A stretch of 64,000 nt of DNA from the NCBI RefSeq assembly GCF_012584455.1, contig NZ_JABAEB010000012.1, forward strand, positions 48,475 through 112,474, written 5' to 3'. The position numbers and the translations under genes were made by a program. The notes under the pieces were generated by a model. The model was not told the origin of the DNA. It saw only the letters and a list, made by a program, of their open reading frames with translations, and made no database searches. This document shows positions 1 through 64,000 of the stretch, in pieces (position 1 is the stretch's first letter; every line of letters begins with the position of its first letter). Source of the stretch: Shewanella oncorhynchi (GTDB lineage Bacteria > Pseudomonadota > Gammaproteobacteria > Enterobacterales > Shewanellaceae).

Positions 1-500
1 CGTTATCGACCCAGCAAATTACTCATGGTCAGTCGGCAACAGCGCCAGCTGTGCCAGCGCGGGAAGGGTATACCTTCACCGGTTGGGATGTCAGTTTTGC
101 GAACGTGACTTCAGCTTTAACAGTGACAGCGCAATACAGTCAGAATGTGTATGTCGTAAGCTTTGTCGATGCCGAAGGTCAGTCGTTATCGACCCAGCAA
201 ATTACTCATGGTCAGTCGGCAACAGCGCCAGCTGTGCCAGCGCGGGAAGGGTATACCTTCATCGGTTGGGATGTCAGTTTTGCTAACGTGACTTCAGCTT
301 TAACAGTGACAGCGCAATACAGTCAGAATGTGTATGTCGTAAGCTTTGTTGATGCCGAAGGTCAGTCGTTATCGACCCAGCAAATTACTCATGGTCAGTC
401 GGCAACAGCACCAACGGCACCAGAGCGGGAAGGTTATACCTTCACTGGCTGGGATGCGGACTTTAGTAAAGTCACTGCTGCCTTAACGGTAAAGGCCCAG
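1..500 (+). repeat. Tandem 183-bp repeats encoding InlB-type modules
   Basis: The 10-mer cgttatcgac recurs at 1, 184 and 367, a period of exactly 183 bp (61 codons). Units 1 and 2 differ by only a few bases; the third begins identically and diverges after about 420 (PTAPEREGYTFTGWDADFSKV). The array continues upstream of the window. Near identity at the DNA level, including third positions, points to recent expansion or homogenisation. Confidence 0.95.
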
Positions 501-2885
501 TACAAAGATCGTCTGTATCAGGTCAGCGTCAATACGGTCGCAGGGGTGACGATCAGCCCAGCGCAACAAGCAATTCCCCATGGCCAATCTGCGGTGTTTA
601 GTCTGACGCAAACCGATCCGGCGCTTTATCTGCAAGTGCATGGTTGCAGTGCTGTGCTGCGACAACAAACCATCCACACCGCCGCCATTACGGCAGATTG
701 TATGGTCGAATTGCAAAGTTTCGCTGCTTTTGCGGTGCAAGCAGCCGTCCAGACGAATCTGGTCACTGCCAATCAGTCGGTTGCGGTAACTGTCAGCGGT
801 GGTAGTGGCCAGTTCCGCTGGTTGGATGGTGAGGTGTTGCGGGCGAACCAGCTGCAGCAGCTATCGCCGGAACAAGTCAGCACTCTCTTCAAGGCGGTTT
901 CCGCCACTGAATTTATCTTTAGCAGTCATCAAACCGGTCGTTATCAGTTGCAGTTGCAGGATGAACAAAGCCAGCAAATTCAGATACTGACGCTGGAAGT
1001 GCATCCATTTGTTGCTTTTACTGCCGCCTCACAACAGGTTGCACAGCAAACGGCAGCCAAAATCAGTATTTGGCTCAGTGATGAAGCGATCAGCTATCCG
1101 GTGACGGTAGAGTTTAGCGCTGAAGGCGTTCAGCTTAGCGAAGAGAAGCTGTTGATTGATCTGCAGGACGAGCGACGTCGCAGTTATCAATTATCGGAGC
1201 AAACCAGTAATAATGCCACGATCAAGCTGACCGCAGTCAGTTCAGGCAATGCGGTTTTGGGCACACCGGCGATCCATCAACTGCAGACTGGCGCTATGGC
1301 CAGCACTGCTGCGTTGCAGGTCAGCATAGAACAGGACGGTTTATCTGGTTATGCCGTCAGGCAGGAAGCTGGTTTGATCAGGTTGCAGGCTGGCAATAGT
1401 CACGACAAAGTGCTGGATTATCGCTGGGAGTTAGGCGAGTTAGCTGCCGCTGCTGTGGTGGAAGCTGATGTGGTGATGCTGGATCCCGCCAAGTTACAAG
1501 GCCGTTATCAGTTTAAGCTGCAAGCGACTGACAATAATCAAACTCTGGAAACGGATCTGGTGTTGTTGGTGGTGGCTGGTTGCGCGCATGATCATTGTGG
1601 CAGCGAGCTTGACCAGAGCGGTCTGCCAGCGGCAGCGAATTTATTCACTGCCCAGCCTGGCCGATTACCACTCTGTCCAAAAGTTGAGCAGGACCAGAAT
1701 GGCCGAGTCAGTAGCTGTACCCCGGCCGAAGCAGGCGTTAGTTATTTGGAAATTCCGGCGCAATATCAACTGACGCTGGGTCAACAAAGTGAGGCCAGTT
1801 CCTGGGCCAGTGGCCAGTTTGGCGTGGCGTTGAATGACGGCGCTTTACCTGATCAAGGCTACCAGCAACAAAGTCAGTTGGTCGATTTTGAGATCCGAAA
1901 CCTGAATAATCAGGGTGAAAGTGTGCCTGTTGTGATCCCGTTGCCGCAAGGCCGTCAGATCAATACTGAAAGTGTCTGGCGTAAACATCACAATGGCCGC
2001 TGGTTTGATTTTGTGCAAAACAGCCGTAATCAGTTGTTTAGTGCAGGCAAAAATAGTGAAGGCCGTTGTCCGTTGGTGTCAGATGTGGTGTGGACACCGG
2101 GTTTAACTGCGAAGGATGAATGTGTGCGGTTAATTATTGAAGATGGCGGTCCAAATGATGCTGATGGTAAAGCCAATGGTGTCATTGTTGATCCCGGAGT
2201 ACTGGCGCAGGTAGTACGGACCGATAAAGTCTATAACACTGCGGGTGGCAGCACCGGCTGGTGGTCTTTGGTCGGTTTGTTGGCATTGGTGCTGCGGCGT
2301 CGGGTAGGACTGCTGTTGCTAGTGGCGGGTTCTGCACCTGTGGTCGCAGAGCCCATGGCGCTGGATAAGATGTATCTGCGTGCGACTGTTGGTCAGATGG
2401 ATACCGACAGCCGTTTTCAGTTACAAGGTCAGCAATTCAGCGCGGAGCAGGAGCAGCGGCTGGCCTGGCAACTGCATGGGGGCTATCAGTTAAATACATA
2501 CCTGGCGCTGGAAGGCGGTTGGTTGGATGCTGGTGAGTTAACGGTGCGCCTGCCTGGTGTGTTGCAACAGACTGAGTTGCCTGATGTTGCACGACTGGTC
2601 AGCGGTTCAGGTTATGGTCCAACATTGGCGGTGCGCTTGTCTTATCCTCTGGCTGGCCCGGTGTCCGTGTTTGGCACTGCTGGTGGCTGGTATTTAATGC
2701 AGCGGCAGCAGTTATTTGATACTGCTGCTGAATCACGCTCGCAGCAAAATTGGCAAGCTGCCTACACCGCGGGTCTAAGCTGGACCTTGTCAGAACAATG
2801 GTCCGTTCAGCTTAGTTATGGTAGCTATCAGACATCACCACAAGTCAGTAATCTGACCGCTGTCGGTATTCAGTGGCATTTTTGA
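3..2885 (+). CDS. InlB-type repeat surface protein with internal GlyGly-CTERM and C-terminal beta-barrel (5' partial)
   Basis: The frame is open at the window edge, so the true start lies upstream; a GTG at 51 is only the first start-like codon. Order seen: InlB/Listeria-Bacteroides-type repeats with the core YTFTGWD (nt 3 to about 510), an Ig-like middle region, and a stretch resembling the choice-of-anchor U domain (GPNDADGKANGVIVDPG, nt about 2150-2205). Next comes a GlyGly-CTERM-like tail, GGSTGWWSLVGLLALVLRRR (from nt 2244), that would normally end a protein. Here it runs on into a hydrophobic, signal-like stretch ending AVAE-like (VVAEP) and about 180 residues with alternating beta-strand pattern ending in WHF, typical of an outer-membrane barrel of OmpA type. 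It is probably a surface protein; ligand unknown. The in-frame fusion of sorting tail and barrel is unusual and may reflect loss of a stop codon between two adjacent genes. Confidence 0.85.
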   Translation, partial: LSTQQITHGQSATAPAVPAREGYTFTGWDVSFANVTSALTVTAQYSQNVYVVSFVDAEGQSLSTQQITHGQSATAPAVPAREGYTFIGWDVSFANVTSALTVTAQYSQNVYVVSFVDAEGQSLSTQQITHGQSATAPTAPEREGYTFTGWDADFSKVTAALTVKAQYKDRLYQVSVNTVAGVTISPAQQAIPHGQSAVFSLTQTDPALYLQVHGCSAVLRQQTIHTAAITADCMVELQSFAAFAVQAAVQTNLVTANQSVAVTVSGGSGQFRWLDGEVLRANQLQQLSPEQVSTLFKAVSATEFIFSSHQTGRYQLQLQDEQSQQIQILTLEVHPFVAFTAASQQVAQQTAAKISIWLSDEAISYPVTVEFSAEGVQLSEEKLLIDLQDERRRSYQLSEQTSNNATIKLTAVSSGNAVLGTPAIHQLQTGAMASTAALQVSIEQDGLSGYAVRQEAGLIRLQAGNSHDKVLDYRWELGELAAAAVVEADVVMLDPAKLQGRYQFKLQATDNNQTLETDLVLLVVAGCAHDHCGSELDQSGLPAAANLFTAQPGRLPLCPKVEQDQNGRVSSCTPAEAGVSYLEIPAQYQLTLGQQSEASSWASGQFGVALNDGALPDQGYQQQSQLVDFEIRNLNNQGESVPVVIPLPQGRQINTESVWRKHHNGRWFDFVQNSRNQLFSAGKNSEGRCPLVSDVVWTPGLTAKDECVRLIIEDGGPNDADGKANGVIVDPGVLAQVVRTDKVYNTAGGSTGWWSLVGLLALVLRRRVGLLLLVAGSAPVVAEPMALDKMYLRATVGQMDTDSRFQLQGQQFSAEQEQRLAWQLHGGYQLNTYLALEGGWLDAGELTVRLPGVLQQTELPDVARLVSGSGYGPTLAVRLSYPLAGPVSVFGTAGGWYLMQRQQLFDTAAESRSQQNWQAAYTAGLSWTLSEQWSVQLSYGSYQTSPQVSNLTAVGIQWHF

Positions 2886-2941
2886 TCTTGTTAACTGCTG
2901 GCAAATTACAGTTTTAGTCGCTGGCAGCTTTCTATTGTTGA

Positions 2942-2966
2942 CCCCGCCTTTGTTGCGGGGTTTTTT
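2942..2966 (+). terminator. Rho-independent terminator of the repeat protein gene
   Basis: Stem CCCCGC / GCGGGG around a short loop, followed directly by six T. It lies 57 bp after the stop codon. Confidence 0.85.
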
Positions 2967-3077
2967 ATGTGTGCGCAGTTATCTGACTGTGTCCGCGCCG
3001 AAAATCGAGCTACTCAGCTTAAATCGCATTATTTAGGATCCTCGACTCAACAAAAGTCTTGATGTGGAGGACTTGCT

Positions 3078-3186
3078 ATGCCGCGCCCAAGAAGAACTCA
3101 GATGAGTGTCGAACTGCTTATTTAATATCCCCCATTTCTATCATTACTGCAGTCGTGTCATTTGGCGTGCACTCTTTTGTAGATAA
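3078..3186 (+). pseudogene. Remnant of a REP-associated tyrosine transposase (RAYT, Y1 family)
   Basis: ATG at 3078, with GGAGG just upstream, opens MPRPRRTQMSVELLI and then stops. In a shifted frame the sequence continues PHFYHYCSRVIWRALFC (about 3133-3180) and stops again. Together these match the well-known N terminus of gammaproteobacterial RAYT proteins (MPRPRRTQ...TPYYHCVSRCVRRAFLCG). The HUH motif and catalytic Tyr are absent, so only about 35 codons survive, with a frameshift and stops. RAYT genes normally mobilise REP palindromes; palindromic elements occur in this window at 6753 and 63521, but a link is only inferred. Confidence 0.7.
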
Positions 3187-3701
3187 GGGGTATGGGGTAA
3201 TGATGCTTTTTCGGCTAAAAACTATGACCATCGCTGAGCTTGGCAAGTTGTTTCATGGCCATGTTGAAACCTTGCAAGAATTTACCCCAGAATTCAGATA
3301 ATCATTGCGAACACTTAGAAAAGTGACGACGACACTTTGCGCTTTGTTGCCAGTACCTCAAAGTGGCTGACTTCAAACTTAGTCATTGGCTTTACCTTTT
3401 TACACAGTCAACCAAACAATGGGCTAGGTGACTATGGCTAAAAATCACTATTTTTCAGTTAAATAGCACTATTTAGCCATCATCCACTTGAACTTTACCT
3501 TGTCGGTTTATTCGCGACTTAATGACTGGTCGTTGCTTGAATCTAAACTCCGAGTGAATGATGTTGTTTTAACTTGGGTGGCCGGATTTCTTGCACTAAC
3601 GCTGACCACTTTAGCCGCTTCATTTGAGGTGTTAAGCCTCTTTTGGTTGCTTCAACGCAGAGCTAAGTGCTTCGAGGCGAGGTTGAGTAAATAAGCAGAA
3701 T
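3187..3701. other. Intergenic region with no supported gene
   Basis: About 515 bp between the RAYT remnant and the GDPD gene. Open frames here start at TTG or run through the remnant, lack a ribosome binding site and match no family I recognise. It may be decayed mobile DNA continuing from the RAYT remnant. Confidence 0.5.
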
Positions 3702-5525
3702 TTACAGAACATAGCGTAGGCGCAGCGCCGTTTGTTCAACAGGGGATAACGCGAGCCACTGTTCTCGGATTTCCACGGCCTCCTGCGGATAGTCGGTAAT
3801 GAGCACATCGGCTCCCAGCGCCAACATGCGCAGCATTTGCCGTGGATTATTTACTGTCCATACATGCACTTGCTTACCTCCTTTGTGTGCACGGGCGATA
3901 AATTTTTCGTTAGTAATCGATTGATTGACCGCTAAGAATTGTGTATTCGCCTTAATGGGATCGCCAATGGATTGAGTGACGATAAGGCCAGTGTGAATGG
4001 AAGGGTCGAGTCGTTGCACTTCTTCAATGGCTCTTGCTTCGAGCGACGTAATCACCACTTGTTGTGTCATTTTCTCTTGTTGCAATAAGGCGACAACGGC
4101 CTGCGCCAAGCTGGGATCGGCTTGATTATATTTAAGCTCAATGTTCAAACCGATTTTGTTGCGTGCCTCATTAAGCATCTCTAGTAGTGTCGGTACGGAT
4201 TCCCCTGCAAAGGTGGCACTGTGCCAACTCCCCGCATCAAGTTGTTGCATTTCACTCGCACTGAGGTTGGCAACTCGTCTTGGATCGCCCGCTATGCGCA
4301 TCAAATCAGCATCGTGCAATACCATTAAGGTGCCATCGGATGCCGTTTGCACATCGATTTCGGCATAATCCGCCTTTTCTGCAATAGCTAAACGCAAAGC
4401 CGCAAGGGTATTTTCTGGTGCCCTAGCTGCGCCAGCACGGTGGGCAGTAATCAGGATGTCATCCCTTTGTGGTTCACTATTGAGGGCATATACCCCTAAT
4501 CCCAACATGATTAAAAAAGTGCCGATCAACACCCCGCTTATTGTATAAAGCGACAGTTCAGACGTTCTTTTTACCGTTTGTCGCCCAAGGCGTTCTAACC
4601 CTGCGGGTTTTTCTCCCAGCTGACGGTATAACAGCAAGATGATAAAGGCTTCGCCAAACATTCCGAGTAAGGACCATGCCGCGCTGAGCATAAAAATCAG
4701 TGCAGAGACGAGGGCCAAAATAGCTAATTCTGCCGAAAGTGTCAGCGTAACCCTATCGAGTAAAGTATCGGCTCCCCAGGAGATCAGCAGTATTAAGGGA
4801 TACACCAAAGCACCTATCCTCAACCACCAACCCGCAGCGTGCCACATAATCGGGCGTTCATTGCCTGCGCTTAATTGCCAACTGCGTTTGAGTGCCGTCA
4901 AAGCATCGGTCGTTTCACTCACAATAATCGTCAGTGAAAAGGCCGCTTTGGCCCACAGATATAAGGCAACAAGGACATAGATTATCGCTAAGAACGCCAT
5001 ACTCGTTAAGGCGAGATACCAGTCTATAGGCTTGAAATACAAGTAGTAATTGATGTCGTGTCCCTGTAGAAACACGCTGAAAATCAGATATCCTAACCCG
5101 ATAAAAGGTACGCTGAGCAGCAATAAGCAAGCCGCATAAATGCTACCAAGGCGAATAAATACGGGTAAGCGCGCAGTTGCGAAAATTAGCGCTCGCACTG
5201 GGCCAATGGGAATATCGTATAACCCAGATGCTGCGAGAATCGTGACTCCAGCACGTTGGGTAAAAAACACGGTAAAGCTGCTGAATAGAGTAATGACCAT
5301 AAACAGCAAGCCATAGGGAGACATGGCAAAGGCGATTAAGTCGTAATTGGTGATGGTGACATTGCCCGTTTTGGCAATCAGATGGCGCAGTAGCCAGCCA
5401 AAAGACGGGACGATAATACCCGCCGACACTAGGGTGAATAACAGTTCAAATTCAATGAGTTTTCTACCGCAGCGACGAATGGCTTTAAGCGTGTCATGCC
5501 AGTAACTGTGTTCAGGATTGAGCAT
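3702..5525 (-). CDS. Membrane-anchored glycerophosphodiester phosphodiesterase
   Basis: 607 residues. The first about 350 form a multi-pass membrane region resembling the GDPD membrane domain (PF10110 type), with roughly eight hydrophobic spans. From about residue 358 a GDPD catalytic domain follows: HRAGAARAPENT, then AEIDVQ and VLHD, which supply the His, Glu/Asp and His of the active site and metal site, and later LNIELK and ITDYPQ. The family hydrolyses glycerophosphodiesters to glycerol-3-phosphate and an alcohol; the membrane domain suggests action at the inner membrane, perhaps in phospholipid head-group recycling. ATG start at 5525. It stands alone, convergent with the decayed region at its 3' side. 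Confidence 0.9.
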   Translation of the reverse strand: MLNPEHSYWHDTLKAIRRCGRKLIEFELLFTLVSAGIIVPSFGWLLRHLIAKTGNVTITNYDLIAFAMSPYGLLFMVITLFSSFTVFFTQRAGVTILAASGLYDIPIGPVRALIFATARLPVFIRLGSIYAACLLLLSVPFIGLGYLIFSVFLQGHDINYYLYFKPIDWYLALTSMAFLAIIYVLVALYLWAKAAFSLTIIVSETTDALTALKRSWQLSAGNERPIMWHAAGWWLRIGALVYPLILLISWGADTLLDRVTLTLSAELAILALVSALIFMLSAAWSLLGMFGEAFIILLLYRQLGEKPAGLERLGRQTVKRTSELSLYTISGVLIGTFLIMLGLGVYALNSEPQRDDILITAHRAGAARAPENTLAALRLAIAEKADYAEIDVQTASDGTLMVLHDADLMRIAGDPRRVANLSASEMQQLDAGSWHSATFAGESVPTLLEMLNEARNKIGLNIELKYNQADPSLAQAVVALLQQEKMTQQVVITSLEARAIEEVQRLDPSIHTGLIVTQSIGDPIKANTQFLAVNQSITNEKFIARAHKGGKQVHVWTVNNPRQMLRMLALGADVLITDYPQEAVEIREQWLALSPVEQTALRLRYVL

Positions 5526-6214
5526 GCCGCTTCCTTATTCGTGCGAGTTGAGGACTGTAATTTAGCAGCGTTTCAGGTTGACGGTTAGTCATTCGTGCAA
5601 TGTTTTGAGCTGGTGAGTTGGTTGTTATTATCCATAAAGCAATAAATACATTGATTATTTCAAGTTTCCGAGCTGCGCCTATGTCGGGTCGTTTGTCATT
5701 GAGCTTTCTTCAAAGTGTAATAATAGATAGCTCGTTAAGTTGGTTCACTCGATTTAGTATCGTCGCCAAGTTTATTGGTATCGCAATCTTTCTCTATTTT
5801 AAACATTGGGTTGGGTATATTCGGCTGTGAGTGTGCTGATGGTGATACCTTCTATTCTTATTTTTGATATTTAATATGTTTTAGTGAGTCGACTTTATAA
5901 ATAAATTACTTATCCCAGAAGTGCACAATATCGCAGATTAAGCCTATCTATGTTTTGTTGCTTATTCAATATTTTGATTTTTTTGTGGATAAAAATCAAA
6001 ATATTGAGATGTAAACTTGGTGATTAATCTAGGTAAGACCTGCGTATACATGTTTGCCTCGTTAAAATCCGTGAATCAGATTTACCTCGTCTGGTTTACA
6101 TACTAAAATTTCACGCAATTTACCCGTGTCAAAGGGATTGCGTTGGTAACAGTCGTTCTTTTATGTAGTTCTACATGATAAGAATTTGCTTATAAATAAA
6201 AGAGTAGTAATAAA
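5526..6214. other. AT-rich intergenic region containing a strong hairpin
   Basis: About 690 bp with no convincing gene. A 70-codon frame at 5618-5830 has no recognisable similarity or ribosome binding site. The one structured element is the inverted repeat at 5966-6007, described separately. Upstream regulatory DNA for the small membrane protein gene probably lies in the last 200 bp. Confidence 0.5.
5966..6007. repeat. Perfect 17-bp inverted repeat with 8-nt loop
   Basis: The arm tcaatattttgattttt (5966-5982) is exactly complementary to 5991-6007, around the loop ttgtggat. It is AT-rich, and the T tract lies inside the stem rather than after it, so it is not a standard terminator. It could be a cruciform, an operator or a degraded element. 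Confidence 0.85.
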
Positions 6215-6487
6215 TTGTCTTATAAAAAATTTAATGCATTTTTGAACGCAAACATGCGGACCTTTGAAATGGTTGGTGTTCTAATGCGCATATTTAGTTT
6301 CTCACTTGTCAGTTGGCTTGGCCCTGAAAGTCCTTTTATGTTTGTTTGGATTTTCAACACGATAGATGCTGTTTTGCTAACATGGTGTGCCGCTTTACGC
6401 AAAGATGCCGCTTACACGTTACTCAATGGTTTTTGGATTTTGATTGGTATTGTAGGGATCGCAAGAGCTGGCGGATTGATTCACTAA
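6215..6487 (+). CDS. Small membrane protein of unknown function
   Basis: 90 residues from a TTG start at 6215; the next in-frame ATG is at 6254, giving 77 residues, and neither has a strong ribosome binding site. Two or three hydrophobic spans are visible: around VGVLMRIFSFSLVSWLG, PFMFVWIFNTIDAVLLTW, and LLNGFWILIGIVGIA. I do not recognise the family. Support for coding comes from the soluble turns between spans (RKDAAYT), clean termination and a terminator-like hairpin shortly downstream. It stands alone, followed by a repeat element and the marR operator. Confidence 0.6.
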   Translation: MSYKKFNAFLNANMRTFEMVGVLMRIFSFSLVSWLGPESPFMFVWIFNTIDAVLLTWCAALRKDAAYTLLNGFWILIGIVGIARAGGLIH

Positions 6488-6548
6488 GTTTTCTGGTTCA
6501 TGTCAGTGAATCACTCAACCCCAGACTGATTCATCACACCGCCAAAAC

Positions 6549-6591
6549 ATGCCCTTAAGCCCTGTTATCGGGTATTGGAGGGCATTTTTTT
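6549..6591 (+). terminator. Probable terminator after the small membrane protein gene
   Basis: ATGCCC (6549-6554) pairs with GGGCAT before a run of seven T; the loop is long and holds a second small CCCTG/CGGG stem. Confidence 0.5.
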
Positions 6592-6752
6592 ACCCTAAAA
6601 TGAATCAAATTCATTAAGAACTGATTCAAGCCATCTTGATGATGCCACATTATCAACATAACGAGTTTGTGATGGCGGCGCAGTTTCCTGTAACTCAAAT
6701 TGCATAAGGCTAATGGCTAAATTAGATCGTTAATATGCGCGGGAGTTGATGA

Positions 6753-6854
6753 GATTAAGCACTGGCATGTAAGGGACCGTTCGTGACAGGGATGTCACGG
6801 TCGAGCCCTCAAGGATGAGTTTATGGCGCGTCACTGGAAAGCCAGTGCTTAATC
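6753..6854. repeat. 102-bp palindromic repeat element, copy 1
   Basis: It begins gattaagcactggcat and ends atgc-like with ccagtgcttaatc, so the termini form an inverted repeat of at least 12 bp. Its reverse complement aligns over the full 102 bp with 63521-63622 (same length; clearly related core around ggctcgac and aacggtc). No coding capacity and no clear target duplication. It lies just upstream of the marR operator. Confidence 0.9.
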
Positions 6855-6903
6855 ATTTTCTGATTATTTGCACATTGCCGCACACTCAGTACAGGGTTGC
6901 TTA

Positions 6904-6956
6904 GTTGACATAATCAACCAATCTCGATATTGTTGATACTATCAACTATATCGAGA
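6904..6956. promoter_or_regulatory. Operator region of the MarR-SIP operon
   Basis: Two related palindromes 28 bp apart: gttgacataatcaac (6904-6918) and gttgatactatcaac (6932-6946). The second is nested in a longer palindrome with arms tctcgata and tatcgaga (6922-6956). It ends 6 bp before the chosen marR ATG. The layout fits autoregulation by the MarR dimer; binding is inferred. Confidence 0.7.
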
Positions 6957-6962
6957 GCCTCT

Positions 6963-7523
6963 ATGTCGTCATTGTCACTCAGTGAAACTTTGCACAGATT
7001 AGTGCATGCCTACAAAAAGCAATTGCGTAGCGATATTGCTGCACAAGAGATTGATTTACCTGTCACTCATATCCGTGCCTTGAAGGGCGTGTGTCGCAAT
7101 CCTGAATCGACGGCCCAGTCTATCGCCCTGCGTATGCAGCGGGATAAAGCGCAAATTACCCGTGTTCTCAATGAGCTACAGCAGAGTGGGTTGATCACTA
7201 AAATCGATAACCCTAAGGATGGCCGCAGCCAGTTACTGCGACCCACGGCTGAGGGGGAAAAGATCATGACTCAGATCAATGCCTCAGAACGTAAAACCGT
7301 GGCGCGCATGACGCAGGCGCTCAGTTCAGACGAAGTTGATACTTTTATTAAACTTGCCAATAGGATCAGTAAAAGTGTGGATGATGCCGCTGCCGCCAAA
7401 AGTGAAACTGATTGCCTTACTCAAAAAAGACCATCTAGTAAGCCAAAAGATACGGCTGTAAAAGGAGCCATTGAGTTGCGCTTAACGGCAGAAAACGCAA
7501 TAGGAGAAAATCATAATGAATAA
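6963..7523 (+). CDS. MarR-family transcriptional regulator
   Basis: 186 residues from the ATG at 6963. An upstream in-frame start at 6930 is disfavoured because it would put the operator palindrome inside the gene. The winged-helix core is typical: AQSIALRMQRDKAQITRVLN (recognition helix region), then LITKIDNPKDGRSQLLRPT (wing with the conserved DGR), then an amphipathic dimerisation helix. The last about 60 residues are charged and low in complexity. It overlaps the next gene, a siderophore-interacting protein, by 8 bp, so it probably controls ferric-siderophore reduction or a related stress response. The inducer cannot be told from sequence. Confidence 0.85.
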   Translation: MSSLSLSETLHRLVHAYKKQLRSDIAAQEIDLPVTHIRALKGVCRNPESTAQSIALRMQRDKAQITRVLNELQQSGLITKIDNPKDGRSQLLRPTAEGEKIMTQINASERKTVARMTQALSSDEVDTFIKLANRISKSVDDAAAAKSETDCLTQKRPSSKPKDTAVKGAIELRLTAENAIGENHNE

Positions 7524-8265
7524 ACCTGCACCACGTGAGCTAGAAGTGATCCGCTCGACTTATATCACTCCGCATATGTTACGCATCACCTTAGGCGGTG
7601 CGGGATTGGCTGGATTTCCTGTCGATCAAGAGAGTGCCTATATCAAGTTGTTATTCCCACAAGCGGGTGAGCGTCCATTAATGCGAACTTACACTATCCG
7701 TCAGCAACGCGATGATGAAATCGATGTGGATTTTGTGCTGCACGATACCGACGGCCCCGCATCGAGTTGGGCGAAAACGGCGCAGGTGGGCGAACTCATT
7801 CAAATTGGCGGACCCGGACTTAAAAAACTGATCAACTTTGAGGCGGATTGGTTTTTACTCGCAGGTGATATGACAGCCTTGCCCGCCATTAGCGTGAATC
7901 TGGCAAAATTACCAAACAATGCAGTGGGTTACGCTGTGATAGAAGTGCTGAGTGAAGCTGATATTCAACCTCTGGTGCATCCTGAACATGTCGAGCTGCA
8001 TTGGGTGATCAATCCTGAAGCCGATCCCGAAGGTCGCCCTTTGGTTGAGCGAATTGCCCAATTACCTTGGCTTGCTGGCGAGCCAGCCGTATGGATTGCC
8101 TGTGAATTTAATAGCATGCGCGCGTTGAGAAGGCATTTTAAGCAAGCGCATTCATTGCCTAAGAGCCATTTTTATACCTCGAGCTATTGGAAAATCGGTT
8201 GTAACGAAGGTGAGCATAAGCTGGTAAAACAAGAAGATGAACAGTTAGAAAATACTGCAGAGTAG
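7516..8265 (+). CDS. Siderophore-interacting protein (FAD-dependent ferric reductase, SIP/ViuB family)
   Basis: 249 residues, the usual family length. The N-terminal FAD-binding barrel contains RTYTIRQ (the conserved R-x-Y-T/S flavin motif) and VDFVLHDTDGPASSWA, typical of SIP proteins; the C-terminal part contains WFLLAGDMTALPAI, AVIEV and the closing YWKIGCNEGEH. These cytoplasmic enzymes reduce ferric siderophores to release Fe(II), using NAD(P)H or ferredoxin. ATG at 7516 has AGGAGA upstream. It is translationally coupled to marR by an 8-bp overlap. No uptake receptor or Fur box is evident nearby. Confidence 0.9.
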   Translation: MNKPAPRELEVIRSTYITPHMLRITLGGAGLAGFPVDQESAYIKLLFPQAGERPLMRTYTIRQQRDDEIDVDFVLHDTDGPASSWAKTAQVGELIQIGGPGLKKLINFEADWFLLAGDMTALPAISVNLAKLPNNAVGYAVIEVLSEADIQPLVHPEHVELHWVINPEADPEGRPLVERIAQLPWLAGEPAVWIACEFNSMRALRRHFKQAHSLPKSHFYTSSYWKIGCNEGEHKLVKQEDEQLENTAE

Positions 8266-8503
8266 TGGTTTAAAAGTGATTACTCGTCCTGCCAATGTAA
8301 GTGCTTATCTTAGTCCATATAGGTTCTATCGGACCTGCATGGTGTGAAGGGCTGCTATTAGGTGGTATTACGTAATTTAAAATACTTATTAAGCATGCCA
8401 TATTATATAGGAACCCATATTCATATACTTTATGGCACTTTAATCAAGATAGGGTAAGGCGATGATTCAACTTGTGCTCACCCTGCATCTGTTTAATTGT
8501 CAT

Positions 8504-11380
8504 CTATTGGGACATATTGAATTCTTTTACTAACAAAATATTATCTGTTAAATCACGTAAGGTTAGTATGTAATTCCCCGTTGATTGATCAGTCGGTAGT
8601 ATTTTGTGAGTACAACTCCACTCATTAATATCATTATCACTCCATAGTAAATGGTTATTAAGGGCCTTGGTATTTCCTTCGGCGTCAAGGTAACTCCAGT
8701 TGCAGACTAAACCAACTTTATCTTTTTTAGAGATTTTATCTAGCGAAAATACGACCCCAATCACATTGCCTGGATTAAACTTTATAATTTTTGTTTCTTG
8801 GACCTCGCTTTTATCTCTTCTCCCGCCGGATTTAATTATAATGCCTGCAGTTATATCATCGAGAGTAAATGGTTTTAATTTAATATTAAATTCGCTATCG
8901 ATCACATCCTGAAGTAACCGTAATTCACTCGAATTAAAGTCTGACTCAGCAAAAATTTCTGCAATTACCTGCGTCTGTAAAGATAGGCTTGACTTGTTAA
9001 CTTCATTTTCTTGTAAGTAAGTTGATTTGGCTTTCAAGTCGGACAACTTAAGTAGCTCTGCACATCGGCTAACGTCTTTGTTAATACCAGAACCAATGCA
9101 TAGAGCTTTCGCCATCATCAGCCTTGCTTTTGCATCTGCTCCTTGTTTATTGGCTAATTCAAAATAGTGGAATGCTTTGGGAAGATCAGATGGGATTCCA
9201 TCCTCACCATTAAAAATAATTCCTAGCATATAGTTAGCTGGTGCAAAGCCTGCTAAAGCCGCTTTTTCAAACCAAGAAATGGAAGTCAGTTTCTCATCAT
9301 TTTCATAATGTTTCATACCAACTATATAGTTTGCTCGGCCGCTGCCCATTTTGGAGGCTCTAAGATAATAACTCATAGCAAGCTCTTTATTGAGCTCTAT
9401 TTTACTTTCCCAATTTCTGGCATCACCAAGCTGTAAATAATCTTCTGCGAGGGAGGCTAACTGGTTTTTGTCCTTTTCAATTACGGACTCATATTCAGGT
9501 AAGGCCAATGTGCGCTGTAGAAAATCTGCTGTTGAAATAATCTCATGTTGCTGCCAATATCGACTATTGTGCCCGTGTCCAGTTTTCTTGTAATACAAAG
9601 TTTCCGGCGCTCGATCTCTTGCCTTTAAGACGTATTCTAGTCTGTGACTATGTTCTAGTTCAGCAGTCATATCATTTGCACCAGCAATTAATAATACAGG
9701 AAAATTGATTTTTTCTGACAAATAAACTGGCGACGTTTCTTTTAATTCAGCGCTATATTTACCGACAGTATTAGCCGTCATTTGGCGATATTCTTCGGTT
9801 GTTTTTACATTGTTAGAATTAAACAGTAAAGGTAGATCGTAAATACCGTATGCACCAACGACACACTGGTATTGATCTGGATGTTTAATTGCGAGCATCA
9901 TTGAAGAGTAACCACCATAGCTGGCGCCTATAGCGCAGCTACGACTAAAATGATGGGTAGCTCGAATATTTTCTACCGCCGCGGTGATGTCCTTTTCAAT
10001 GTCTAATCCAAACTGGCCCACACCACTTTTAAGAAAGGCTTTACCGTATCCAGTTGACCCTCGGAAGTTAACCCTTAATACTGCAAACCCTCTGCTAGTA
10101 AGGTATTGACTCTCAGGGTTGAAGCTATCGTAATCTCGGACACCAACTGGCCCGCCGTGGGGCATAACTAATAACACACCATTTGCACTCTCTGGCAGAG
10201 GGAGAGTCAAATATGATTCTACAGAGACGCCAGTATCTGATTTAACGGTAAATGTTTCCGTTTTACTCAATGGATAGCCTTCGAGGTTTGGTAGTACTTT
10301 GGACAATAAAAATGCTGTATTTGTCTCATTATTGTATATGTAGCGAGTACCTGGATCATCAGAAGCATAAACATATAATGCGCTGAACTTGCCGCTTGAT
10401 GATGTTGTTGTTACTACAGTATGTTTATTCGGAAATGAATTACGAAATTTTGCTTGCTGAAGATTAGCTTGCTGATCGAAGTATTGTATATTTAACTGAC
10501 CATTCTCATAATAGGAAACAGATTGTAACTGATTATTGTCATCAAATGTACTGTCTATTAAATCAAATTTTGGATTTTCATAAACAAGTTCGGTAACTTG
10601 CTGTCGTTTGATGTCAAATTTATGCAATGCGACTTTGTCTGTGCTTTGATTACTTAGTACAAACATAGTATTACTATCAATAATATGTTGTGGAATGAAG
10701 GTTTCCTTGCCTGAAGAGATACTAAATAAATGTTGCCAGTTAGTATTTTTAAGATGACGATAATGGAAGTCAACTTTTTTTGCATCGCTATCCACAGTTA
10801 GTGCAAATAGCATTTCTTTATTTTTGTCAAAAAAATAACCATAAGCATTTTTAAGCTTATCATCAATTAAGTTTTTTGACGAAAATAAACCATTTTTTAG
10901 TTCATTTACTGTTACTTCGTATAGTTTTTCATATTCACTAGTGCGGCTTTTGTAACCGTATAACACTGCTCCTGAATTATGGTTTCCTCGGACAAGAGAG
11001 CCTTGAAACATCAGTCGATTTACTTCTGATGAAACGGCGCCATTTTTCAGCGTGATATTTAGCATAACTTGAAAACTGCTTTGTCCTCGAGAATATTTCA
11101 CATAGATATTGTTGTTATCAAGCCATGAATATTCTGTAATGTTTTCATCTGGATCTAATTTAATGATGTTAGTATATTCATTAGTTTTTATATCAATCAA
11201 GGATAAGAATTTACCTTTATCTTCAACTACTTCACCTGAAATGTATTTCTCGTTTGGTGAAAACTGCAGGTTACTTAATGCAGGGGGGGCGTATAATTTA
11301 TTTGCAGGAATTGGCGATGCGATGGAACTGGTTATATTTATTCCAAATGTAAAAACGAATATCACAAGCAGTATTTTCAT
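8504..11380 (-). CDS. Exported S9 prolyl-oligopeptidase-family peptidase with C-terminal Sel1 repeats
   Basis: 958 residues with an N-terminal signal peptide (MKILLVIFVFTFGINITSSIAS). A beta-propeller-like region (about 25-380) precedes an alpha/beta hydrolase domain: nucleophile motif GASYGGY at about 488, GANDMT (Asp) at about 570 and GHGHNSRYW (His) at about 603, giving a complete Ser-Asp-His triad. After about 650 come Sel1-type repeats (ANYIVGMKHYE, APANYMLGIIFNGEDG, ADAKARLMMAKALCIGSG), then a roughly 150-residue tail I do not recognise. The family cleaves short peptides; the Sel1 part may mediate protein contact. The gene overlaps the upstream lipoprotein gene by 4 bp. Both are visibly AT-richer than neighbours, suggesting acquisition by transfer. 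Confidence 0.85.
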   Translation of the reverse strand: MKILLVIFVFTFGINITSSIASPIPANKLYAPPALSNLQFSPNEKYISGEVVEDKGKFLSLIDIKTNEYTNIIKLDPDENITEYSWLDNNNIYVKYSRGQSSFQVMLNITLKNGAVSSEVNRLMFQGSLVRGNHNSGAVLYGYKSRTSEYEKLYEVTVNELKNGLFSSKNLIDDKLKNAYGYFFDKNKEMLFALTVDSDAKKVDFHYRHLKNTNWQHLFSISSGKETFIPQHIIDSNTMFVLSNQSTDKVALHKFDIKRQQVTELVYENPKFDLIDSTFDDNNQLQSVSYYENGQLNIQYFDQQANLQQAKFRNSFPNKHTVVTTTSSSGKFSALYVYASDDPGTRYIYNNETNTAFLLSKVLPNLEGYPLSKTETFTVKSDTGVSVESYLTLPLPESANGVLLVMPHGGPVGVRDYDSFNPESQYLTSRGFAVLRVNFRGSTGYGKAFLKSGVGQFGLDIEKDITAAVENIRATHHFSRSCAIGASYGGYSSMMLAIKHPDQYQCVVGAYGIYDLPLLFNSNNVKTTEEYRQMTANTVGKYSAELKETSPVYLSEKINFPVLLIAGANDMTAELEHSHRLEYVLKARDRAPETLYYKKTGHGHNSRYWQQHEIISTADFLQRTLALPEYESVIEKDKNQLASLAEDYLQLGDARNWESKIELNKELAMSYYLRASKMGSGRANYIVGMKHYENDEKLTSISWFEKAALAGFAPANYMLGIIFNGEDGIPSDLPKAFHYFELANKQGADAKARLMMAKALCIGSGINKDVSRCAELLKLSDLKAKSTYLQENEVNKSSLSLQTQVIAEIFAESDFNSSELRLLQDVIDSEFNIKLKPFTLDDITAGIIIKSGGRRDKSEVQETKIIKFNPGNVIGVVFSLDKISKKDKVGLVCNWSYLDAEGNTKALNNHLLWSDNDINEWSCTHKILPTDQSTGNYILTLRDLTDNILLVKEFNMSQ

Positions 11381-11928
11381 AGTGCTGATCCTTTCTTGAT
11401 TTTACGGGCGTACTCAAAAAAATGGTCTTCTCCTGGGCCAGCGTAGTTCAGTTCCCTAACTTTATAAATTTGAGGGAAGTTAACCTCCAAATATTCAAGT
11501 GCACTAGTTGATTGGTTTTCCAAAATTGCTTTAACACCGTCAAATGAGTAAAGGCTCCAAAGCGCATCAACACTCAAATGACCTATATAATTTATTTTAC
11601 CAGGCTCTATATGAAAATTCCACATATCATCAGTCAACTCTATTTTTAAATAACGATTTAATTTTATATCGTTAATATCATAGTCACCAGCAGGCACATC
11701 AACCATTATATAGTTTGAACCCCATTTTAGATCTTGCTCAGTAAGTTTTAGAGACTTTGTGCCGCCGATAATTATGCTGTGCAAGTCTATATTGGTATCG
11801 ACCGACATGAGTAAATAGCCTGTATTGGCATCAAGCGGGATATCCTGATCGTTTTTTAACTTTGAAATGGGCTGTATGCAACCACTTAGCAACCAGCAGA
11901 CGCAGATTGGCAGTAAAAATTGCTTCAT
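11377..11928 (-). CDS. Lipoprotein of unknown function, operon partner of the S9-Sel1 peptidase
   Basis: 183 residues beginning MKQFLLPICVCWLLSGC, a clear type II signal with lipobox LSGC. The rest is soluble and probably beta-rich (YLLMSVDTN, YIMVDVPAGDYDI, INYIGHLSV), similar in feel to small exported proteins with a DUF2846-like beta sandwich, but I cannot assign a family. ATGA overlap with the following peptidase gene implies translational coupling and a shared envelope role. AT-rich like its partner. Confidence 0.75.
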   Translation of the reverse strand: MKQFLLPICVCWLLSGCIQPISKLKNDQDIPLDANTGYLLMSVDTNIDLHSIIIGGTKSLKLTEQDLKWGSNYIMVDVPAGDYDINDIKLNRYLKIELTDDMWNFHIEPGKINYIGHLSVDALWSLYSFDGVKAILENQSTSALEYLEVNFPQIYKVRELNYAGPGEDHFFEYARKIKKGSAL

Positions 11929-12521
11929 GAAGAGTGCATCCTTACGATGAATTTCCTTTAAAAATGGTTTATAGATTAGTCAACCAAAAGCCACAAAAAA
12001 CTGGTCGCCTATATCGATAACTACATACATTACACTTAATTGTCACAATATTGCAATGTCAGTGTTGAGTTAAACGAAATCATTGAAATGCGTGGCAAAA
12101 CATAGTTGTGTAAAGGGTGACCTTATCGTCATACACCTGAAGACTATCGTTCGATGAAATCGGTTGGTGTATTAGTAATGTAATGACAGAACTAGCTTGG
12201 AAGCTAAAGTGGAGTATTCAAAGAGGTGTTAAATTGGATATTCCTCATTGTAACTGTATTAACAGCATGCAAGGGACTTCAACTGGATGCATATATTATG
12301 CTAGAGATGGATTCAATGCGTGCTGTCATGGGGCTGGCGATTAATTGGAGGTGGTCATTAATCACTAGTTCAGTCGTTTCCTAGTGTATTTTCGCGTTCT
12401 GGACTTAAAATGAGGTTCAAGCGGGAATGCCATTTTTTCCCCGCTTGATTCGGTACGGTTTATATCGTTAATGTATGGACAGGTAAAATATAGCTCAGAC
12501 TTAGTTTAATTTTTTTAGTGC
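11929..12521. other. Intergenic region with a possible Cys-rich small ORF
   Basis: About 590 bp between two minus-strand genes. A plus-strand ORF at 12183-12344 encodes 53 residues ending in a Cys-rich part (HCNCINSMQGTSTGC, then NACCHGAGD); the frame is open back to 12141 but no ribosome binding site is seen, so it could be a gene remnant. A hairpin, caagcggg with cccgcttg at 12418-12447, lies beyond hutI and could help end its transcript, although no T tract follows. Confidence 0.35.
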
Positions 12522-13748
12522 TCATTGATGAACTAGCTTGCCATTCTTTACTACATCTTTGCAGGGATTGACGCCGTAGCTGTAGGCCAACTGCGCAGGC
12601 GTGGCGATATCCCACAGACAAAAATCGGCTTGTTTGCCAACGACTAAACTGCCGACGTTATCTTCAATTCCGAGTGCTTTGGCGGCATTTAAGGTGAGTC
12701 CTGTTAGGGCTTCTTCTGGCGTTAAACGGAACAAGGTGCAGCCCATATTCAGCATCAACAGGGTTGAGCAAATGGGGGATGAGCCTGGGTTGAAATCGCT
12801 GGCGAGCACCATAGGTACGCCGTATTGGCGTAATAAATCGATAGGTGGTTTTTGGGTTTCCCGCAAAAAGTAAAACGCGCCTGGCAGCAGTACGGCGCAG
12901 GTGCCGCTTTCACTTAAGGCTTTAACGCCTGCCTCATCTAAATATTCGATATGATCTACAGACTTAGCACCAAGACGTGCGGCCAGTGCGCTGCCGCCCA
13001 TATTAGTTAACTGCTCGGCATGGAGCTTAATCTCTAAGCCCGCTGCTTTGGCTGCGCTGAGTACCCGTTCGGTTTGCTCAAGGTTAAAGGCGATATTCTC
13101 GCAGAACACATCCACCGCATCGGCAAGATTTTCGGCGATCACTGCGGGTAGCATCTTATTGATAATTAAGTCGACATAGCCGTCGCTATTGTCTTTATAC
13201 TCAGGCGGAATTGCATGGGCACCAAGGAATGTGGTCTTCACATCTACGTGGTGATGTTTGCCGAGCTCGCGGGCGACACGCAGGATTTTCAATTCAGTTT
13301 CAGTATCTAAGCCGTAACCCGATTTGATCTCAACCGTAGTCACTCCTTCTTTGGCGAGCGCGTTTAAGCGCTGGCGGCCGAGTTCAAATAATTCTGCTTC
13401 ATCCGCTTCGCGGCAGGCCTTAACGGTCGAAATAATGCCGCCACCTGCACGAGCAATGTCTTCGTAACTGGCGCCCTGTAGGCGTAACTCAAATTCATTG
13501 GCGCGATTACCGGCAAAGATTAAGTGGGTGTGGGCGTCAATTAATCCTGGGGTGATCCAACCGCCTTTGCCCCTGTAAACGGGAATTGACAAAACATCGA
13601 AGGCGGGCAGTTCGCTGCGGGGGCCAAGCCAAGCAATTTTACCATCTTTTACTGCGATGGCCGCGTTGGTGATCGCACCATAAGGTGCTGATACGGAAGG
13701 GTCCATTGTGGCTAAGTTAACGTCTATCCAAACCTGATCCCAAGACAT
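12522..13748 (-). CDS. hutI: Imidazolonepropionase
   Basis: 408 residues, the family's usual length. Amidohydrolase metal motif [12 protein letters not shown] near residue 70, then a metal His within LHAEQL and the Asp in [10 protein letters not shown] near 320. It hydrolyses 4-imidazolone-5-propanoate to N-formimino-L-glutamate, the third step of histidine degradation. It is divergent from hutC-hutU-hutH, and the 170-bp gap holds a perfect palindrome suited to the HutC repressor. The ATG at 13748 is preceded by a GAGGGG-type ribosome binding site. Confidence 0.96.
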
Positions 13749-13827
13749 GTATTCCCCTCGCTGTGCTGGCAGATGTTAACCAAGTGATTAACGGTTTATT
13801 AAATTTATGTGAGCTGGCTTGTATTTA

Positions 13828-13841
13828 CTTGTATATACAAG
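13828..13841. promoter_or_regulatory. Probable HutC operator
   Basis: cttgtatatacaag is a perfect 14-bp palindrome, close to the TTGTATATACAA type reported for GntR/HutC repressors of hut operons. A half site, gcttgtat, lies immediately upstream (13818-13825). Its position between divergent hutI and hutC allows control of both directions. Confidence 0.8.
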
Positions 13842-13921
13842 CTAGGATTGTAGCCGCAATTTTGAACGTTTGAAAGAGTGAATAGTACCTAGATTCTAGC
13901 GCTTTATATTGAGGAAATGTT

Positions 13922-14629
13922 TTGGCTACACCTAAGTTCGCAGAAATTAAGCAATACATTATCTCCTCTATCGAGTCGGGTGAGTGGGAAGAGCATGCTC
14001 GTGTGCCTTCTGAGAATCAGCTTGCCGATTTGTTTACCTGCAGCCGAATGACGGCGCGACGTGCGCTAACCGAGCTGACGGATAGCGGTGTGCTTGAGCG
14101 TTCTCAAGGGCTAGGCACCTTCGTCGCTGGGTGTAAATCCCAGTCGTCTATGTTGGCGATCCGCAATATTGCCGATGAGATAAAAGACCGCGGCCACGGC
14201 TATAGCGTGCAGCAATGGGTGTTAGAGCAAGTCGCGGCGAGTACGAGTATCGCAATTTCCCTTGGACTTGAGCACGGTGCGACAGTATTCCATTCGATCT
14301 TAGTGCATTGCGAGCAGGGCTTACCGTTGCAAGTCGAAGAGCGTTATGTGAATCCCGAGTTGGCGCCTGATTATTTATTGCAGGATTTTACCCAGCAGAC
14401 ACCCCACGAATATTTGTCCCAAGTGGCACCGCTGACCGAGGCGCATCACACGATTGAAGCGATTATCGCCAGTGAAGAATTACAGCAAAGGCTCGAAATC
14501 CCCGCCACTGAGCCCTGCTTACAGATTTTACGCCGCACTTGGTCACGCCAAGGCGTCGTGAGTTTCGCAAAATTAGTTCATCCAGGTAGCCGCTTTAAAC
14601 TCGGCGGCCACTTAACCTTTAGCAAGTAA
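13922..14629 (+). CDS. hutC: Histidine utilisation repressor (GntR family)
   Basis: 235 residues. An N-terminal GntR winged helix (VPSENQLADLFTCSRMTARRALTELTDSG, with the wing SQGLGTFVAG) is followed by a UTRA ligand domain ending RTWSRQGVVSFAKLVHPGSRFKLGG, characteristic of HutC. The start is TTG at 13922, with GAGG about 8 bp upstream; the nearby ATG at 13917 is out of frame. HutC proteins repress hut genes and are released by urocanate. The gene is followed at 163 bp by hutU. Confidence 0.93.
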   Translation: MATPKFAEIKQYIISSIESGEWEEHARVPSENQLADLFTCSRMTARRALTELTDSGVLERSQGLGTFVAGCKSQSSMLAIRNIADEIKDRGHGYSVQQWVLEQVAASTSIAISLGLEHGATVFHSILVHCEQGLPLQVEERYVNPELAPDYLLQDFTQQTPHEYLSQVAPLTEAHHTIEAIIASEELQQRLEIPATEPCLQILRRTWSRQGVVSFAKLVHPGSRFKLGGHLTFSK

Positions 14630-14718
14630 CGCCAGTGGCGTGATTAACAGATGTAAATCAGTAACTTTGATAGCTGTACCCTTATAAGTTAAAAGATAAA
14701 AACACAATAAAAACAATA

Positions 14719-14768
14719 GTGCTAACCCGTATTAGCGACTTAGCGACTTAGCGAATATGAGTTAGCAC
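14719..14768 (+). promoter_or_regulatory. Hairpin with internal direct repeats upstream of hutU
   Basis: Arms gtgctaac (14719-14726) and gttagcac (14761-14768) are exact complements. Between them the unit agcgactt repeats in tandem (agcgacttagcgacttagcg). It ends 25 bp before the hutU ATG. It may be a leader structure or operator; no T tract follows, so it is not a simple terminator. Confidence 0.5.
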
Positions 14769-14792
14769 CACAGGTTGAAAGAGGAAAATTCA

Positions 14793-16460
14793 ATGGATAA
14801 GCGCCACGACCCAAGCCGCCGCATTATTGCACCGCATGGCACACAATTAAGCTGTAAGAGTTGGCTCACTGAAGCGCCAATGCGTATGTTAATGAACAAC
14901 TTACATCCCGATGTCGCCGAGCGCCCAGAAGACTTAGTCGTCTATGGTGGTATCGGCCGCGCCGCCCGCGATTGGGACTGTTACGACAAAATTATCGAAG
15001 TTTTACAACGCCTCGAAGACGACGAAACCTTATTAGTGCAATCGGGCAAACCTGTGGGCGTATTTCGCACCCATGCGGATGCACCGCGCGTACTGATTGC
15101 TAACTCAAACCTAGTGCCACATTGGGCGAACTGGGAACATTTCAACGAGTTAGATAAGCTAGGTTTGGCCATGTACGGCCAGATGACGGCGGGTTCTTGG
15201 ATCTATATCGGCACTCAAGGCATAGTCCAAGGCACTTACGAGACCTTTGTGTCGGTCGCAAAACAGCACTTTGAGGGTATCTCTAAAGGTAAATGGATCC
15301 TCACTGGCGGGTTAGGCGGCATGGGCGGCGCACAAACGCTGGCAGGCACTATGGCTGGCTTCTCAGTGTTAGCCTGTGAAGTCGACGAAACCCGCATCGA
15401 TTTCCGTCTGCGCACTCGCTATGTTGACAAAAAAGCCACTTCGCTCGATGAAGCATTAGCCATGATTGAAGCAGCGAACCAAGCTGGCAAGCCAGTATCA
15501 GTGGGCTTATTAGCGAACGCCGCCGATGTGTTTGCTGAATTAGTTAAACGCGGCGTTACCCCAGATGTCGTGACCGACCAAACCTCTGCCCATGATCCAT
15601 TAAACGGTTATCTGCCGCAGGGGTGGACTATGGCTGAGGCTGCGGCCATGCGTAAAACCGACGAAGCGGGCGTAGTGAAAGCGGCGAAAGCTTCGATGGC
15701 GGTGCAAGTACAAGCCATGCTCGACCTGCAAACCGCGGGTGCAGCCACGCTCGATTACGGTAACAACATTCGCCAAATGGCGTTTGAAATGGGCGTTGAA
15801 AATGCCTTTGATTTCCCAGGTTTTGTACCTGCTTATATTCGCCCACTGTTCTGTGAAGGCATAGGTCCGTTCCGCTGGGTGGCGTTATCTGGCGATCCCG
15901 AAGATATCTACAAAACCGACGCTAAAGTCAAAGAACTGATCCCAGATAATCCACACCTGCACAATTGGTTAGACATGGCGCGCGAGCGTATCGCCTTCCA
16001 AGGTCTGCCAGCGCGTATTTGCTGGGTTGGCTTAAAAGATCGCGCTCGCTTGGCGTTAGCTTTCAACGAAATGGTTAAAAATGGCGAGTTGTCGGCGCCC
16101 GTGGTAATTGGCCGTGATCACTTAGATTCTGGCTCTGTTGCCAGCCCGAACCGGGAAACCGAATCTATGCTGGACGGCTCAGATGCGGTATCCGATTGGC
16201 CATTGCTGAACGCACTACTTAACACCGCTAGCGGTGCAACTTGGGTGTCGCTGCACCACGGCGGCGGCGTTGGCATGGGCTTTAGCCAACATTCGGGTGT
16301 GGTGATTGTGTGTGACGGTACCGATGCGGCGGCAAAACGGGTTGGCCGCGTGTTGTGGAACGACCCAGCGACAGGCGTGATGCGCCATGCTGATGCGGGC
16401 TACGAGATTGCGAAAAACTGCGCCAAGGAGCAGGGCCTCGATTTACCTATGCAAGACTAG
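14793..16460 (+). CDS. hutU: Urocanate hydratase
   Basis: 555 residues from the ATG at 14793, which has GAGGAAA correctly spaced; an in-frame TTG at 14775 lies upstream of that site and is unlikely. The NAD+-binding loop [11 protein letters not shown] and the Cys-containing segment [13 protein letters not shown] are those of urocanases, which use NAD+ as an electrophile to hydrate urocanate to imidazolonepropionate. It is followed by hutH after 52 bp and probably co-transcribed with it. Confidence 0.97.
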
Positions 16461-16512
16461 CCGATGCTAACGACTCAATAACAATAATAACTAAAAGCTT
16501 GGAGCTAAAAAT

Positions 16513-18054
16513 ATGAAATCTGTGAATCACTTAGTGTTAACGCCGGGCAGCTTGAGCCTAGCGCAATTGCGCGAAATCAGCCGTCATAAGCTGACACTGG
16601 AACTCGCACCAGAGGCTATTACTGATATCAACACCAGTGCGCAAATCGTGCAGAAAGTGTTGGATGAAGGCCGCACTGTTTATGGCATCAACACGGGCTT
16701 TGGCTTGTTGGCCAATACCAAGATAGCGCCCGAAGATCTGCAATTGCTGCAACGTTCTATCGTGTTGTCACATGCCGCAGGTACGGGGCAATACATGCAA
16801 GATGCCACAGTGCGCTTGATGATGGTGTTAAAAATCAACTCATTAAGCCGTGGTTTTTCAGGCATTCGTTTAGAAGTGATTAACTTCTTAATTAGTTTAG
16901 TGAACGCCGAAGTTTATCCCTGCGTGCCAGAAAAAGGTTCAGTCGGTGCCTCGGGTGACTTAGCGCCACTGGCGCACATGTGTTTGCCTATGCTGGGCGA
17001 AGGCGAGATGAGCTATCGAGGCGAGTTAATTTCCGCCGCCGAAGGTTTAGAAATCGCTGGTCTCAAGCCAATCGATTTGGCGGCCAAAGAAGGACTCGCT
17101 TTGCTTAACGGCACGCAAGCGTCGACTGCGCTGGCACTGGAAGGGTTATTCCACGCCGAAGACTTGTTTGCGGCGAGTTCAGTGATCGGTGCCATGAGCG
17201 TCGAAGCCGCTATGGGCAGCCGTAGCCCGTTTGATCCTCGCATCCATGCGGCGCGTGGTCAGAAAGGTCAAATCGATTCGGCCATGGTCTTCCGTCATCT
17301 ACTGGGTGAAGAGTCTGAGATAAGCTTAAGTCATGCTAACTGTGAAAAGGTGCAAGATCCTTACTCACTGCGCTGTCAGCCACAGGTGCTGGGTGCTTGC
17401 TTGACCCAAATTCGTCACGCGGCCGATGTGTTAGGCACAGAGGCCAATGGCGTAACCGATAATCCACTGGTGTTCCAAGATACAGGCGATATCATTTCGG
17501 GCGGTAACTTCCACGCCGAACCCGTGGCTATGGCGGCGGATAATCTGGCGATTGCGATTGCTGAACTGGGCTCCATTGCCGAGCGTCGTATTGCGTTATT
17601 GATCGATTCTAGCCTATCTAAACTGCCGCCATTTTTGGTAAAAAACGGCGGGGTGAACTCGGGCTTTATGATCGCCCAAGTGACGGCGGCGGCATTGGCG
17701 TCTGAGAACAAGACCTACGCTCATCCGGCATCAGTTGACAGCTTGCCAACATCGGCAAACCAAGAAGACCATGTTTCTATGGCGACCTTTGCGGCGCGCC
17801 GCTTGCGCGATATGAGCGAAAATACCCGTGGTGTACTGGCAATTGAATTATTAGCGGCGGCTCAGGGTTTAGATTTCCGCGCTCCTTTAGCCCCAAGTGT
17901 CGCAGTAGCTAAGGCTAAAGCCGAATTACGTGAAGTCGTCGCTTATTACGATAAAGACAGATACTTCGCGCCAGATATCGAAGCCGCGACAGATTTGTTG
18001 TATACAGCGAGCTTTAACACTTATCTGCCTGCAGGAATGCTAGCCAGCTTTTAG
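16513..18054 (+). CDS. hutH: Histidine ammonia-lyase
   Basis: 513 residues, full length. The Ala146-Ser147-Gly148 triad in [15 protein letters not shown] is the precursor of the MIO prosthetic group; YGINTGFG near residue 58 and the TDNPLVF and [10 protein letters not shown] segments are family signatures. It deaminates histidine to urocanate, the first step of the pathway. It is the last gene of the rightward hut unit, with GGAGC before the ATG. Confidence 0.97.
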
Positions 18055-18111
18055 GCGTTTGTTTTAGTTTAATGGCTGAACAGGTGTTTACTTTGCGAGA
18101 ATAGGCTGCAC

Positions 18112-18150
18112 TGAGGCGCTTTTGTTATCGCGCCCAGATTTTGCGCCTCA
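18112..18150 (+). terminator. Hairpin downstream of hutH
   Basis: tgaggcgc (18112-18119) pairs exactly with gcgcctca (18143-18150). No T tract follows directly, so a terminator role is only probable from position. Confidence 0.4.
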
Positions 18151-18729
18151 ATGTGCTAAAAATAAGCGTTAAAAGGCAAAATTTAAGGTGCAGGCAGATT
18201 GCTTGTGCCTTTTTCTTTGGTTTTTATCTGCTTTTCCTCGATCTTTGTCTTTGCCATTTTGGTGTGTTTAACACCGCAGACTCTGCACTTTTTACCCTAA
18301 TCTTTACATTGTCAGTTTTTGTGGCTGTCTATCCATCTAGAAACCGTTACCTTTGTGTTTTTATCCGCCATCATTATGCATATTTGAATGCATATAATCA
18401 TTTTTAATAACCATAACCCTATAGTGTGGGACAATATGGGTATGTCATGTTGGACAAATTGTCTTTTGCGGTTTATTGGTTTTTAATTCCTATTTTTGTG
18501 CTTTTATCATTGATAAGTAGTTTTTTATACTTTGTTGTTAGTGTTTTTTGTGGTTAAGTTCTGTGGTTGTTTATTTGAGATCTTGATCTCATGTCATTAT
18601 TTGTTATCTATTTCTTCTTTGGGGATAATCTTAAATTAAGTGTGGTCTTTAGTAGGACTCACTCAATCGGTTGCCATTTTTACCACAGCAACCACTAGAC
18701 TCATAACGACAAGAGTGTGAGAGGACGCA
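18151..18729. other. T-rich upstream region of the formate dehydrogenase operon
   Basis: About 580 bp without a supported gene. Long hydrophobic frames here (for example the 36-codon frame at 18447-18557) are what T-rich DNA gives by chance. A CRP/FNR-like palindrome at 18576-18591 is the only regulatory candidate I can point to. Confidence 0.5.
18576..18591. promoter_or_regulatory. Palindrome resembling a CRP/FNR-family site
   Basis: tgagatc-tt-gatctca: two perfect 7-bp arms with a 2-bp spacer. It resembles the CRP consensus TGTGA-N6-TCACA with one change per half and lies about 140 bp upstream of the fdnG start. The protein that binds it is inferred only. Confidence 0.4.
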
Positions 18730-21700
18730 ATGAACAGACGCCAGTTTTTTAGACTGTGTGCTGCCGGAGCTGCCACCTCAGCAATTTCAGCGTTGGGATT
18801 GATGTCCGAAAAGGCCTATGCGGCCGTTCGAGAATTCAAACTCATTAGCGCGAAAGAAACCCGCAATAACTGCTGCTATTGCTCAGTGGGTTGCGGATTG
18901 CTGATGTACAGCAAAGGAAGTAACGGCAAAAACGCCGAACAAAGTATTTTCCATATCGAAGGGGATGCAGACCATCCAGTTAACCGCGGGGCCTTGTGTC
19001 CTAAGGGTGCTGGTCTAGTGGATTATGTGAACAGCCCTAATCGTCTTAAATATCCTGAGTACCGTGCGCCAGGCAGTAATGAATGGACTCGTATCAGCTG
19101 GACTGAAGCTTACCAACGCATCGCCCGTCTGATGAAGAATGACCGTGATGCTAACTTGATTGAAAAGAATTCTGCTGGGATGACGGTTAACCGTTGGCTT
19201 AGCACTGGGATGATGACCTCGTCGGCGATGCCGAATGAAGGCGGCTATATCACCCAGAAATTTGCACGGGCACTGGGCCTAGTTGCAATCGATACTATTG
19301 CGCGTAACTGACACTCTCCAACGGTAGCAAGTCTTGCTCCGACATTTGGACGTGGTGCCATGACCAACCACTGGATCGATATTAAAAACTCTAATTTGAT
19401 CATTATTATGGGCGGTAATGCTGCAGAGGCTCACCCTGTCGGATTCGGCTGGGTTACAGAAGCTATGCAACATAACAACGCTAAACTTTTGGTGGTCGAT
19501 CCTCGCTTCACCCGTAGCGCCGCTGTGGCCGATTACTATGCGCCGATCCGCTCGGGCACAGATATCGCCTTCCTGCTCGGGGTGATCCGCTATCTTATTG
19601 AAACCAAACAAGTGAACTACGACTATGTGAAGGCTTATACCAATGCCAGTTACATCGTGCGCGAAGACTTCTCTTTTAGTGAAGGTCTGTTCAGTGGTTT
19701 CGATGAAGAAACAGATAGCTACAATAAAGAGTCTTGGTACTACGAGTTAGACGAACAGGGTTACGCGAAAATCGATCCTAGCTTCGAACATCCACGCTGT
19801 GTGTGGAACTTAATGAAGCAACATGTAGAACGCTATGACTTTGAAACAGTAAGCAATATTACCGGTACGCCGATTGCGGACTATGAGATCGTTTGCCAAC
19901 AAATTGGTAGCACTCATACCCACGATAGAGCCGCAACCTTTATGTATGCCTTAGGTTGGACTCACCACAGTAAAGGGGCGCAGAACATTCGCTCTATGGC
20001 AATGGTGCAGTTGCTGCTGGGTAACATTGGGGTGTTGGGTGGTGGTGTTAACGCTCTGCGAGGACACTCGAACGTGCAAGGCGCGACCGATATGGGTTTA
20101 TTGTGTCAAAGCTTGCCCGGTTACCTCAAGTTGCCGAACGAAAAAGACATTAATCTTAAAACCTATCTCCACAACTATACCCCTGTCGCTCTGCGTCCGG
20201 GTCAAACCAACTATTGGCAAAATTACCCTAAATTCTTTGTTTCGCAAATGAAGAGCTTTTGGGGCGATAACGCTACGGTTGAAAATGACTTTGGTTATGA
20301 CTGGTTGCCGAAATGGGACAAGCAGTACGACTTTACTAAACACTTAGATATGGCTTTCCACGGCGAAGTGAATGGCTACATTATCCAAGGTGTTAACGCC
20401 ATTAACTCTATGCCAAACCGTAATAAGGTACTCAAAGCCTTGAGTAATCTTAAGTACATGGTGGTGTTAGATGCCTTGGCAACGGAAACTGCAACCTTCT
20501 GGCAAAATGCCGATGGCTTCAATGAAGTCAATCCCGCTGAAATCATGACTGAAGTGTTCCGTTTACCTACGACATGTTTTGCCGAGGAAGAAGGTTCCAT
20601 CGTCAACTCTGGCCGTTGGATGCAGTGGCATTGGAAGGGAGCTAACCCGCCGGGTGAAGCCAAGCCAGATGCTGAGATTCTCTCTGGCGTCTTAATGGCA
20701 ATGCGTGAACTGTACAAACAAGAGGGCGGTAAGCTGCCTGAGCCTGTACATGCGATGAGCTGGAATTACCACAATCCTCACTCACCGCACGCTGAAGAAA
20801 TCGCTCGCGAGCTTAACGGTAAGGATCTCGTGACTCAACGTCAGCTCAGTAGTTTTGCTGAACTGAAAGCCGATGGTAGTACCGCCAGCGCCTGTTGGAT
20901 TTATGCGGGTTCTTGGACCGAAGAAGGCAACTTGATGGCTCGCCGTGACAACCATGATCCTTCGGGTAAAGGTATTACTCCGGGTTGGGCATTTGCTTGG
21001 CCAGCAAACCGTCGTGTGCTGTATAACCGCGCTTCTTGCGATATCAACGGCAAACCTTGGGATCCAAAACGCACTATCGTCGAGTGGGTTGACGGTAAGT
21101 GGCACGGTATCGATGTGGGCGACTTCAATATGAAGTTAACACCACAGGAATCCGCTGGCCCCTTCATCATGCAACCCGAAGGTGTGGGTCGTTTCTTCGC
21201 CCTTAAATTATTGGCCGAAGGTCCGTTCCCTGAGCACTACGAGCCGATGGAGTCGCCTATTGGGTTGAACCCGTTACACAAGGTCACCAGTAACCCTGCG
21301 GTACGTATGTTACCGGGTGTGAAGGAAACCTTAGGTTCCCATAAGGACTTCCCTTATGTGGCAACTACTTACTGTGTAACTGAACACTTTAACTTCTGGT
21401 CTACGCATGCTCGTTTAGCTGCGATTTCTATGCCTGAAACCTTCGTCGAAATCGATGAAATGTTAGCGGCAGAAAAAGGTATCGCCAATGGGGATTGGGT
21501 CACTGTCAGCTCTAAACGCGGCAGCATTGAAACCAAAGCCTTAGTGACTAAACGGCTACAGCCGTTAAAGGTAAATGGCCAGTTAGTCCATACCGTCGGG
21601 TTACCCCGTCACGGCAGCCATAATGCACTCACTCGTAAGAGTTACTCCTGTAACGTACTCACCACGGAAGTGGGGGATGCAAATACACAGGTGCCTGAGT

Positions 21701-21744
21701 TCAAAGCATTTTTGGTTAACATCACTAAAGCGGAGGGGATCTGA
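18730..21744 (+). CDS. fdnG: Selenocysteine-containing formate dehydrogenase, catalytic subunit
   Basis: One gene of 1004 residues read through an in-frame TGA at 19309-19311, residue 194, as selenocysteine. The next codon is His, as in known Sec formate dehydrogenases, and the frame continues without a break into NHWIDIKNSNLIIIMGGNAAEAHP. A Tat signal (MNRRQFFRLC) directs export; Cys48/49, Cys51, Cys55 and Cys90 (CCYCSVGC ... CPKG) bind a [4Fe-4S] cluster; bis-MGD domains follow. It oxidises formate on the periplasmic side. A SECIS-like hairpin follows the TGA, and selA, selB and selC lie downstream. ATG with GAGG upstream; fdnH follows after 2 bp. Confidence 0.96.
19318..19349 (+). promoter_or_regulatory. 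Bacterial SECIS-like hairpin after the UGA codon
   Basis: Starting 6 nt after the TGA, CCAA pairs with TTGG and inside it GGtAGCAA pairs with TTGCTCC around a GTC loop. Position and apical shape match the SelB-binding SECIS of E. coli fdnG/fdhF. It lies inside the coding region. Confidence 0.85.
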
Positions 21745-21746
21745 TT

Positions 21747-22658
21747 ATGGCATCACAAGACATTATCCGCCGCTCCGGTACTTCAGCGGTGACGCCTGCG
21801 GCAAAGGGGCGTAATTCGTCAGAAAAGGTCGCTAAGCTGTTCGACGCCACTAAGTGTAATGGCTGTAAAGCCTGCCAAGTGGCGTGTTCTGAGTGGAATG
21901 ATTTACGGGAAGAGGTGGGCACCTTCCAAGGCAGTTACCAAAACCCTATGTCGCTATCGGGCCAATGTTGGACCCTGATGGAGTTCCATGAGGTTATGGA
22001 AAGCAACAAGCTGCGTTGGCAATTTACCCACTCGGCCTGTATGCACTGTGCTGACCCTGCCTGCTTAACGGCCTGTTCGACCTCGGGCGCGATTATCCAG
22101 CACGCCAATGGTGTGGTGGACTTCGATTCGGACAAATGTATCGGCTGCGGTTATTGCGCCAGTGCTTGTCCCTTTGATGTGCCCAAAATCGATCCTAAGG
22201 ATAACAAGGCCTACAAGTGCACTATGTGCTCTGACCGTTTGGCTGTGGGATTGGAACCTTCCTGCGTTAAGTCCTGTACCACAGGGGCGCTGCGTTTTGG
22301 CACCCGTGAGGACATGTTGTTCTACTCGCAAAAACGGGTCGAAGAACTGAAGGAAAAGGGCTTTGCTAAGGCAGGACTTTATAACCCTGAGGGCGTAGGT
22401 GGCACGGGTATGATGATGATATTACACGATATCAATCAGCCCGAAAGCTACAACATGCCTGATAACCCGCAGATCCCACTGTCACTCACTCTGTGGCAGG
22501 ACTGGGTCAAACCTTTAGGCACTATGGGCATTCTTGCCACTGCCGCCGTCGCTTGTCTGCATAAGATCACCGTCGGTCGCAACATAGTCGAAGAAGACCA
22601 ACCGGGTTATCAACCGCCAGAGGAAGAGGCTAAGCAGGAAGAGGGGGCCGACAAATGA
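21747..22658 (+). CDS. fdnH: Formate dehydrogenase iron-sulfur (beta) subunit
   Basis: 303 residues. Four ferredoxin-type Cys groups are visible: CNGCKACQVAC, CMHCADPACLTAC, CIGCGYCASACP, and CTMCSDR with CVKSC, giving four [4Fe-4S] clusters. A C-terminal hydrophobic stretch (LGTMGILATAAVACLHKI, about residue 255-272) is the single membrane anchor expected of FdnH/FdoH. It passes electrons from the catalytic subunit to the membrane cytochrome. It follows fdnG by 2 bp and overlaps fdnI by 4 bp. Confidence 0.95.
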   Translation: MASQDIIRRSGTSAVTPAAKGRNSSEKVAKLFDATKCNGCKACQVACSEWNDLREEVGTFQGSYQNPMSLSGQCWTLMEFHEVMESNKLRWQFTHSACMHCADPACLTACSTSGAIIQHANGVVDFDSDKCIGCGYCASACPFDVPKIDPKDNKAYKCTMCSDRLAVGLEPSCVKSCTTGALRFGTREDMLFYSQKRVEELKEKGFAKAGLYNPEGVGGTGMMMILHDINQPESYNMPDNPQIPLSLTLWQDWVKPLGTMGILATAAVACLHKITVGRNIVEEDQPGYQPPEEEAKQEEGADK

Positions 22659-23296
22659 GCAAGCATGATAAGCAAGAAATGATAGTGCGTCACAAGCTGT
22701 TCGATCGCATCTGTCATTGGTTCATTGTGGCGGTTGGCCTAGTGACATTTCTCACTGGCTTTTCCTTCTTCTATCCATCGTTTCAATGGCTTGGTGCGAT
22801 AGCGGGCACACCGCAATTGGCGAAGTTTATTCATCCCATTGCGGGCTTGATGATGTGCTTACCTCTGATGTTGATGTTGGTGCGTTACTACAAACACAAC
22901 AAATGGGAAAAGCACGACCTCGCTTGGATGCTCGCCATTAAGGATGTGATGTTCGAGAACGAGGAGAAAATCCCGCCTATCGGCCATTACAACCCTGGGC
23001 AAAAGGTATTGTTTCGCGCCTTCGTGCTGACATCTATCACTTTAACGGTGACGGGAATCATCATGTGGCAGCCTTACTTTGCGCCCTATTTCTCAGCCAC
23101 TGTGGTGGGTTGGGCCATTCTGTTGCACGCCATTTGTGCGCTCATCATGTTGATTTTTGTGATGGTGCATTTCTGGATGGCGACGTGGGTGGAAGGGTCG
23201 GTTACAGGCATGCTTTACGGCAAAGTCTCTAAGGCTTGGTGCCGCAAACATCACCCTGTGATGTTGGATGAACATTCGGACGTGGAGAAACATTAA
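22655..23296 (+). CDS. fdnI: Formate dehydrogenase cytochrome b556 (gamma) subunit
   Basis: 213 residues with four membrane spans. Haem-ligand His candidates sit in ICHWFIV near the N terminus, [14 protein letters not shown] and VHFWMATW, the FdnI/FdoI pattern. It anchors the complex and delivers electrons to the quinone pool. It begins in the ATGA overlap with fdnH, and its TAA shares one base with the ATG of fdhE. Confidence 0.95.
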
Positions 23297-24201
23297 TGAG
23301 TCATACAGCCGAGATACCTCTGGCCCAAGGCAGCGAATCGCCGCTGGAACTTAAACCGTTAAAAGCGGCAGATCCCCAAGCTGTGTATCACAGAAGGGCG
23401 CAGCGTTTGCTGTCATTGGCCAAGGACTCGCCGCTGGCTGACTACTTTGAGCTATGTCGCCGTTTGGTCTCTATACAGGCCAGGTTAGCGCAGGAGGCTG
23501 ACTTCGGTAAGCTTCTCGCTTGGGGGAAAGATGAGGCGACTCCGCTTTCCCTTTTGGGCTCAGAGGCAGATAGCTATTGGCAAGGACTGCTACAGCAACT
23601 GTTAAGTGATTTGTTGCCGCAGGTGGATGAATCCATAGCTCGGGTAGTGCGTTTGTTGATGCAGCAATCACCCGAGCAACTGAGTTCTTGGGGGCGTTCA
23701 CTACGCCAAGGGCATGTCAGTGAAGTGCCTGCCCGTTTTAGCTTATTCATCTGGGCAGCGATGGGCGTTTATTGGTCGCATTGGGCACCTATGGTCATCA
23801 AGCGGATGGATCAGCGCAAGGTGGCGCAGCAGAGTATGTGTCCCGTGTGTGGATGTCATCCCGTGGCGAGTGTGATTGTCGATCAGCCTCGAGCTGGTTT
23901 GCGCTACCTGCATTGCAGTCTGTGCGAGAGCGAATGGCATTACATTCGCGCCCATTGCACCAGTTGCGGTCAGGACAAAGAGATGACGATTTGGTCGCTA
24001 GATGATGCCAAGGCTCAAGTGCGGATCGAAAGCTGCGATGAATGTCATGGCTATACCAAGATGATGTTCGTCGAAAACTCGCCGTCTATGGATGTGGCGG
24101 CAGACGATCTCGCAACCTTGATGTTAGACAGTGAGCTAAATGCTAAGGGCTTTGGGGCAACAACACTGAACCCACTGCTACTGGCCCACGAAACCACGTA
24201 A
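23296..24201 (+). CDS. fdhE: Formate dehydrogenase accessory protein FdhE
   Basis: 301 residues. The C-terminal half carries CxxC-type pairs typical of the FdhE rubredoxin-like fold: [22 protein letters not shown] and CDECHG. FdhE is a cytoplasmic factor needed for assembly or activation of respiratory formate dehydrogenase. It overlaps fdnI by one base, ends the fdnGHI-fdhE unit, and is followed by a terminator-like hairpin. Confidence 0.93.
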
Positions 24202-24221
24202 GCCACATAGCTTAAACAAAT

Positions 24222-24260
24222 GCGGGAGGGAGTCGGGTTGCTGATCCCTTCCTGCTTTTT
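24222..24260 (+). terminator. Terminator-like hairpin between fdhE and selA
   Basis: gcgggaggga pairs, with one bulge, with tcccttcctgc and is followed by five T. It may only attenuate, so that selAB receive part of the fdn transcript. Confidence 0.6.
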
Positions 24261-24288
24261 ATAAACCAATGGCAATAATATAAACAAA

Positions 24289-25719
24289 ATGACACAGATG
24301 ATGACCCAAGCACCTGAAACACTACAAGTTCTGTACCGAGCTTTGCCTTCAATGGATAGCCTACTTGCAGAGCCTAGTTTTGTGGTATTGCAGCAGTCCT
24401 ACGGCAAAGCGGCGGTAAAGGCCGCACTGGATACCCAGTTAAAGGCGGCGCGCAGCTTAATCGGCCGCGAGCACCGTTTGCCGACATGGTGTGGTGAGCT
24501 TGCGCAATTGCATAGATGTTTGGTTGATCAACTGTCTAATGATTACAGCCACAGCTTAAAACCCGTGTGGAATCTCACTGGCACCATATTGCATACCAAC
24601 CTTGGCCGAGCGCAACAGTCAGAAGCGGCAATTCGAGCCGTGACTTCTGTTATGCGCTACCCCACACCGCTGGAGTTTGAGCTTGCGGCAGGTGAACGTG
24701 GTCACAGGGATAATGCGATCAGTGCTTTGATCCAGCGCTTAACGGGTGCCGAGGCTTGTTGTGTTGTGAATAACAATGCCGCAGCTGTGTTGTTGATGCT
24801 GTCAGCGGTGGCTGCGGGGAAAGAAGTCATAGTCTCCCGTGGTGAGTTGGTGGAAATTGGCGGCGCGTTTCGCATCCCTGACATTATGCGCCAAGCGGGC
24901 TGCACCTTAGTCGAGGTCGGCAGCACCAATCGGACTCACCTTAAGGATTATGAGCAGGCCATTACTGAAAATACCGCTGCGATAATGAAGGTCCACACCA
25001 GTAATTATCATATTAGTGGTTTTACTGCCGCAGTGGAGGAGGCAAGGCTGGGTCAGTTATGCCGTGAGCGTGGCATATCACTCATTTCAGATCTTGGCAG
25101 CGGTTCACTTACTGATCTGCGCCGCTTTGGTCTAAAGCAAGAACCTACGCCCCAAGCCATGCTAGCCGATGGGGTTGATCTAGTCAGTTTTTCCGGCGAC
25201 AAACTATTGGGTGGCCCTCAGTCTGGTTTGATCGTTGGCAAACAGTCGCTGATTAAGCAGTTACAGAGTCATCCACTAAAGCGCGCCCTGCGTTGCGATA
25301 AGCTGATTTTGGCGGCGTTAGAAGCGACATTGATCCACTATCTTAACCCTGAAACCTTAGACATTGAGCTGCCTATTATGGCGAAATTTGCCCGTAGCCA
25401 AGAGACGTTATGGCAGATTGGTCGTCGCTTACAGCAAGCTTTGGTTCCACATTTTGAACCTTGTTATCGCATTGAGTTAGTCGAGTGCCAAACACAGGTC
25501 GGCAGTGGCTCACAGCCCGATACTTTTTTACCCTCAGTGGCGTTGTGTTTTACCGCACTCAATGGCGGTAGTTTAAGTTTGTTAGAACAACAATTTAAGC
25601 AGGCGGCACGGCCTATCATAGGTCGCATGAGTCAGGACCAACTCAGGTTAGATCTGCGCGGTCTTGATAGTGAAGCTGAACTCCTCGCCGAGTTGAGTAC
25701 GTTAGGTGTGCAGTTGTGA
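24289..25719 (+). CDS. selA: L-seryl-tRNA(Sec) selenium transferase
   Basis: 476 residues. The PLP-dependent fold is clear, with the Schiff-base Lys in [15 protein letters not shown], and the substrate region [14 protein letters not shown] near residue 88 is a family signature. SelA converts Ser-tRNA(Sec) to Sec-tRNA(Sec) with selenophosphate. ATG at 24289; a second in-frame Met at 24298 is possible. It overlaps selB by 4 bp (GTGATC). Confidence 0.95.
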
Positions 25720-27761
25720 TCATTGTGACTGCGGGTCATGTCGATCATGGCAAGAGTACGCTTATTCGCGCTTTGACTGGGATGAATACCGATCGTCTGC
25801 CGGAGGAAAAACGCCGTGGTATGACGATCGATCTTGGCTATGCGTTTATGCCACTTCGAGATGGTTCGCGGCTTGCTTTTATTGATGTGCCCGGCCACGA
25901 AAAATTTATCAACAACATGCTGGTGGGCGTGAGTCATGCTCGACACGCCCTGTTGGTGATGGCCTGTGACGATGGCGTAATGCCGCAAACCCGTGAGCAT
26001 CTGCAAATTCTTGCGCTCTTACCTTTGCACAGTTTGACCTTAGTGCTAACTAAACGGGATTTAGTTGATAGTGGTACGGCGGCACAGCTTGTCGCCGATG
26101 GACTTACTTTGCTCGCCGAGTATGGCATTGAGGCCAGTGGTGTTTTTGAAGTGTCGGCGAATGGCACCGCCGACTTAGCATCTCATGGCGTGGCGGCGCT
26201 GAAGGCGCATATTCTTGATTTAGGTGAGCAAGAGTCAAAGCGGGCGGAGGATGCCAGCAGCTTTAGGATGACGCTCGATCGCGCCTTTAGTGTTAAAGGT
26301 GCGGGGTGTGTCGTAACTGGCACAGTGATCAGCGGCAGCGTATGTGTGGGGGATAGTCTTTTTAGCTCAGGGCAAAAGGCCAAACTCAGAGTGCGAGGCA
26401 TACATTGTCAGGGACAAGAAGCCCAAAGGGCTGTCACAGGTACACGCGTAGCACTCAATTTAACGGGTGTCGATAACCATAGGGAGCCAGAGCGTGGCGA
26501 TTGGCTGAGCAGTTTGCCTCAAGCAGAGCTCTGTAGCCGCCCCGTTGTGCACATTCGAGCCTTCGATTTTTTAGGCTGTGAGTCATTAGTGCATTGGCAA
26601 AATGTCCACTGTCATCATGGCGCCGATCATACTTTAGGTCGAGTTTCCCTTTTAAATGAAGCTGATGAAGAAGGCTTCTGTCTGGCTGAGTTGGTACTCG
26701 AAAAGCCACTACTCCTATGCCAAGACGATCGAATTGTCCTGCGACACATTGGAGGTAAACAGACTTTAGGTGCGGGGCGAGTGTTGGCGCTGAAAGTCCC
26801 AAATCGTAAGAAACGTACACCTGAACGCGTCGCGAGATTACTGCAATTAGCACGCTTGGATAATCCTGCCCATGTGGTGGCTTTACTCGGCCAAACTCAG
26901 GCGCTAGAGCTTGATGAAATCGCGTGGCGTTGGCAATTAACCGACGAAGGGCTGGCAATGCTGTTAGCCCAAGCGGGTTTAGTTCGTTTTGGGGCATTTG
27001 CTATAGCGACAAGTTTACTTGAGCAAGAAAAACAACAGTTTATTACTTTACTTAGCGAGTTCCATCAACAGCATCCCGACCAACTTGGGCTGGGACGTAA
27101 TCGCCTGCAACGCATGAGCCATAGCGCTTTGCCGCCCGAATTAGCCAATAAAGTGCTCGACACGCTTTGCCAAGAGGGACGCATGGTATTGCGTGGCGCC
27201 CTGTTGCAATTGGCCGAGCACAAAATAGTGCTAGATGCTGAGGCGCAGCATTGTTGGCAGGCACTTGCGCCTTGGCTTGCCGAGCAAACCGCTCCTGTAT
27301 GGGTCACCGAAATGGGCGAATACCTTGAGCTTGAACCTGCCAAATTAAGGTTGTTGTGTTTCCAGCTGGTGCAGCAGGGGTTTATTACTGCTGTGGTGAA
27401 GGACAGATATTTGCTCAGCGAGCAAATCTGTTACTACGCCAGCTTAGTACGTACTCATATTGCAGAACACGGCAAGCTCGAAACGGCAGAATTTAAAGAC
27501 ATGGTTGGGCTTGGGCGTAAGGTGAGTATTCAACTGCTTGAGTTCTTTGACAGAAGTGGTTTTACCCGTAGGAAGTATCGCAGTAATAGCCGAGAAGTTC
27601 GGGATGCGGAGTTGTTTTTTTCCCATGAGAATTGGCGGAAGAACATAGGAGTCGAACCTACCCAGGACTGCTGGCAGCCCTACCCGGATTTGAAATCCGG
27701 ACGCCTCACCGGAGACGACGTTCTTCCAATAGAAGACCTAGGGATAGTAGAAAATGCGTAA
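25716..27761 (+). CDS. selB: Selenocysteine-specific elongation factor SelB with antisense-encoded tail
   Basis: 681 residues from the GTG/ATG-type start overlapping selA. The GTPase has GHVDHGKST (G1), DVPGHEKF (G3) and LTKRD (G4); EF-Tu-like beta domains and winged helices ending [22 protein letters not shown] follow, the last being the SECIS-binding domain. E. coli SelB ends soon after the equivalent RDALLF segment. Here RDAELFF is followed by about 45 extra residues, encoded by the strand opposite the tRNA-Sec gene (27633-27727), before the stop at 27759. The tail is probably a by-product of the overlap rather than a functional domain. Confidence 0.94.
27633..27727 (-). tRNA. selC: tRNA-Sec (anticodon TCA), antisense within selB 3' end
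   Basis: 95 nt on the minus strand, the length of E. coli selC, and very close to it in sequence. It starts GGAAGAAC (8-bp acceptor stem, complement at 27637-27644), has the D-arm CTCCGGTGAGGCG, the anticodon stem CCGGATT-TCA-AATCCGG (anticodon at 27691-27693), a long variable arm (GGGCTGCCAGCAGTCC) and the T-arm GGTTCGACTCC. It ends with discriminator G and encoded CCA. Confidence 0.97.
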
Positions 27762-27772
27762 AGATGATTCAA
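27744..27772 (-). promoter_or_regulatory. Predicted sigma-70 promoter of selC
   Basis: On the minus strand, TTGAAT (27767-27772) is separated by 17 bp from TACTAT (27744-27749). The expected start is about 10 nt before the tRNA 5' end. It overlaps the selB stop codon region. Confidence 0.65.
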
Positions 27773-27868
27773 GGCGATTCTTATTTAGTTTATGGGTTTG
27801 TGATACAAGTCTTAAATTGTCATCAAACTAATTGTTTTTATTTGGTTTTATAGTTTTAAAGGGGCGCT

Positions 27869-28705
27869 ATGGAATATCATTCACATGAAGTGGTGACAGA
27901 AAGAAACGTGATCTTGTTAGAACATGGGCACGCATCTGAGCTGACAGACTACTTAGCTAATGAAGTGCGGGTCGCACTGGTCTATAACGGCATAGCGCAT
28001 ACCGTGATGTTGGCGAGCCCTCAAGATTTAGAAGCCTTCGCTATTGGTTTTACGTTATCTGAACGTATCGTTTCCCATATCAATGATATCAAAGGGGTGG
28101 AGCTCGAGTTCACCAGTGAAGGCGTGTTGATCCAAGTGGAAATCAACCAACGATGCTTTATGGAACTCAAGCAACAAAGGCGCAATATGGCGGGGCGCAC
28201 AGGTTGTGGATTGTGCGGTGTTGCCCAGCTCGAAGAGGCCGTCAAGCCTGTGATGCGGGTGGACTCAGATGCTAGATTCGATATCGAACACTTACAGGTC
28301 GCACTTGGGCAAATTAAAGATAATCAACAACATTTTAAGCTGACGGGTGCCACTCATGCGGCCATGGGGCTTAACCATCAAGGACAGATCATCGCCGCCT
28401 ATGAGGATATAGGCAGGCATATCGCACTAGACAAGCTAATTGGCGCCTTTTCCGCTCACAATGTGGAACGTCCAGTGGCCGTATTGCTCACCAGTCGCGC
28501 GAGTTTTGAGATGGTGCAAAAGGCCGCTAGTGCCAATATCCAAATTCTGTTTGCTATGTCCGCCGTGACTTCACTGGCGTTGGAATTAGCAGAGAAAAGC
28601 AATATCACGCTTATCGGTTTTTGCCGTAATGGCAGGGCAACGCTTTACACCCACGGTTATCGCCTGTTGGGGCAGCAGTGTGTCAGCTTAGCTAAAGCCA
28701 TTTAA
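27869..28705 (+). CDS. fdhD: Formate dehydrogenase sulfurtransferase FdhD
   Basis: 278 residues. The redox/sulfur-carrying pair is visible in GRTGCGLCGV near residue 112, and AYEDIGRHIALDKLIGA is the conserved nucleotide/Moco-binding region. FdhD takes persulfide sulfur from IscS and sulfurates the bis-MGD cofactor before insertion into formate dehydrogenase. ATG at 27869 with AAAGGGG upstream. It lies 107 bp after selB and before the yedEF pairs, tying sulfur transfer to the selenoenzyme operon. Confidence 0.94.
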   Translation: MEYHSHEVVTERNVILLEHGHASELTDYLANEVRVALVYNGIAHTVMLASPQDLEAFAIGFTLSERIVSHINDIKGVELEFTSEGVLIQVEINQRCFMELKQQRRNMAGRTGCGLCGVAQLEEAVKPVMRVDSDARFDIEHLQVALGQIKDNQQHFKLTGATHAAMGLNHQGQIIAAYEDIGRHIALDKLIGAFSAHNVERPVAVLLTSRASFEMVQKAASANIQILFAMSAVTSLALELAEKSNITLIGFCRNGRATLYTHGYRLLGQQCVSLAKAI

Positions 28706-28721
28706 GCGTGAGGCCACTTGA

Positions 28722-28748
28722 GATTGAAGTTGTCGAACGACTTCAATC
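28722..28748 (+). terminator. Hairpin after fdhD
   Basis: gattgaagt (28722-28730) pairs exactly with acttcaatc (28740-28748). No T tract follows. A likely end or processing signal between fdhD and yedE. Confidence 0.4.
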
Positions 28749-28815
28749 ATTCTGGCACACAGGTTATAAGCGCATTGCGCTTATTTTTTATAGTCTCGTT
28801 CATTAGGGTAATGAC

Positions 28816-30030
28816 ATGACATGGCAACAATTTAAACAAGAATATTTAGTCCGTTTTTGGGCGCCTATGCCAGCGGTTATCGCTGCGGGTATCCTTTCTA
28901 CTTACTATTTTGGTTTGACCGGAACCTTCTGGGCTGTTACTGGGGAATTCACTCGTTGGGGTGGTCATTTACTGCAGTTTTTAGGTGCAGAGCCTGAAAC
29001 CTGGGGTTATTTCAAAGTGATAGGTCTGCAGGGCTCTCCTCTAGATCGTATCGACGGCATGATGATTATCGGTATGTTTGGTGGTTGTATTGCCGCTGCG
29101 CTTTGGGCCAATAACGTCAAACTGCGTATGCCACAGAGCCGTATCCGTATTGCTCAGGCACTGATCGGCGGCATTATTGCTGGCTTTGGTGCCCGTTTAG
29201 CTATGGGTTGTAACCTTGCCGCCTTCTTCACGGGTATTCCGCAGTTCTCTTTACATGCTTGGTTCTTTGCTTTGGCGACCGCAGCAGGCTCTTACTTTGG
29301 TGCAAGATTTACCTTACTGCCGATGTTCCGTATTCCGGTAAAACTGAAAAAAGTCGATAAAGCGACTTCAATCAAGCAGGACGAAAACCAAGCTAGACGT
29401 CGTTTCCGTATCGGTATGTTGGTGTTTGTAGGCATCGTCGGTTGGGGGTTATTGACTATGTTCAATGCGCCAAAACTCGGCATTGCTATGCTCTGTGGTG
29501 TTGGTTTTGGTTTATTAATCGAACGGGCCCAAATCTGCTTTACCTCAGCGTTCCGCGATATGTGGATCACTGGTCGTACTCACATGGCGAAGGCGATTAT
29601 CTTAGGCATGGCGGTCAGTGCGATAGGCATTTACAGCTATGTGCAACTGGGTGTGCCACCTAAGATCATGTGGGCTGGCCCTAATGCGGTGATCGGCGGC
29701 TTATTGTTTGGTTTTGGTATTGTACTGGCTGGTGGTTGTGAAACGGGTTGGATGTATCGTGCAGTCGAAGGCCAAGTACATTTCTGGTGGGTGGGCTTAG
29801 GTAACGTGTTGGGTTCAACCTTACTGGCATATTACTGGGATGATATCGCTCAGCCATTAGCAACGAATTGGGACAAAGTTAATTTACTGACCAGCTTTGG
29901 CGATAAAGGCGGATTATTGCTGACCTATGTGCTGCTGGGGCTCTCCTTTGGCGCTATGTTGCTGTGGGAGAAACGTTTCTTTGCTCGTAAGGCGAAGCGT
30001 GATGAACAATTGCTAGCGGAGGCGGCGTAA
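28816..30030 (+). CDS. yedE: YedE-type membrane transporter (YeeE/YedE family), selenium/sulfur linked
   Basis: 404 residues with about ten membrane spans, matching E. coli YedE nearly end to end (MTWQQFKQEYLVRFWAP, then GGFGARLAMGCN-like ARLAMGCNLAAFF, AQICFTSAFRDMW, GIVLAGGCETGWMYR). Cys residues in GCN, QIC and GGC fit the family's cysteine-lined path; TsuA/YeeE relatives import thiosulfate. YedE itself is linked with selenium metabolism by genome context in other bacteria, and here it sits beside selABC and fdhD. Its stop overlaps the yedF start by one base (TAATG). Confidence 0.92.
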   Translation: MTWQQFKQEYLVRFWAPMPAVIAAGILSTYYFGLTGTFWAVTGEFTRWGGHLLQFLGAEPETWGYFKVIGLQGSPLDRIDGMMIIGMFGGCIAAALWANNVKLRMPQSRIRIAQALIGGIIAGFGARLAMGCNLAAFFTGIPQFSLHAWFFALATAAGSYFGARFTLLPMFRIPVKLKKVDKATSIKQDENQARRRFRIGMLVFVGIVGWGLLTMFNAPKLGIAMLCGVGFGLLIERAQICFTSAFRDMWITGRTHMAKAIILGMAVSAIGIYSYVQLGVPPKIMWAGPNAVIGGLLFGFGIVLAGGCETGWMYRAVEGQVHFWWVGLGNVLGSTLLAYYWDDIAQPLATNWDKVNLLTSFGDKGGLLLTYVLLGLSFGAMLLWEKRFFARKAKRDEQLLAEAA

Positions 30031-30263
30031 TGGCTCAATATATTCCAGATTATCAACTCGATATGGTGGGTGAACCTTGCCCTTATCCCGCAGTGGCTAC
30101 CCTTGAGGCTATGCCAAAGTTAAAGCCCGGTGAAATTCTCGAGGTGATTAGTGACTGTCCGCAGTCTATTAACAACATTCCCCTCGACGCTAAAAATCAT
30201 GGTTATAAAGTGCTGGAAATTGAGCAGAATGGTCCGACTATTCGTTATCTGATCCAGCGTTGA
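30030..30263 (+). CDS. yedF: YedF, TusA-family sulfurtransferase
   Basis: 77 residues, the same length as E. coli YedF and very similar (DYQLDMVGEPCPYPAVATLE, then SDCPQSINNIPLDAKNHGY). The CPxP motif holds the persulfide-carrying Cys expected in TusA/SirA-like proteins. It probably accepts sulfur or selenium from the YedE channel or a desulfurase and relays it. Coupled to yedE by overlap; a second YeeE-like gene follows 10 bp on. Confidence 0.93.
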   Translation: MAQYIPDYQLDMVGEPCPYPAVATLEAMPKLKPGEILEVISDCPQSINNIPLDAKNHGYKVLEIEQNGPTIRYLIQR

Positions 30264-30273
30264 GGATAGGACT

Positions 30274-31311
30274 ATGTTGACTATTCTCAGTGGCTTAGGT
30301 ATTGGCTTAGCCATGGGATTTGTGATGCAAAGGGGTAGATTTTGTATGGCGGGCGGGATCCGCGATACCTATCTGCAACGGGACTTTACCATGGTGATCG
30401 CTATTTTGATTGCCATCAGCATCCAAAGTCTAGGGCTGTTCCTGTTTTACGAATGGGGTTGGGTTAAATTGCCAGAAGGGCATTTCCCTTGGTTGGCAAC
30501 CTTAGTCGGTGGTGTATTGTTTGGTGTGGGTATGGCAGCAGCGGGAAGCTGCTCCACTGGTGCCTATTACCGCGCTGCCGAAGGGTTGGCTGCCAGTGTG
30601 ATGGCCGTTCTCGGTTTTATTGCTGCCAGTAAATTAGTGCGTCTCGATGAGTTGAAAGGTCTACTTAAACCTTTTAAACAGCATCAACTTGAGGACCAAA
30701 CGCTCTATCAAACTCTGGGCGTTTCCCCTTGGGTGATCGTGCTTGTCCTCGTATTACTCACATTGTGGTTGGCATTGGGTTATCTCAAACGCCGCAAACG
30801 TCCGGTTGCACTGATGGCACCCCGTAAAACGGGTTTAGCTCATTGGTTGTTTGAAGCGCGCTGGCATCCCTTTGTAAGTGCTTTGCTGATTGGTTTACTG
30901 GCGCTACTTGCATGGCCTGCAAGTCTTGAAAGTGGCCGTGTAGGCAGTGTTGGGATCAGTGGCCCGAGTGCGCATTTATGGGATCTTGTCACCACAGGTA
31001 ACACTAAGTTCTTTAGTTGGCCGGGATATTTTCTCTTGGGATTATTTGTAGGCGCCTTTATCGCTGCTCGGGGCAGTGCTGAGCAGCGCTGGCGCTACCC
31101 AGGTCATAAAGTGGTGTTATATGGGTTTGTTGGTGGCCTGTTGATGGGCGTGGGGAGCGGGCTTGCCGGAGGTTGCATGCTTGGTAATGCGCTCGTTGGC
31201 ACGGCTTATTTGTCGTGGCAAGGCTGGCTATTTATCCCTGCTATTTTATTTGGCAGTTGGTGCTTTAACTATTTTGCGCTACTGAGGCCAATGCGTCTTG
31301 CGCAGATTTAA
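30274..31311 (+). CDS. Second YeeE/YedE-family permease
   Basis: 345 residues, about nine membrane spans, clearly of the same superfamily as the preceding yedE but shorter and diverged. Cysteines sit in QRGRFCMAGG, AAGSCSTGAYYR and LAGGCMLGNA, corresponding to the conserved Cys of thiosulfate transporter TsuA. A polar insert (about 120-185) separates the two halves. GAGGATAGG precedes the ATG. It is followed 20 bp later by another CPxP protein, making a second transporter-sulfurtransferase pair. Substrate (thiosulfate, a selenium species or other) is not decided by sequence. Confidence 0.88.
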   Translation: MLTILSGLGIGLAMGFVMQRGRFCMAGGIRDTYLQRDFTMVIAILIAISIQSLGLFLFYEWGWVKLPEGHFPWLATLVGGVLFGVGMAAAGSCSTGAYYRAAEGLAASVMAVLGFIAASKLVRLDELKGLLKPFKQHQLEDQTLYQTLGVSPWVIVLVLVLLTLWLALGYLKRRKRPVALMAPRKTGLAHWLFEARWHPFVSALLIGLLALLAWPASLESGRVGSVGISGPSAHLWDLVTTGNTKFFSWPGYFLLGLFVGAFIAARGSAEQRWRYPGHKVVLYGFVGGLLMGVGSGLAGGCMLGNALVGTAYLSWQGWLFIPAILFGSWCFNYFALLRPMRLAQI

Positions 31312-31331
31312 CGTTTATAAAGGAGCTGTAT

Positions 31332-31556
31332 ATGGAACAGTATCTCGACACAACGGGTAAGCTATGCCCTTTTCCTTTAATTGAGTTACAACGCTTAATT
31401 GCGAGTCTTGAGACTGGCGATAAAGTGGTACTGGATTACGATTGTGGCCAAGCAACTGAGAATATTCCCCGCTGGGCGGCTGAAGCCGGGCATGAGGTGA
31501 CCCACTTTGCCCAGAAGGGCGATGCTGCTTGGACTATGACGATTCAAAAGGGCTAA
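31332..31556 (+). CDS. Second TusA/SirA-like sulfurtransferase
   Basis: 74 residues. KLCPFPLIELQRLI contains the CPxP persulfide site; the alpha/beta two-layer pattern continues with KVVLDYDCGQATENIPRWA. It is only distantly related to yedF next door, so the pair is not a recent duplication. AAAGGAG precedes the ATG by the usual spacing. Last gene of the operon, followed by a strong terminator. Confidence 0.9.
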   Translation: MEQYLDTTGKLCPFPLIELQRLIASLETGDKVVLDYDCGQATENIPRWAAEAGHEVTHFAQKGDAAWTMTIQKG

Positions 31557-31570
31557 CTCGTCCTCAACTA

Positions 31571-31597
31571 AAAAGCGCTGCATTTGCAGCGCTTTTT
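31571..31597. terminator. Bidirectional terminator between the sulfurtransferase and M48 peptidase genes
   Basis: aaaagcgctgc pairs with gcagcgcttttt around a short loop, with A and T tracts on either side, so it can serve both converging genes. Confidence 0.9.
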
Positions 31598-31601
31598 GAT
31601 C

Positions 31602-32930
31602 TTAGCCTTGGCAATCTACTGGCAGATATTCATCCGGAATACCGTTGCTGCTGCAAACCCAAGTGATATTATTTTGCTCATCAACTTGAGGCGATAGATA
31701 GACTTCATAGCCTTGATAATCCCCGAGCGCTTCGCTTCCTATAAAACCGACTATGCCATCTGTGTACAGATTAAATGTCGCAATCTGCTCGTCCGTGAGT
31801 CCAAGCACATCCAATTCGGTTGGCCAAGCTTTGTTGGTTTGATAGTAGCCGACTAAGATGTCAGTGATCGGTGCCAGTGCTTGATGTTGCTGGTCGATAC
31901 TGGCAATGGCCAGTGCCGCATCGGGTACATTCAATGCTGCTGGTGTGGCTTCGGTCGTGGTTGGTGCCTCATAACTCGTGGTGGCACCCATTTTCTCTTG
32001 ATAGTCCTTATACGCTGGCAACGCGACTGCTGCAGCAATACCAATAATCGCAGCGAAGATTATCAATCCACCGCCCGCTGTACCTAAACGTGGCATAAAG
32101 AAGCTGAGTACATAGGCCCATGCACTGCGTGATGGCGGTGCATATTCCACTCCTTGTGCTTTGGCTTGGACTCTTGCCATGCGCTTAGTCAACCAAGGAT
32201 AGCTGCCATTAAGCTCGTGCAGCGACATCCAAAAACCACTCGACTCACTGGCTTGGCGGATATATTGATCCACATTCATACGTTTCCATTGCTCGACACC
32301 TGCGGCTAACACAGCAACGGCATTTGTGGCTGAACGTAAGCTGTTGCAGCAACGTAATCCGTGGAGATCGCAGGTATATTCACAGGCGCGAGAATAAGCC
32401 GCACCTACTAAAGGTAACCAAGTGGCGAAGACTAAGAAGGGCGCTTTACCTATATGATTGCGGCGAATATGGCCTAACTCGTGGCCGATATAGAAGTTGA
32501 GCGCATCTTTATCTGACTCAAGCGCATCCACAATCGATGAAAATAGCACTATATAGTTGCGACCGAGGAAGCGTGTCGCCAGTGCGTTTAACATGCCATC
32601 GGCTGCCAATAAGTAAGCGCGTGGTGGCTCGCGCATTTCTAAACGTTCGCAACACGCTAAATATTGTTTATGTAATTCAGGAAACTGCTCTGCATTGATT
32701 TCGACAGCCGTGCCTTTTAAGTAGCTGATAAAGGCGGAGTGGCTAAAGAGATAAATAATGAAAAACATCAACACATAGAGCAGCGCCATGCCAAAAGTGC
32801 CTATGATCAATGCCGCCCAGACGATCCCAGAAATAATAGCTAACAGAGTGAACAGCGATTTTTCCTTCGAATAGACAATATCTGTCATTTGAATGGGATT
32901 CTCGTTCCCTGCGGTAATAACTTGTTCCAT
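31602..32930 (-). CDS. M48-family membrane metallopeptidase with C-terminal pilin-like segment
   Basis: 442 residues from the ATG at 32930, which has AAGGA upstream; the frame extends 27 codons further without a ribosome site. Two N-terminal membrane spans precede the M48 core with FYIGHELGHIRRNH (zinc HExxH variant HELGH) and the later EYTCDLHG glutamate ligand. After the protease, residues about 285-312 (GLIIFAAIIGIAAAVALPAYKDY) look like the N-terminal helix of a type IV pilin. This is followed by a roughly 110-residue globular tail with two Cys (WVCSSNG and PVDCQG), as in pilins with a C-terminal disulfide loop. HtpX/M48 enzymes degrade membrane proteins; the pilin-like part may act as a substrate-presenting domain (inference). 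Confidence 0.85.
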   Translation of the reverse strand: MEQVITAGNENPIQMTDIVYSKEKSLFTLLAIISGIVWAALIIGTFGMALLYVLMFFIIYLFSHSAFISYLKGTAVEINAEQFPELHKQYLACCERLEMREPPRAYLLAADGMLNALATRFLGRNYIVLFSSIVDALESDKDALNFYIGHELGHIRRNHIGKAPFLVFATWLPLVGAAYSRACEYTCDLHGLRCCNSLRSATNAVAVLAAGVEQWKRMNVDQYIRQASESSGFWMSLHELNGSYPWLTKRMARVQAKAQGVEYAPPSRSAWAYVLSFFMPRLGTAGGGLIIFAAIIGIAAAVALPAYKDYQEKMGATTSYEAPTTTEATPAALNVPDAALAIASIDQQHQALAPITDILVGYYQTNKAWPTELDVLGLTDEQIATFNLYTDGIVGFIGSEALGDYQGYEVYLSPQVDEQNNITWVCSSNGIPDEYLPVDCQG

Positions 32931-33380
32931 GTTGATCCTTTTCCTTGTGAAGAGACAAACGGCGTGAAAGTAGTCAATTTTACTCGAAAATTCAACCACT
33001 ATCGCGTGCAAAGCAAAAAATTAACCGTTTTGTCATTAGTTTAATCAGCTATGCGCAAATTGGAGTAGGTCGATTTCATCAGAATTTTGTGGTTTTTAGC
33101 GCTAGAGAGTCCGATTATGCAGGCGGACACAGATTGGTAAGTGGCTCTTAGTCTCTGGGCATTTTCCTCGCAGCGCACTAGAATTAGGTGTTTTCGCAGC
33201 ATATCGGCTGAGGGTTAAGTCTTAAGTTAGAACCGAGATAAAAGTAAATCACATCACTATGAGTGCACTTTAAGGCATGGTTCTTCAAGGCATAGTGCTT
33301 TGAGTCAGGCTCGGTTAAGCCTATATAGGGTTAGCTATGGCAAGCGTTGAAACAAACCACAGAAATACAAAGGAATTGAG
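32931..33380. other. Intergenic region between divergent genes
   Basis: About 450 bp holding the promoters of the M48 gene (leftward) and the LprI-MliC gene (rightward). I see only a loose direct repeat (aaggcatggttcttcaaggcatagt, reported here only by its halves aaggcat at about 33272 and 33295) and no gene or strong hairpin. Confidence 0.4.
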
Positions 33381-34019
33381 ATGGCTAAGTTAACAAATAA
33401 GATGATAAGTAATCGATTGGGTTTCAAATGGTACTGTGCCGCAGGCGTGATGGTTAGCGCGTTAAGTGCGGGAGTAATGGCGGCTAATGCACCTTCTTTT
33501 GACTGCACGAAAGTGAATGCTGGCAGTATTGAAGACATGGTCTGTAAGGATGCGGGGCTGAACCAACTTGATAATCAGTTAGCTAAGGTCTATAGCCAAG
33601 CGCTTGAAAAAGCGAAGAATGAACAACCTCCTACTTTAAAGACGATGCAACGTGGTTGGGTGAAAGGCCGTAATGAATGCTGGAAGAGCGACGATAAGCA
33701 CGCGTGTATTGAATCTAGCTATCAAACCCGCATTGCCGAACTGCAGGCGCAATATCGTTTAGTCGACATGACCGGCCCAGTGTTTTATGCCTGTGACGGC
33801 AATCCTGCTAACGAAGTAGTGGTGACTTATTTTAAAACCGAACCTGCCACCCTGATTGCTGAACATGGTGATAGTACTTCATTAATGTTTGTGCAACCCA
33901 GCGGCAGCGGCGCTAAGTATCAAGGCCGCAATGAAAGCCTATGGGAACATCAAGGCGAAGCTAAAGTGGTTTGGGGCTACGAAGCACCAGAAATGACCTG
34001 TAAACTGGTGACTAAATAG
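33381..34019 (+). CDS. Periplasmic LprI-MliC fusion protein, likely lysozyme inhibitor
   Basis: 212 residues. Signal peptide with the stretch YCAAGVMVSALSAGVMAANA. Residues about 37-118 form an LprI-type domain (FDCTKVNAGSIEDMVCKD ... QRGWVKGRNECW ... CIESSYQTRIAEL, with paired Cys). Residues about 130-212 form an MliC-type domain (FYACDGN at the start, LWEHQGEAKVVWGYEAPEMTC at the end). MliC proteins block C-type lysozyme; LprI domains have also been linked with lysozyme inhibition. ATG at 33381 with AAAGGA. A VOC gene follows at 18 bp. Confidence 0.87.
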   Translation: MAKLTNKMISNRLGFKWYCAAGVMVSALSAGVMAANAPSFDCTKVNAGSIEDMVCKDAGLNQLDNQLAKVYSQALEKAKNEQPPTLKTMQRGWVKGRNECWKSDDKHACIESSYQTRIAELQAQYRLVDMTGPVFYACDGNPANEVVVTYFKTEPATLIAEHGDSTSLMFVQPSGSGAKYQGRNESLWEHQGEAKVVWGYEAPEMTCKLVTK

Positions 34020-34037
34020 GATTGATTTAAGGTCGCC

Positions 34038-34460
34038 ATGAAACAAGCTCTCGTGCATATCGCCTTGGTCGTAAGAGATTACGACGAGGCGATTGATTTT
34101 TATGTGAATAAATTAAAATTCGAATTAGTCGAAGACACTTATCAAGCCGAGCAAGATAAGCGCTGGGTCGTTGTTGCCCCACCGGGTTCTAAGGGCGCTT
34201 CTATCTTGTTAGCGCGGGCGTCTAAACCTGAGCAGTTCGATTTTATCGGTAATCAGGCGGGTGGTCGGGTGTTTTTATTTTTAAATACCGATGACTTTTG
34301 GCGTGATTATCGCCGTATGGTCGCCGATGGCGTGGAGTTTGCGCGCGAGCCGCAAGAACAAGACTATGGCACAGTCGCTGTGTTTAAAGATCTCTACGGT
34401 AACTTATGGGATTTACTGCAATTGAACCCGAATCATGTCATGGCTAAGCGAATGAGTTAA
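34038..34460 (+). CDS. VOC-family (glyoxalase/bleomycin-resistance fold) protein
   Basis: 140 residues. HIALVVRDYDEAIDFYVNKL at the N terminus is the first beta-alpha-beta of a vicinal-oxygen-chelate module; a second begins at GRVFLFLNTDDFWRDYRRMVADGVEF and ends DLYGNLWDLLQLN, with the metal-ligand Glu replaced by Asp/Leu context. Substrate cannot be assigned. It lies 18 bp after the LprI-MliC gene, likely co-transcribed. Its last 143 bp are duplicated almost exactly at 36344-36485 on the far side of the M23 peptidase gene. Confidence 0.88.
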   Translation: MKQALVHIALVVRDYDEAIDFYVNKLKFELVEDTYQAEQDKRWVVVAPPGSKGASILLARASKPEQFDFIGNQAGGRVFLFLNTDDFWRDYRRMVADGVEFAREPQEQDYGTVAVFKDLYGNLWDLLQLNPNHVMAKRMS

Positions 34461-34944
34461 GATTCAGTATTTCGTATGAATTACCGCGCAAGCTATTTAA
34501 TGGGGTCAAACACTGGGAATACTCTTTGTGTTTGACCTCTGTTAAGTTCGTTTAAAATTCTCAGTTATTGATCATTTTTATTGGGAATTCACTGTAAATT
34601 TCAATTTATTCTTGTGGAACGGATAGATTTTATAATGGATTGGTCAATGCCACTATGTTTTTATTCAAAATTAAATATCTATCGAATAAATTATTCTTTG
34701 GTTTTTATAATTACCCATTCACTTTTTTCGTACTTTAGTATTTAACTCACATTTAAATTAATGAGCGTCAGTTTTTGTTGACAGTTTTATACGTCACTTA
34801 TTTGCATAGGCGATTATTGTCACTTAGCTTCTTTAATGTTCTCTAGCTATAAAAATTTAGTCGTGAATATCATTACGTCTAAAGCAAGCTGGCATTTGAA
34901 AATAATATTTAATCTGAGTGACTTACTAAAGGAATCTGATAAGT
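34461..34944. other. AT-rich intergenic region with a hairpin
   Basis: About 485 bp, markedly AT-rich. The only structured element is ggtcaaacac (34504-34513) with its exact complement at 34528-34537, probably ending the LprI-VOC transcript although no T tract follows. The rest should hold the promoter of the M23 peptidase gene; I could not single one out. Confidence 0.45.
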
Positions 34945-36231
34945 ATGAATTTTTTTAAAATACGTTGCACGGCATTATGGATAGGCCGCGCGTTAAGTGT
35001 CTCCGCGATAATAGCGTTACCATCGTTCGCATCTGATATGCCAACCAGTCAGTATCATATTGATGCAGAAGAAATGAAAATGGTAGATATGCCTAGTGTG
35101 TTACTGCCATTTAATAATCTGATGTTTTTATATGGCGTAGATGCATCGCAGTTTGATTTAGCTGACTTTATTTACGTCAATGTTCCTGATTTAATCGATA
35201 AAGAAGAGGCGATTACGCATTGGGCTGGATATTATAGTATTAACCCCAAAGTCATACTGACTTTGATGGAAATGCAATCTCAGTTAATTTCGTCTCCGAC
35301 AGCTGAAGCGCTTAACCGACCTTTGGGAACATTATCGGATAAACAGGGTTTTGAGGAACAACTCCAAGATGTATTGGCTCAGCTATCACAACGTTTTTAT
35401 GCCTATGAAGAGTCTCAATTAAAAGGCCTATACCCGCCAAGTACCGACGCAGTTAATGCATCGAGTTTCGCATTATTGGCTTTGTTAAACGGTCGTAGGA
35501 TAGAGCAACAGCAACATGCCGTTATGACGGGTGAGCACGCTTTGGGATTGGACCTATTCATTGAGCTGTTTAGATTATTATTTGGCAATACTGACCGTGA
35601 GTTGTTAATGAGTTCAGTTGCTAAAAATCCGCTTGTAGCTGATTCAACTCAGTCGATGCAACAAGTCGTCCCATTGGCGAGTAGTCTGCCACCCAGTAAC
35701 ATGCTGCAAATGCCTTGGCGACAGGGATATTCATGGCAATCCAATGGTGCTCATTCGCATACTGGGTCTGGCTATCCGCTATCATCAATCGATGTATCCT
35801 ACGATTGGCCGCAATGGGGAAGTCCGACTTATTCGGTTGCTTCCGCACATGCTGGGACTGTCAATGTGTTGTCTCGCTGCCAAGTACGGGTGACAAATGC
35901 TAACGGTTGGGCGACTAACTATTATCATATGGATCAAATTACAGTGCGTAATGGTCAATATGTAAACCAGAATACCGTGATGGGCATTTATGCAAATAAT
36001 AAAAATGCAGCCTTGTGTGAAGGTGGGAGTTCAACTGGGCCCCATTTGCATTTTTCTTTATTAAAGGATGGCCGCCATGTGTCGTTGCAAGATGTACATT
36101 TGGGGCAATATAGAATCAACATTGGTAGTTACAACTATGACAATAACTGTAGTCGTTTCAATCTGTTTGATGTAAGTAACAATCGTACAATGTGCGCTTG
36201 GGCGCCGCTGTATAATGCTGGAAGTCTCTAA
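34945..36231 (+). CDS. LasA-like M23 peptidase (staphylolysin/beta-lytic endopeptidase type), secreted
   Basis: 428 residues, close to the LasA precursor length. Signal peptide (ending LPSFAS), a propeptide of about 210 residues, and a mature domain from about residue 250 closely resembling Pseudomonas LasA. Zinc ligands are expected in the HSHTGSG and SSIDVSYDW segments and in GPHLHFSLL; four Cys (SRCQV, ALCEGG, NNCSRF, TMCAW) match the two LasA disulfides. LasA cuts pentaglycine bridges and elastin; here it is likely a secreted bacteriolytic enzyme. ATG with AAAGGA. The gene is flanked by a duplicated piece of the VOC gene, suggesting it arrived as an insertion. Confidence 0.9.
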   Translation: MNFFKIRCTALWIGRALSVSAIIALPSFASDMPTSQYHIDAEEMKMVDMPSVLLPFNNLMFLYGVDASQFDLADFIYVNVPDLIDKEEAITHWAGYYSINPKVILTLMEMQSQLISSPTAEALNRPLGTLSDKQGFEEQLQDVLAQLSQRFYAYEESQLKGLYPPSTDAVNASSFALLALLNGRRIEQQQHAVMTGEHALGLDLFIELFRLLFGNTDRELLMSSVAKNPLVADSTQSMQQVVPLASSLPPSNMLQMPWRQGYSWQSNGAHSHTGSGYPLSSIDVSYDWPQWGSPTYSVASAHAGTVNVLSRCQVRVTNANGWATNYYHMDQITVRNGQYVNQNTVMGIYANNKNAALCEGGSSTGPHLHFSLLKDGRHVSLQDVHLGQYRINIGSYNYDNNCSRFNLFDVSNNRTMCAWAPLYNAGSL

Positions 36232-36243
36232 TCCATGATAGAA

Positions 36244-36263
36244 AGCCCCTCAATCGAGGGGCT
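36244..36263 (+). terminator. Hairpin after the M23 peptidase gene
   Basis: agcccctc and gaggggct form a perfect 8-bp stem with a 4-nt loop, 12 bp after the stop. No T tract follows, so termination is likely but unproven. Confidence 0.55.
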
Positions 36264-36332
36264 GATATAATGCGAGGAAACCGTTGATCGATAAGCTAGC
36301 TAGACCCTCAAATTATTTGGATATCCCCCTAC

Positions 36333-36549
36333 TTTATTTCTTGAATACCGATGACTTTGGCGTGATTATCGCCGTATGGTCGCCGATGGCGTGGAGTTTG
36401 CGCGCGAGCCGCAAGAACAAGACTATGGCACAGTCGCTGTGTTTAAAGATCTCTACGGTAACTTATGGGATTTACTGCAATTGAATGATGAACATCCTAT
36501 GGCTCACAGGTTAGCGTATCGGGAGCCAGGATTAGAAGTTAACCCCTAA
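36333..36549 (+). pseudogene. Truncated duplicate of the VOC gene 3' end
   Basis: 36344-36485 matches 34284-34426 in the intact VOC gene almost base for base, apart from a one-base T deletion after the FLNTDDF codons that shifts the frame, and a few changes at the left edge. Beyond the match, the frame continues with a different ending (NDEHPMAHRLAYREPG) that still resembles a VOC C terminus, stopping at 36549. This reads as the displaced original 3' end of the VOC gene or of a paralogue. It overlaps the convergent DUF481 gene by about 18 bp. Confidence 0.85.
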
Positions 36550-37527
36550 TCCTAAGGTGTAGCTGGTATCTCTCGTATTGCCTATCACTGTTTTAGTGTC
36601 ATTGAAGTCATATTTAAATGACAAATAAATCCGCTGAGTTAGCAGATATTTAAGTCCTAGGGTCGAGTTTGAGATGTAATCAATCGAAGGCATATCTGGG
36701 AAGGCAATTTGCAGATCGGCATAGGACTCTAAAATGCCACCAAACCAATATTGTTTATAGTTAAGTGAGGCCGCCCAAGCATTTAGTTCTAGTTTAAAGG
36801 ACTGTTGTTCAAGCCAAAAATGGTTGTAGGTTACGACGAAGTCTAATTTATCGCGCCCAGCACCCCAAAAGCGATAACCAGGACCTAGCCCCGCATAATA
36901 ACTATGGCTATCGATGCCGAGTTTATCTTCTTCATAAAAATCTTCCTGACGTAACAGCCAATGCTCATTGAGCAGATAGTCTAATGAATAATGTCCTTCG
37001 AGGGTGTTGCGCTTAGTCACGTCATCTTCGGTTTCGTAGCGCACTTCGGTCTTGATATTATGTCGCCATTGCAAGGTTTCCGCTGTGATATCGCCTTTGA
37101 TATGTAGCTTCTGACTATTTTTCTTGTTTTTGGTGACATCAAGTGTGGTTTCTACACTACCGTTAAAATTCCAATCTGAGTTTGCATAGTGCTGCGAGAA
37201 TCTCAACTCACTCACGGGAGTGTGCTGGTTATTAATTAATACCATGCCATGTTCATTAGAGGCTTGAATACTTATGTCCTGTATGGAACGACTGACACTC
37301 CAAGGTCTAGTATCTGTGACTTCGAGGCTGAGAATGGCACTGCGTTGAATGGTAATTTTAGGGGTATAACTGGTGTTGATGATGAGATTTTGATCGTTAA
37401 ACTCTTTAATTTCACCGCTAATTTTATCGCCACTGAGCAAAAAAACTGTGTCGGCATAACACAAGGGGCTGACACTACAGAGCGTAGCAACAAGGTACAA
37501 TGCTGGATTGGATATCAGATTATGCAT
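36532..37527 (-). CDS. DUF481-family outer-membrane protein
   Basis: 331 residues. Signal peptide MHNLISNPALYLVATLCSVSPLCYA; an N-terminal motif VFLLSGDKISGEIKEFNDQNLII typical of this family; then a long alternation of beta strands (for example WNFNGSVETTLDV, LHIKGDITAETLQW) ending LGLGVNF with the terminal Phe of outer-membrane barrels. DUF481 (YdiY-like) proteins are often induced by salt or acid, but their function is not settled. ATG start; single gene. Confidence 0.85.
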   Translation of the reverse strand: MHNLISNPALYLVATLCSVSPLCYADTVFLLSGDKISGEIKEFNDQNLIINTSYTPKITIQRSAILSLEVTDTRPWSVSRSIQDISIQASNEHGMVLINNQHTPVSELRFSQHYANSDWNFNGSVETTLDVTKNKKNSQKLHIKGDITAETLQWRHNIKTEVRYETEDDVTKRNTLEGHYSLDYLLNEHWLLRQEDFYEEDKLGIDSHSYYAGLGPGYRFWGAGRDKLDFVVTYNHFWLEQQSFKLELNAWAASLNYKQYWFGGILESYADLQIAFPDMPSIDYISNSTLGLKYLLTQRIYLSFKYDFNDTKTVIGNTRDTSYTLGLGVNF

Positions 37528-37622
37528 CTTGCTCGTGGGCTCAAAATAAAGGGAGAGTAAGTGTTGTCATTCTACTCGAACACAGGCTCTACAAAGCAAT
37601 AACATTTGATAAAAGTGTTGAT

Positions 37623-37652
37623 AAGGGATTGAAAACGGGTTCGCAATCCCTT
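37623..37652. terminator. Hairpin between converging/tandem minus-strand genes
   Basis: aagggattg (37623-37631) pairs exactly with caatccctt (37644-37652), just beyond the stop of the DUF3157-like gene. No strong T tract on either strand. Confidence 0.4.
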
Positions 37653-37665
37653 ACTTCTTTGCCTG

Positions 37666-38295
37666 TTAGCGTGAGTTAATTTCGGTTATTTTGAGGTTAA
37701 TGAGCTGCTTCTGCCATTGGGATTTATCTATGCCTTCGACCCAAATGACGCTGCTTTTACGCTGTTCGCCTTTGCGTAGATAGGTCTCAGGCATGCGGAA
37801 AATGGCTTCCCACACTTCGAGTTTTTCGGTTTTGAGCAAAGTACCATTATCGGCGAAGAAGCTAGCTTCAACTTCAACTAAGGTAACGTGTTCATTGCTG
37901 GTGCTGGCGAGATCGAAGCTGAGTCCGAGTTTGTCGCCTTTCCATTGACCTTCAGCAAAGCTGACTTTGATCCCATCTTTTGCCGTTGAGCCTAATAGCT
38001 CAGGTTGGGTAATCGCAGTGGCGGTCAATGTGGTGACTGGCGCAGCAACAGTTTGAGTGGTAACTGCGGCACTTGGGACACTGGCAACATTGCTCGATGC
38101 ACTTGCTACGGCTGCAGCGGCTAGGGCATTGGGCGCGGCTTTGGTTTCAGTGATCACGTATTCCCAGGTAAAGTCGTCTTTGAGTCTGACTTGGGCGCCA
38201 TTTTCTAGGGTGATATTGGCTACGTCGGCCGCCATAACCGATGATGTTAGCAATAACAATGAGCTAAGTGCGCTAAGGCGTAATGAAGTGTGCAT
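37666..38295 (-). CDS. Periplasmic DUF3157-like protein
   Basis: 209 residues from the ATG at 38295, where a clean signal peptide begins (MHTSLRLSALSSLLLLTSSVMA); the frame extends 11 codons upstream without such a signal. After it comes ITLENGAQVRLKDDFTWEYV, a short motif seen in DUF3157-type proteins, an Ala/Thr/Val-rich linker (about 40-95), and a beta-rich C-terminal domain (GLSFDLASTSNEHVTLVEVEA). Function unknown; the domain assignment is from memory of the family. Confidence 0.7.
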   Translation of the reverse strand: MHTSLRLSALSSLLLLTSSVMAADVANITLENGAQVRLKDDFTWEYVITETKAAPNALAAAAVASASSNVASVPSAAVTTQTVAAPVTTLTATAITQPELLGSTAKDGIKVSFAEGQWKGDKLGLSFDLASTSNEHVTLVEVEASFFADNGTLLKTEKLEVWEAIFRMPETYLRKGEQRKSSVIWVEGIDKSQWQKQLINLKITEINSR

Positions 38296-38510
38296 TAATT
38301 TTCTGGCTCCGATATCCGTCTGAGTCAATATTCTGCCCTAACATAAACAATTTGCCGCATGTTAGTCACTGTCTAAGTCGTGTTTTGATGAATAAAGTGG
38401 ATTAAAGGCGAGATTTTAACGCTAGTACAGATTGAGCTAGCTGACTGTGGCACTATTAGATAGGTGTACATGAGCGGTATGCTCAATGAATAAAGTAACA
38501 GGAGATTAAG

Positions 38511-38903
38511 ATGCAGATGAAACATGGAATTTATGGCTTAGTGATTGGATTGGCATTTAGCACTGTCACTTTGGCTGCTGAAGCACCGAAAGTGGGTTGC
38601 GCGGCGAAATTAGATGCCATTAGTGCCGAACTTGCCCAAGCAAAAGCGGCAGGTAATAAGTATAAAGTCGCGGGACTTGAAAAGGCCTATGACGAAGTTT
38701 CAACCCATTGCGACGATGATAGCTTATACGCCGAGCGAGTCGCTAAAGTTGAAGCCTTAGAGGAAAAACTCACCGAGCGCCAAAACGAATTGGCCAAAGC
38801 CATAGAAGAAGGTCGTTCTATGGATAAAATCAACAAGAAACGCAATAAAGTCGCCGAAGTCGAGGCTGATCTTGCTAAGGCGCGAGCCGAGCTAACGCAA
38901 TAA
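38511..38903 (+). CDS. DUF1090 (YqjC-like) periplasmic protein
   Basis: 130 residues. Signal peptide ends TLAAEA; the mature part is almost wholly helical and charged, with two Cys (KVGCAAKL and STHCDDD) that can form a disulfide and a long coiled-coil segment (KVEALEEKLTERQNELAK, then KVAEVEADLAKARAEL). This matches the DUF1090/YqjC family of small periplasmic proteins, linked in enterics with acid or envelope stress. ATG with AGGAGA upstream. Confidence 0.85.
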   Translation: MQMKHGIYGLVIGLAFSTVTLAAEAPKVGCAAKLDAISAELAQAKAAGNKYKVAGLEKAYDEVSTHCDDDSLYAERVAKVEALEEKLTERQNELAKAIEEGRSMDKINKKRNKVAEVEADLAKARAELTQ

Positions 38904-38929
38904 ATAGCTCAAGCCCAATCGCTAGGAGC

Positions 38930-39508
38930 TTAGCCCGCGTAACCTATGCTTAAAATAGTGGATTCTGTGCTGGAGTTATAACCGGCACTCAGTATGAAGT
39001 GCTCAGTGATTCGATATCTTAGCCCAGCTTCTGCGCCCCAACGGGTAGTTTTATCTTCTTCCCATGTGGGTTTGCCATCGACAATTTTGGGTGAAATGTT
39101 ATTCGTGTAAGACACTGTGCTGATATAGCCACTGCCGCCGGCATAAAAGCTTAAATCTGCCGTTAAGCTGTAGCTTAAGCCTAAGCGGAAGAGGCTTTCT
39201 TGGCGATAGGACTGCGCGGGTTCTGGCACGATAATATCGGTTTCACGACTGCGGGCATAGCCTAGGTAATAACCCCATTGCTGGTAATTATTATCGAAAT
39301 GATAGGGGGCGATTGTAATGCCATAGAGATTATCTGTGGCGGGAATATAATCGAGCATAAGGGCGATATAAGGTGTATTGGCAGTTTCGTCTGATTTATC
39401 TGGCCTAACTAATTGCTTAGAAGTGCTATATTCGGCCGCTTGAAGCGGTTGGCATAGGCTCAGGAGTCCAATGCTCAGACAGGCTAGCGTATATGAATGA
39501 CGACACAT
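38930..39508 (-). CDS. Predicted outer-membrane beta-barrel protein
   Basis: 192 residues. Signal peptide MCRHSYTLACLSIGLLSLCQPLQA, then about eight amphipathic strands rich in Tyr and Gly (WGYYLGYARS, LFRLGLSYSLTADLSFYAGGSG, WGAEAGLRYRITEHFILSAGYNS) ending SIGYAG. The pattern is that of small outer-membrane barrels; I do not recognise the family. It converges with the DUF1090 gene 27 bp away. Confidence 0.7.
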   Translation of the reverse strand: MCRHSYTLACLSIGLLSLCQPLQAAEYSTSKQLVRPDKSDETANTPYIALMLDYIPATDNLYGITIAPYHFDNNYQQWGYYLGYARSRETDIIVPEPAQSYRQESLFRLGLSYSLTADLSFYAGGSGYISTVSYTNNISPKIVDGKPTWEEDKTTRWGAEAGLRYRITEHFILSAGYNSSTESTILSIGYAG

Positions 39509-39717
39509 GGGATGGTTTCCTTAGGGGTAGGGGAAATATTGTTCATTTTCCTGTGTGCAGGGTCAATTCAAAATGCTAAAATCTCTTTTAAAATAAGTAT
39601 TTGTAAATATTTTGTGTTTTGATTTGAGTGTTTTCTAGGGTGACATTTAACCGAGGTCAACTCGGCAGTTACCTTTGTATGGGTTTGTTGCGCTAGCACC
39701 TACGTTGGAGTGAAATT

Positions 39718-40983
39718 GTGGATCAGGAAATAAGGCTCGAAATTTCGGCATGGTTAGCGGGCTTTGGGATTGATAGCCAACCCTCTGATGGAATATCGAC
39801 CACAGTTATGGTCATTGCTTGCTTACTGTTAGCGAGCATCGCTTATTTTATTGTCCGACGCGTGGTGATTCGTGCGGTGAATATGGTAATCCTGCGCTCT
39901 AAGGCGACGTGGGACGATGTATTCATGCGTTATAAGGTGCTTGAAAAGCTGGCCATGCTTGTGCCCGCTATCGTACTTAATCTATTAGTGCCAATCGCGC
40001 TGACTGAGCATCCACTGCTAAGCGGGCTAGTCGACCGATTACTGAGTATTTGGTTAGTGGTGCTGATTATCCGCGCTATGTATGCAGGTATGGATGCGGT
40101 TGATGAAATTTCAGATGTGAATCTGGTGAGTCGGCGCTTGCCTGTTAAGAGTTTCGTACAGTTAACTAAGCTATTTTTATTCTTTGTTGGGATTATCGTT
40201 TCTATCTCAATCTTGGCCGATCAATCACCTGTGTACTTCCTCAGCGGCTTAGGTGTGGCAACGGGTTTTGTGATGTTAGTGTTCCGCGACACTATCTTAG
40301 GTTTTGTGGCGGGCATTCAGTTAGCGGCTAACCGTATGGTGAGTAAAGGCGACTGGATCCAGATGGATAAATACGGCGCCGACGGTGCGGTAGAAGAAGT
40401 CTCGTTGACCACAGTGAAAGTGCGTAACTGGGACAAAACCATCACTATGATCCCTGCTTATGCCTTAGTGTCGGATGCGTTTCGCAACTGGCGGGGTATG
40501 TCTGAGTCGGGCGGTCGCAGGATCAAACGCGCGATCAATATCGATATCAACAGCATAAAGTTTTTGACCGAGGAAGAGCGCGAACGTCTCAGTAAGATCA
40601 ATTGCTTAAAAGAATATTTTCCCGCAAAAATAAACGAAATTCGTGAGTCGAATGCCAGAGTCTCTGACCTTGATATGAAAGTGAACGGCCGCCATTTGAC
40701 TAACGTCGGCACTTTCCGCGCTTATCTGCAGGAATATTTACAGCGTCATGATAAAGTCCACAAGGAAATGACCTTAATGGTACGCCAATTAGCGCCGACC
40801 ACTGAAGGGTTACCGATTGAGATTTATATCTTCACCAATGATACTCGCTGGGCGTTTTATGAGGCGATACAAGCGGATATTTTCGACCATGTGTTTGCTG
40901 TATTACCTGAGTTTGGTCTGCAGGCGTTCCAAGCGCCCACCGGCAATGATATTCGCAGTTTAAAGTCAGTTAAGGTCGACTAG
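39718..40983 (+). CDS. Mechanosensitive channel of the MscS family (YbdG-like)
   Basis: 421 residues from a GTG start at 39718 with GGAG upstream. Four to five membrane spans precede the pore helix region GLGVATGFVMLVFRDTILGFVAGIQL and the MscS beta domain (RMVSKGDWIQMDKYGADGAVEEVSLTTVKVRNWD). An insert after the beta domain (WRGMSESGGRRIKRAINIDI) and the length resemble YbdG rather than MscS. It should release solutes on osmotic downshift or sense membrane tension. Confidence 0.9.
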   Translation: MDQEIRLEISAWLAGFGIDSQPSDGISTTVMVIACLLLASIAYFIVRRVVIRAVNMVILRSKATWDDVFMRYKVLEKLAMLVPAIVLNLLVPIALTEHPLLSGLVDRLLSIWLVVLIIRAMYAGMDAVDEISDVNLVSRRLPVKSFVQLTKLFLFFVGIIVSISILADQSPVYFLSGLGVATGFVMLVFRDTILGFVAGIQLAANRMVSKGDWIQMDKYGADGAVEEVSLTTVKVRNWDKTITMIPAYALVSDAFRNWRGMSESGGRRIKRAINIDINSIKFLTEEERERLSKINCLKEYFPAKINEIRESNARVSDLDMKVNGRHLTNVGTFRAYLQEYLQRHDKVHKEMTLMVRQLAPTTEGLPIEIYIFTNDTRWAFYEAIQADIFDHVFAVLPEFGLQAFQAPTGNDIRSLKSVKVD

Positions 40984-41009
40984 TTTGATGGCTGTCGATG
41001 ATTATCGAT

Positions 41010-41633
41010 TTAGTTTCGAGAGACAAGAATCGCGGCTAAGGTGATAAATACACCGCCGCTGGTTCTGTCAAACCAATGCAGCTTGTTGCTCGCCTTTAGG
41101 CTGGGCGCAAGTACATTGGCCATGCAGGCATAAATCATCACAAAGCTAAAATCCACCACGGCCCAAGTGACTGCAAGAATGGTCAGTTGCGGTAATTGCG
41201 GCGCGGCAAGATTGATAAATTGCGGAAACAAGGCGGCAAAAAACAGTAAATCCTTCGGATTACTGATCCCCACTAGAAACGCCTGCTTATAAAGCTGCGC
41301 AGGCGTACCTTTGCCCTCTGACGGGCTAACTTCAAGGGCTTGCCCCTGGTTTTTCGTCAATAACAGCTTAATACCTAAAAATACTAAATAGGCCGCGCCG
41401 CACCATTTGAGCAGGGTAAAACCGTATTCTGAGGCGCTAATAATCGCCCCCAGTCCTGCCGCTGACGCCATCATTAAGATTAAAGCGGCGCTAACACTGC
41501 CAAGGCCTGTAGCTATGCTACGCATCTTGCCGAAGTGGATCCCATGGGACATAGATAACATAGCGATAGGGCCGGGTGAAATCCCAATCAATACAATGGC
41601 AAATAAATAGAGTAACCAAGTTTCGGGTTGCAT
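41010..41633 (-). CDS. LysE/RhtB-family exporter
   Basis: 207 residues, about six membrane spans. GISPGPIAMLSMSHGIHFG near the N terminus is the LysE/RhtB signature; GISNPKDLLFFAALFPQFI in the middle is equally typical. Such proteins export amino acids or homoserine-lactone-like compounds; the substrate is not predictable here. It is followed on the same strand by the upstream-lying acyltransferase gene with a 26-bp gap, so the two may form an operon. Confidence 0.9.
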   Translation of the reverse strand: MQPETWLLYLFAIVLIGISPGPIAMLSMSHGIHFGKMRSIATGLGSVSAALILMMASAAGLGAIISASEYGFTLLKWCGAAYLVFLGIKLLLTKNQGQALEVSPSEGKGTPAQLYKQAFLVGISNPKDLLFFAALFPQFINLAAPQLPQLTILAVTWAVVDFSFVMIYACMANVLAPSLKASNKLHWFDRTSGGVFITLAAILVSRN

Positions 41634-41659
41634 ATTTGCTGCTCTAAATGGAATAAATG

Positions 41660-42223
41660 TTAATGTTTAGCACTCGCTATAAAATCAGGGATCACCTTGG
41701 GATGACGGCCTTTAATGGTGCGATAGAAGCTCAAAATCTCTTGCATGTCGGTCACGATATCGTCACTGGGTTGCAGTGGTATACGGATAACGACAGTGCG
41801 GCGGCTAAAATCTAAGCCAACGGGTGTAATGGGTACTTGGGCCTTGCTGGCGATATGATAAAAGCCGCACTTCCAGCGCGTCACTGGGCCGCGGGTGCCT
41901 TCTGGCGCTAGCGCTAACTTGTAATCGGATTTTGACTCAAACAGCTGCACGGCGGCATCGACTAAGTTGTTATTCTTGCGCCGATCCACCGGACTGCCGC
42001 CAATGGCGCGGAAAAACCAGCCCCAAGGCGGGATAAAGAGTTGGTGTTTGCCGAGAAAGTGAATGCGGATACCTAGGGCGCCACGGGCTAAAATGCCGAC
42101 AATGAAGTCCCAGTTACTAGTGTGCGGCGCAACTATGATGATGTATTTAGCACAGTCGGGCAGTTGGCCTTCTATCTGCCAGCCTGAAGTTTTAAGTAGC
42201 CAACGGCAAAGTGGTGTAAACAT
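41660..42223 (-). CDS. PlsC-like acyltransferase
   Basis: 187 residues. APHTSNWDFIVG provides the HX4D catalytic motif and LALAPEGTRG the glycerophosphate-binding block of the LPLAT superfamily; GSPVDRRKNNN lies between them, as in 1-acyl-glycerol-3-phosphate acyltransferases. It is shorter than PlsC and of a compact subgroup common in marine gammaproteobacteria. It precedes the LysE-family gene in the same orientation. Confidence 0.88.
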   Translation of the reverse strand: MFTPLCRWLLKTSGWQIEGQLPDCAKYIIIVAPHTSNWDFIVGILARGALGIRIHFLGKHQLFIPPWGWFFRAIGGSPVDRRKNNNLVDAAVQLFESKSDYKLALAPEGTRGPVTRWKCGFYHIASKAQVPITPVGLDFSRRTVVIRIPLQPSDDIVTDMQEILSFYRTIKGRHPKVIPDFIASAKH

Positions 42224-42356
42224 AGTTCGGTGCCCAGAGTCGAAAAATTAATAATATCATCAGCTTTTTTAGATTTTAAACTGGCTTAAACAAGATAGTC
42301 TGTACTTAATTCGTTATAGTACAGTTTAACCTGATTGATTGTGGGGGAACGATACT

Positions 42357-42809
42357 ATGTTGAAAAATGGACTATTAAACAAGGTTATCTGGCAGCGTGT
42401 TTTTGCGGCACTGTTACTCTTGCTGACTTGTCATGTTAATGCTGTGCCGACGGATGAAATTACGCAGATGCTCAAAGGCCAAGAAGACGCCTGGAATCGC
42501 GGTGATCTCGATGCTTATATGCAAGGCTATTGGAAGAGTGATCAACTGCGTTTTGTCTCTAATGGTAAGTTTCGTTTTGGCTGGGAAGAAACTCTCGCTG
42601 CCTATAAGAAAAATTATCCAAATAAAGAAGCGCTTGGTGAACTGAAGTTCACTATCAAAGAAATAAAAATGCTCAGTAATTACGCCGCTATGGTTGTTGG
42701 GCGCTGGGATTTACGGCGGATAAAAGATGCCCCAACGGGCGCGTTTACTCTGTTGATTGAAAAAATCGACGATCGTTGGGTGATCACTATGGACCACAGT
42801 TCAGACTAA
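42357..42809 (+). CDS. Exported SnoaL/NTF2-like (DUF4440) protein
   Basis: 150 residues from the ATG at 42357, with GGGGGA upstream; an in-frame TTG at 42339 precedes that ribosome site. Signal peptide ends TCHVNA. The cone-shaped NTF2-like fold is indicated by MLKGQEDAWNRGDLDAYMQGYWKSDQLRFVS and the closing WVITMDHSSD. Many such proteins have no defined activity; a ligand-binding or stress-linked role is only a guess. Confidence 0.82.
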   Translation: MLKNGLLNKVIWQRVFAALLLLLTCHVNAVPTDEITQMLKGQEDAWNRGDLDAYMQGYWKSDQLRFVSNGKFRFGWEETLAAYKKNYPNKEALGELKFTIKEIKMLSNYAAMVVGRWDLRRIKDAPTGAFTLLIEKIDDRWVITMDHSSD

Positions 42810-42848
42810 ACCGTGTCCTTTACATTCAGTGCTGCACTGCAGTTCAAA

Positions 42849-43652
42849 TTATATTTGCGATAATAAACAGTCTGGTTTGGCTGGCGGCTCGGCGGGCAGA
42901 GTTAAATGGAAATCCTGCTGTCCAAGCTGTCTACCTTTGCCATCGTATCTCACTTCGGTGAAATGCATACCGCCCTCAGCATCTTCGAGCAGAATGCTGG
43001 TGGATCGGGTGCCATAGTCGGGGTGACGAATATAAATCGCAGCTAAACGCCGTTCCCACTCGATCCCTACTCCCGTATTAGGCAGCTCATTATCTTGCGG
43101 CTGGGAATCGTCTTTCATTAGTTGTAACAGTACTTGCACTTCTATACTGCTGGACTGGCTGATTGCCGCTTCTAACGCCTGCTGTCCCTTCGCCATTTTC
43201 GGCCAAATATCATCGAGTGCACCATTGCTAATGGCATGAAATCCATCGGCAAGTTTTACTGTGTCTTTATTGATACTGTTAAAACAATATAAGTCAGTAC
43301 CTTGGCCGAAGATGAGATTGAACGGCTGATAATTGTCGCTATGTTCAACGAGCCAATTAGGGCACACGAGCGACCCTGAGTTGAGCGTCATAGTAATCAG
43401 CTCGCCACGACTCCGCATGGCTTCAGGGTTCTTTTGCGGAACGCGCAGATTGGTTACGCCTGCGATTTGTCCTTGTCTATTGATGCCAAACCAAGTGCCA
43501 CCGGCCTGCAGATCTTTACCCGCGAGTATGTTTTCTTCCGGCGGCCAAAAATGCGCTGGCGCAGTTGGTCTATGATGAAACTCATCGCGGTTGGCGCAGA
43601 TGATTAAGGGATACTTAGGATGGGCATTAATGGCGACAAAGAGTATGCACAT
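42849..43652 (-). CDS. NRDE-family (TANGO2-like) protein
   Basis: 267 residues. MCILFVAINAHPKYPLIICANRDEF carries the NRDE motif and the N-terminal Cys2, which in Ntn-type folds would be the nucleophile. GGTWFGINRQGQIAGVTNLR and the late RSTSILLEDAEG are conserved across the family from bacteria to human TANGO2. Its biochemical role is unsettled; haem or lipid handling has been proposed for relatives. Confidence 0.9.
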   Translation of the reverse strand: MCILFVAINAHPKYPLIICANRDEFHHRPTAPAHFWPPEENILAGKDLQAGGTWFGINRQGQIAGVTNLRVPQKNPEAMRSRGELITMTLNSGSLVCPNWLVEHSDNYQPFNLIFGQGTDLYCFNSINKDTVKLADGFHAISNGALDDIWPKMAKGQQALEAAISQSSSIEVQVLLQLMKDDSQPQDNELPNTGVGIEWERRLAAIYIRHPDYGTRSTSILLEDAEGGMHFTEVRYDGKGRQLGQQDFHLTLPAEPPAKPDCLLSQI

Positions 43653-43713
43653 AGCAGGCTAAATTAATCCAAAGGTAGATTAACTTAGCCTGTCTGCTCA
43701 CAAATGAACAGCG

Positions 43714-45354
43714 TTAGTGGTGCGAGTGCTTATCCGTTTTTGCGTGTTCATGTGCATGTTTATCGGCACTAGGCGTCACAACAGGTTTCTGCTCGTCAGT
43801 GTGCGAAGCGCTAGATTCGTGAGTATGTATATTCTCGTGGGAATGGCTATGCGCATGAGCTGCCGGTTTGCTAAGCATTAAGCGGCGTAAAAATTTACGT
43901 GGACCTAAGCGCAGTAAGCTGGCGGCAAACACCCCTGAGAGGATCAGTAGAGCAATTAAGTTCACGACTTCAGGCAAGGTAAATAAGGAGAACCATAGTG
44001 GCAAGCGTAATGCTGCGGCTAAGCTCAGCGCAATAATACTCAGTAATATCGCCCTTTGCGTCCATGTCATTAACTTAAGCTGAGCTATGTTGAGTACAGG
44101 TGCTGCAATCAGCGGCATCATAATCGCAATAGGACTCCAGCCACTATAAGCCAGTGCAAGAGCGAGTACGGCGGCGCCTAAGTTGCAGAAACGCATAGGT
44201 AAAAATACAAGTAATAGCACAACAACCTGTAGCAATGGATTGCTTAAGGGCATTGAAGGGTGGCCAATTAAATTCACTAATACTAGGCTAAGTAAAATCC
44301 AAGGTGCGCTGCGATCGACTAAATGAGCAAAGCCGAAACGCAGTGAATTGCTGGGTAATTTAGTGTGTGGATCGGTAATGGTGACGTTAGCATGGCTTAA
44401 ATACGCACTCAGAATAAACACTACAAGCAATTGGAATAATGCTAACCAAGGACCAAGAAGTAGAGCTGTGATCACTAAGGCTTCAGGCCCAGCTAAGCGT
44501 TGGAACCAGCGACGGGCTAAACTACTATCCTGCGGCGTCAAACCTAATTTAAAGCGCAGCGCAGCCGCACCATAGCTCAGCAGCAACACGGGTGCGAGCT
44601 TTAATAGCCAAGTTATTAATTGCTCTGTGCTGTGATCATGGTGGGCATGTTCGTGGCCGCCTGAATCCATTAATAGCAGCATCACGAGTAAACCGATGCC
44701 GAGCAAACTACCTATGCCAGCTTGGTATTCATATTTGCCTTGCGTATCACTTTCATGCTGACCATGGGGTTGATGTAGTACCACATGCAGAATTGTGCCT
44801 GTAATAAAGGCTTGTAAGTAGACAGTGTCATCGATATTTAAATAAGGAAGTAGTTGCTCACCGGCGAAATAGCCTATGCCTGTAAATAGCATCTGGGCTG
44901 CAAAGATCATAAGTGTCCAACGTGTTCCGAGATGGGGTTTAAGTATCCACCATACTGCAAAACCGACGGGTAATTGGTGGAGTATGACACCAAGAGCTAG
45001 CAGAATGGAGTTATCGTCTTGCTGCGCCAAAACCATAGCGGTGCCATCGGTGATGGTATGCAGTAATAAGCCACCAATACCCAAGAAAAGCGTAAAATTA
45101 TGGGTGACTTCTGAATAACGGTGAAATAGGCGTTCGCTGGCGGTAGGCCCCCAGATGCCGAGGAGTACAAAGACGATCGCAAGCATGCCACCATGCTCGA
45201 GTAATTCTGGCAAGATGTGGATCAGCACTAATCCGCCTAATGAGACGAATATAAAACCATCGAGCCCCTTTTGTAAGCCACTACTCGATGAGAAGTAGCG
45301 ATAAAACAGAGGGCCAATTAAGAGTGCGATACAGCTAGCAAGAAGATAGAGCAT
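43714..45354 (-). CDS. ZIP-like metal transporter fused to a second permease-like region with His-rich tail
   Basis: 546 residues from the ATG at 45354 (GTGGA upstream); the frame runs 29 codons further without a ribosome site. The N-terminal half has ZIP features: LLHTITDGTAM and ILHQLPVGFAVW, the paired TM4/TM5 metal-site helices, and IHILPELLEHGG. After a His-rich loop (GGHEHAHHDHS) a second set of about eight spans follows that I cannot place, and the C terminus is very rich in His (AHAHSHSHENIHTHESS ... HAHEHAKTDKHSHH). It probably moves Zn or another divalent metal; direction unknown. Confidence 0.8.
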   Translation of the reverse strand: MLYLLASCIALLIGPLFYRYFSSSSGLQKGLDGFIFVSLGGLVLIHILPELLEHGGMLAIVFVLLGIWGPTASERLFHRYSEVTHNFTLFLGIGGLLLHTITDGTAMVLAQQDDNSILLALGVILHQLPVGFAVWWILKPHLGTRWTLMIFAAQMLFTGIGYFAGEQLLPYLNIDDTVYLQAFITGTILHVVLHQPHGQHESDTQGKYEYQAGIGSLLGIGLLVMLLLMDSGGHEHAHHDHSTEQLITWLLKLAPVLLLSYGAAALRFKLGLTPQDSSLARRWFQRLAGPEALVITALLLGPWLALFQLLVVFILSAYLSHANVTITDPHTKLPSNSLRFGFAHLVDRSAPWILLSLVLVNLIGHPSMPLSNPLLQVVVLLLVFLPMRFCNLGAAVLALALAYSGWSPIAIMMPLIAAPVLNIAQLKLMTWTQRAILLSIIALSLAAALRLPLWFSLFTLPEVVNLIALLILSGVFAASLLRLGPRKFLRRLMLSKPAAHAHSHSHENIHTHESSASHTDEQKPVVTPSADKHAHEHAKTDKHSHH

Positions 45355-45533
45355 GGATTCCACGGAAAATTTGCTGAAAAAACGCCATAGTATACCAGCT
45401 GTAAAGCAAAGTGAGCAGTGACTTGCAGGCAATTTACTCAACTGACATTTTATACTGTGTTTTGAAGGTGAGAATTTTATTCACTTTGGCCATTCTGCGG
45501 AGAAATTTTCAGATCTAACTCGAGAAAAGGTAC

Positions 45534-45798
45534 TATACCCAAGCTACCTGAAGATACGAGTTTCAGAGCGCCTAGGGTGCTTCAATTCAAGGCGCATCAA
45601 TGACAGAATGTCGGCCACCTTTTGAATTGTTGCAACACGGAAGTGGAGCTCCCTAGGCGCTCCGTTCCGGCGGGTTGTAACGTACTTTATGCCGTGTTGG
45701 TTATTTTTAACTTAGCCCACTAGGTCCGCAAATAACCGCCTTGCCTAAAGTGCGTTACATTCCCGCTGAATCCTGCATCTTCAGGTTGTTTGGGTATA
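45534..45798. mobile_element. 265-bp MITE-like element with imperfect terminal inverted repeats
   Basis: The left end tatacccaagctacctgaag and the reverse complement of the right end, tatacccaaacaacctgaag, agree at 17 of 20 bases. Inside, gagcgcctaggg (45566-45577) has an exact complement at 45651-45662. No coding capacity. A TA may be the target duplication. It ends 38 bp before the yhgN ATG, so it supplies part of that gene's upstream region. The same termini occur in the short elements at 50082-50189. Confidence 0.85.
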
Positions 45799-45836
45799 TA
45801 ATATGGGCTTATTTGGCTTGGGTGTTGATACGTTAA

Positions 45837-46430
45837 ATGGATATATTTTCTGCTGCGGTAATGTTGTTTCTGATCATGGACCCTTTGGGGAATTTGCCGA
45901 TTTTCGCATCGATTCTGCGGCATATCGATCCCAAGAAACGTCGTAAGGTACTGATCCGCGAGTTACTTTTCGCCTTAGTGATCATGCTATCTTTCCTTTA
46001 TGCGGGTGAGGCTATTTTAAGTTTCTTAAATCTTCGTTCTGAATCTGTGAGTATTGCAGGCGGTATTATTCTGTTTTTGATCGCGATAAAGATGATCTTC
46101 CCACAACCCGGTGGTGTCGTTGGATTAGCCGCGGGAGAAGAGCCTTTTATCGTGCCTATGGCTATTCCCTTGATGGCTGGCCCATCGATTCTTGCAGCCT
46201 TGATTTTACTGGCGCATACCGATAGCTCACGTATGGGCGATTGGACCATAGCGTTAGTGTCAGCTTGGGGGGCGAGTGCGGTGATCTTAATGTTTTATAA
46301 ACTTTTCACCCGTGTGCTGGGGGAAAAGGGGCTCACAGCAGTCGAGCGTTTGATGGGTATGGTGCTGGTCATGATCTCAGTGCAAATGTTCCTCGACGGT
46401 ATTTCAAACTATCTGAAAACCGCTGGCTAA
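45837..46430 (+). CDS. yhgN: MarC/YhgN-family membrane protein
   Basis: 197 residues, the length of E. coli YhgN and clearly orthologous (LFLIMDPLGNLPIFASIL, SIAGGIILFLIAIKMIFP, GEEPFIVPMAIPLMAGPS). Six membrane spans. The UPF0056/MarC family has been called NAAT transporters, though the name MarC is historical and no role in drug resistance is established. Its promoter must lie in or next to the repeat element directly upstream. A clear terminator follows. Confidence 0.92.
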   Translation: MDIFSAAVMLFLIMDPLGNLPIFASILRHIDPKKRRKVLIRELLFALVIMLSFLYAGEAILSFLNLRSESVSIAGGIILFLIAIKMIFPQPGGVVGLAAGEEPFIVPMAIPLMAGPSILAALILLAHTDSSRMGDWTIALVSAWGASAVILMFYKLFTRVLGEKGLTAVERLMGMVLVMISVQMFLDGISNYLKTAG

Positions 46431-46454
46431 CTTTATCTAGTTTGATCAAAACGA

Positions 46455-46486
46455 AACCGTATTAACGTTGTTAATGCGGTTTTTTT
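46455..46486 (+). terminator. Terminator of yhgN
   Basis: aaccgtattaac pairs with gttaatgcggtt (one G-T pair), followed by seven T. Confidence 0.9.
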
Positions 46487-46748
46487 ATGGCTGAGATTTG
46501 GCTTGGAATTGAGTCAGCACAGAGGTTTGCTGAATATTTGCTGACAAAAGTGCAAATCTTACCTGCGAACAGGTGTATCAAGTTGTTACTGAGGTGCAGT
46601 GCTGCTAATGTCAAAAACTCTGTCTCTATCACTTGAAGACAGATAAACCCTGAGCAGGTTACTAATTAAAGGTAATTTGTCTTAATACAAAGAGACACTA
46701 GTCTTAATAAATAGAATGGCGTTGGCTGTTACAGTAAGGATGTTAAAA

Positions 46749-49340
46749 ATGCGAAGTACAAAAGGCGTAACAGCGTTTGGACTGATGTTGGCATTGATTA
46801 GCGGCGCGAGTATTGCCGCTCCGAATCATACGCCTGCAGATGCGGGTGTGATTAATAAAGATCGAATTTTATATTGGTTGATTAAGCGTGGCGAAGTGGC
46901 CGCCGATGCCAGTGATAGCGTAAAGCAGGAGGCGATAGAAGCTTATATTCATCGCGCCACTTTGGCACAACCCAAAGCGCCGCGCATCGAAGTTGAAGCT
47001 GAACATGCGCGTCTACAAAGAGCTAAGTCATCGCAAATGATGCGCTCATCCGCACAGCGTTTACAGGCCGATGCGGATGTAAAGAAAACCGTAAAAGTGC
47101 TCACGGTATTAGTGGATTTTGCTGATCTAAAACATGATAACAATGGCTTAAAAGCGGGGGATACAGACATGTATTACCCGAGTTATCCTGCGTCCCACTA
47201 CAAGGAATTACTCTTTTCGCCTACGGGCTTCAAAGGTCCACAGGGGCAGACGTTAGATTCGGGGTATCAATATTATCAAGCGGTTTCTGGGCAAACCTTC
47301 TCCTTTACTGGGGATGTGAAGGGCTGGTATACCGCCTCGCAAAATGCTGAATACTATGGTGTTAATGATCCAGATACCCGTAGTGATTCACAGGTCGAAC
47401 AATTGGTAAAAGAAGCCGTATCTCAAGCTGTTGCAAATATGTCTGCAGCTGAGTTGGCGAGTTATGATGTTGAAGACCAAAATGATTTGAACAATAACGG
47501 TAATTACGATGAGCCCGATGGCATTATCGACCATGTGATGATTTTCCACTCTAGCGTAGGCGAAGAGGTCGGCGGCGGAAAACTAGGATCGAGTGCGATA
47601 TGGTCGCATCGATATTATGTCGACCAAGCAACCAATGGTTATGCGCTTCCTGGTACGAACAAAAAAGTATTCGGTTATACAATCCAGCCTATCGATGCGG
47701 CAACGGGCGTGTGTACCCACGAGTTTGGCCATGATCTAGGTCTGCCTGATGAGTACGATACCTCTGAAAATGATAAGAAAGACGGCTCGCCTGTGGGGCT
47801 ATGGTCTTTAATGTCTGGTGGTAGTTGGGCTGGTGCTATTCCTGGCGCTCAGCCGAGTGGTTTTAGTCCTTATGCTCGATCTTATCTACAGAAAAGATAC
47901 AAAGGTAAGTGGTTGAATGAACGTGAAATCACCTTAGATAGCATTCCCAAATCAGGCATGGAAGTGACGTTGAATGAGGCGGTTAATCATCAGGCGGTTA
48001 ATCAGATCTCTATTCCGCTCCCTCTTGTATTAATTCCTTTTAAAACACCTTATCAGGGCAGTTATCAGTATTATTCTGGCCAAGGAAATATGCTGAATAA
48101 CAGCATGAATTTTAATGTTAATTTACCTGCCGTAACCACAGATAAACTGATTCTGAGTATGAAGGCTAGTTGGAGTATTGAGCCTAACTATGACTACATG
48201 CAGGTGAAAGTGGATGGTGTGGCCATTGCGGGTAATTACACTAAGTCGAACAATGCAATGAATAGTGCTCGTCATATCATCACTGGTGAATCGTCTGCGC
48301 TTGCTCAGGCGGAAGGTCGCGATGCTTGGGTAACATTAGAATATGATTTATCAGCATATTCTGGAAAATCTGTTGCTGTTGAGATCAACTATGTCACCGA
48401 TGATTATACCTCTGAGTCAGGGATCGCTATTGATAACATCAGCGTTAAACAAAATACCACTGAGTTATATAGTGATAACGCTGAAGTCGCGGATAAAATG
48501 ACGTTTAACGGCTATAGCCGGATTAAGGATTCTCGTCCGGATCCCAAATCTCAGTCTCGTTATATTATCCAGCTGCGTAGCCATAATGGTGTCGATGCGG
48601 GTTTGAAAGCAAAAAGCTTTGATCCCGGAGTTTTACTCTGGTTAGAAAATTTTAGCTACAGTGACAATAACGTTTCAGACCACGCTGGCCATGGCTTGAT
48701 TGGCGTGATTGATGCTGACCAGAATATGATTGGCACTCGCTCTACCGACGTACAAATTCGTGATGCGGCCTTTAGTACAGTAAATCAAACCTTCTATTTG
48801 GAGGACAATCATCGCGATGCTGTCAGCCTGTTCGATGACAGCTTAGATTACAGCGCGCCACTACAGCCACAGTCAGGTATGGTGTTGCAGCAGCTAGGGT
48901 TGACAATGCAGGTACTATCGCAAGCCAGCAATAATGGTACTGCGGTTATTCGTCTTGCGAATGCGAACTCTGATGCTATAGCGCCGTTAACTGTCAGTTT
49001 TGGTAAGACAGTTAGTCAATTAGCGGTGAACTTCACCAGTAACGTTGATGGTGGTATGGGAGTATTAACCTACGCTTGGGATTTTGGTGATGGCACGACA
49101 AGCACTGTCACGGCGCCAACCCATACCTATGCGAAGGCGGGCACTTATACTGTGAAGCTTACAGTGACAGATGCGCAAAATACTAAGGCGATTAGCAGTT
49201 CGACGGTAACGGTTGTTGCACCTGTTACGCCTCCAGTAACTCCGCCGGCCAGTGAGAGTTCAGGTGGCGGCAGCTTAGGTTGGTTAAGCCTTGCCTTTCT
49301 TAGCTTATTGACTTGGCGCCGCAAGTTAAATGTGCACTAA
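46749..49340 (+). CDS. M6-family (immune inhibitor A-like) metalloprotease with PKD domain and GlyGly-CTERM
   Basis: 863 residues from the ATG at 46749, preceded by TAAGGA and starting a good signal peptide (MRSTKGVTAFGLMLALISGA); ATGs at 46716 and 46740 are in frame but less well placed. The M6 catalytic motif is HEFGHDLGLPDEYD, with the glycine-rich follow-up GLWSLMSGGSWAG. A MAM/jelly-roll-like middle is followed by a PKD domain (YAWDFGDGTTSTVTAPTHTY), a Pro-rich linker and GGGSLGWLSLAFLSLLTWRR, a GlyGly-CTERM tail cut by rhombosortase. It is expected to be exported and processed at the cell surface, degrading proteins. Confidence 0.93.
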   Translation: MRSTKGVTAFGLMLALISGASIAAPNHTPADAGVINKDRILYWLIKRGEVAADASDSVKQEAIEAYIHRATLAQPKAPRIEVEAEHARLQRAKSSQMMRSSAQRLQADADVKKTVKVLTVLVDFADLKHDNNGLKAGDTDMYYPSYPASHYKELLFSPTGFKGPQGQTLDSGYQYYQAVSGQTFSFTGDVKGWYTASQNAEYYGVNDPDTRSDSQVEQLVKEAVSQAVANMSAAELASYDVEDQNDLNNNGNYDEPDGIIDHVMIFHSSVGEEVGGGKLGSSAIWSHRYYVDQATNGYALPGTNKKVFGYTIQPIDAATGVCTHEFGHDLGLPDEYDTSENDKKDGSPVGLWSLMSGGSWAGAIPGAQPSGFSPYARSYLQKRYKGKWLNEREITLDSIPKSGMEVTLNEAVNHQAVNQISIPLPLVLIPFKTPYQGSYQYYSGQGNMLNNSMNFNVNLPAVTTDKLILSMKASWSIEPNYDYMQVKVDGVAIAGNYTKSNNAMNSARHIITGESSALAQAEGRDAWVTLEYDLSAYSGKSVAVEINYVTDDYTSESGIAIDNISVKQNTTELYSDNAEVADKMTFNGYSRIKDSRPDPKSQSRYIIQLRSHNGVDAGLKAKSFDPGVLLWLENFSYSDNNVSDHAGHGLIGVIDADQNMIGTRSTDVQIRDAAFSTVNQTFYLEDNHRDAVSLFDDSLDYSAPLQPQSGMVLQQLGLTMQVLSQASNNGTAVIRLANANSDAIAPLTVSFGKTVSQLAVNFTSNVDGGMGVLTYAWDFGDGTTSTVTAPTHTYAKAGTYTVKLTVTDAQNTKAISSSTVTVVAPVTPPVTPPASESSGGGSLGWLSLAFLSLLTWRRKLNVH

Positions 49341-49380
49341 GTTAAATGTCCACTAAGTTGATTGTTTGAAACCCGAACAA

Positions 49381-49408
49381 AAATGCCTCTGATCTAGAGG
49401 CATTTTTT
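49381..49408 (+). terminator. Terminator of the M6 protease gene
   Basis: aaatgcctct pairs with agaggcattt around gatct, followed by a T run. Confidence 0.9.
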
Positions 49409-49457
49409 ATCTGTCTTGAGGCTAAATTCTGACTAAGCTTTGAATGAAGTCTAAAGT

Positions 49458-50021
49458 TTACAACTGACGGATAGCTTGCTCGGCCGCTGGAAGAAAGATT
49501 TCGCTGACGATCATTTCATGCTCACCGTGATGGAAATAGCGGCGGCGTCCCCAGAGTGCATGTTCGACACTTTGATCTAAACTTTCAGCTAAGTGGGCAA
49601 GGCGACTACAGGTTTCGAAACTGGCCACTTCGATTCTACCGGGGATGAAGTTATCTTGGCTAAACAGTAATTCACCTAAGGGGCGAGTACCCAAACTAAG
49701 GAAATCCATTTTGCGCTCGGCCATTAATTTTTCAGGGATCAAGGTTCTGGCAAATACCCAAGGTATCGAGTCGAGGCAAAGCAAGACTTCACGGATCCAT
49801 ACAGCACCTTGCTGGGGATATTCGCCCTCTAAGGGAGCATGCAGTCCTTCGCCTAGTATCTTTACTTCAAATTGAGCGCAGCAAGTTTTGAGTTTTTGCG
49901 TTAGGCTGCCAGTGGCAAGCAACCATTCTTTCAAGGGCGATTTGGGGAGTTTGTCGGCAAGATCGGCTGAAAACCACTGAATAGATTCACCATAGGGAAA
50001 GCTTAAGCTAGTCACATTCAT
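49458..50021 (-). CDS. ubiC: Chorismate pyruvate-lyase
   Basis: 187 residues. [22 protein letters not shown] and LGELLF, with the Arg that binds the product, are UbiC signatures; RRRYF near the C terminus also fits. It cleaves chorismate to 4-hydroxybenzoate and pyruvate, the entry to ubiquinone synthesis. ubiA is not adjacent in this window. The gene is divergent from the FliL-like gene, with two short palindromic elements in between. Confidence 0.9.
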
Positions 50022-50081
50022 TAAATACTCGTTACAATATAAACAAACGTCGGCAGTCTAGCATGTCGCGACGCGAGCATA

Positions 50082-50189
50082 TATACCCAAGCTACTTCCA
50101 GATACGGACACTGCATCTTCAGGTTGTTTGGGTATATACCCAAGCTACTTCCAGATACGGATACTGCATCTTCAGGTTGTTTGGCTATA
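50082..50189. repeat. Two tandem 55-bp palindromic elements, minimal form of the 265-bp element
   Basis: Copy 1 is 50082-50136 and copy 2 is 50135-50189, sharing two bases at the join (period 53). Each starts tatacccaagctacttccag and ends catcttcaggttgtttggg or a one-base variant, so each can fold on itself. The ends are those of the 265-bp element at 45534-45798, with its interior missing. They sit between divergent ubiC and the FliL-like gene. Confidence 0.9.
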
Positions 50190-50244
50190 TAGATTGGGAA
50201 GTTTCTTCCATTATCATTATTGTTTTAGGGAGCCGTAAGTCGCT

Positions 50245-50673
50245 ATGAAAAAATTACTTTCAGTCTGTCTTATCTTGGTTACAAGTATTTTCAGTGTTTA
50301 TGCGGCCGATGAAAAAGAAGCTGCACCTGCAGCAGCAACCCCACCTACGGGTGAGTATGCCTACTATGGTTTCGAACCCGAAATTGTCACTAACTACATT
50401 TCTAATCGCAAGAAATTGGGTTTTGTGAAGATTAGCGTTGAGTTAATGGTAAAGAGTCCAGATGATCTAGTGACAATTGAGCTCCATAATCCATTATTAC
50501 GAGCCGCAATTGTTGAAGTGTTAGGCAATCAATCGGAAGAGAAGATTAAATCACTCACGGGTCGTGAAGAGATTCGTCGAGAGTGCTTTGAAATGGTCAA
50601 CAATTTGATCACCAAAGAAGCTGGCAAACCCTTGATCGTAAACTTATTGTTTACCTCTTATCTGTACGATTAA
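50245..50673 (+). CDS. FliL-like exported protein outside a flagellar cluster
   Basis: 142 residues. Signal peptide MKKLLSVCLILVTSIFSVYA is followed by an Ala/Pro-rich linker and a FliL-type domain (YYGFEPEIVTNYISNRKKLGFVKISVELMV ... IELHNPLLRAAIVEVLGNQ ... LIVNLLFTSYLYD). Classical FliL keeps its N-terminal helix as an anchor and lies in flagellar operons; here neighbours are ubiC and rlmF, and the signal could be cleaved. It may act on the flagellar motor or be a paralogue with another role. GGGAG upstream. Confidence 0.87.
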   Translation: MKKLLSVCLILVTSIFSVYAADEKEAAPAAATPPTGEYAYYGFEPEIVTNYISNRKKLGFVKISVELMVKSPDDLVTIELHNPLLRAAIVEVLGNQSEEKIKSLTGREEIRRECFEMVNNLITKEAGKPLIVNLLFTSYLYD

Positions 50674-50731
50674 TTTACTGCCCCATTCCATGGGCTGACT
50701 TAGGTCGGCCCACTGCGTTACAAGAGCTATT

Positions 50732-51832
50732 ATGTCAAAACCTGCCGTTAAACCCGTCCAATTAGTGACTGCGAAACGCCTAACGAGTACAGCCAACATT
50801 GGTCATGCAAAAACTAAAGCACCAAAGCAGGCTAGAACTGAGGTGAAAGGCAAAGTGAAGTCGGTCAAAAACAGGCCTAGTGCTGAGATCAAAAAAGCTT
50901 TGCATCCTCGAAATGTACACTTGAACGGCTATGATTTTCCGGCGCTGATGAGTTCATTCCCTAAGCTAAAAGCCTTTGTTCGACCCACGCCTTATGGGGC
51001 TTTATCGGTCGATTTTGCCGATCCGTTAGCAGTTAAAATCCTTAATGCGGCGCTACTGAAACACCATTATGGGATTGAATCTTGGGATATTCCTGATGGA
51101 GCGTTATGTCCTCCTATTCCCGGTCGAGTCGATTATTTACATTATTTAGCAGACCTTTTAGCCGAAGGCGATAATGTATTTGCTTTGGATAAAACTAGGG
51201 TATTAGATATCGGCACTGGCGCGAACGGTATTTATCCCATATTGGGTTGCCAAGTATACGGTTGGCAATTTGTCGCCTCGGATATTAATGCCCATTCACT
51301 CAGTAATGTGCAGAGTATTATTGAGCAAAACCCAGTGCTGCAAGGGCAGATAAGTTTACGATTACAGCCAAATGACAAGGCGGTCTTCAAGGGAATCATT
51401 CAAGCCGGAGAATGTTTTGCGTTAACCCTGTGCAATCCGCCATTTCATGCCTCTATGGCTGAGGCGAGCGAAGGTACAAAGCGTAAGGTGAATAATCTGC
51501 AGCTCAATCGGGGTGGCTTGGTAAAGATTGTACCTAAGCTGAATTTCGGCGGTCAAGCGGCTGAGCTTTGGTGCCAAGGTGGTGAACGACAGTTTTTAGC
51601 GACTATGATCCGTGAGAGTCAAATATTTGCAGATCAATGCTTATGGTTTACTAGTCTAGTGTCGAAGAAGGAAAACCTGAAACCTTGTTATCAAGCCTTA
51701 GCGCAGTTGAAAGTCGATACTGTGAAAACGATTGAGATGCAGCAGGGTAATAAAATTACGCGGGTTTTAGCGTGGAGCTTCCAGTCAGCAGCTAAGCGAA
51801 AAATCTGGCGCGGTGAACACTTAGCCCGTTAA
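50732..51832 (+). CDS. rlmF: 23S rRNA (adenine-1618-N6)-methyltransferase
   Basis: 366 residues. LHPRNVHLNGYDFPALMSSFPKL is the N-terminal signature; LDIGTGANGIYPILG binds SAM and TLCNPPFHAS is the NPPF catalytic motif of N6-adenine methyltransferases. The first about 55 residues are a basic, Lys-rich extension, possibly an RNA-binding tail. It methylates A1618 of 23S rRNA. Followed by a strong terminator. Confidence 0.93.
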   Translation: MSKPAVKPVQLVTAKRLTSTANIGHAKTKAPKQARTEVKGKVKSVKNRPSAEIKKALHPRNVHLNGYDFPALMSSFPKLKAFVRPTPYGALSVDFADPLAVKILNAALLKHHYGIESWDIPDGALCPPIPGRVDYLHYLADLLAEGDNVFALDKTRVLDIGTGANGIYPILGCQVYGWQFVASDINAHSLSNVQSIIEQNPVLQGQISLRLQPNDKAVFKGIIQAGECFALTLCNPPFHASMAEASEGTKRKVNNLQLNRGGLVKIVPKLNFGGQAAELWCQGGERQFLATMIRESQIFADQCLWFTSLVSKKENLKPCYQALAQLKVDTVKTIEMQQGNKITRVLAWSFQSAAKRKIWRGEHLAR

Positions 51833-51871
51833 GGCTTTTTGGGTATGACCCAATTAAGTACTATTAACAAA

Positions 51872-51896
51872 ACAGGCGCTAATGGCGCCTGTTTTT
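51872..51896 (+). terminator. Terminator of rlmF
   Basis: acaggcgc and gcgcctgt form a perfect stem around taatg, followed by five T. Confidence 0.92.
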
Positions 51897-51919
51897 ATTA
51901 AAGGTAAAAATAGCCACTG

Positions 51920-52165
51920 TTACTGCGGCTTTTCTTCCTTATGATCGCGACGGAATAACGCCCACTCTTCAATGGCTTCACCGCTGGGTAAGGTGCAGAT
52001 CCCATGTTCACCTTCGGCGGTTTTCTCAATTGTTAATTTTCCACCAATGGAGACACAATACTCAGAGGCGGGATTGGCTATTTTTGCTTGTTCAGTATCA
52101 CTGCATCCGACGAATACCAGACTCGCCAGAAGTGGAGCAGTAACAAGTAGGAATTTGATTTTCAT
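51920..52165 (-). CDS. DUF333-type lipoprotein
   Basis: 81 residues from the ATG at 52165, with GGAG at proper spacing; a GTG two codons upstream overlaps that site. Lipobox LVFVGC; then NPASEYCVSIGGKLTIEK and GICTLPSGEAIEEWALFRRD, the Cys-containing DUF333 pattern also seen in E. coli YoaF-like proteins. Function unknown. It lies 17 bp after the BI-1 family gene on the same strand, so co-transcription is likely. Confidence 0.87.
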   Translation of the reverse strand: MKIKFLLVTAPLLASLVFVGCSDTEQAKIANPASEYCVSIGGKLTIEKTAEGEHGICTLPSGEAIEEWALFRRDHKEEKPQ

Positions 52166-52182
52166 AGACACTCCTTGGTGAG

Positions 52183-52845
52183 TTATTTTCGCCCTAAAAT
52201 CCGCAGGATCCGTAGGAACAAGTTGATGATATCCATATACAAAGCGGCGGCGCTATCGATGGCATTATCTATAGTTTTAGGGATTTGATTCGCTCGTCCC
52301 CAGTCATAACCAATATAACCGCAGAAAATCAGCACGACTATCCAATCTAAAATGCCGTGGTGAGTATTAAAGATAAACACTTCAATCAGTTCGACGACGA
52401 TAACGAGCAATAAAGCAATCGTGAGTGCGCCGGAAATTTTTTGGAAAAAGGCGGGGAAGAGTGTGCCTAAACACATCATGGCTATGGTCACTAGCCCTGT
52501 AATACGAATGGCCTCAGTCACCAATTCGGGATCGTATTGACTAACCACCATATTGATTATTAAGCCGAAGGGCACGACCACAAAGTTGTAGCCAATAAAA
52601 CTGACAACGGGGTTAGTCGATTTTTGGAACAGATAAATCCCAAAGAAACAGGAGGCGAAATAGCCGATAAAGAAAATCCAAGGATTAACACTGGCAATCG
52701 CCTCTGGGTCGATATTGGTGACCATCCAATAGTTAACGGCAAAACCCCAAATCAGCGTGAGGCCGATAACGAGGTTGTAAATACCTGCGCCAACTATGGG
52801 GTCGTCTGTGGTCATGCGGTCAAATACACTGTTTTCCGAATCCAT
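52183..52845 (-). CDS. Bax inhibitor-1 (YccA/UPF0005) family membrane protein
   Basis: 220 residues, seven hydrophobic spans. The C-terminal segment AAALYMDIINLFLRILRILGRK is the family's hallmark, and GYIGYDWGRANQI precedes it with the pore-associated Asp. Bacterial members (YetJ, YccA) act as calcium leak channels or FtsH modulators. It is followed closely by the DUF333 lipoprotein gene. Confidence 0.85.
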   Translation of the reverse strand: MDSENSVFDRMTTDDPIVGAGIYNLVIGLTLIWGFAVNYWMVTNIDPEAIASVNPWIFFIGYFASCFFGIYLFQKSTNPVVSFIGYNFVVVPFGLIINMVVSQYDPELVTEAIRITGLVTIAMMCLGTLFPAFFQKISGALTIALLLVIVVELIEVFIFNTHHGILDWIVVLIFCGYIGYDWGRANQIPKTIDNAIDSAAALYMDIINLFLRILRILGRK

Positions 52846-52973
52846 ATGTTTTCCTTATGATTTCCTTATTTTAACGGGCCATTAAGCGTCATCAGTGTTG
52901 AGCTATATGACGGCAAATTAAGCGGTGGCAATTAAGCTAGTGTAAATAAAGCCGTTTTTCAAGCGAGAACAAC

Positions 52974-53744
52974 CTAAGCCTCTTTAGTACCACAAACACT
53001 GCAGCGGACTTGTTTCGGTAACTTCATCTCGCGAAACTCCATCGTCATCGCATCTATCATCAAAATGCGTCCCGCTAAGGTTTTACCCATGCCAGTAATC
53101 ACTTTGATGGCTTCAACCGCCTGCAAACAACCTATCATGCCGACCACTGGTGCGAGGATACCCGATTCAACGCAGCTCAGTTGTTGCTCGCCAAATAGGG
53201 CGCTAAGGCAATGATAACAAGGCGTTTCGCTGTGATAATCGAACACAGTGACCATGCCTTCCATCCGAATTGCCGCGGCAGACACTAAGGGCACTTTATG
53301 CTTAAAACAGCTGAGATTAAGTTGCTCGCGCACACTGACATTATCGGTACAGTCGAGCACTAGGCCGTGATCGGCGACTAGGGCGTCAATCTCATGATCA
53401 TCTAATACAGCATTGATAATATTGATCTTAATAAAGGGATTGAGCTGGCTGAGGCTCTGTTTAGCCGATTCGACTTTAGGCTGGCCGACATTGGCATCTT
53501 GATGAAGCACTTGGCGCTGCAAGTTGGATAATTCAACTGTATCAAAATCGACCAGTGTCAGTTCACCAATACCCGCAACCGTGAGGTACTGGCTAGCAGC
53601 ACAGCCTAAACCGCCAGCGCCTATCAACAGCACTTTGGCTTGTTTTAAGCGTTCTTGACCGTCGATATCCATAGCCTTGATGGATATTTGGCGGCTGTAT
53701 CTTAAGAGTTCGCTGTCGCTGAGAATATCTTCTGGCACATTCAT
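52974..53744 (-). CDS. moeB: Molybdopterin-synthase adenylyltransferase
   Basis: 256 residues. LLIGAGGLGCAASQYL is the ATP-binding Gly-rich loop; DNVSVREQLNLSC follows the conserved DCTDN, and two zinc CxxC pairs are present (CYHCLSALFG and CSVCGTKEA, the first with HC context). MeB-type enzymes adenylate the C terminus of MoaD so that it can be thiolated. It follows moeA by 10 bp. Supports molybdenum-cofactor supply for the formate dehydrogenase encoded at 18.7 kb. Confidence 0.93.
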   Translation of the reverse strand: MNVPEDILSDSELLRYSRQISIKAMDIDGQERLKQAKVLLIGAGGLGCAASQYLTVAGIGELTLVDFDTVELSNLQRQVLHQDANVGQPKVESAKQSLSQLNPFIKINIINAVLDDHEIDALVADHGLVLDCTDNVSVREQLNLSCFKHKVPLVSAAAIRMEGMVTVFDYHSETPCYHCLSALFGEQQLSCVESGILAPVVGMIGCLQAVEAIKVITGMGKTLAGRILMIDAMTMEFREMKLPKQVRCSVCGTKEA

Positions 53745-53754
53745 TGGAATTTTC

Positions 53755-55008
53755 CTAGCAAAGCACGCTGTTAAATGGCTCGACCGTCACTTGGGTGCCA
53801 GCGGGAGTATCACCTTGGAATTGCTCCAATAAAACGAAACAGTTTGCTAAGCTCATCGAAGTCAACATGCCAGAACCTTGGCTACCGGTAATGGCAACTT
53901 CAAGTTTACCTTGTGCATTACGGCTTAAAACGCCCCGTTGATATTCGACGCGGCCCGGTTGTTTACGCACAGGCGTGGTGAGCGTAGCGTCTAACATCAA
54001 AGGTGCAACTGGGGTTAACCCCTGCATCTTGTTCAGTATTGGCCAAACGAGTTTGTAAAACGTCACCATAGAAGACACGGGATTCCCCGGTAAACCACAG
54101 AATATCGCTTTGCCTATTCGGCCCATGGCAAAGGGCTTGCCTGGTTTGATGGCGAGTTTCCAGAAGGTAATTTTGCCTTCCTCATCAAGAATTTGTTTAG
54201 TGAAATCCGCTTCACCGACCGACACGCCACCCGAGGTTAATACCATGTCGGCTTGGCTGGCAGCATGGCGAAATGCCTGACGTATGGCTTCAGGATCATC
54301 GGCTATTACGCCTAAATCGAGCCATTCCACATTAGCGCGGCTGAGTAAGCCTTGGATCGAGTAACGGTTTGAATCGTAAATTTGTCCTAGGGCTAATTCG
54401 CTGCCAACGGGACGCAGTTCATCGCCAGTGGAGAAAAAGGCCACTTTAAGCTGACGATAAACTCGCACTTGGCTAACGCCAATCGTGGCCAACACCCCGA
54501 GTTCGGCAGCACCAATTTGAATGCCAGCACTGAGCACTTTAGTGCCTTGGGTGAGTTCTTCACCGCGGCAACGCACATTGGCGCCTTGCGCCCTAGGGTG
54601 GCGGATATGAATAATCTCACCTTCAACCTCGGCTTCTTCCTGCATTTGCACTGTGTCATAACCTGTAGGCACAGGTGCGCCCGTCATGATCCGCACGCAG
54701 GTATTAGGTTTGGCTTCACCTTTAAAACCATGGCCAGCGAAGGAACTGCCGATAAGGCGCAATGCGGTCTGATTGGTTTGCGTATTTAAGTCGACAAAAC
54801 GGAAGGCGTAGCCGTCCATAGAGGAGTTGTTAAAGGGCGGCAGGTCGATGCAGGAAGCTAAATCTTCTGCTAGGACGCGGCCAAGGGCATGGGGAAGCAA
54901 TACGACTTCGGTGTCTGACACTGGGCTAACTTGCTCGAGCAAAAGGGGAATAGCTTGATCTGGATGCATTAAGCTAGGTTGCGAACAAGGATCGGCTGTT
55001 ACGGACAT
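53755..55008 (-). CDS. moeA: Molybdopterin molybdenumtransferase
   Basis: 417 residues from the ATG at 55008, which has AAGG upstream; the frame extends 7 codons further. DLPPFNNSSMDGYAFR carries the conserved substrate loop, VLTSGGVSVGEADF the MPT/metal site, and IFCGLPGNPVSSMVTF the third conserved block. MoeA inserts molybdate into adenylylated molybdopterin. First gene of moeA-moeB. Confidence 0.94.
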   Translation of the reverse strand: MSVTADPCSQPSLMHPDQAIPLLLEQVSPVSDTEVVLLPHALGRVLAEDLASCIDLPPFNNSSMDGYAFRFVDLNTQTNQTALRLIGSSFAGHGFKGEAKPNTCVRIMTGAPVPTGYDTVQMQEEAEVEGEIIHIRHPRAQGANVRCRGEELTQGTKVLSAGIQIGAAELGVLATIGVSQVRVYRQLKVAFFSTGDELRPVGSELALGQIYDSNRYSIQGLLSRANVEWLDLGVIADDPEAIRQAFRHAASQADMVLTSGGVSVGEADFTKQILDEEGKITFWKLAIKPGKPFAMGRIGKAIFCGLPGNPVSSMVTFYKLVWPILNKMQGLTPVAPLMLDATLTTPVRKQPGRVEYQRGVLSRNAQGKLEVAITGSQGSGMLTSMSLANCFVLLEQFQGDTPAGTQVTVEPFNSVLC

Positions 55009-55357
55009 TAGGGTCTGCCTTATATGCAATGGGTCGTAATGACGCTGAATGAATTTCCACCTGATTATGACTGGCTATTATGCCACGGTGATCTGGGATG
55101 GCTATGATTTGCATGTGAGTTTCTGTGATAGGCCAGTCAGTTTTTTCTGCCACTTTGGGCGATAACCTCGCTAGAAGTCACACAATTTACTGCGCTAATT
55201 CGAGGGTTGAACGCGAGTCGATGAACAAATGGAAATCATTTTTATCAATGAATCATTAACTTAGCAAGAAATCCAAAGGTAAATTTTGTTGCTTTTGTCG
55301 ACCCCCTTGATGACAATGTCCCCCATGATTCAGTTCGAATGCAAAAGAGGATTTACT
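55009..55357. other. Intergenic region between divergent moeA and ferritin genes
   Basis: About 350 bp. An AT-rich stretch at 55226-55255 (around ggaaatcatttttatc) agrees with about 12 of 19 positions of the Fur consensus, too weak to call. No ORF or strong hairpin seen. Confidence 0.35.
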
Positions 55358-55894
55358 ATGCTGTCTGCAGCTATGATCGAAAAGTTGAATGAACAAATTA
55401 ATATGGAGTTCTTCTCCTCAAATTTATACCTGCAAATGAGTGCGTGGTGTGAAGATCAGGGATTTGAAGGTGCAGCTAAGTTTATGCGTGAGCACGCGGA
55501 TGAAGAAATGGGCCATATGCGCCGTCTGTTCACGTATGTGAGTGAAACCGGTGGCTTACCTTTGTTAGGTGCGATTGCGGCGCCGCAGTCACAGTTCGAT
55601 TCTTTACTGGCGTTGTTTGAATTAACCTATGAGCATGAGCAGCTGATTACCCGTCAGATCAATGCCTTGGCCCATGCCGCATTTTCGAATCAAGATTACT
55701 CAACCTTTAACTTCTTACAATGGTATGTCGCTGAGCAGCATGAAGAAGAAAAGCTGTTTAAGTCGATTGTCGATAAGATACGTTTAGTGGGCGAAGATGG
55801 TAAGGCACTGTTCTTTATTGATAAAGATTTAGCTAAGCTAGCCTCTAAGGGTGGCGAAAGCATAATGAACGGCCAAGGCCAACCACAGGCTTAA
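55358..55894 (+). CDS. ftn: Bacterial non-haem ferritin
   Basis: 178 residues from the ATG at 55358, preceded by AGAGGA; the open frame starts 24 codons earlier with no ribosome site. Ferroxidase residues are in place: [17 protein letters not shown] (Glu17, Tyr24 type), [12 protein letters not shown] (Glu, His), [11 protein letters not shown] and [13 protein letters not shown]. It stores iron as ferric mineral in a 24-mer. Single gene ended by a strong terminator. Confidence 0.95.
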
Positions 55895-55911
55895 GTCCGT
55901 TTTATTTGCCA

Positions 55912-55939
55912 CAAAAAAGCAGCCTAGGCTGCTTTTTTG
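55912..55939. terminator. Bidirectional terminator between ferritin and the GGDEF-EAL gene
   Basis: aaaaaagcagcc pairs with ggctgctttttt around ta; A and T tracts flank it, serving both converging genes. Confidence 0.92.
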
Positions 55940-55966
55940 TTCTTTATCATTTTATTTTTTATAAGC

Positions 55967-58900
55967 TTAGATATTCACGCATTTATCTTGATAGCCATCA
56001 TTCAACAGTGCTGTGTGCTTGATGCGTAGCAAGGGAGTGATTTCATTGAAGGGGAGCGGTTTGGAGATCAAATACCCTTGAGCGAAGTGACAACCTAAAT
56101 CTCGTAGGAAGTGCCACTGTGCTTCGGTTTCTATGCCTTCAGCAACTAACTCCATTTCTAGGCTTTGCCCCATCATGACAATCGCTTTGACTAAGTTGGC
56201 GTTCGAGTTATTTTCGAGGGCATTTTCCACAAAGCTGCGGTCGATTTTAATCACTGAAATCGGGAATTTTTTCAGATAACTCAGGGAAGAATAACCCGTA
56301 CCAAAGTCATCGATATAGATTTGCGAGCCTAAATGACGAATAGACTCGAGCGTGCTCAAGCAATGGCTGGCATCGCCCATCAGCATGCTTTCAGTGATCT
56401 CAATATGCACATTTCGTGGATTGACGTGGTGGCGGTTGAAGCACTCCTGCAACACTTGGTCGAACCCCATACCGCGTGTATTGATACATTGGCGGCTGGA
56501 AACATTAATCGCGACATTGATATTTAAGCCACTTTTCTGCCATTGTCTCAGATCATGCATGGCTTGGTTGAGCACCCATTCGCCCATAGGCTCTATCAAT
56601 CCAGTCTCTTCGGCTAATGGGATAAATTGATCCGGCGGGATCAACCCAAGCTCGGGATCTTGCCAGCGGATAAGGGCTTCGACGCTGCAGACACTTCCGG
56701 TTTGCATATCCACGATAGGTTGATAATGCAGGGCAAATTCATTTTGTGCCACGGCACGGCGTAGACGTTGTTCTAACTCCATCCGAGCGAACATGGCTTG
56801 ATTCATACCCGCGGTGAAGTATTTAAAATTGTTCCGCCCTGCGTCTTTGGCTTGATACATGGCGGTTTCGGTATTGCGGGTGAGTGAGCCGGTATCTAAC
56901 CCATCTTCGGGATAGACGCCAATACCAAAGCTGGCCGAAATCTGGATCTCGCGGTCATTTAAGTTAAACGGCATACCTAAGGTTTCAATGATTCGGGTTG
57001 CCATGTGTTCAATGGCGAGTTCGTTAGTCAGTCGTGGCAAGATAAGTACAAACTCGTCGCCACCGATACGTGCGATAAAATCGGTTTTCCCCGCAATGCC
57101 TTCTAAGCGCTTTGCGACATCTTTAAGTAATAAGTCGCCAGTGGCATGGCCTTGTACATCATTGATATATTTGAATTGATCCAAATCAATCAGCAAGATA
57201 GCCAGCTTGCGAGAGTCATGCTGTGCCACATGGATTTCGTGCTGCAGTCGTTCATTGAACAGCTTACGATTAGGCAGCCCAGTTAACCCATCGAAGTTGG
57301 CCTGATACCAAAGATCCTGCTCATATTGCTTACGCTTACTGATATCCATAAATAAACCAATATGTTGGATTATTTTACCTTGCTCATTTCGCACCACAGT
57401 GATCGCTAGATACTCGGGATACACTTGGCCATCTTTGCGTTTATTCCAAACTTCACCCTCCCATTTCCCTTCTTTTTGTAGTGACTCCCACATGGCGGTA
57501 TAAAAGTGCTTAGGATGACGGCTAGAGCTGAGTAGGGAGGGGCTGCGGCCTTTCACTTCTTCCAATGAATAGCCCGTAATGTGGCAAAAAGCGGGGTTGA
57601 CCAGTTCAATATGGTTGTCGGCATCTGTCACCACTATGCCTTCGGCAGAATAGTCAAACACTGCTGCTGCGCGGCTTAGGGCATGGTTTGCTTTTTGCCG
57701 TTCGCTAATCATACGGTTCATGGCACGGGCCATGCGGGCGAGTTCATCTGTGCCTGAGACTTGGATATTAATATTGAGCTGTGGATCTGCTGCCATTTGC
57801 TGCATGTCATTGGCAATCTTAGTGATCTTATCCATAAAATTGCGGATGATCTTTTGTCCAAGCCAAAGTGTGATGGTTGCGGTGAACAAAGCCGAGAACA
57901 AGTATAAGCCGAGTAAGATTAAGGTGTGGTTTTGTTGATATTCGCTCTGCTGCGCCATGTTCTTGGTGATATTTTGCGCCAGCAAATGTAGTTGATTGAT
58001 ACGCTGAGTGGTGAGATCCCACCACTCCTGGCTATCAATTGGATGTGGCGGCATTAATAGTTGGCTCATCGCTTGGCTTAATTTGTCCTCACTGGCTGGG
58101 ACTTGCGCGATGGCTTTGATCTTCGTCATCGGCAAACCTTGTTGCTGCAGTTGCTGCAACTTGACCATGCTGAACTGGTATTGATTTATGCTGTCTTCAA
58201 TGGTTTTCAGCGCTGCCTTAAATTCGGGCAGAGAACGAGTCTCGTGACTGAGTTCATCCAAATTAAGCTGAATCGTCGCAAGTGCTGCATTAAATTTTTG
58301 CAGTGAAATCTCATTGCCCTTAAGCAAATAGTCCTGAAAACTGCCCATTAAGCCACCGTAACCTAAGAAGGCATTAATATTTTGTGCCAGAGCGCTAATG
58401 CGAGTTTGTTGTTCAATTTGCTTGCTGATTTGCAGAATGCGTTGATTTTCTGGCGAATCTTGTAGGTTTTGTAGTAAGGACCTTCTATCGGAAATTGATG
58501 CATTACTCGCGTGCATCACGGCTCGCTCATATTCATACATAAAGGAGATTATGGTGCGGTAATCATTAATATTGAGTGACTTGCTGAGCAGTAATTGATT
58601 GATGGCACTTCGTTCTTTTACGGCCAACTCCTGCACCATAAGCAGGTTCAATAGATCGGTATAGGCACGGGACTGACTGATTTCATTGGTTTGTAACTGT
58701 AATAACTGGATGAGCTGTAAAAGCTGAGTGTGGAATTGATTATAGAGTTCCGTAAACTGACTCAGTGTTTCGTCTGTGTGGTTTTGGTGAACGTTAGCGA
58801 GTTTGTTGCCTGTGAGTTTGAGCGCATCCAACAATGCGTTCATTTTGTTTGCTTCAATACTTTTAGGGTCGAGCGCCTCCAGAAGATGCTCTAAAGGCTC

Positions 58901-59191
58901 ACTGTTCAGTAATGCATCGAGTGCTTTTGACCTAGTCGCTTGTTGCTGTAATAGCACTTCATCGGTTGGTCGCTGATTTGTACTTAGACCATATTCGTTT
59001 TGCAACTGATAGAGTAGCTCAGTGATTTGTACCGTCGTTTGTACCGCAAGATGATTGTGCTTGGCTGAGTGTGATTCCTTTATCAAGTCATGCATGCGCG
59101 TCAGAATGAAAAAGCTCATCATTAATAATGGGACTAACGAAAACAGAATGAGCTTTTGCTTCAAACTGAGATGGTGTAGCGCTGACGGCAT
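55967..59191 (-). CDS. Membrane sensor with NIT-like, HAMP, PAS, GGDEF and EAL domains
   Basis: 1074 residues. An N-terminal membrane span (LILFSLVPLLMMSFFILT) and another near residue 425 (TLILLGLYLFSALFTATITLWLG) enclose a roughly 390-residue helical periplasmic region that looks like a nitrate/nitrite-sensing NIT domain (VQTTVQITELLYQLQNEYGLS ... ERSAINQLL). HAMP, then PAS (AEGIVVTDADNHIELVNPAF), then GGDEF with an intact ARIGGDEFVLIL and EAL with EALIRW and DDFGTGYSSL. The RxxD inhibitory site five residues before GGDEF is not present (GKTD). It could make or degrade cyclic-di-GMP in response to an external signal. Confidence 0.9.
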   Translation of the reverse strand: MPSALHHLSLKQKLILFSLVPLLMMSFFILTRMHDLIKESHSAKHNHLAVQTTVQITELLYQLQNEYGLSTNQRPTDEVLLQQQATRSKALDALLNSEPLEHLLEALDPKSIEANKMNALLDALKLTGNKLANVHQNHTDETLSQFTELYNQFHTQLLQLIQLLQLQTNEISQSRAYTDLLNLLMVQELAVKERSAINQLLLSKSLNINDYRTIISFMYEYERAVMHASNASISDRRSLLQNLQDSPENQRILQISKQIEQQTRISALAQNINAFLGYGGLMGSFQDYLLKGNEISLQKFNAALATIQLNLDELSHETRSLPEFKAALKTIEDSINQYQFSMVKLQQLQQQGLPMTKIKAIAQVPASEDKLSQAMSQLLMPPHPIDSQEWWDLTTQRINQLHLLAQNITKNMAQQSEYQQNHTLILLGLYLFSALFTATITLWLGQKIIRNFMDKITKIANDMQQMAADPQLNINIQVSGTDELARMARAMNRMISERQKANHALSRAAAVFDYSAEGIVVTDADNHIELVNPAFCHITGYSLEEVKGRSPSLLSSSRHPKHFYTAMWESLQKEGKWEGEVWNKRKDGQVYPEYLAITVVRNEQGKIIQHIGLFMDISKRKQYEQDLWYQANFDGLTGLPNRKLFNERLQHEIHVAQHDSRKLAILLIDLDQFKYINDVQGHATGDLLLKDVAKRLEGIAGKTDFIARIGGDEFVLILPRLTNELAIEHMATRIIETLGMPFNLNDREIQISASFGIGVYPEDGLDTGSLTRNTETAMYQAKDAGRNNFKYFTAGMNQAMFARMELEQRLRRAVAQNEFALHYQPIVDMQTGSVCSVEALIRWQDPELGLIPPDQFIPLAEETGLIEPMGEWVLNQAMHDLRQWQKSGLNINVAINVSSRQCINTRGMGFDQVLQECFNRHHVNPRNVHIEITESMLMGDASHCLSTLESIRHLGSQIYIDDFGTGYSSLSYLKKFPISVIKIDRSFVENALENNSNANLVKAIVMMGQSLEMELVAEGIETEAQWHFLRDLGCHFAQGYLISKPLPFNEITPLLRIKHTALLNDGYQDKCVNI

Positions 59192-59548
59192 TAAAGATCA
59201 CTCCACTCGTTCACCTAGGCAGAAAAAGAAAATTCAACGTAATAACGTTGAATCCGAGTTACAAATAGGACTAGGCACAGGGTGAGGATATTTAACATAG
59301 GCGGCCAGCCACCGCGACCTTTAGTTTATGGATATCTAATCTAGGTCACGAAATTAAGCAAATTGTTATATATCATGCTAAGAGACTATTTTTATTAACC
59401 TATTTTGCACCTATCAAACAAGCATTTGTCTTGTCTGTGATGTGAAGCAGTATTTCATCATTCGAAAGAATGACTTGTTTAACTTTACCTTTTATCGGTT
59501 TTTTTAGTGCATTAGGTGGAACGCGATTGTTAACGGTAAATCTACTTA
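59192..59548. other. Intergenic region
   Basis: About 355 bp upstream of the GGDEF-EAL gene and beyond the ribB terminator. It should hold the promoter of the GGDEF-EAL gene. I see no gene, and no hairpin of note. Confidence 0.4.
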
Positions 59549-59583
59549 AATAAAAAGGACGTTTGCCGCAGCTAAACGTCCTT
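59549..59583 (-). terminator. Terminator of ribB
   Basis: On the minus strand aaggacgttt pairs with aaacgtcctt around a 9-nt loop, followed by five T; it begins 44 bp after the ribB stop. Confidence 0.88.
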
Positions 59584-59626
59584 CTATTTAAATCAATGCC
59601 CTAGATTCAGGCGATTGGCATGTTAT

Positions 59627-60280
59627 CTAGCCGACATTGGCCAGCAATGATTTGCGATAAACGACAATATCTTCAATCGTCAACACGGGTATATTGTGCT
59701 GAGCACCGAAGGCAATAATTTCGGGTAAACGCGCCATAGTGCCATCGGTGTTAGTGACTTCACACAATACGCCAGCGGCTTTTAAACCCGCGAGTTGCAT
59801 TAAATCGATAGTGCCTTCAGTGTGACCACGGCGGGTCAATACCCCACCCGGTTGGGCGCGAAGTGGATACACATGGCCAGGACGAGCGAGATCACTTGGC
59901 TTAGCGCCATCGGCAATCGCCGCTTTAATGGTGGTCACGCGATCGGCGGCAGAAACCCCTGTAGTCACACCGACTTTAGCTTCAATACTCACAGTAAACG
60001 CAGTGCCGTATTGGCTCGAGTTGTTTTCCACCATAGGGGGCAATTCGAGGGCTTTGACTTTTGCATCGGGTAAACACAGGCAAACAATACCGCTACATTC
60101 ACGGATGAGCATGGCCATTTGCGCGTTAGTCAGCGTCTCGGCAGCGAAAATTAAATCGCCTTCGTTTTCTCTATCTTCGTCATCGACAACTAATACACCT
60201 TGGCCTTGACGCAGGGCATTAAGACCCGCTTCAACGCGTTCGATAGCAGTACCAAAAGGAGCAAGTAAAGACTGATTCAT
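59627..60280 (-). CDS. ribB: 3,4-dihydroxy-2-butanone 4-phosphate synthase
   Basis: 217 residues, identical in length to E. coli RibB; no GTP cyclohydrolase II domain is fused. [18 protein letters not shown] is the acidic metal/substrate loop; [11 protein letters not shown] and the ECSGIVC region complete the active site. It converts ribulose 5-phosphate to the four-carbon precursor of riboflavin. An FMN riboswitch precedes it, with about 190 nt between switch and ATG, so it is FMN-repressed. Confidence 0.95.
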
Positions 60281-60471
60281 GGTTAATATCCTTAAATAAA
60301 CGACATTGGAATATCCAGAATCAGGGCGTGCAGAAATACAACGTAATCAAACCAAAAGGCTCGATTTTGCTGTAGCAATATCACTTCACTTGGGGTGAAG
60401 TTATTGCAAAACATGAGGCTAACACTGCAATACATAAGCGCGTTGCACTTAAATACCGCAAGGTGTTGTCT

Positions 60472-60697
60472 TACATTCTCTTCCATCCGGACTCAGCACT
60501 GTTGCCATTAAAGCAAACAGTCCATTACCGTCGGCTCTGGAATAGTCAGTTTTGCACTAAGCAAAATCTAAGGCACCAGATCTGCTGACCCCGAAAGTGA
60601 TTTCGGGCGCTCGCGGGCTTTGGGTGTCGCTCAGCAAAATAATCACTTAGTCGTTACCCATTTACCGCCGGTGGGGAGTTTCACCCCGCCCTGAGAA
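60472..60697 (-). promoter_or_regulatory. FMN riboswitch (RFN element) controlling ribB
   Basis: On the minus strand the RNA starts ctcagggcggggtgaaa and continues ccccaccggcggtaa, the invariant 5' part of RFN, and closes with gagtccggatggaagagaa, the invariant 3' part. The interval holds the expected side stems, including a long variable arm (about 60540-60640). Confidence 0.96.
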
Positions 60698-60882
60698 TTT
60701 GCTTTTGAGCCATTTGCGCTCAAAAACGCGGTTATGTTGCTCTTATTTACCGCGAATGGCAACTTCTCGCGTTCAATGTTTGCGCTAGTGCACACCTGAC
60801 CACTATCATACTGAACACATAAGCTAATTGACTTGCCGTCGCATTCTTCGACGGTCGTTATGGACGTCACAAGGACGTATAA

Positions 60883-63018
60883 ATGCGCTCTCTGCTACTC
60901 ACTTTAGGTATTGCTATGCTGTTATCCGCTTGTTCGACCTCCAAAGGGCAAGTACCCGCCCCGGTTGCTGAAAAAATTCCCCATGTGATGACTTTACATG
61001 GCGTCACGCGTACCGATGATTACTATTGGCTGCGTGATGATGAGCGCAAAGATCCTAAAGTGTTGGCCTATCTCAACGTTGAGAATCGCTATACCGCGGC
61101 TTATTTCAAACCATTAAAGCCGCTGCAAGATGGTCTTTATAAAGAGTTAACCGAGCGTTTAGTCGCCGATGAGTCGAGCGTGCCGTACCAATGGCATCAG
61201 CACAGCTATTATCACAGATACCAAGAGGGCAGCGAATATCCGCTGATCAGCCGTAAGGGCGCCGATGGTGTTGAGCAAGTGATGCTCGATGTTAACGAGC
61301 GAGCTAAGGGCCATGAGTTTTATGGTTTAGGCGGCGCCAGTGTCAGCCCAGATGAAACCATGTTGGCCTTTGGTGAAGACGTCCTCAGCCGCCGTGTATA
61401 TCACATCTATTTTAAAGACTTGGCTTCGGGCGACATGATCACCGATGTACTTGAAAATACCGAAGGTCGCGTAGTGTGGGCGAACGACAACAAGCATGTG
61501 TTCTATATCGCCAAAGATCTAAAAACCTTGCTGGGCTATCAAGTGTATCGCCACGAGCTGGGCACTAAGCAATCGAGCGATGTCTTAGTGTATGAAGAAC
61601 AAGACGATTCATTTTATATCTCGCTCGGCAAAACCTTAGATGAGTCGCAAATTGTGTTGTTCCAAGAAAGCACCACGACGAGTGAAGTGTCTATTCTCGA
61701 TGCCAGCGAGCCTTTAGGTTTATTCAAGCCAGTATTAGCGCGGGAAGAAGGCCACGAATACAGTGTGTCTAAGCTGGGTGATACTTATTACATTCTCACC
61801 AACTGGCAGGCGACTAACTTCCGTTTGATGAAAGTTGCCATCAAAGATGCGGCGGACAAATCTAAGTGGCAAGAAGTGGTTGCGCATAATCCCAATGCCC
61901 GTATCGAAGACGAGTTAGTGCTCAAGGATTATCTGATTATTCAGACCCGTGAAAACGGCCTGACGCGGATTAAAGTGATGCCGCTCAATGGTCAAAAGCC
62001 CTTCGAGTTGAGCTTTGATGAACCTGCCTATGTGATGGGTTTAGAGATTAATTCCCAGCAAGACAGCAATAAGTTACGCATTTTCTACTCCAGCCTAACG
62101 ACGCCAGAAGCCGTATACGAATATTCGCTGGTGAATCCCGATAGACGTGATTTATTAAAACAAGATCAAGTCTTAGGCGGCTTTGATGCCAGCCAGTATC
62201 GTGCAGAACGGATATTTGTGACGGCCCGCGACGGTGCGAAAGTGCCCGTCTCTTTGGTATATCGCAAAGATAAATTCAAGAAAGATGGCACTAACCCTCT
62301 ATACCAATACGGTTATGGATCTTACGGTTACACAGTAGAACCCGATTTCTCTTCATCCGTTATCAGTTTGCTCGACCGCGGTTTTGTGTATGCCATTGCC
62401 CATGTACGCGGCTCAGAAATGCTAGGTCGCCCTTGGTATGACAATGGTAAGTTGTTGAATAAGCAGAATACCTTCAATGATTTTATTGACGTAACAACGG
62501 CATTAACGGCGCAAGGTTATGGCGACAAAAACAAGGTTGTTGCCTCTGGCGGCAGCGCGGGTGGTTTACTGATGGGCGCGATTGCTAACCAAGCGCCGGA
62601 CAAGTATTTCGCCCTTGCAGCCCATGTACCTTTTGTTGATGTGGTGACGACTATGCTGGACGAGTCGATTCCGTTGACGACCAATGAGTACGACGAATGG
62701 GGCAATCCGAACGAGAAAACTTACTTTGATTACATGTTGAGTTACTCGCCCTACGACAATGTCACCGAGCAAGAATACCCACACATGTTAGTGACGACTG
62801 GTTTGCATGATTCCCAAGTGCAGTATTTTGAACCTGCAAAGTGGGTCGCTAAACTACGCGATGTACAGAATAAGTGGTACAAGATGGATGATAAGGTATT
62901 GTTATTCAATGTGGATATGGAAGCTGGCCACGGCGGTAAGAGTGGCCGTTATCGCCAATACCAAGATACAGCCCAAGAATATGCCTTCTTCTTGAGTCTG
63001 TTAGGTATGTCGAAGTAG
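60883..63018 (+). CDS. ptrB: Oligopeptidase B-type S9 peptidase with lipoprotein-like signal
   Basis: 711 residues. The N terminus MRSLLLTLGIAMLLSACS has a lipobox (LSAC), so unlike cytoplasmic PtrB it is probably an envelope lipoprotein. Then GVTRTDDYYWLRDDERKDP, the start of the S9A propeller domain, and the hydrolase part with GGSAGGLLMGA (Ser558), HDSQVQYFEP (Asp about 643) and AGHGGKSGRY (His about 682). S9A oligopeptidase B cuts peptides after Arg/Lys. Followed 11 bp on by a GIY-YIG gene. Confidence 0.92.
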   Translation: MRSLLLTLGIAMLLSACSTSKGQVPAPVAEKIPHVMTLHGVTRTDDYYWLRDDERKDPKVLAYLNVENRYTAAYFKPLKPLQDGLYKELTERLVADESSVPYQWHQHSYYHRYQEGSEYPLISRKGADGVEQVMLDVNERAKGHEFYGLGGASVSPDETMLAFGEDVLSRRVYHIYFKDLASGDMITDVLENTEGRVVWANDNKHVFYIAKDLKTLLGYQVYRHELGTKQSSDVLVYEEQDDSFYISLGKTLDESQIVLFQESTTTSEVSILDASEPLGLFKPVLAREEGHEYSVSKLGDTYYILTNWQATNFRLMKVAIKDAADKSKWQEVVAHNPNARIEDELVLKDYLIIQTRENGLTRIKVMPLNGQKPFELSFDEPAYVMGLEINSQQDSNKLRIFYSSLTTPEAVYEYSLVNPDRRDLLKQDQVLGGFDASQYRAERIFVTARDGAKVPVSLVYRKDKFKKDGTNPLYQYGYGSYGYTVEPDFSSSVISLLDRGFVYAIAHVRGSEMLGRPWYDNGKLLNKQNTFNDFIDVTTALTAQGYGDKNKVVASGGSAGGLLMGAIANQAPDKYFALAAHVPFVDVVTTMLDESIPLTTNEYDEWGNPNEKTYFDYMLSYSPYDNVTEQEYPHMLVTTGLHDSQVQYFEPAKWVAKLRDVQNKWYKMDDKVLLFNVDMEAGHGGKSGRYRQYQDTAQEYAFFLSLLGMSK

Positions 63019-63029
63019 GTTATTCGCAA

Positions 63030-63488
63030 GTGACTGAATCAGTCGTCAGCTTAGGCAATACGGACATAGAAGCTGTGCAGCAACATGAGTCACTGGTGGC
63101 AGACACACTTGCCCCAGTGACTAGCGCTGTCGTTACCAAAGATGCAGTGACAGAAGCTTCGCTGAATCCCGTACCATTAAATCCTGCACCACAGAAGCCT
63201 ACACCCATAAAGTCAGCACCCCTCTGGTATTTGTATCTAGTCCGCTGCGCCAACGGGCATTTATACACAGGCGTCACCACAGATGTCACACGACGCTTTA
63301 GCGAGCATCAGTCAGGTGGCATCAAATCCGCTAAGTATCTGCGCGGTAAAGGTCCATTAACGCTGATGTATCAAGAGCAGGTTGGCAGTCACGGCGATGC
63401 ACTGCGCCGTGAGATTGCAGTTAAAAAGCTGAGTCGCGCTCAAAAGCTGACGTTGATTGAGTCAGAGCGTGGATTAGTAGATCGTTAA
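63030..63488 (+). CDS. GIY-YIG nuclease-superfamily protein with low-complexity N-terminal extension
   Basis: 152 residues from GTG at 63030. Residues 1-60 are low-complexity (Thr, Val, Ala and Pro rich), then WYLYLVRCANGHLYTGVTTDVTRRFSEH gives the GIY-YIG core with Arg, and HGDALRREIAVKKLSRAQK the conserved Glu. This is the YhbQ/UPF0213 subgroup, normally about 90-100 residues, so the extension is extra; an internal start just before the domain is possible. Role uncertain; relatives are DNA-binding with weak or no nuclease activity. Confidence 0.85.
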   Translation: MTESVVSLGNTDIEAVQQHESLVADTLAPVTSAVVTKDAVTEASLNPVPLNPAPQKPTPIKSAPLWYLYLVRCANGHLYTGVTTDVTRRFSEHQSGGIKSAKYLRGKGPLTLMYQEQVGSHGDALRREIAVKKLSRAQKLTLIESERGLVDR

Positions 63489-63520
63489 CACTGCATCATA
63501 CTTGTTCTGTGACTAGTAAT

Positions 63521-63622
63521 GATTAAGCACTGTCATTCCAGTGACTCGCCGTAGATATATCCCTATAGGCTCGACGACGGCATCCATTCCGTCAACGGTC
63601 ACTTCCATGTCAGTGCTTAATC
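63521..63622. repeat. 102-bp palindromic repeat element, copy 2
   Basis: Starts gattaagcactgtcat and ends atgtcagtgcttaatc, terminal arms exact over 16 bases (reverse complements). Its full length matches the reverse complement of 6753-6854. Located 33 bp after the GIY-YIG gene. No coding capacity. Confidence 0.92.
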
Positions 63623-63902
63623 TGGCTAACTGCATAGTATCCTGTTACCTAGAGCATTCTCTTAAGCCTAATGTCAGACAGAACTATCTATCTTAGTTGG
63701 CATGATCCTATTGCAATATATGATAGGTTTGTAACTCGCACATGGGATATTCTGTCTGATAGATTGTTGTGTAAGGAAAGTGATAGAAATCTGATTAATT
63801 TATTTTGATACAAATAGTTAACGATGCACGCTTTCTCTGCTCTAATGAGGTAAGCGAGCATGCACACTATTCAAAGGTTATCTTAATGGAGGTCTTTTTT
63901 AT
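63623..63902. other. Intergenic region with a dispersed inverted repeat
   Basis: 280 bp. tgtcagacagaa (63672-63683) is complementary at 11 of 12 bases to ttctgtctgata (63750-63761). The two may mark the ends of a small element or an operator pair for the next gene. Nothing else seen. Confidence 0.45.
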
Positions 63903-64000
63903 ATGCATGGCGTTTGCAAATTATGTAATCAAGAAGCGAAGCTTGAGTTGAGTCATTTTATTCCAAAATTTATAGGAAAGTGGCTTAAGAAGACTTCAAT
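63903..64000 (+). CDS. Start of a CxxC/SH(F)IP-motif protein, possibly HNH-like (3' partial)
   Basis: 32 codons before the window end from the ATG at 63903, with GGAGG 10 bp upstream. The visible part MHGVCKLCNQEAKLELSHFI has a CxxC pair followed by an SHFIPKFIGKW block. This opening recalls small proteins with CxxC then SHIIP seen in variable regions and often annotated as HNH-like; I cannot confirm the family from this much. Confidence 0.65.
   Translation, partial: MHGVCKLCNQEAKLELSHFIPKFIGKWLKKTS

Follow-up and report, generated by a model that had tools for sequence, protein, structure and literature searches.

The tRNA-Sec gene selC lies antisense within the 3' end of selB in Shewanella: an overlap of variable frame with a most likely ordinary explanation

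The window, by which we mean the whole analyzed stretch of 64,000 nt, contains a single tRNA gene according to ARAGORN, a tRNA-Sec with the anticodon TCA on the minus strand (selC, Table 1). Its match to the tRNA-Sec model RF01852 extended over the full length (1-91) and scored 82.5 bits, above the gathering score of 47; no non-standard pairs were marked in the alignment, and the fold was intact. The UCA anticodon, the extended acceptor/T and D arms and the long variable arm that characterize the family were all present; such a tRNA would be charged with serine, which would then be converted to selenocysteine (Sec). The CCA end is encoded, its complement being a TGG at 27633-27635 that forms selB codon 640 (Trp), and a Pro codon (CCA) is found at 27726-27728. 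A preliminary description of this DNA had claimed a complete tRNA-Sec gene on the minus strand, with CCA and TCA anticodon, wholly within the selB reading frame, and ARAGORN, the covariance model and a frame check all bore this out. In the genome harboring the window (5.03 Mb, 26 contigs), selC was the sole RF01852 match above the cut-off. Four matches of 46.3 bits fell below it, and the three that were checked were all tRNA-Ser(TGA). A second selC elsewhere in this genome, with a degenerate copy at this locus, is thus unsupported.

Table 1. Features at the selB-selC locus (positions within the window).
Feature	Position	Strand	Basis
selA-like gene, upstream, overlaps selB start	24289..25719	+	ORF; homologue data
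selB, elongation factor SelB, 681 codons, GTG start overlapping selA stop	25716..27761	+	ORF; Pfam
C-terminal extension of selB (codons 640-681), antisense to selC and its promoter	27633..27758	+	frame check; pLDDT
selC, tRNA-Sec, UCA anticodon, encoded CCA	27633..27727	-	ARAGORN; RF01852 82.5 bits
141-bp region between the divergent selC and fdhD, into which the last selB codons extend	27728..27868	.	fdhD starts; alignment
putative selC promoter TTGAAT-17-TACTAT, 16 nt before tRNA	27744..27772	-	sequence; pattern in 51/52 rows
fdhD-like gene, downstream of selB	27869..28705	+	ORF; same-strand homologue in 51/51 rows

The selB frame (681 aa) ends with a TAA at 27759-27761. The Pfam models GTP_EFTU, Beta-barrel_SelB, SelB-wing_2, SelB_WH_2nd_bact and SelB-wing_3 matched the protein above their cut-offs, and GTP_EFTU_D2 was under its own (27.6 vs 30.3), so the GTPase, beta-barrel and winged-helix domains of a SelB elongation factor are all present. 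The last match, SelB-wing_3, ends at residue 620. The C-terminal tail comprises 42 residues (640-681), about 32 of them opposite the tRNA and about 10 opposite its leader and promoter. An extension of roughly the length previously claimed (about 45 residues) therefore exists, while the claim that all of it is read opposite the tRNA did not hold. The nearest named relatives of this SelB are from Shewanella. We take the neighboring open reading frames to be selA-like (upstream) and fdhD-like (downstream); a selA homologue preceded selB in 8 of 10 loci searched, and the other two loci were too short to contain it. A SECIS_3 element (RF01989, 72.8 bits) is located at 19306-19364, some 6 kb upstream of selB, which fits a Sec-containing formate dehydrogenase encoded in the same cluster. 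The window also holds an FMN riboswitch (RF00050, 79.8 bits) on the minus strand at 60471-60702.

Upstream of selC, the hexamers TTGAAT (27772-27767) and TACTAT (27749-27744) are separated by 17 nt on the minus strand, and the selB stop lies inside this spacer. The preliminary description had called this a good sigma-70 promoter straddling the selB stop. Hexamers, spacing and position were as described, but "good" was not justified: only 8 of 12 positions match the consensus, and when the 60 nt upstream were shuffled 100 times, 38 of the shuffled versions scored as well. Consensus scans for promoters (threshold 9) and terminators between 27200 and 28000 detected nothing. Among relatives, the pattern TTG-N3-N17-TANNNT ending 13-16 nt before the tRNA was present in 51 of 52 rows, against 0.14 expected from mononucleotide shuffles, a figure that is not a formal p-value since the pattern was written after viewing the sequences, single bases were shuffled and the rows are related. 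The 52 rows represent 51 distinct loci, because S. marina was counted twice (L016, L095). The pattern occurs in each of the overlap classes described below, and the single miss is a relocated selC. The position of the putative selC promoter is thus conserved among relatives, and the promoter is unremarkable in single sequences.

An fdhD homologue follows selB on the same strand in all 51 rows, in 49 of them beyond selC and head-to-head with it. Extrapolated from tblastn, the fdhD start lay 118-158 bp from selC in 40 of the 51 rows; nine others had it at 290-298 bp. When 26 chosen rows of the selC/fdhD region were aligned, the -10, the -35 and a TGTGA block proved conserved. The TGTGA block, within 27790-27868 in the window and seen in most of the 26 rows, is possibly a CRP half-site. 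Terminator-like sites within 150 nt after selC were found in 1 of 52 rows of the window type (1.9 expected from shuffles). After other tRNA-Sec genes that do not adjoin a selB 3' end they were found in 6 of 61 rows (1.9 expected), and after forward-linked tRNA-Sec genes in 2 of 7. The near-absence of terminators means that selC transcripts may run into selB, but it says little by itself, since terminators are also rare after other tRNA-Sec genes.

We compared the locus among relatives, of which 80 of 93 were kept; order-wide loci were taken from part of the 87 genomes with a tRNA-Sec match. The genus was taken as Shewanella on the basis of the named relatives of SelB and of 11 SelBs identical over the last 400 residues to named Shewanella. 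The tree and the row counts for promoter, terminator and fdhD exclude 11 duplicate SelBs. A tRNA-Sec was found at E ≤ 1e-10 in 49 of 129 genomes of the genus, and 48 of these have the selC type of the window. In 25 of the 48 genomes selB reads through the whole tRNA as in the window (frame A), in 18 it stops 22 nt inside the tRNA (frame B), and in one it stops 15 nt inside (frame C). The selB stop precedes the tRNA in three genomes. These classes were assigned for 47 rows; in the remaining genome (G020) selC is relocated to the other end of the cluster, before fdh-like ORFs and about 8 kb upstream of selB. Some overlap of selB and selC therefore exists in 44 of 48 genomes. The full read-through of the window was confirmed for 25 genomes in this comparison of SelB C termini, and it is not a general rule, as 23 of 48 differ. 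Frame A also occurred in two genomes (G129, G134; L116, L161) from a different genus of this family. In S. marina (L016) fdhD sits between selB and selC, and at a Photobacterium locus (L018) selB stops about 160 nt before the tRNA.

At the locus with the relocated selC (L201; selC at 7585-7679, selB at 15676-17841) the C-terminal tail of SelB differs, and a search of it for a tRNA remnant gave just chance matches of 7-8 nt. Five genomes (G110, G058, G085, G028, G014; L156-L160) have a second, shorter tRNA-Sec of 92 nt by ARAGORN, on the same strand as another selB-like gene and upstream of its start. G058 is the only one of the 49 genomes with solely this type; the other four also have the type of the window and so seem to hold two selenocysteine sets.

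On the antisense strand of the tRNA the three frames are not equally open. Among 63 rows of window-type tRNAs, which include duplicates and both overlapping and non-overlapping loci and represent 20 distinct sequences, frame A was open in all 63, frame B in 37 and frame C in none. Frame B is closed by A57 of the T-loop, the complement of which yields TGA. The selB stop of class B is accordingly a UGA derived from T-loop nt 55-57 (usual numbering) in 18 genomes. All 18 class-B rows have A57, and 26 of 27 class-A rows (without duplicates) have G57. A57 is also found in the class-C row, in five rows with the stop before the tRNA and in the relocated selC, and other tRNA-Sec rows of 95-97 nt (n = 45; two from Acetobacterium, the rest from the order) comprise 30 with G57 and 15 with A57. 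Because of shared ancestry, we regard the relation of nt 57 to class as an association rather than as proof of constraint. Programmed Sec readthrough of the class-B UGA was considered as well. Rfam (E up to 10) detected no SECIS-like element after this UGA at the one locus searched (L140), and the frame beyond it ends at variable positions 20-102 nt past the tRNA (18 rows). We therefore dropped this possibility.

Is the SelB tail selected as protein? A SelB tree of 58 rows was calculated with IQ-TREE in quick mode from sequences cut at the core end, thus excluding the tail; two Acetobacterium rows (L024 and L036) were left out. The states A, B, C, none and unlinked required five changes on this tree, in which several placements of long rows are unsure. 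State A alone required three changes, two of them forced by starred branches, and it has persisted within a single clade comprising 25 distinct SelBs. Beyond the tRNA, frame-A stops follow at 13, 19, 34, 37, 40 or 58 nt (27 rows), and differences at codon positions 1/2/3 amounted to 0.29/0.26/0.20 (23 frame-A rows, pairs at least 60% alike), compared with 0.08/0.04/0.39 for the core of SelB. Class B, in which this stretch is untranslated, gave 0.08/0.08/0.23 there in the same register; the codon-position test is thus coarse. Within the tRNA, counted column by column over 11 distinct frame-A tRNAs, frame A showed four synonymous, three non-synonymous and one nonsense change, and the other two frames showed 2/6/0 and 1/6/1, respectively. 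These counts lean towards protein constraint, with too few changes to judge. The AlphaFold2 model of SelB had a mean pLDDT of 83.7, with values below 50 for the last 37 residues (645-681), which is weak evidence, as few of the 27 rows in its alignment (26 of them chosen from the 80 retained relatives) have the tail. Since the frame varies, a third-position excess is lacking, pLDDT is low and all 63 tRNA rows leave frame A open anyway, the extension is not a conserved protein feature. On this evidence, the tail is mostly not selected as protein.

We consider it probable that the overlap arose in a compact fdh-sel cluster in which the selB stop drifts into or past selC, and that the 42-residue tail is a tolerated by-product; the feature is real, and its most likely explanation is ordinary. 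Within this cluster, the minus-strand selC separates selB, to which it is oriented tail-to-tail, from fdhD, which it adjoins head-to-head. It would be transcribed leftwards from its own putative promoter; RNase P would process the 5' end of its transcript, and the 3' end would be trimmed. From a selA-selB-fdhD mRNA, selB would be translated to the next stop. As relatives end sooner, SelB seems to need nothing past its last winged-helix domain, and the stop may have drifted for this reason. Depending on the frame, the next stop would be reached beyond the tRNA (A), inside it (B, C) or before it, and the tail of 42 residues is possible because the antisense strand of the tRNA is open in frame A. 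What preserves the linkage is probably that these genes come and go together and that selC and fdhD would share an intergenic promoter region. In favor of a drifting stop, a single genus shows three entry frames as well as non-overlap (frame A in 25 genomes, B in 18, C in 1, no overlap in 3 and a relocated selC in 1). Against it, most genomes (44 of 48) have some overlap, which exceeds what one might expect of an accident that is simply tolerated, and frame A persists in the clade of 25 distinct SelBs with tRNA changes leaning to constraint.

The physical linkage and convergent orientation of selB and selC, as claimed in the preliminary description, were confirmed by the conserved gene order, and from this layout coupling by collision or antisense pairing is possible. 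Transcription of selC would then limit SelB, and a selB-fdhD mRNA would pair with or block tRNA-Sec, keeping the two in balance. Convergence with a 3' overlap in 44 of 48 genomes and the conserved promoter pattern are consistent with such reciprocal action, as is possible read-in from selC to selB, and cis-antisense action was suggested before by Mukai 2021 (PMC8124441). We nevertheless consider it unlikely. With fdhD beyond selC in 49 rows, a selB-fdhD mRNA, if made, carries the complement of the tRNA wherever selB stops, so the overlap of reading frames is not what would create antisense pairing, and mutual restraint of the transcripts would be independent of the stop. A folded tRNA pairs poorly with its complement. 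The rarity of terminators after other tRNA-Sec genes counts against the read-in argument, and a literature search by abstract openings found no expression data. Still less likely, and rather improbable, is that the tail-to-tail overlap is a feedback device, in which transcription of selC and transcription of selB-fdhD hold each other back and SelB is kept from exceeding Sec-tRNA. In class B, the tRNA sequence also sets the UGA stop of its own delivery factor.

A functional role of the extension, such as SECIS or tRNA binding, would fit with its long life in one clade and with four of eight tRNA changes being synonymous in frame A, compared with two and one in the other frames. We regard this as very improbable, as 23 of 48 genomes either lack the extension or have selB in another frame, its end is variable, and both codon positions and predicted order speak against it. 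An artefact, a dead tRNA copy or an assembly error in the frame, can practically be dismissed, as we found no point in its support, selC is the sole match over the cut-off with an intact fold, and the arrangement recurs in dozens of other assemblies and in print.

If the arrangement is regulatory, it would offer a simple way to keep an elongation factor in balance with its only cognate tRNA. Otherwise, it is a clear natural example of a single stretch of DNA that encodes a tRNA and, on the opposite strand, alternative protein ends in three frames, and a warning against reading function into C-terminal extensions opposite tRNA genes.

The location of selC antisense within the 3' end of selB is real and already published. 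A reversed tRNA-Sec overlapping selB was described for Shewanella and a few Ferrimonas, together with a corresponding selC promoter (Mukai 2021, PMC8124441, section 2.4 and legend of Fig. 5B). Compared with these parts of the paper, the window is alike in strand relation, in the extension running from Trp (TGG) to Pro and in the promoter around the selB stop, with the whole tRNA-Sec complement in the selB frame; no difference was found. Our search of abstract openings recovered this as the sole paper on the arrangement, which may be mentioned within other papers, and we recognized no follow-up or transcript data among the results. Four points go beyond the consulted text of Mukai 2021: the entry of selB in frames B and C, the stop written by the T-loop in 18 genomes, the relocation of selC and the conservation of the divergent selC/fdhD region. 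In one family of the order (f25), two loci (L164 and L166; G232, G469) show a forward selB-selC overlap with the stop TAA at tRNA nt 7-9, which is absent from that portion of the text as well; in their relatives L165 and L167 selB stops 47 and 58 nt before the tRNA. The forward nested genes of Alphaproteobacteria (sections 2.1-2.2 of the same paper) likewise have selC inside the selB frame, but on the same strand, and tRNA processing was proposed to cut the selB mRNA. Since the strands are opposite in the window, this processing switch is inapplicable here. The partial forward overlaps of Dyella/Luteibacter and Nitrospirae (section 2.3), with the selB stop inside the tRNA, are comparable in kind to class B, although both genes are there on the same strand, with the stop at tRNA nt 46-48 in Dyella/Luteibacter, whereas in the genus of the window they are on opposite strands.
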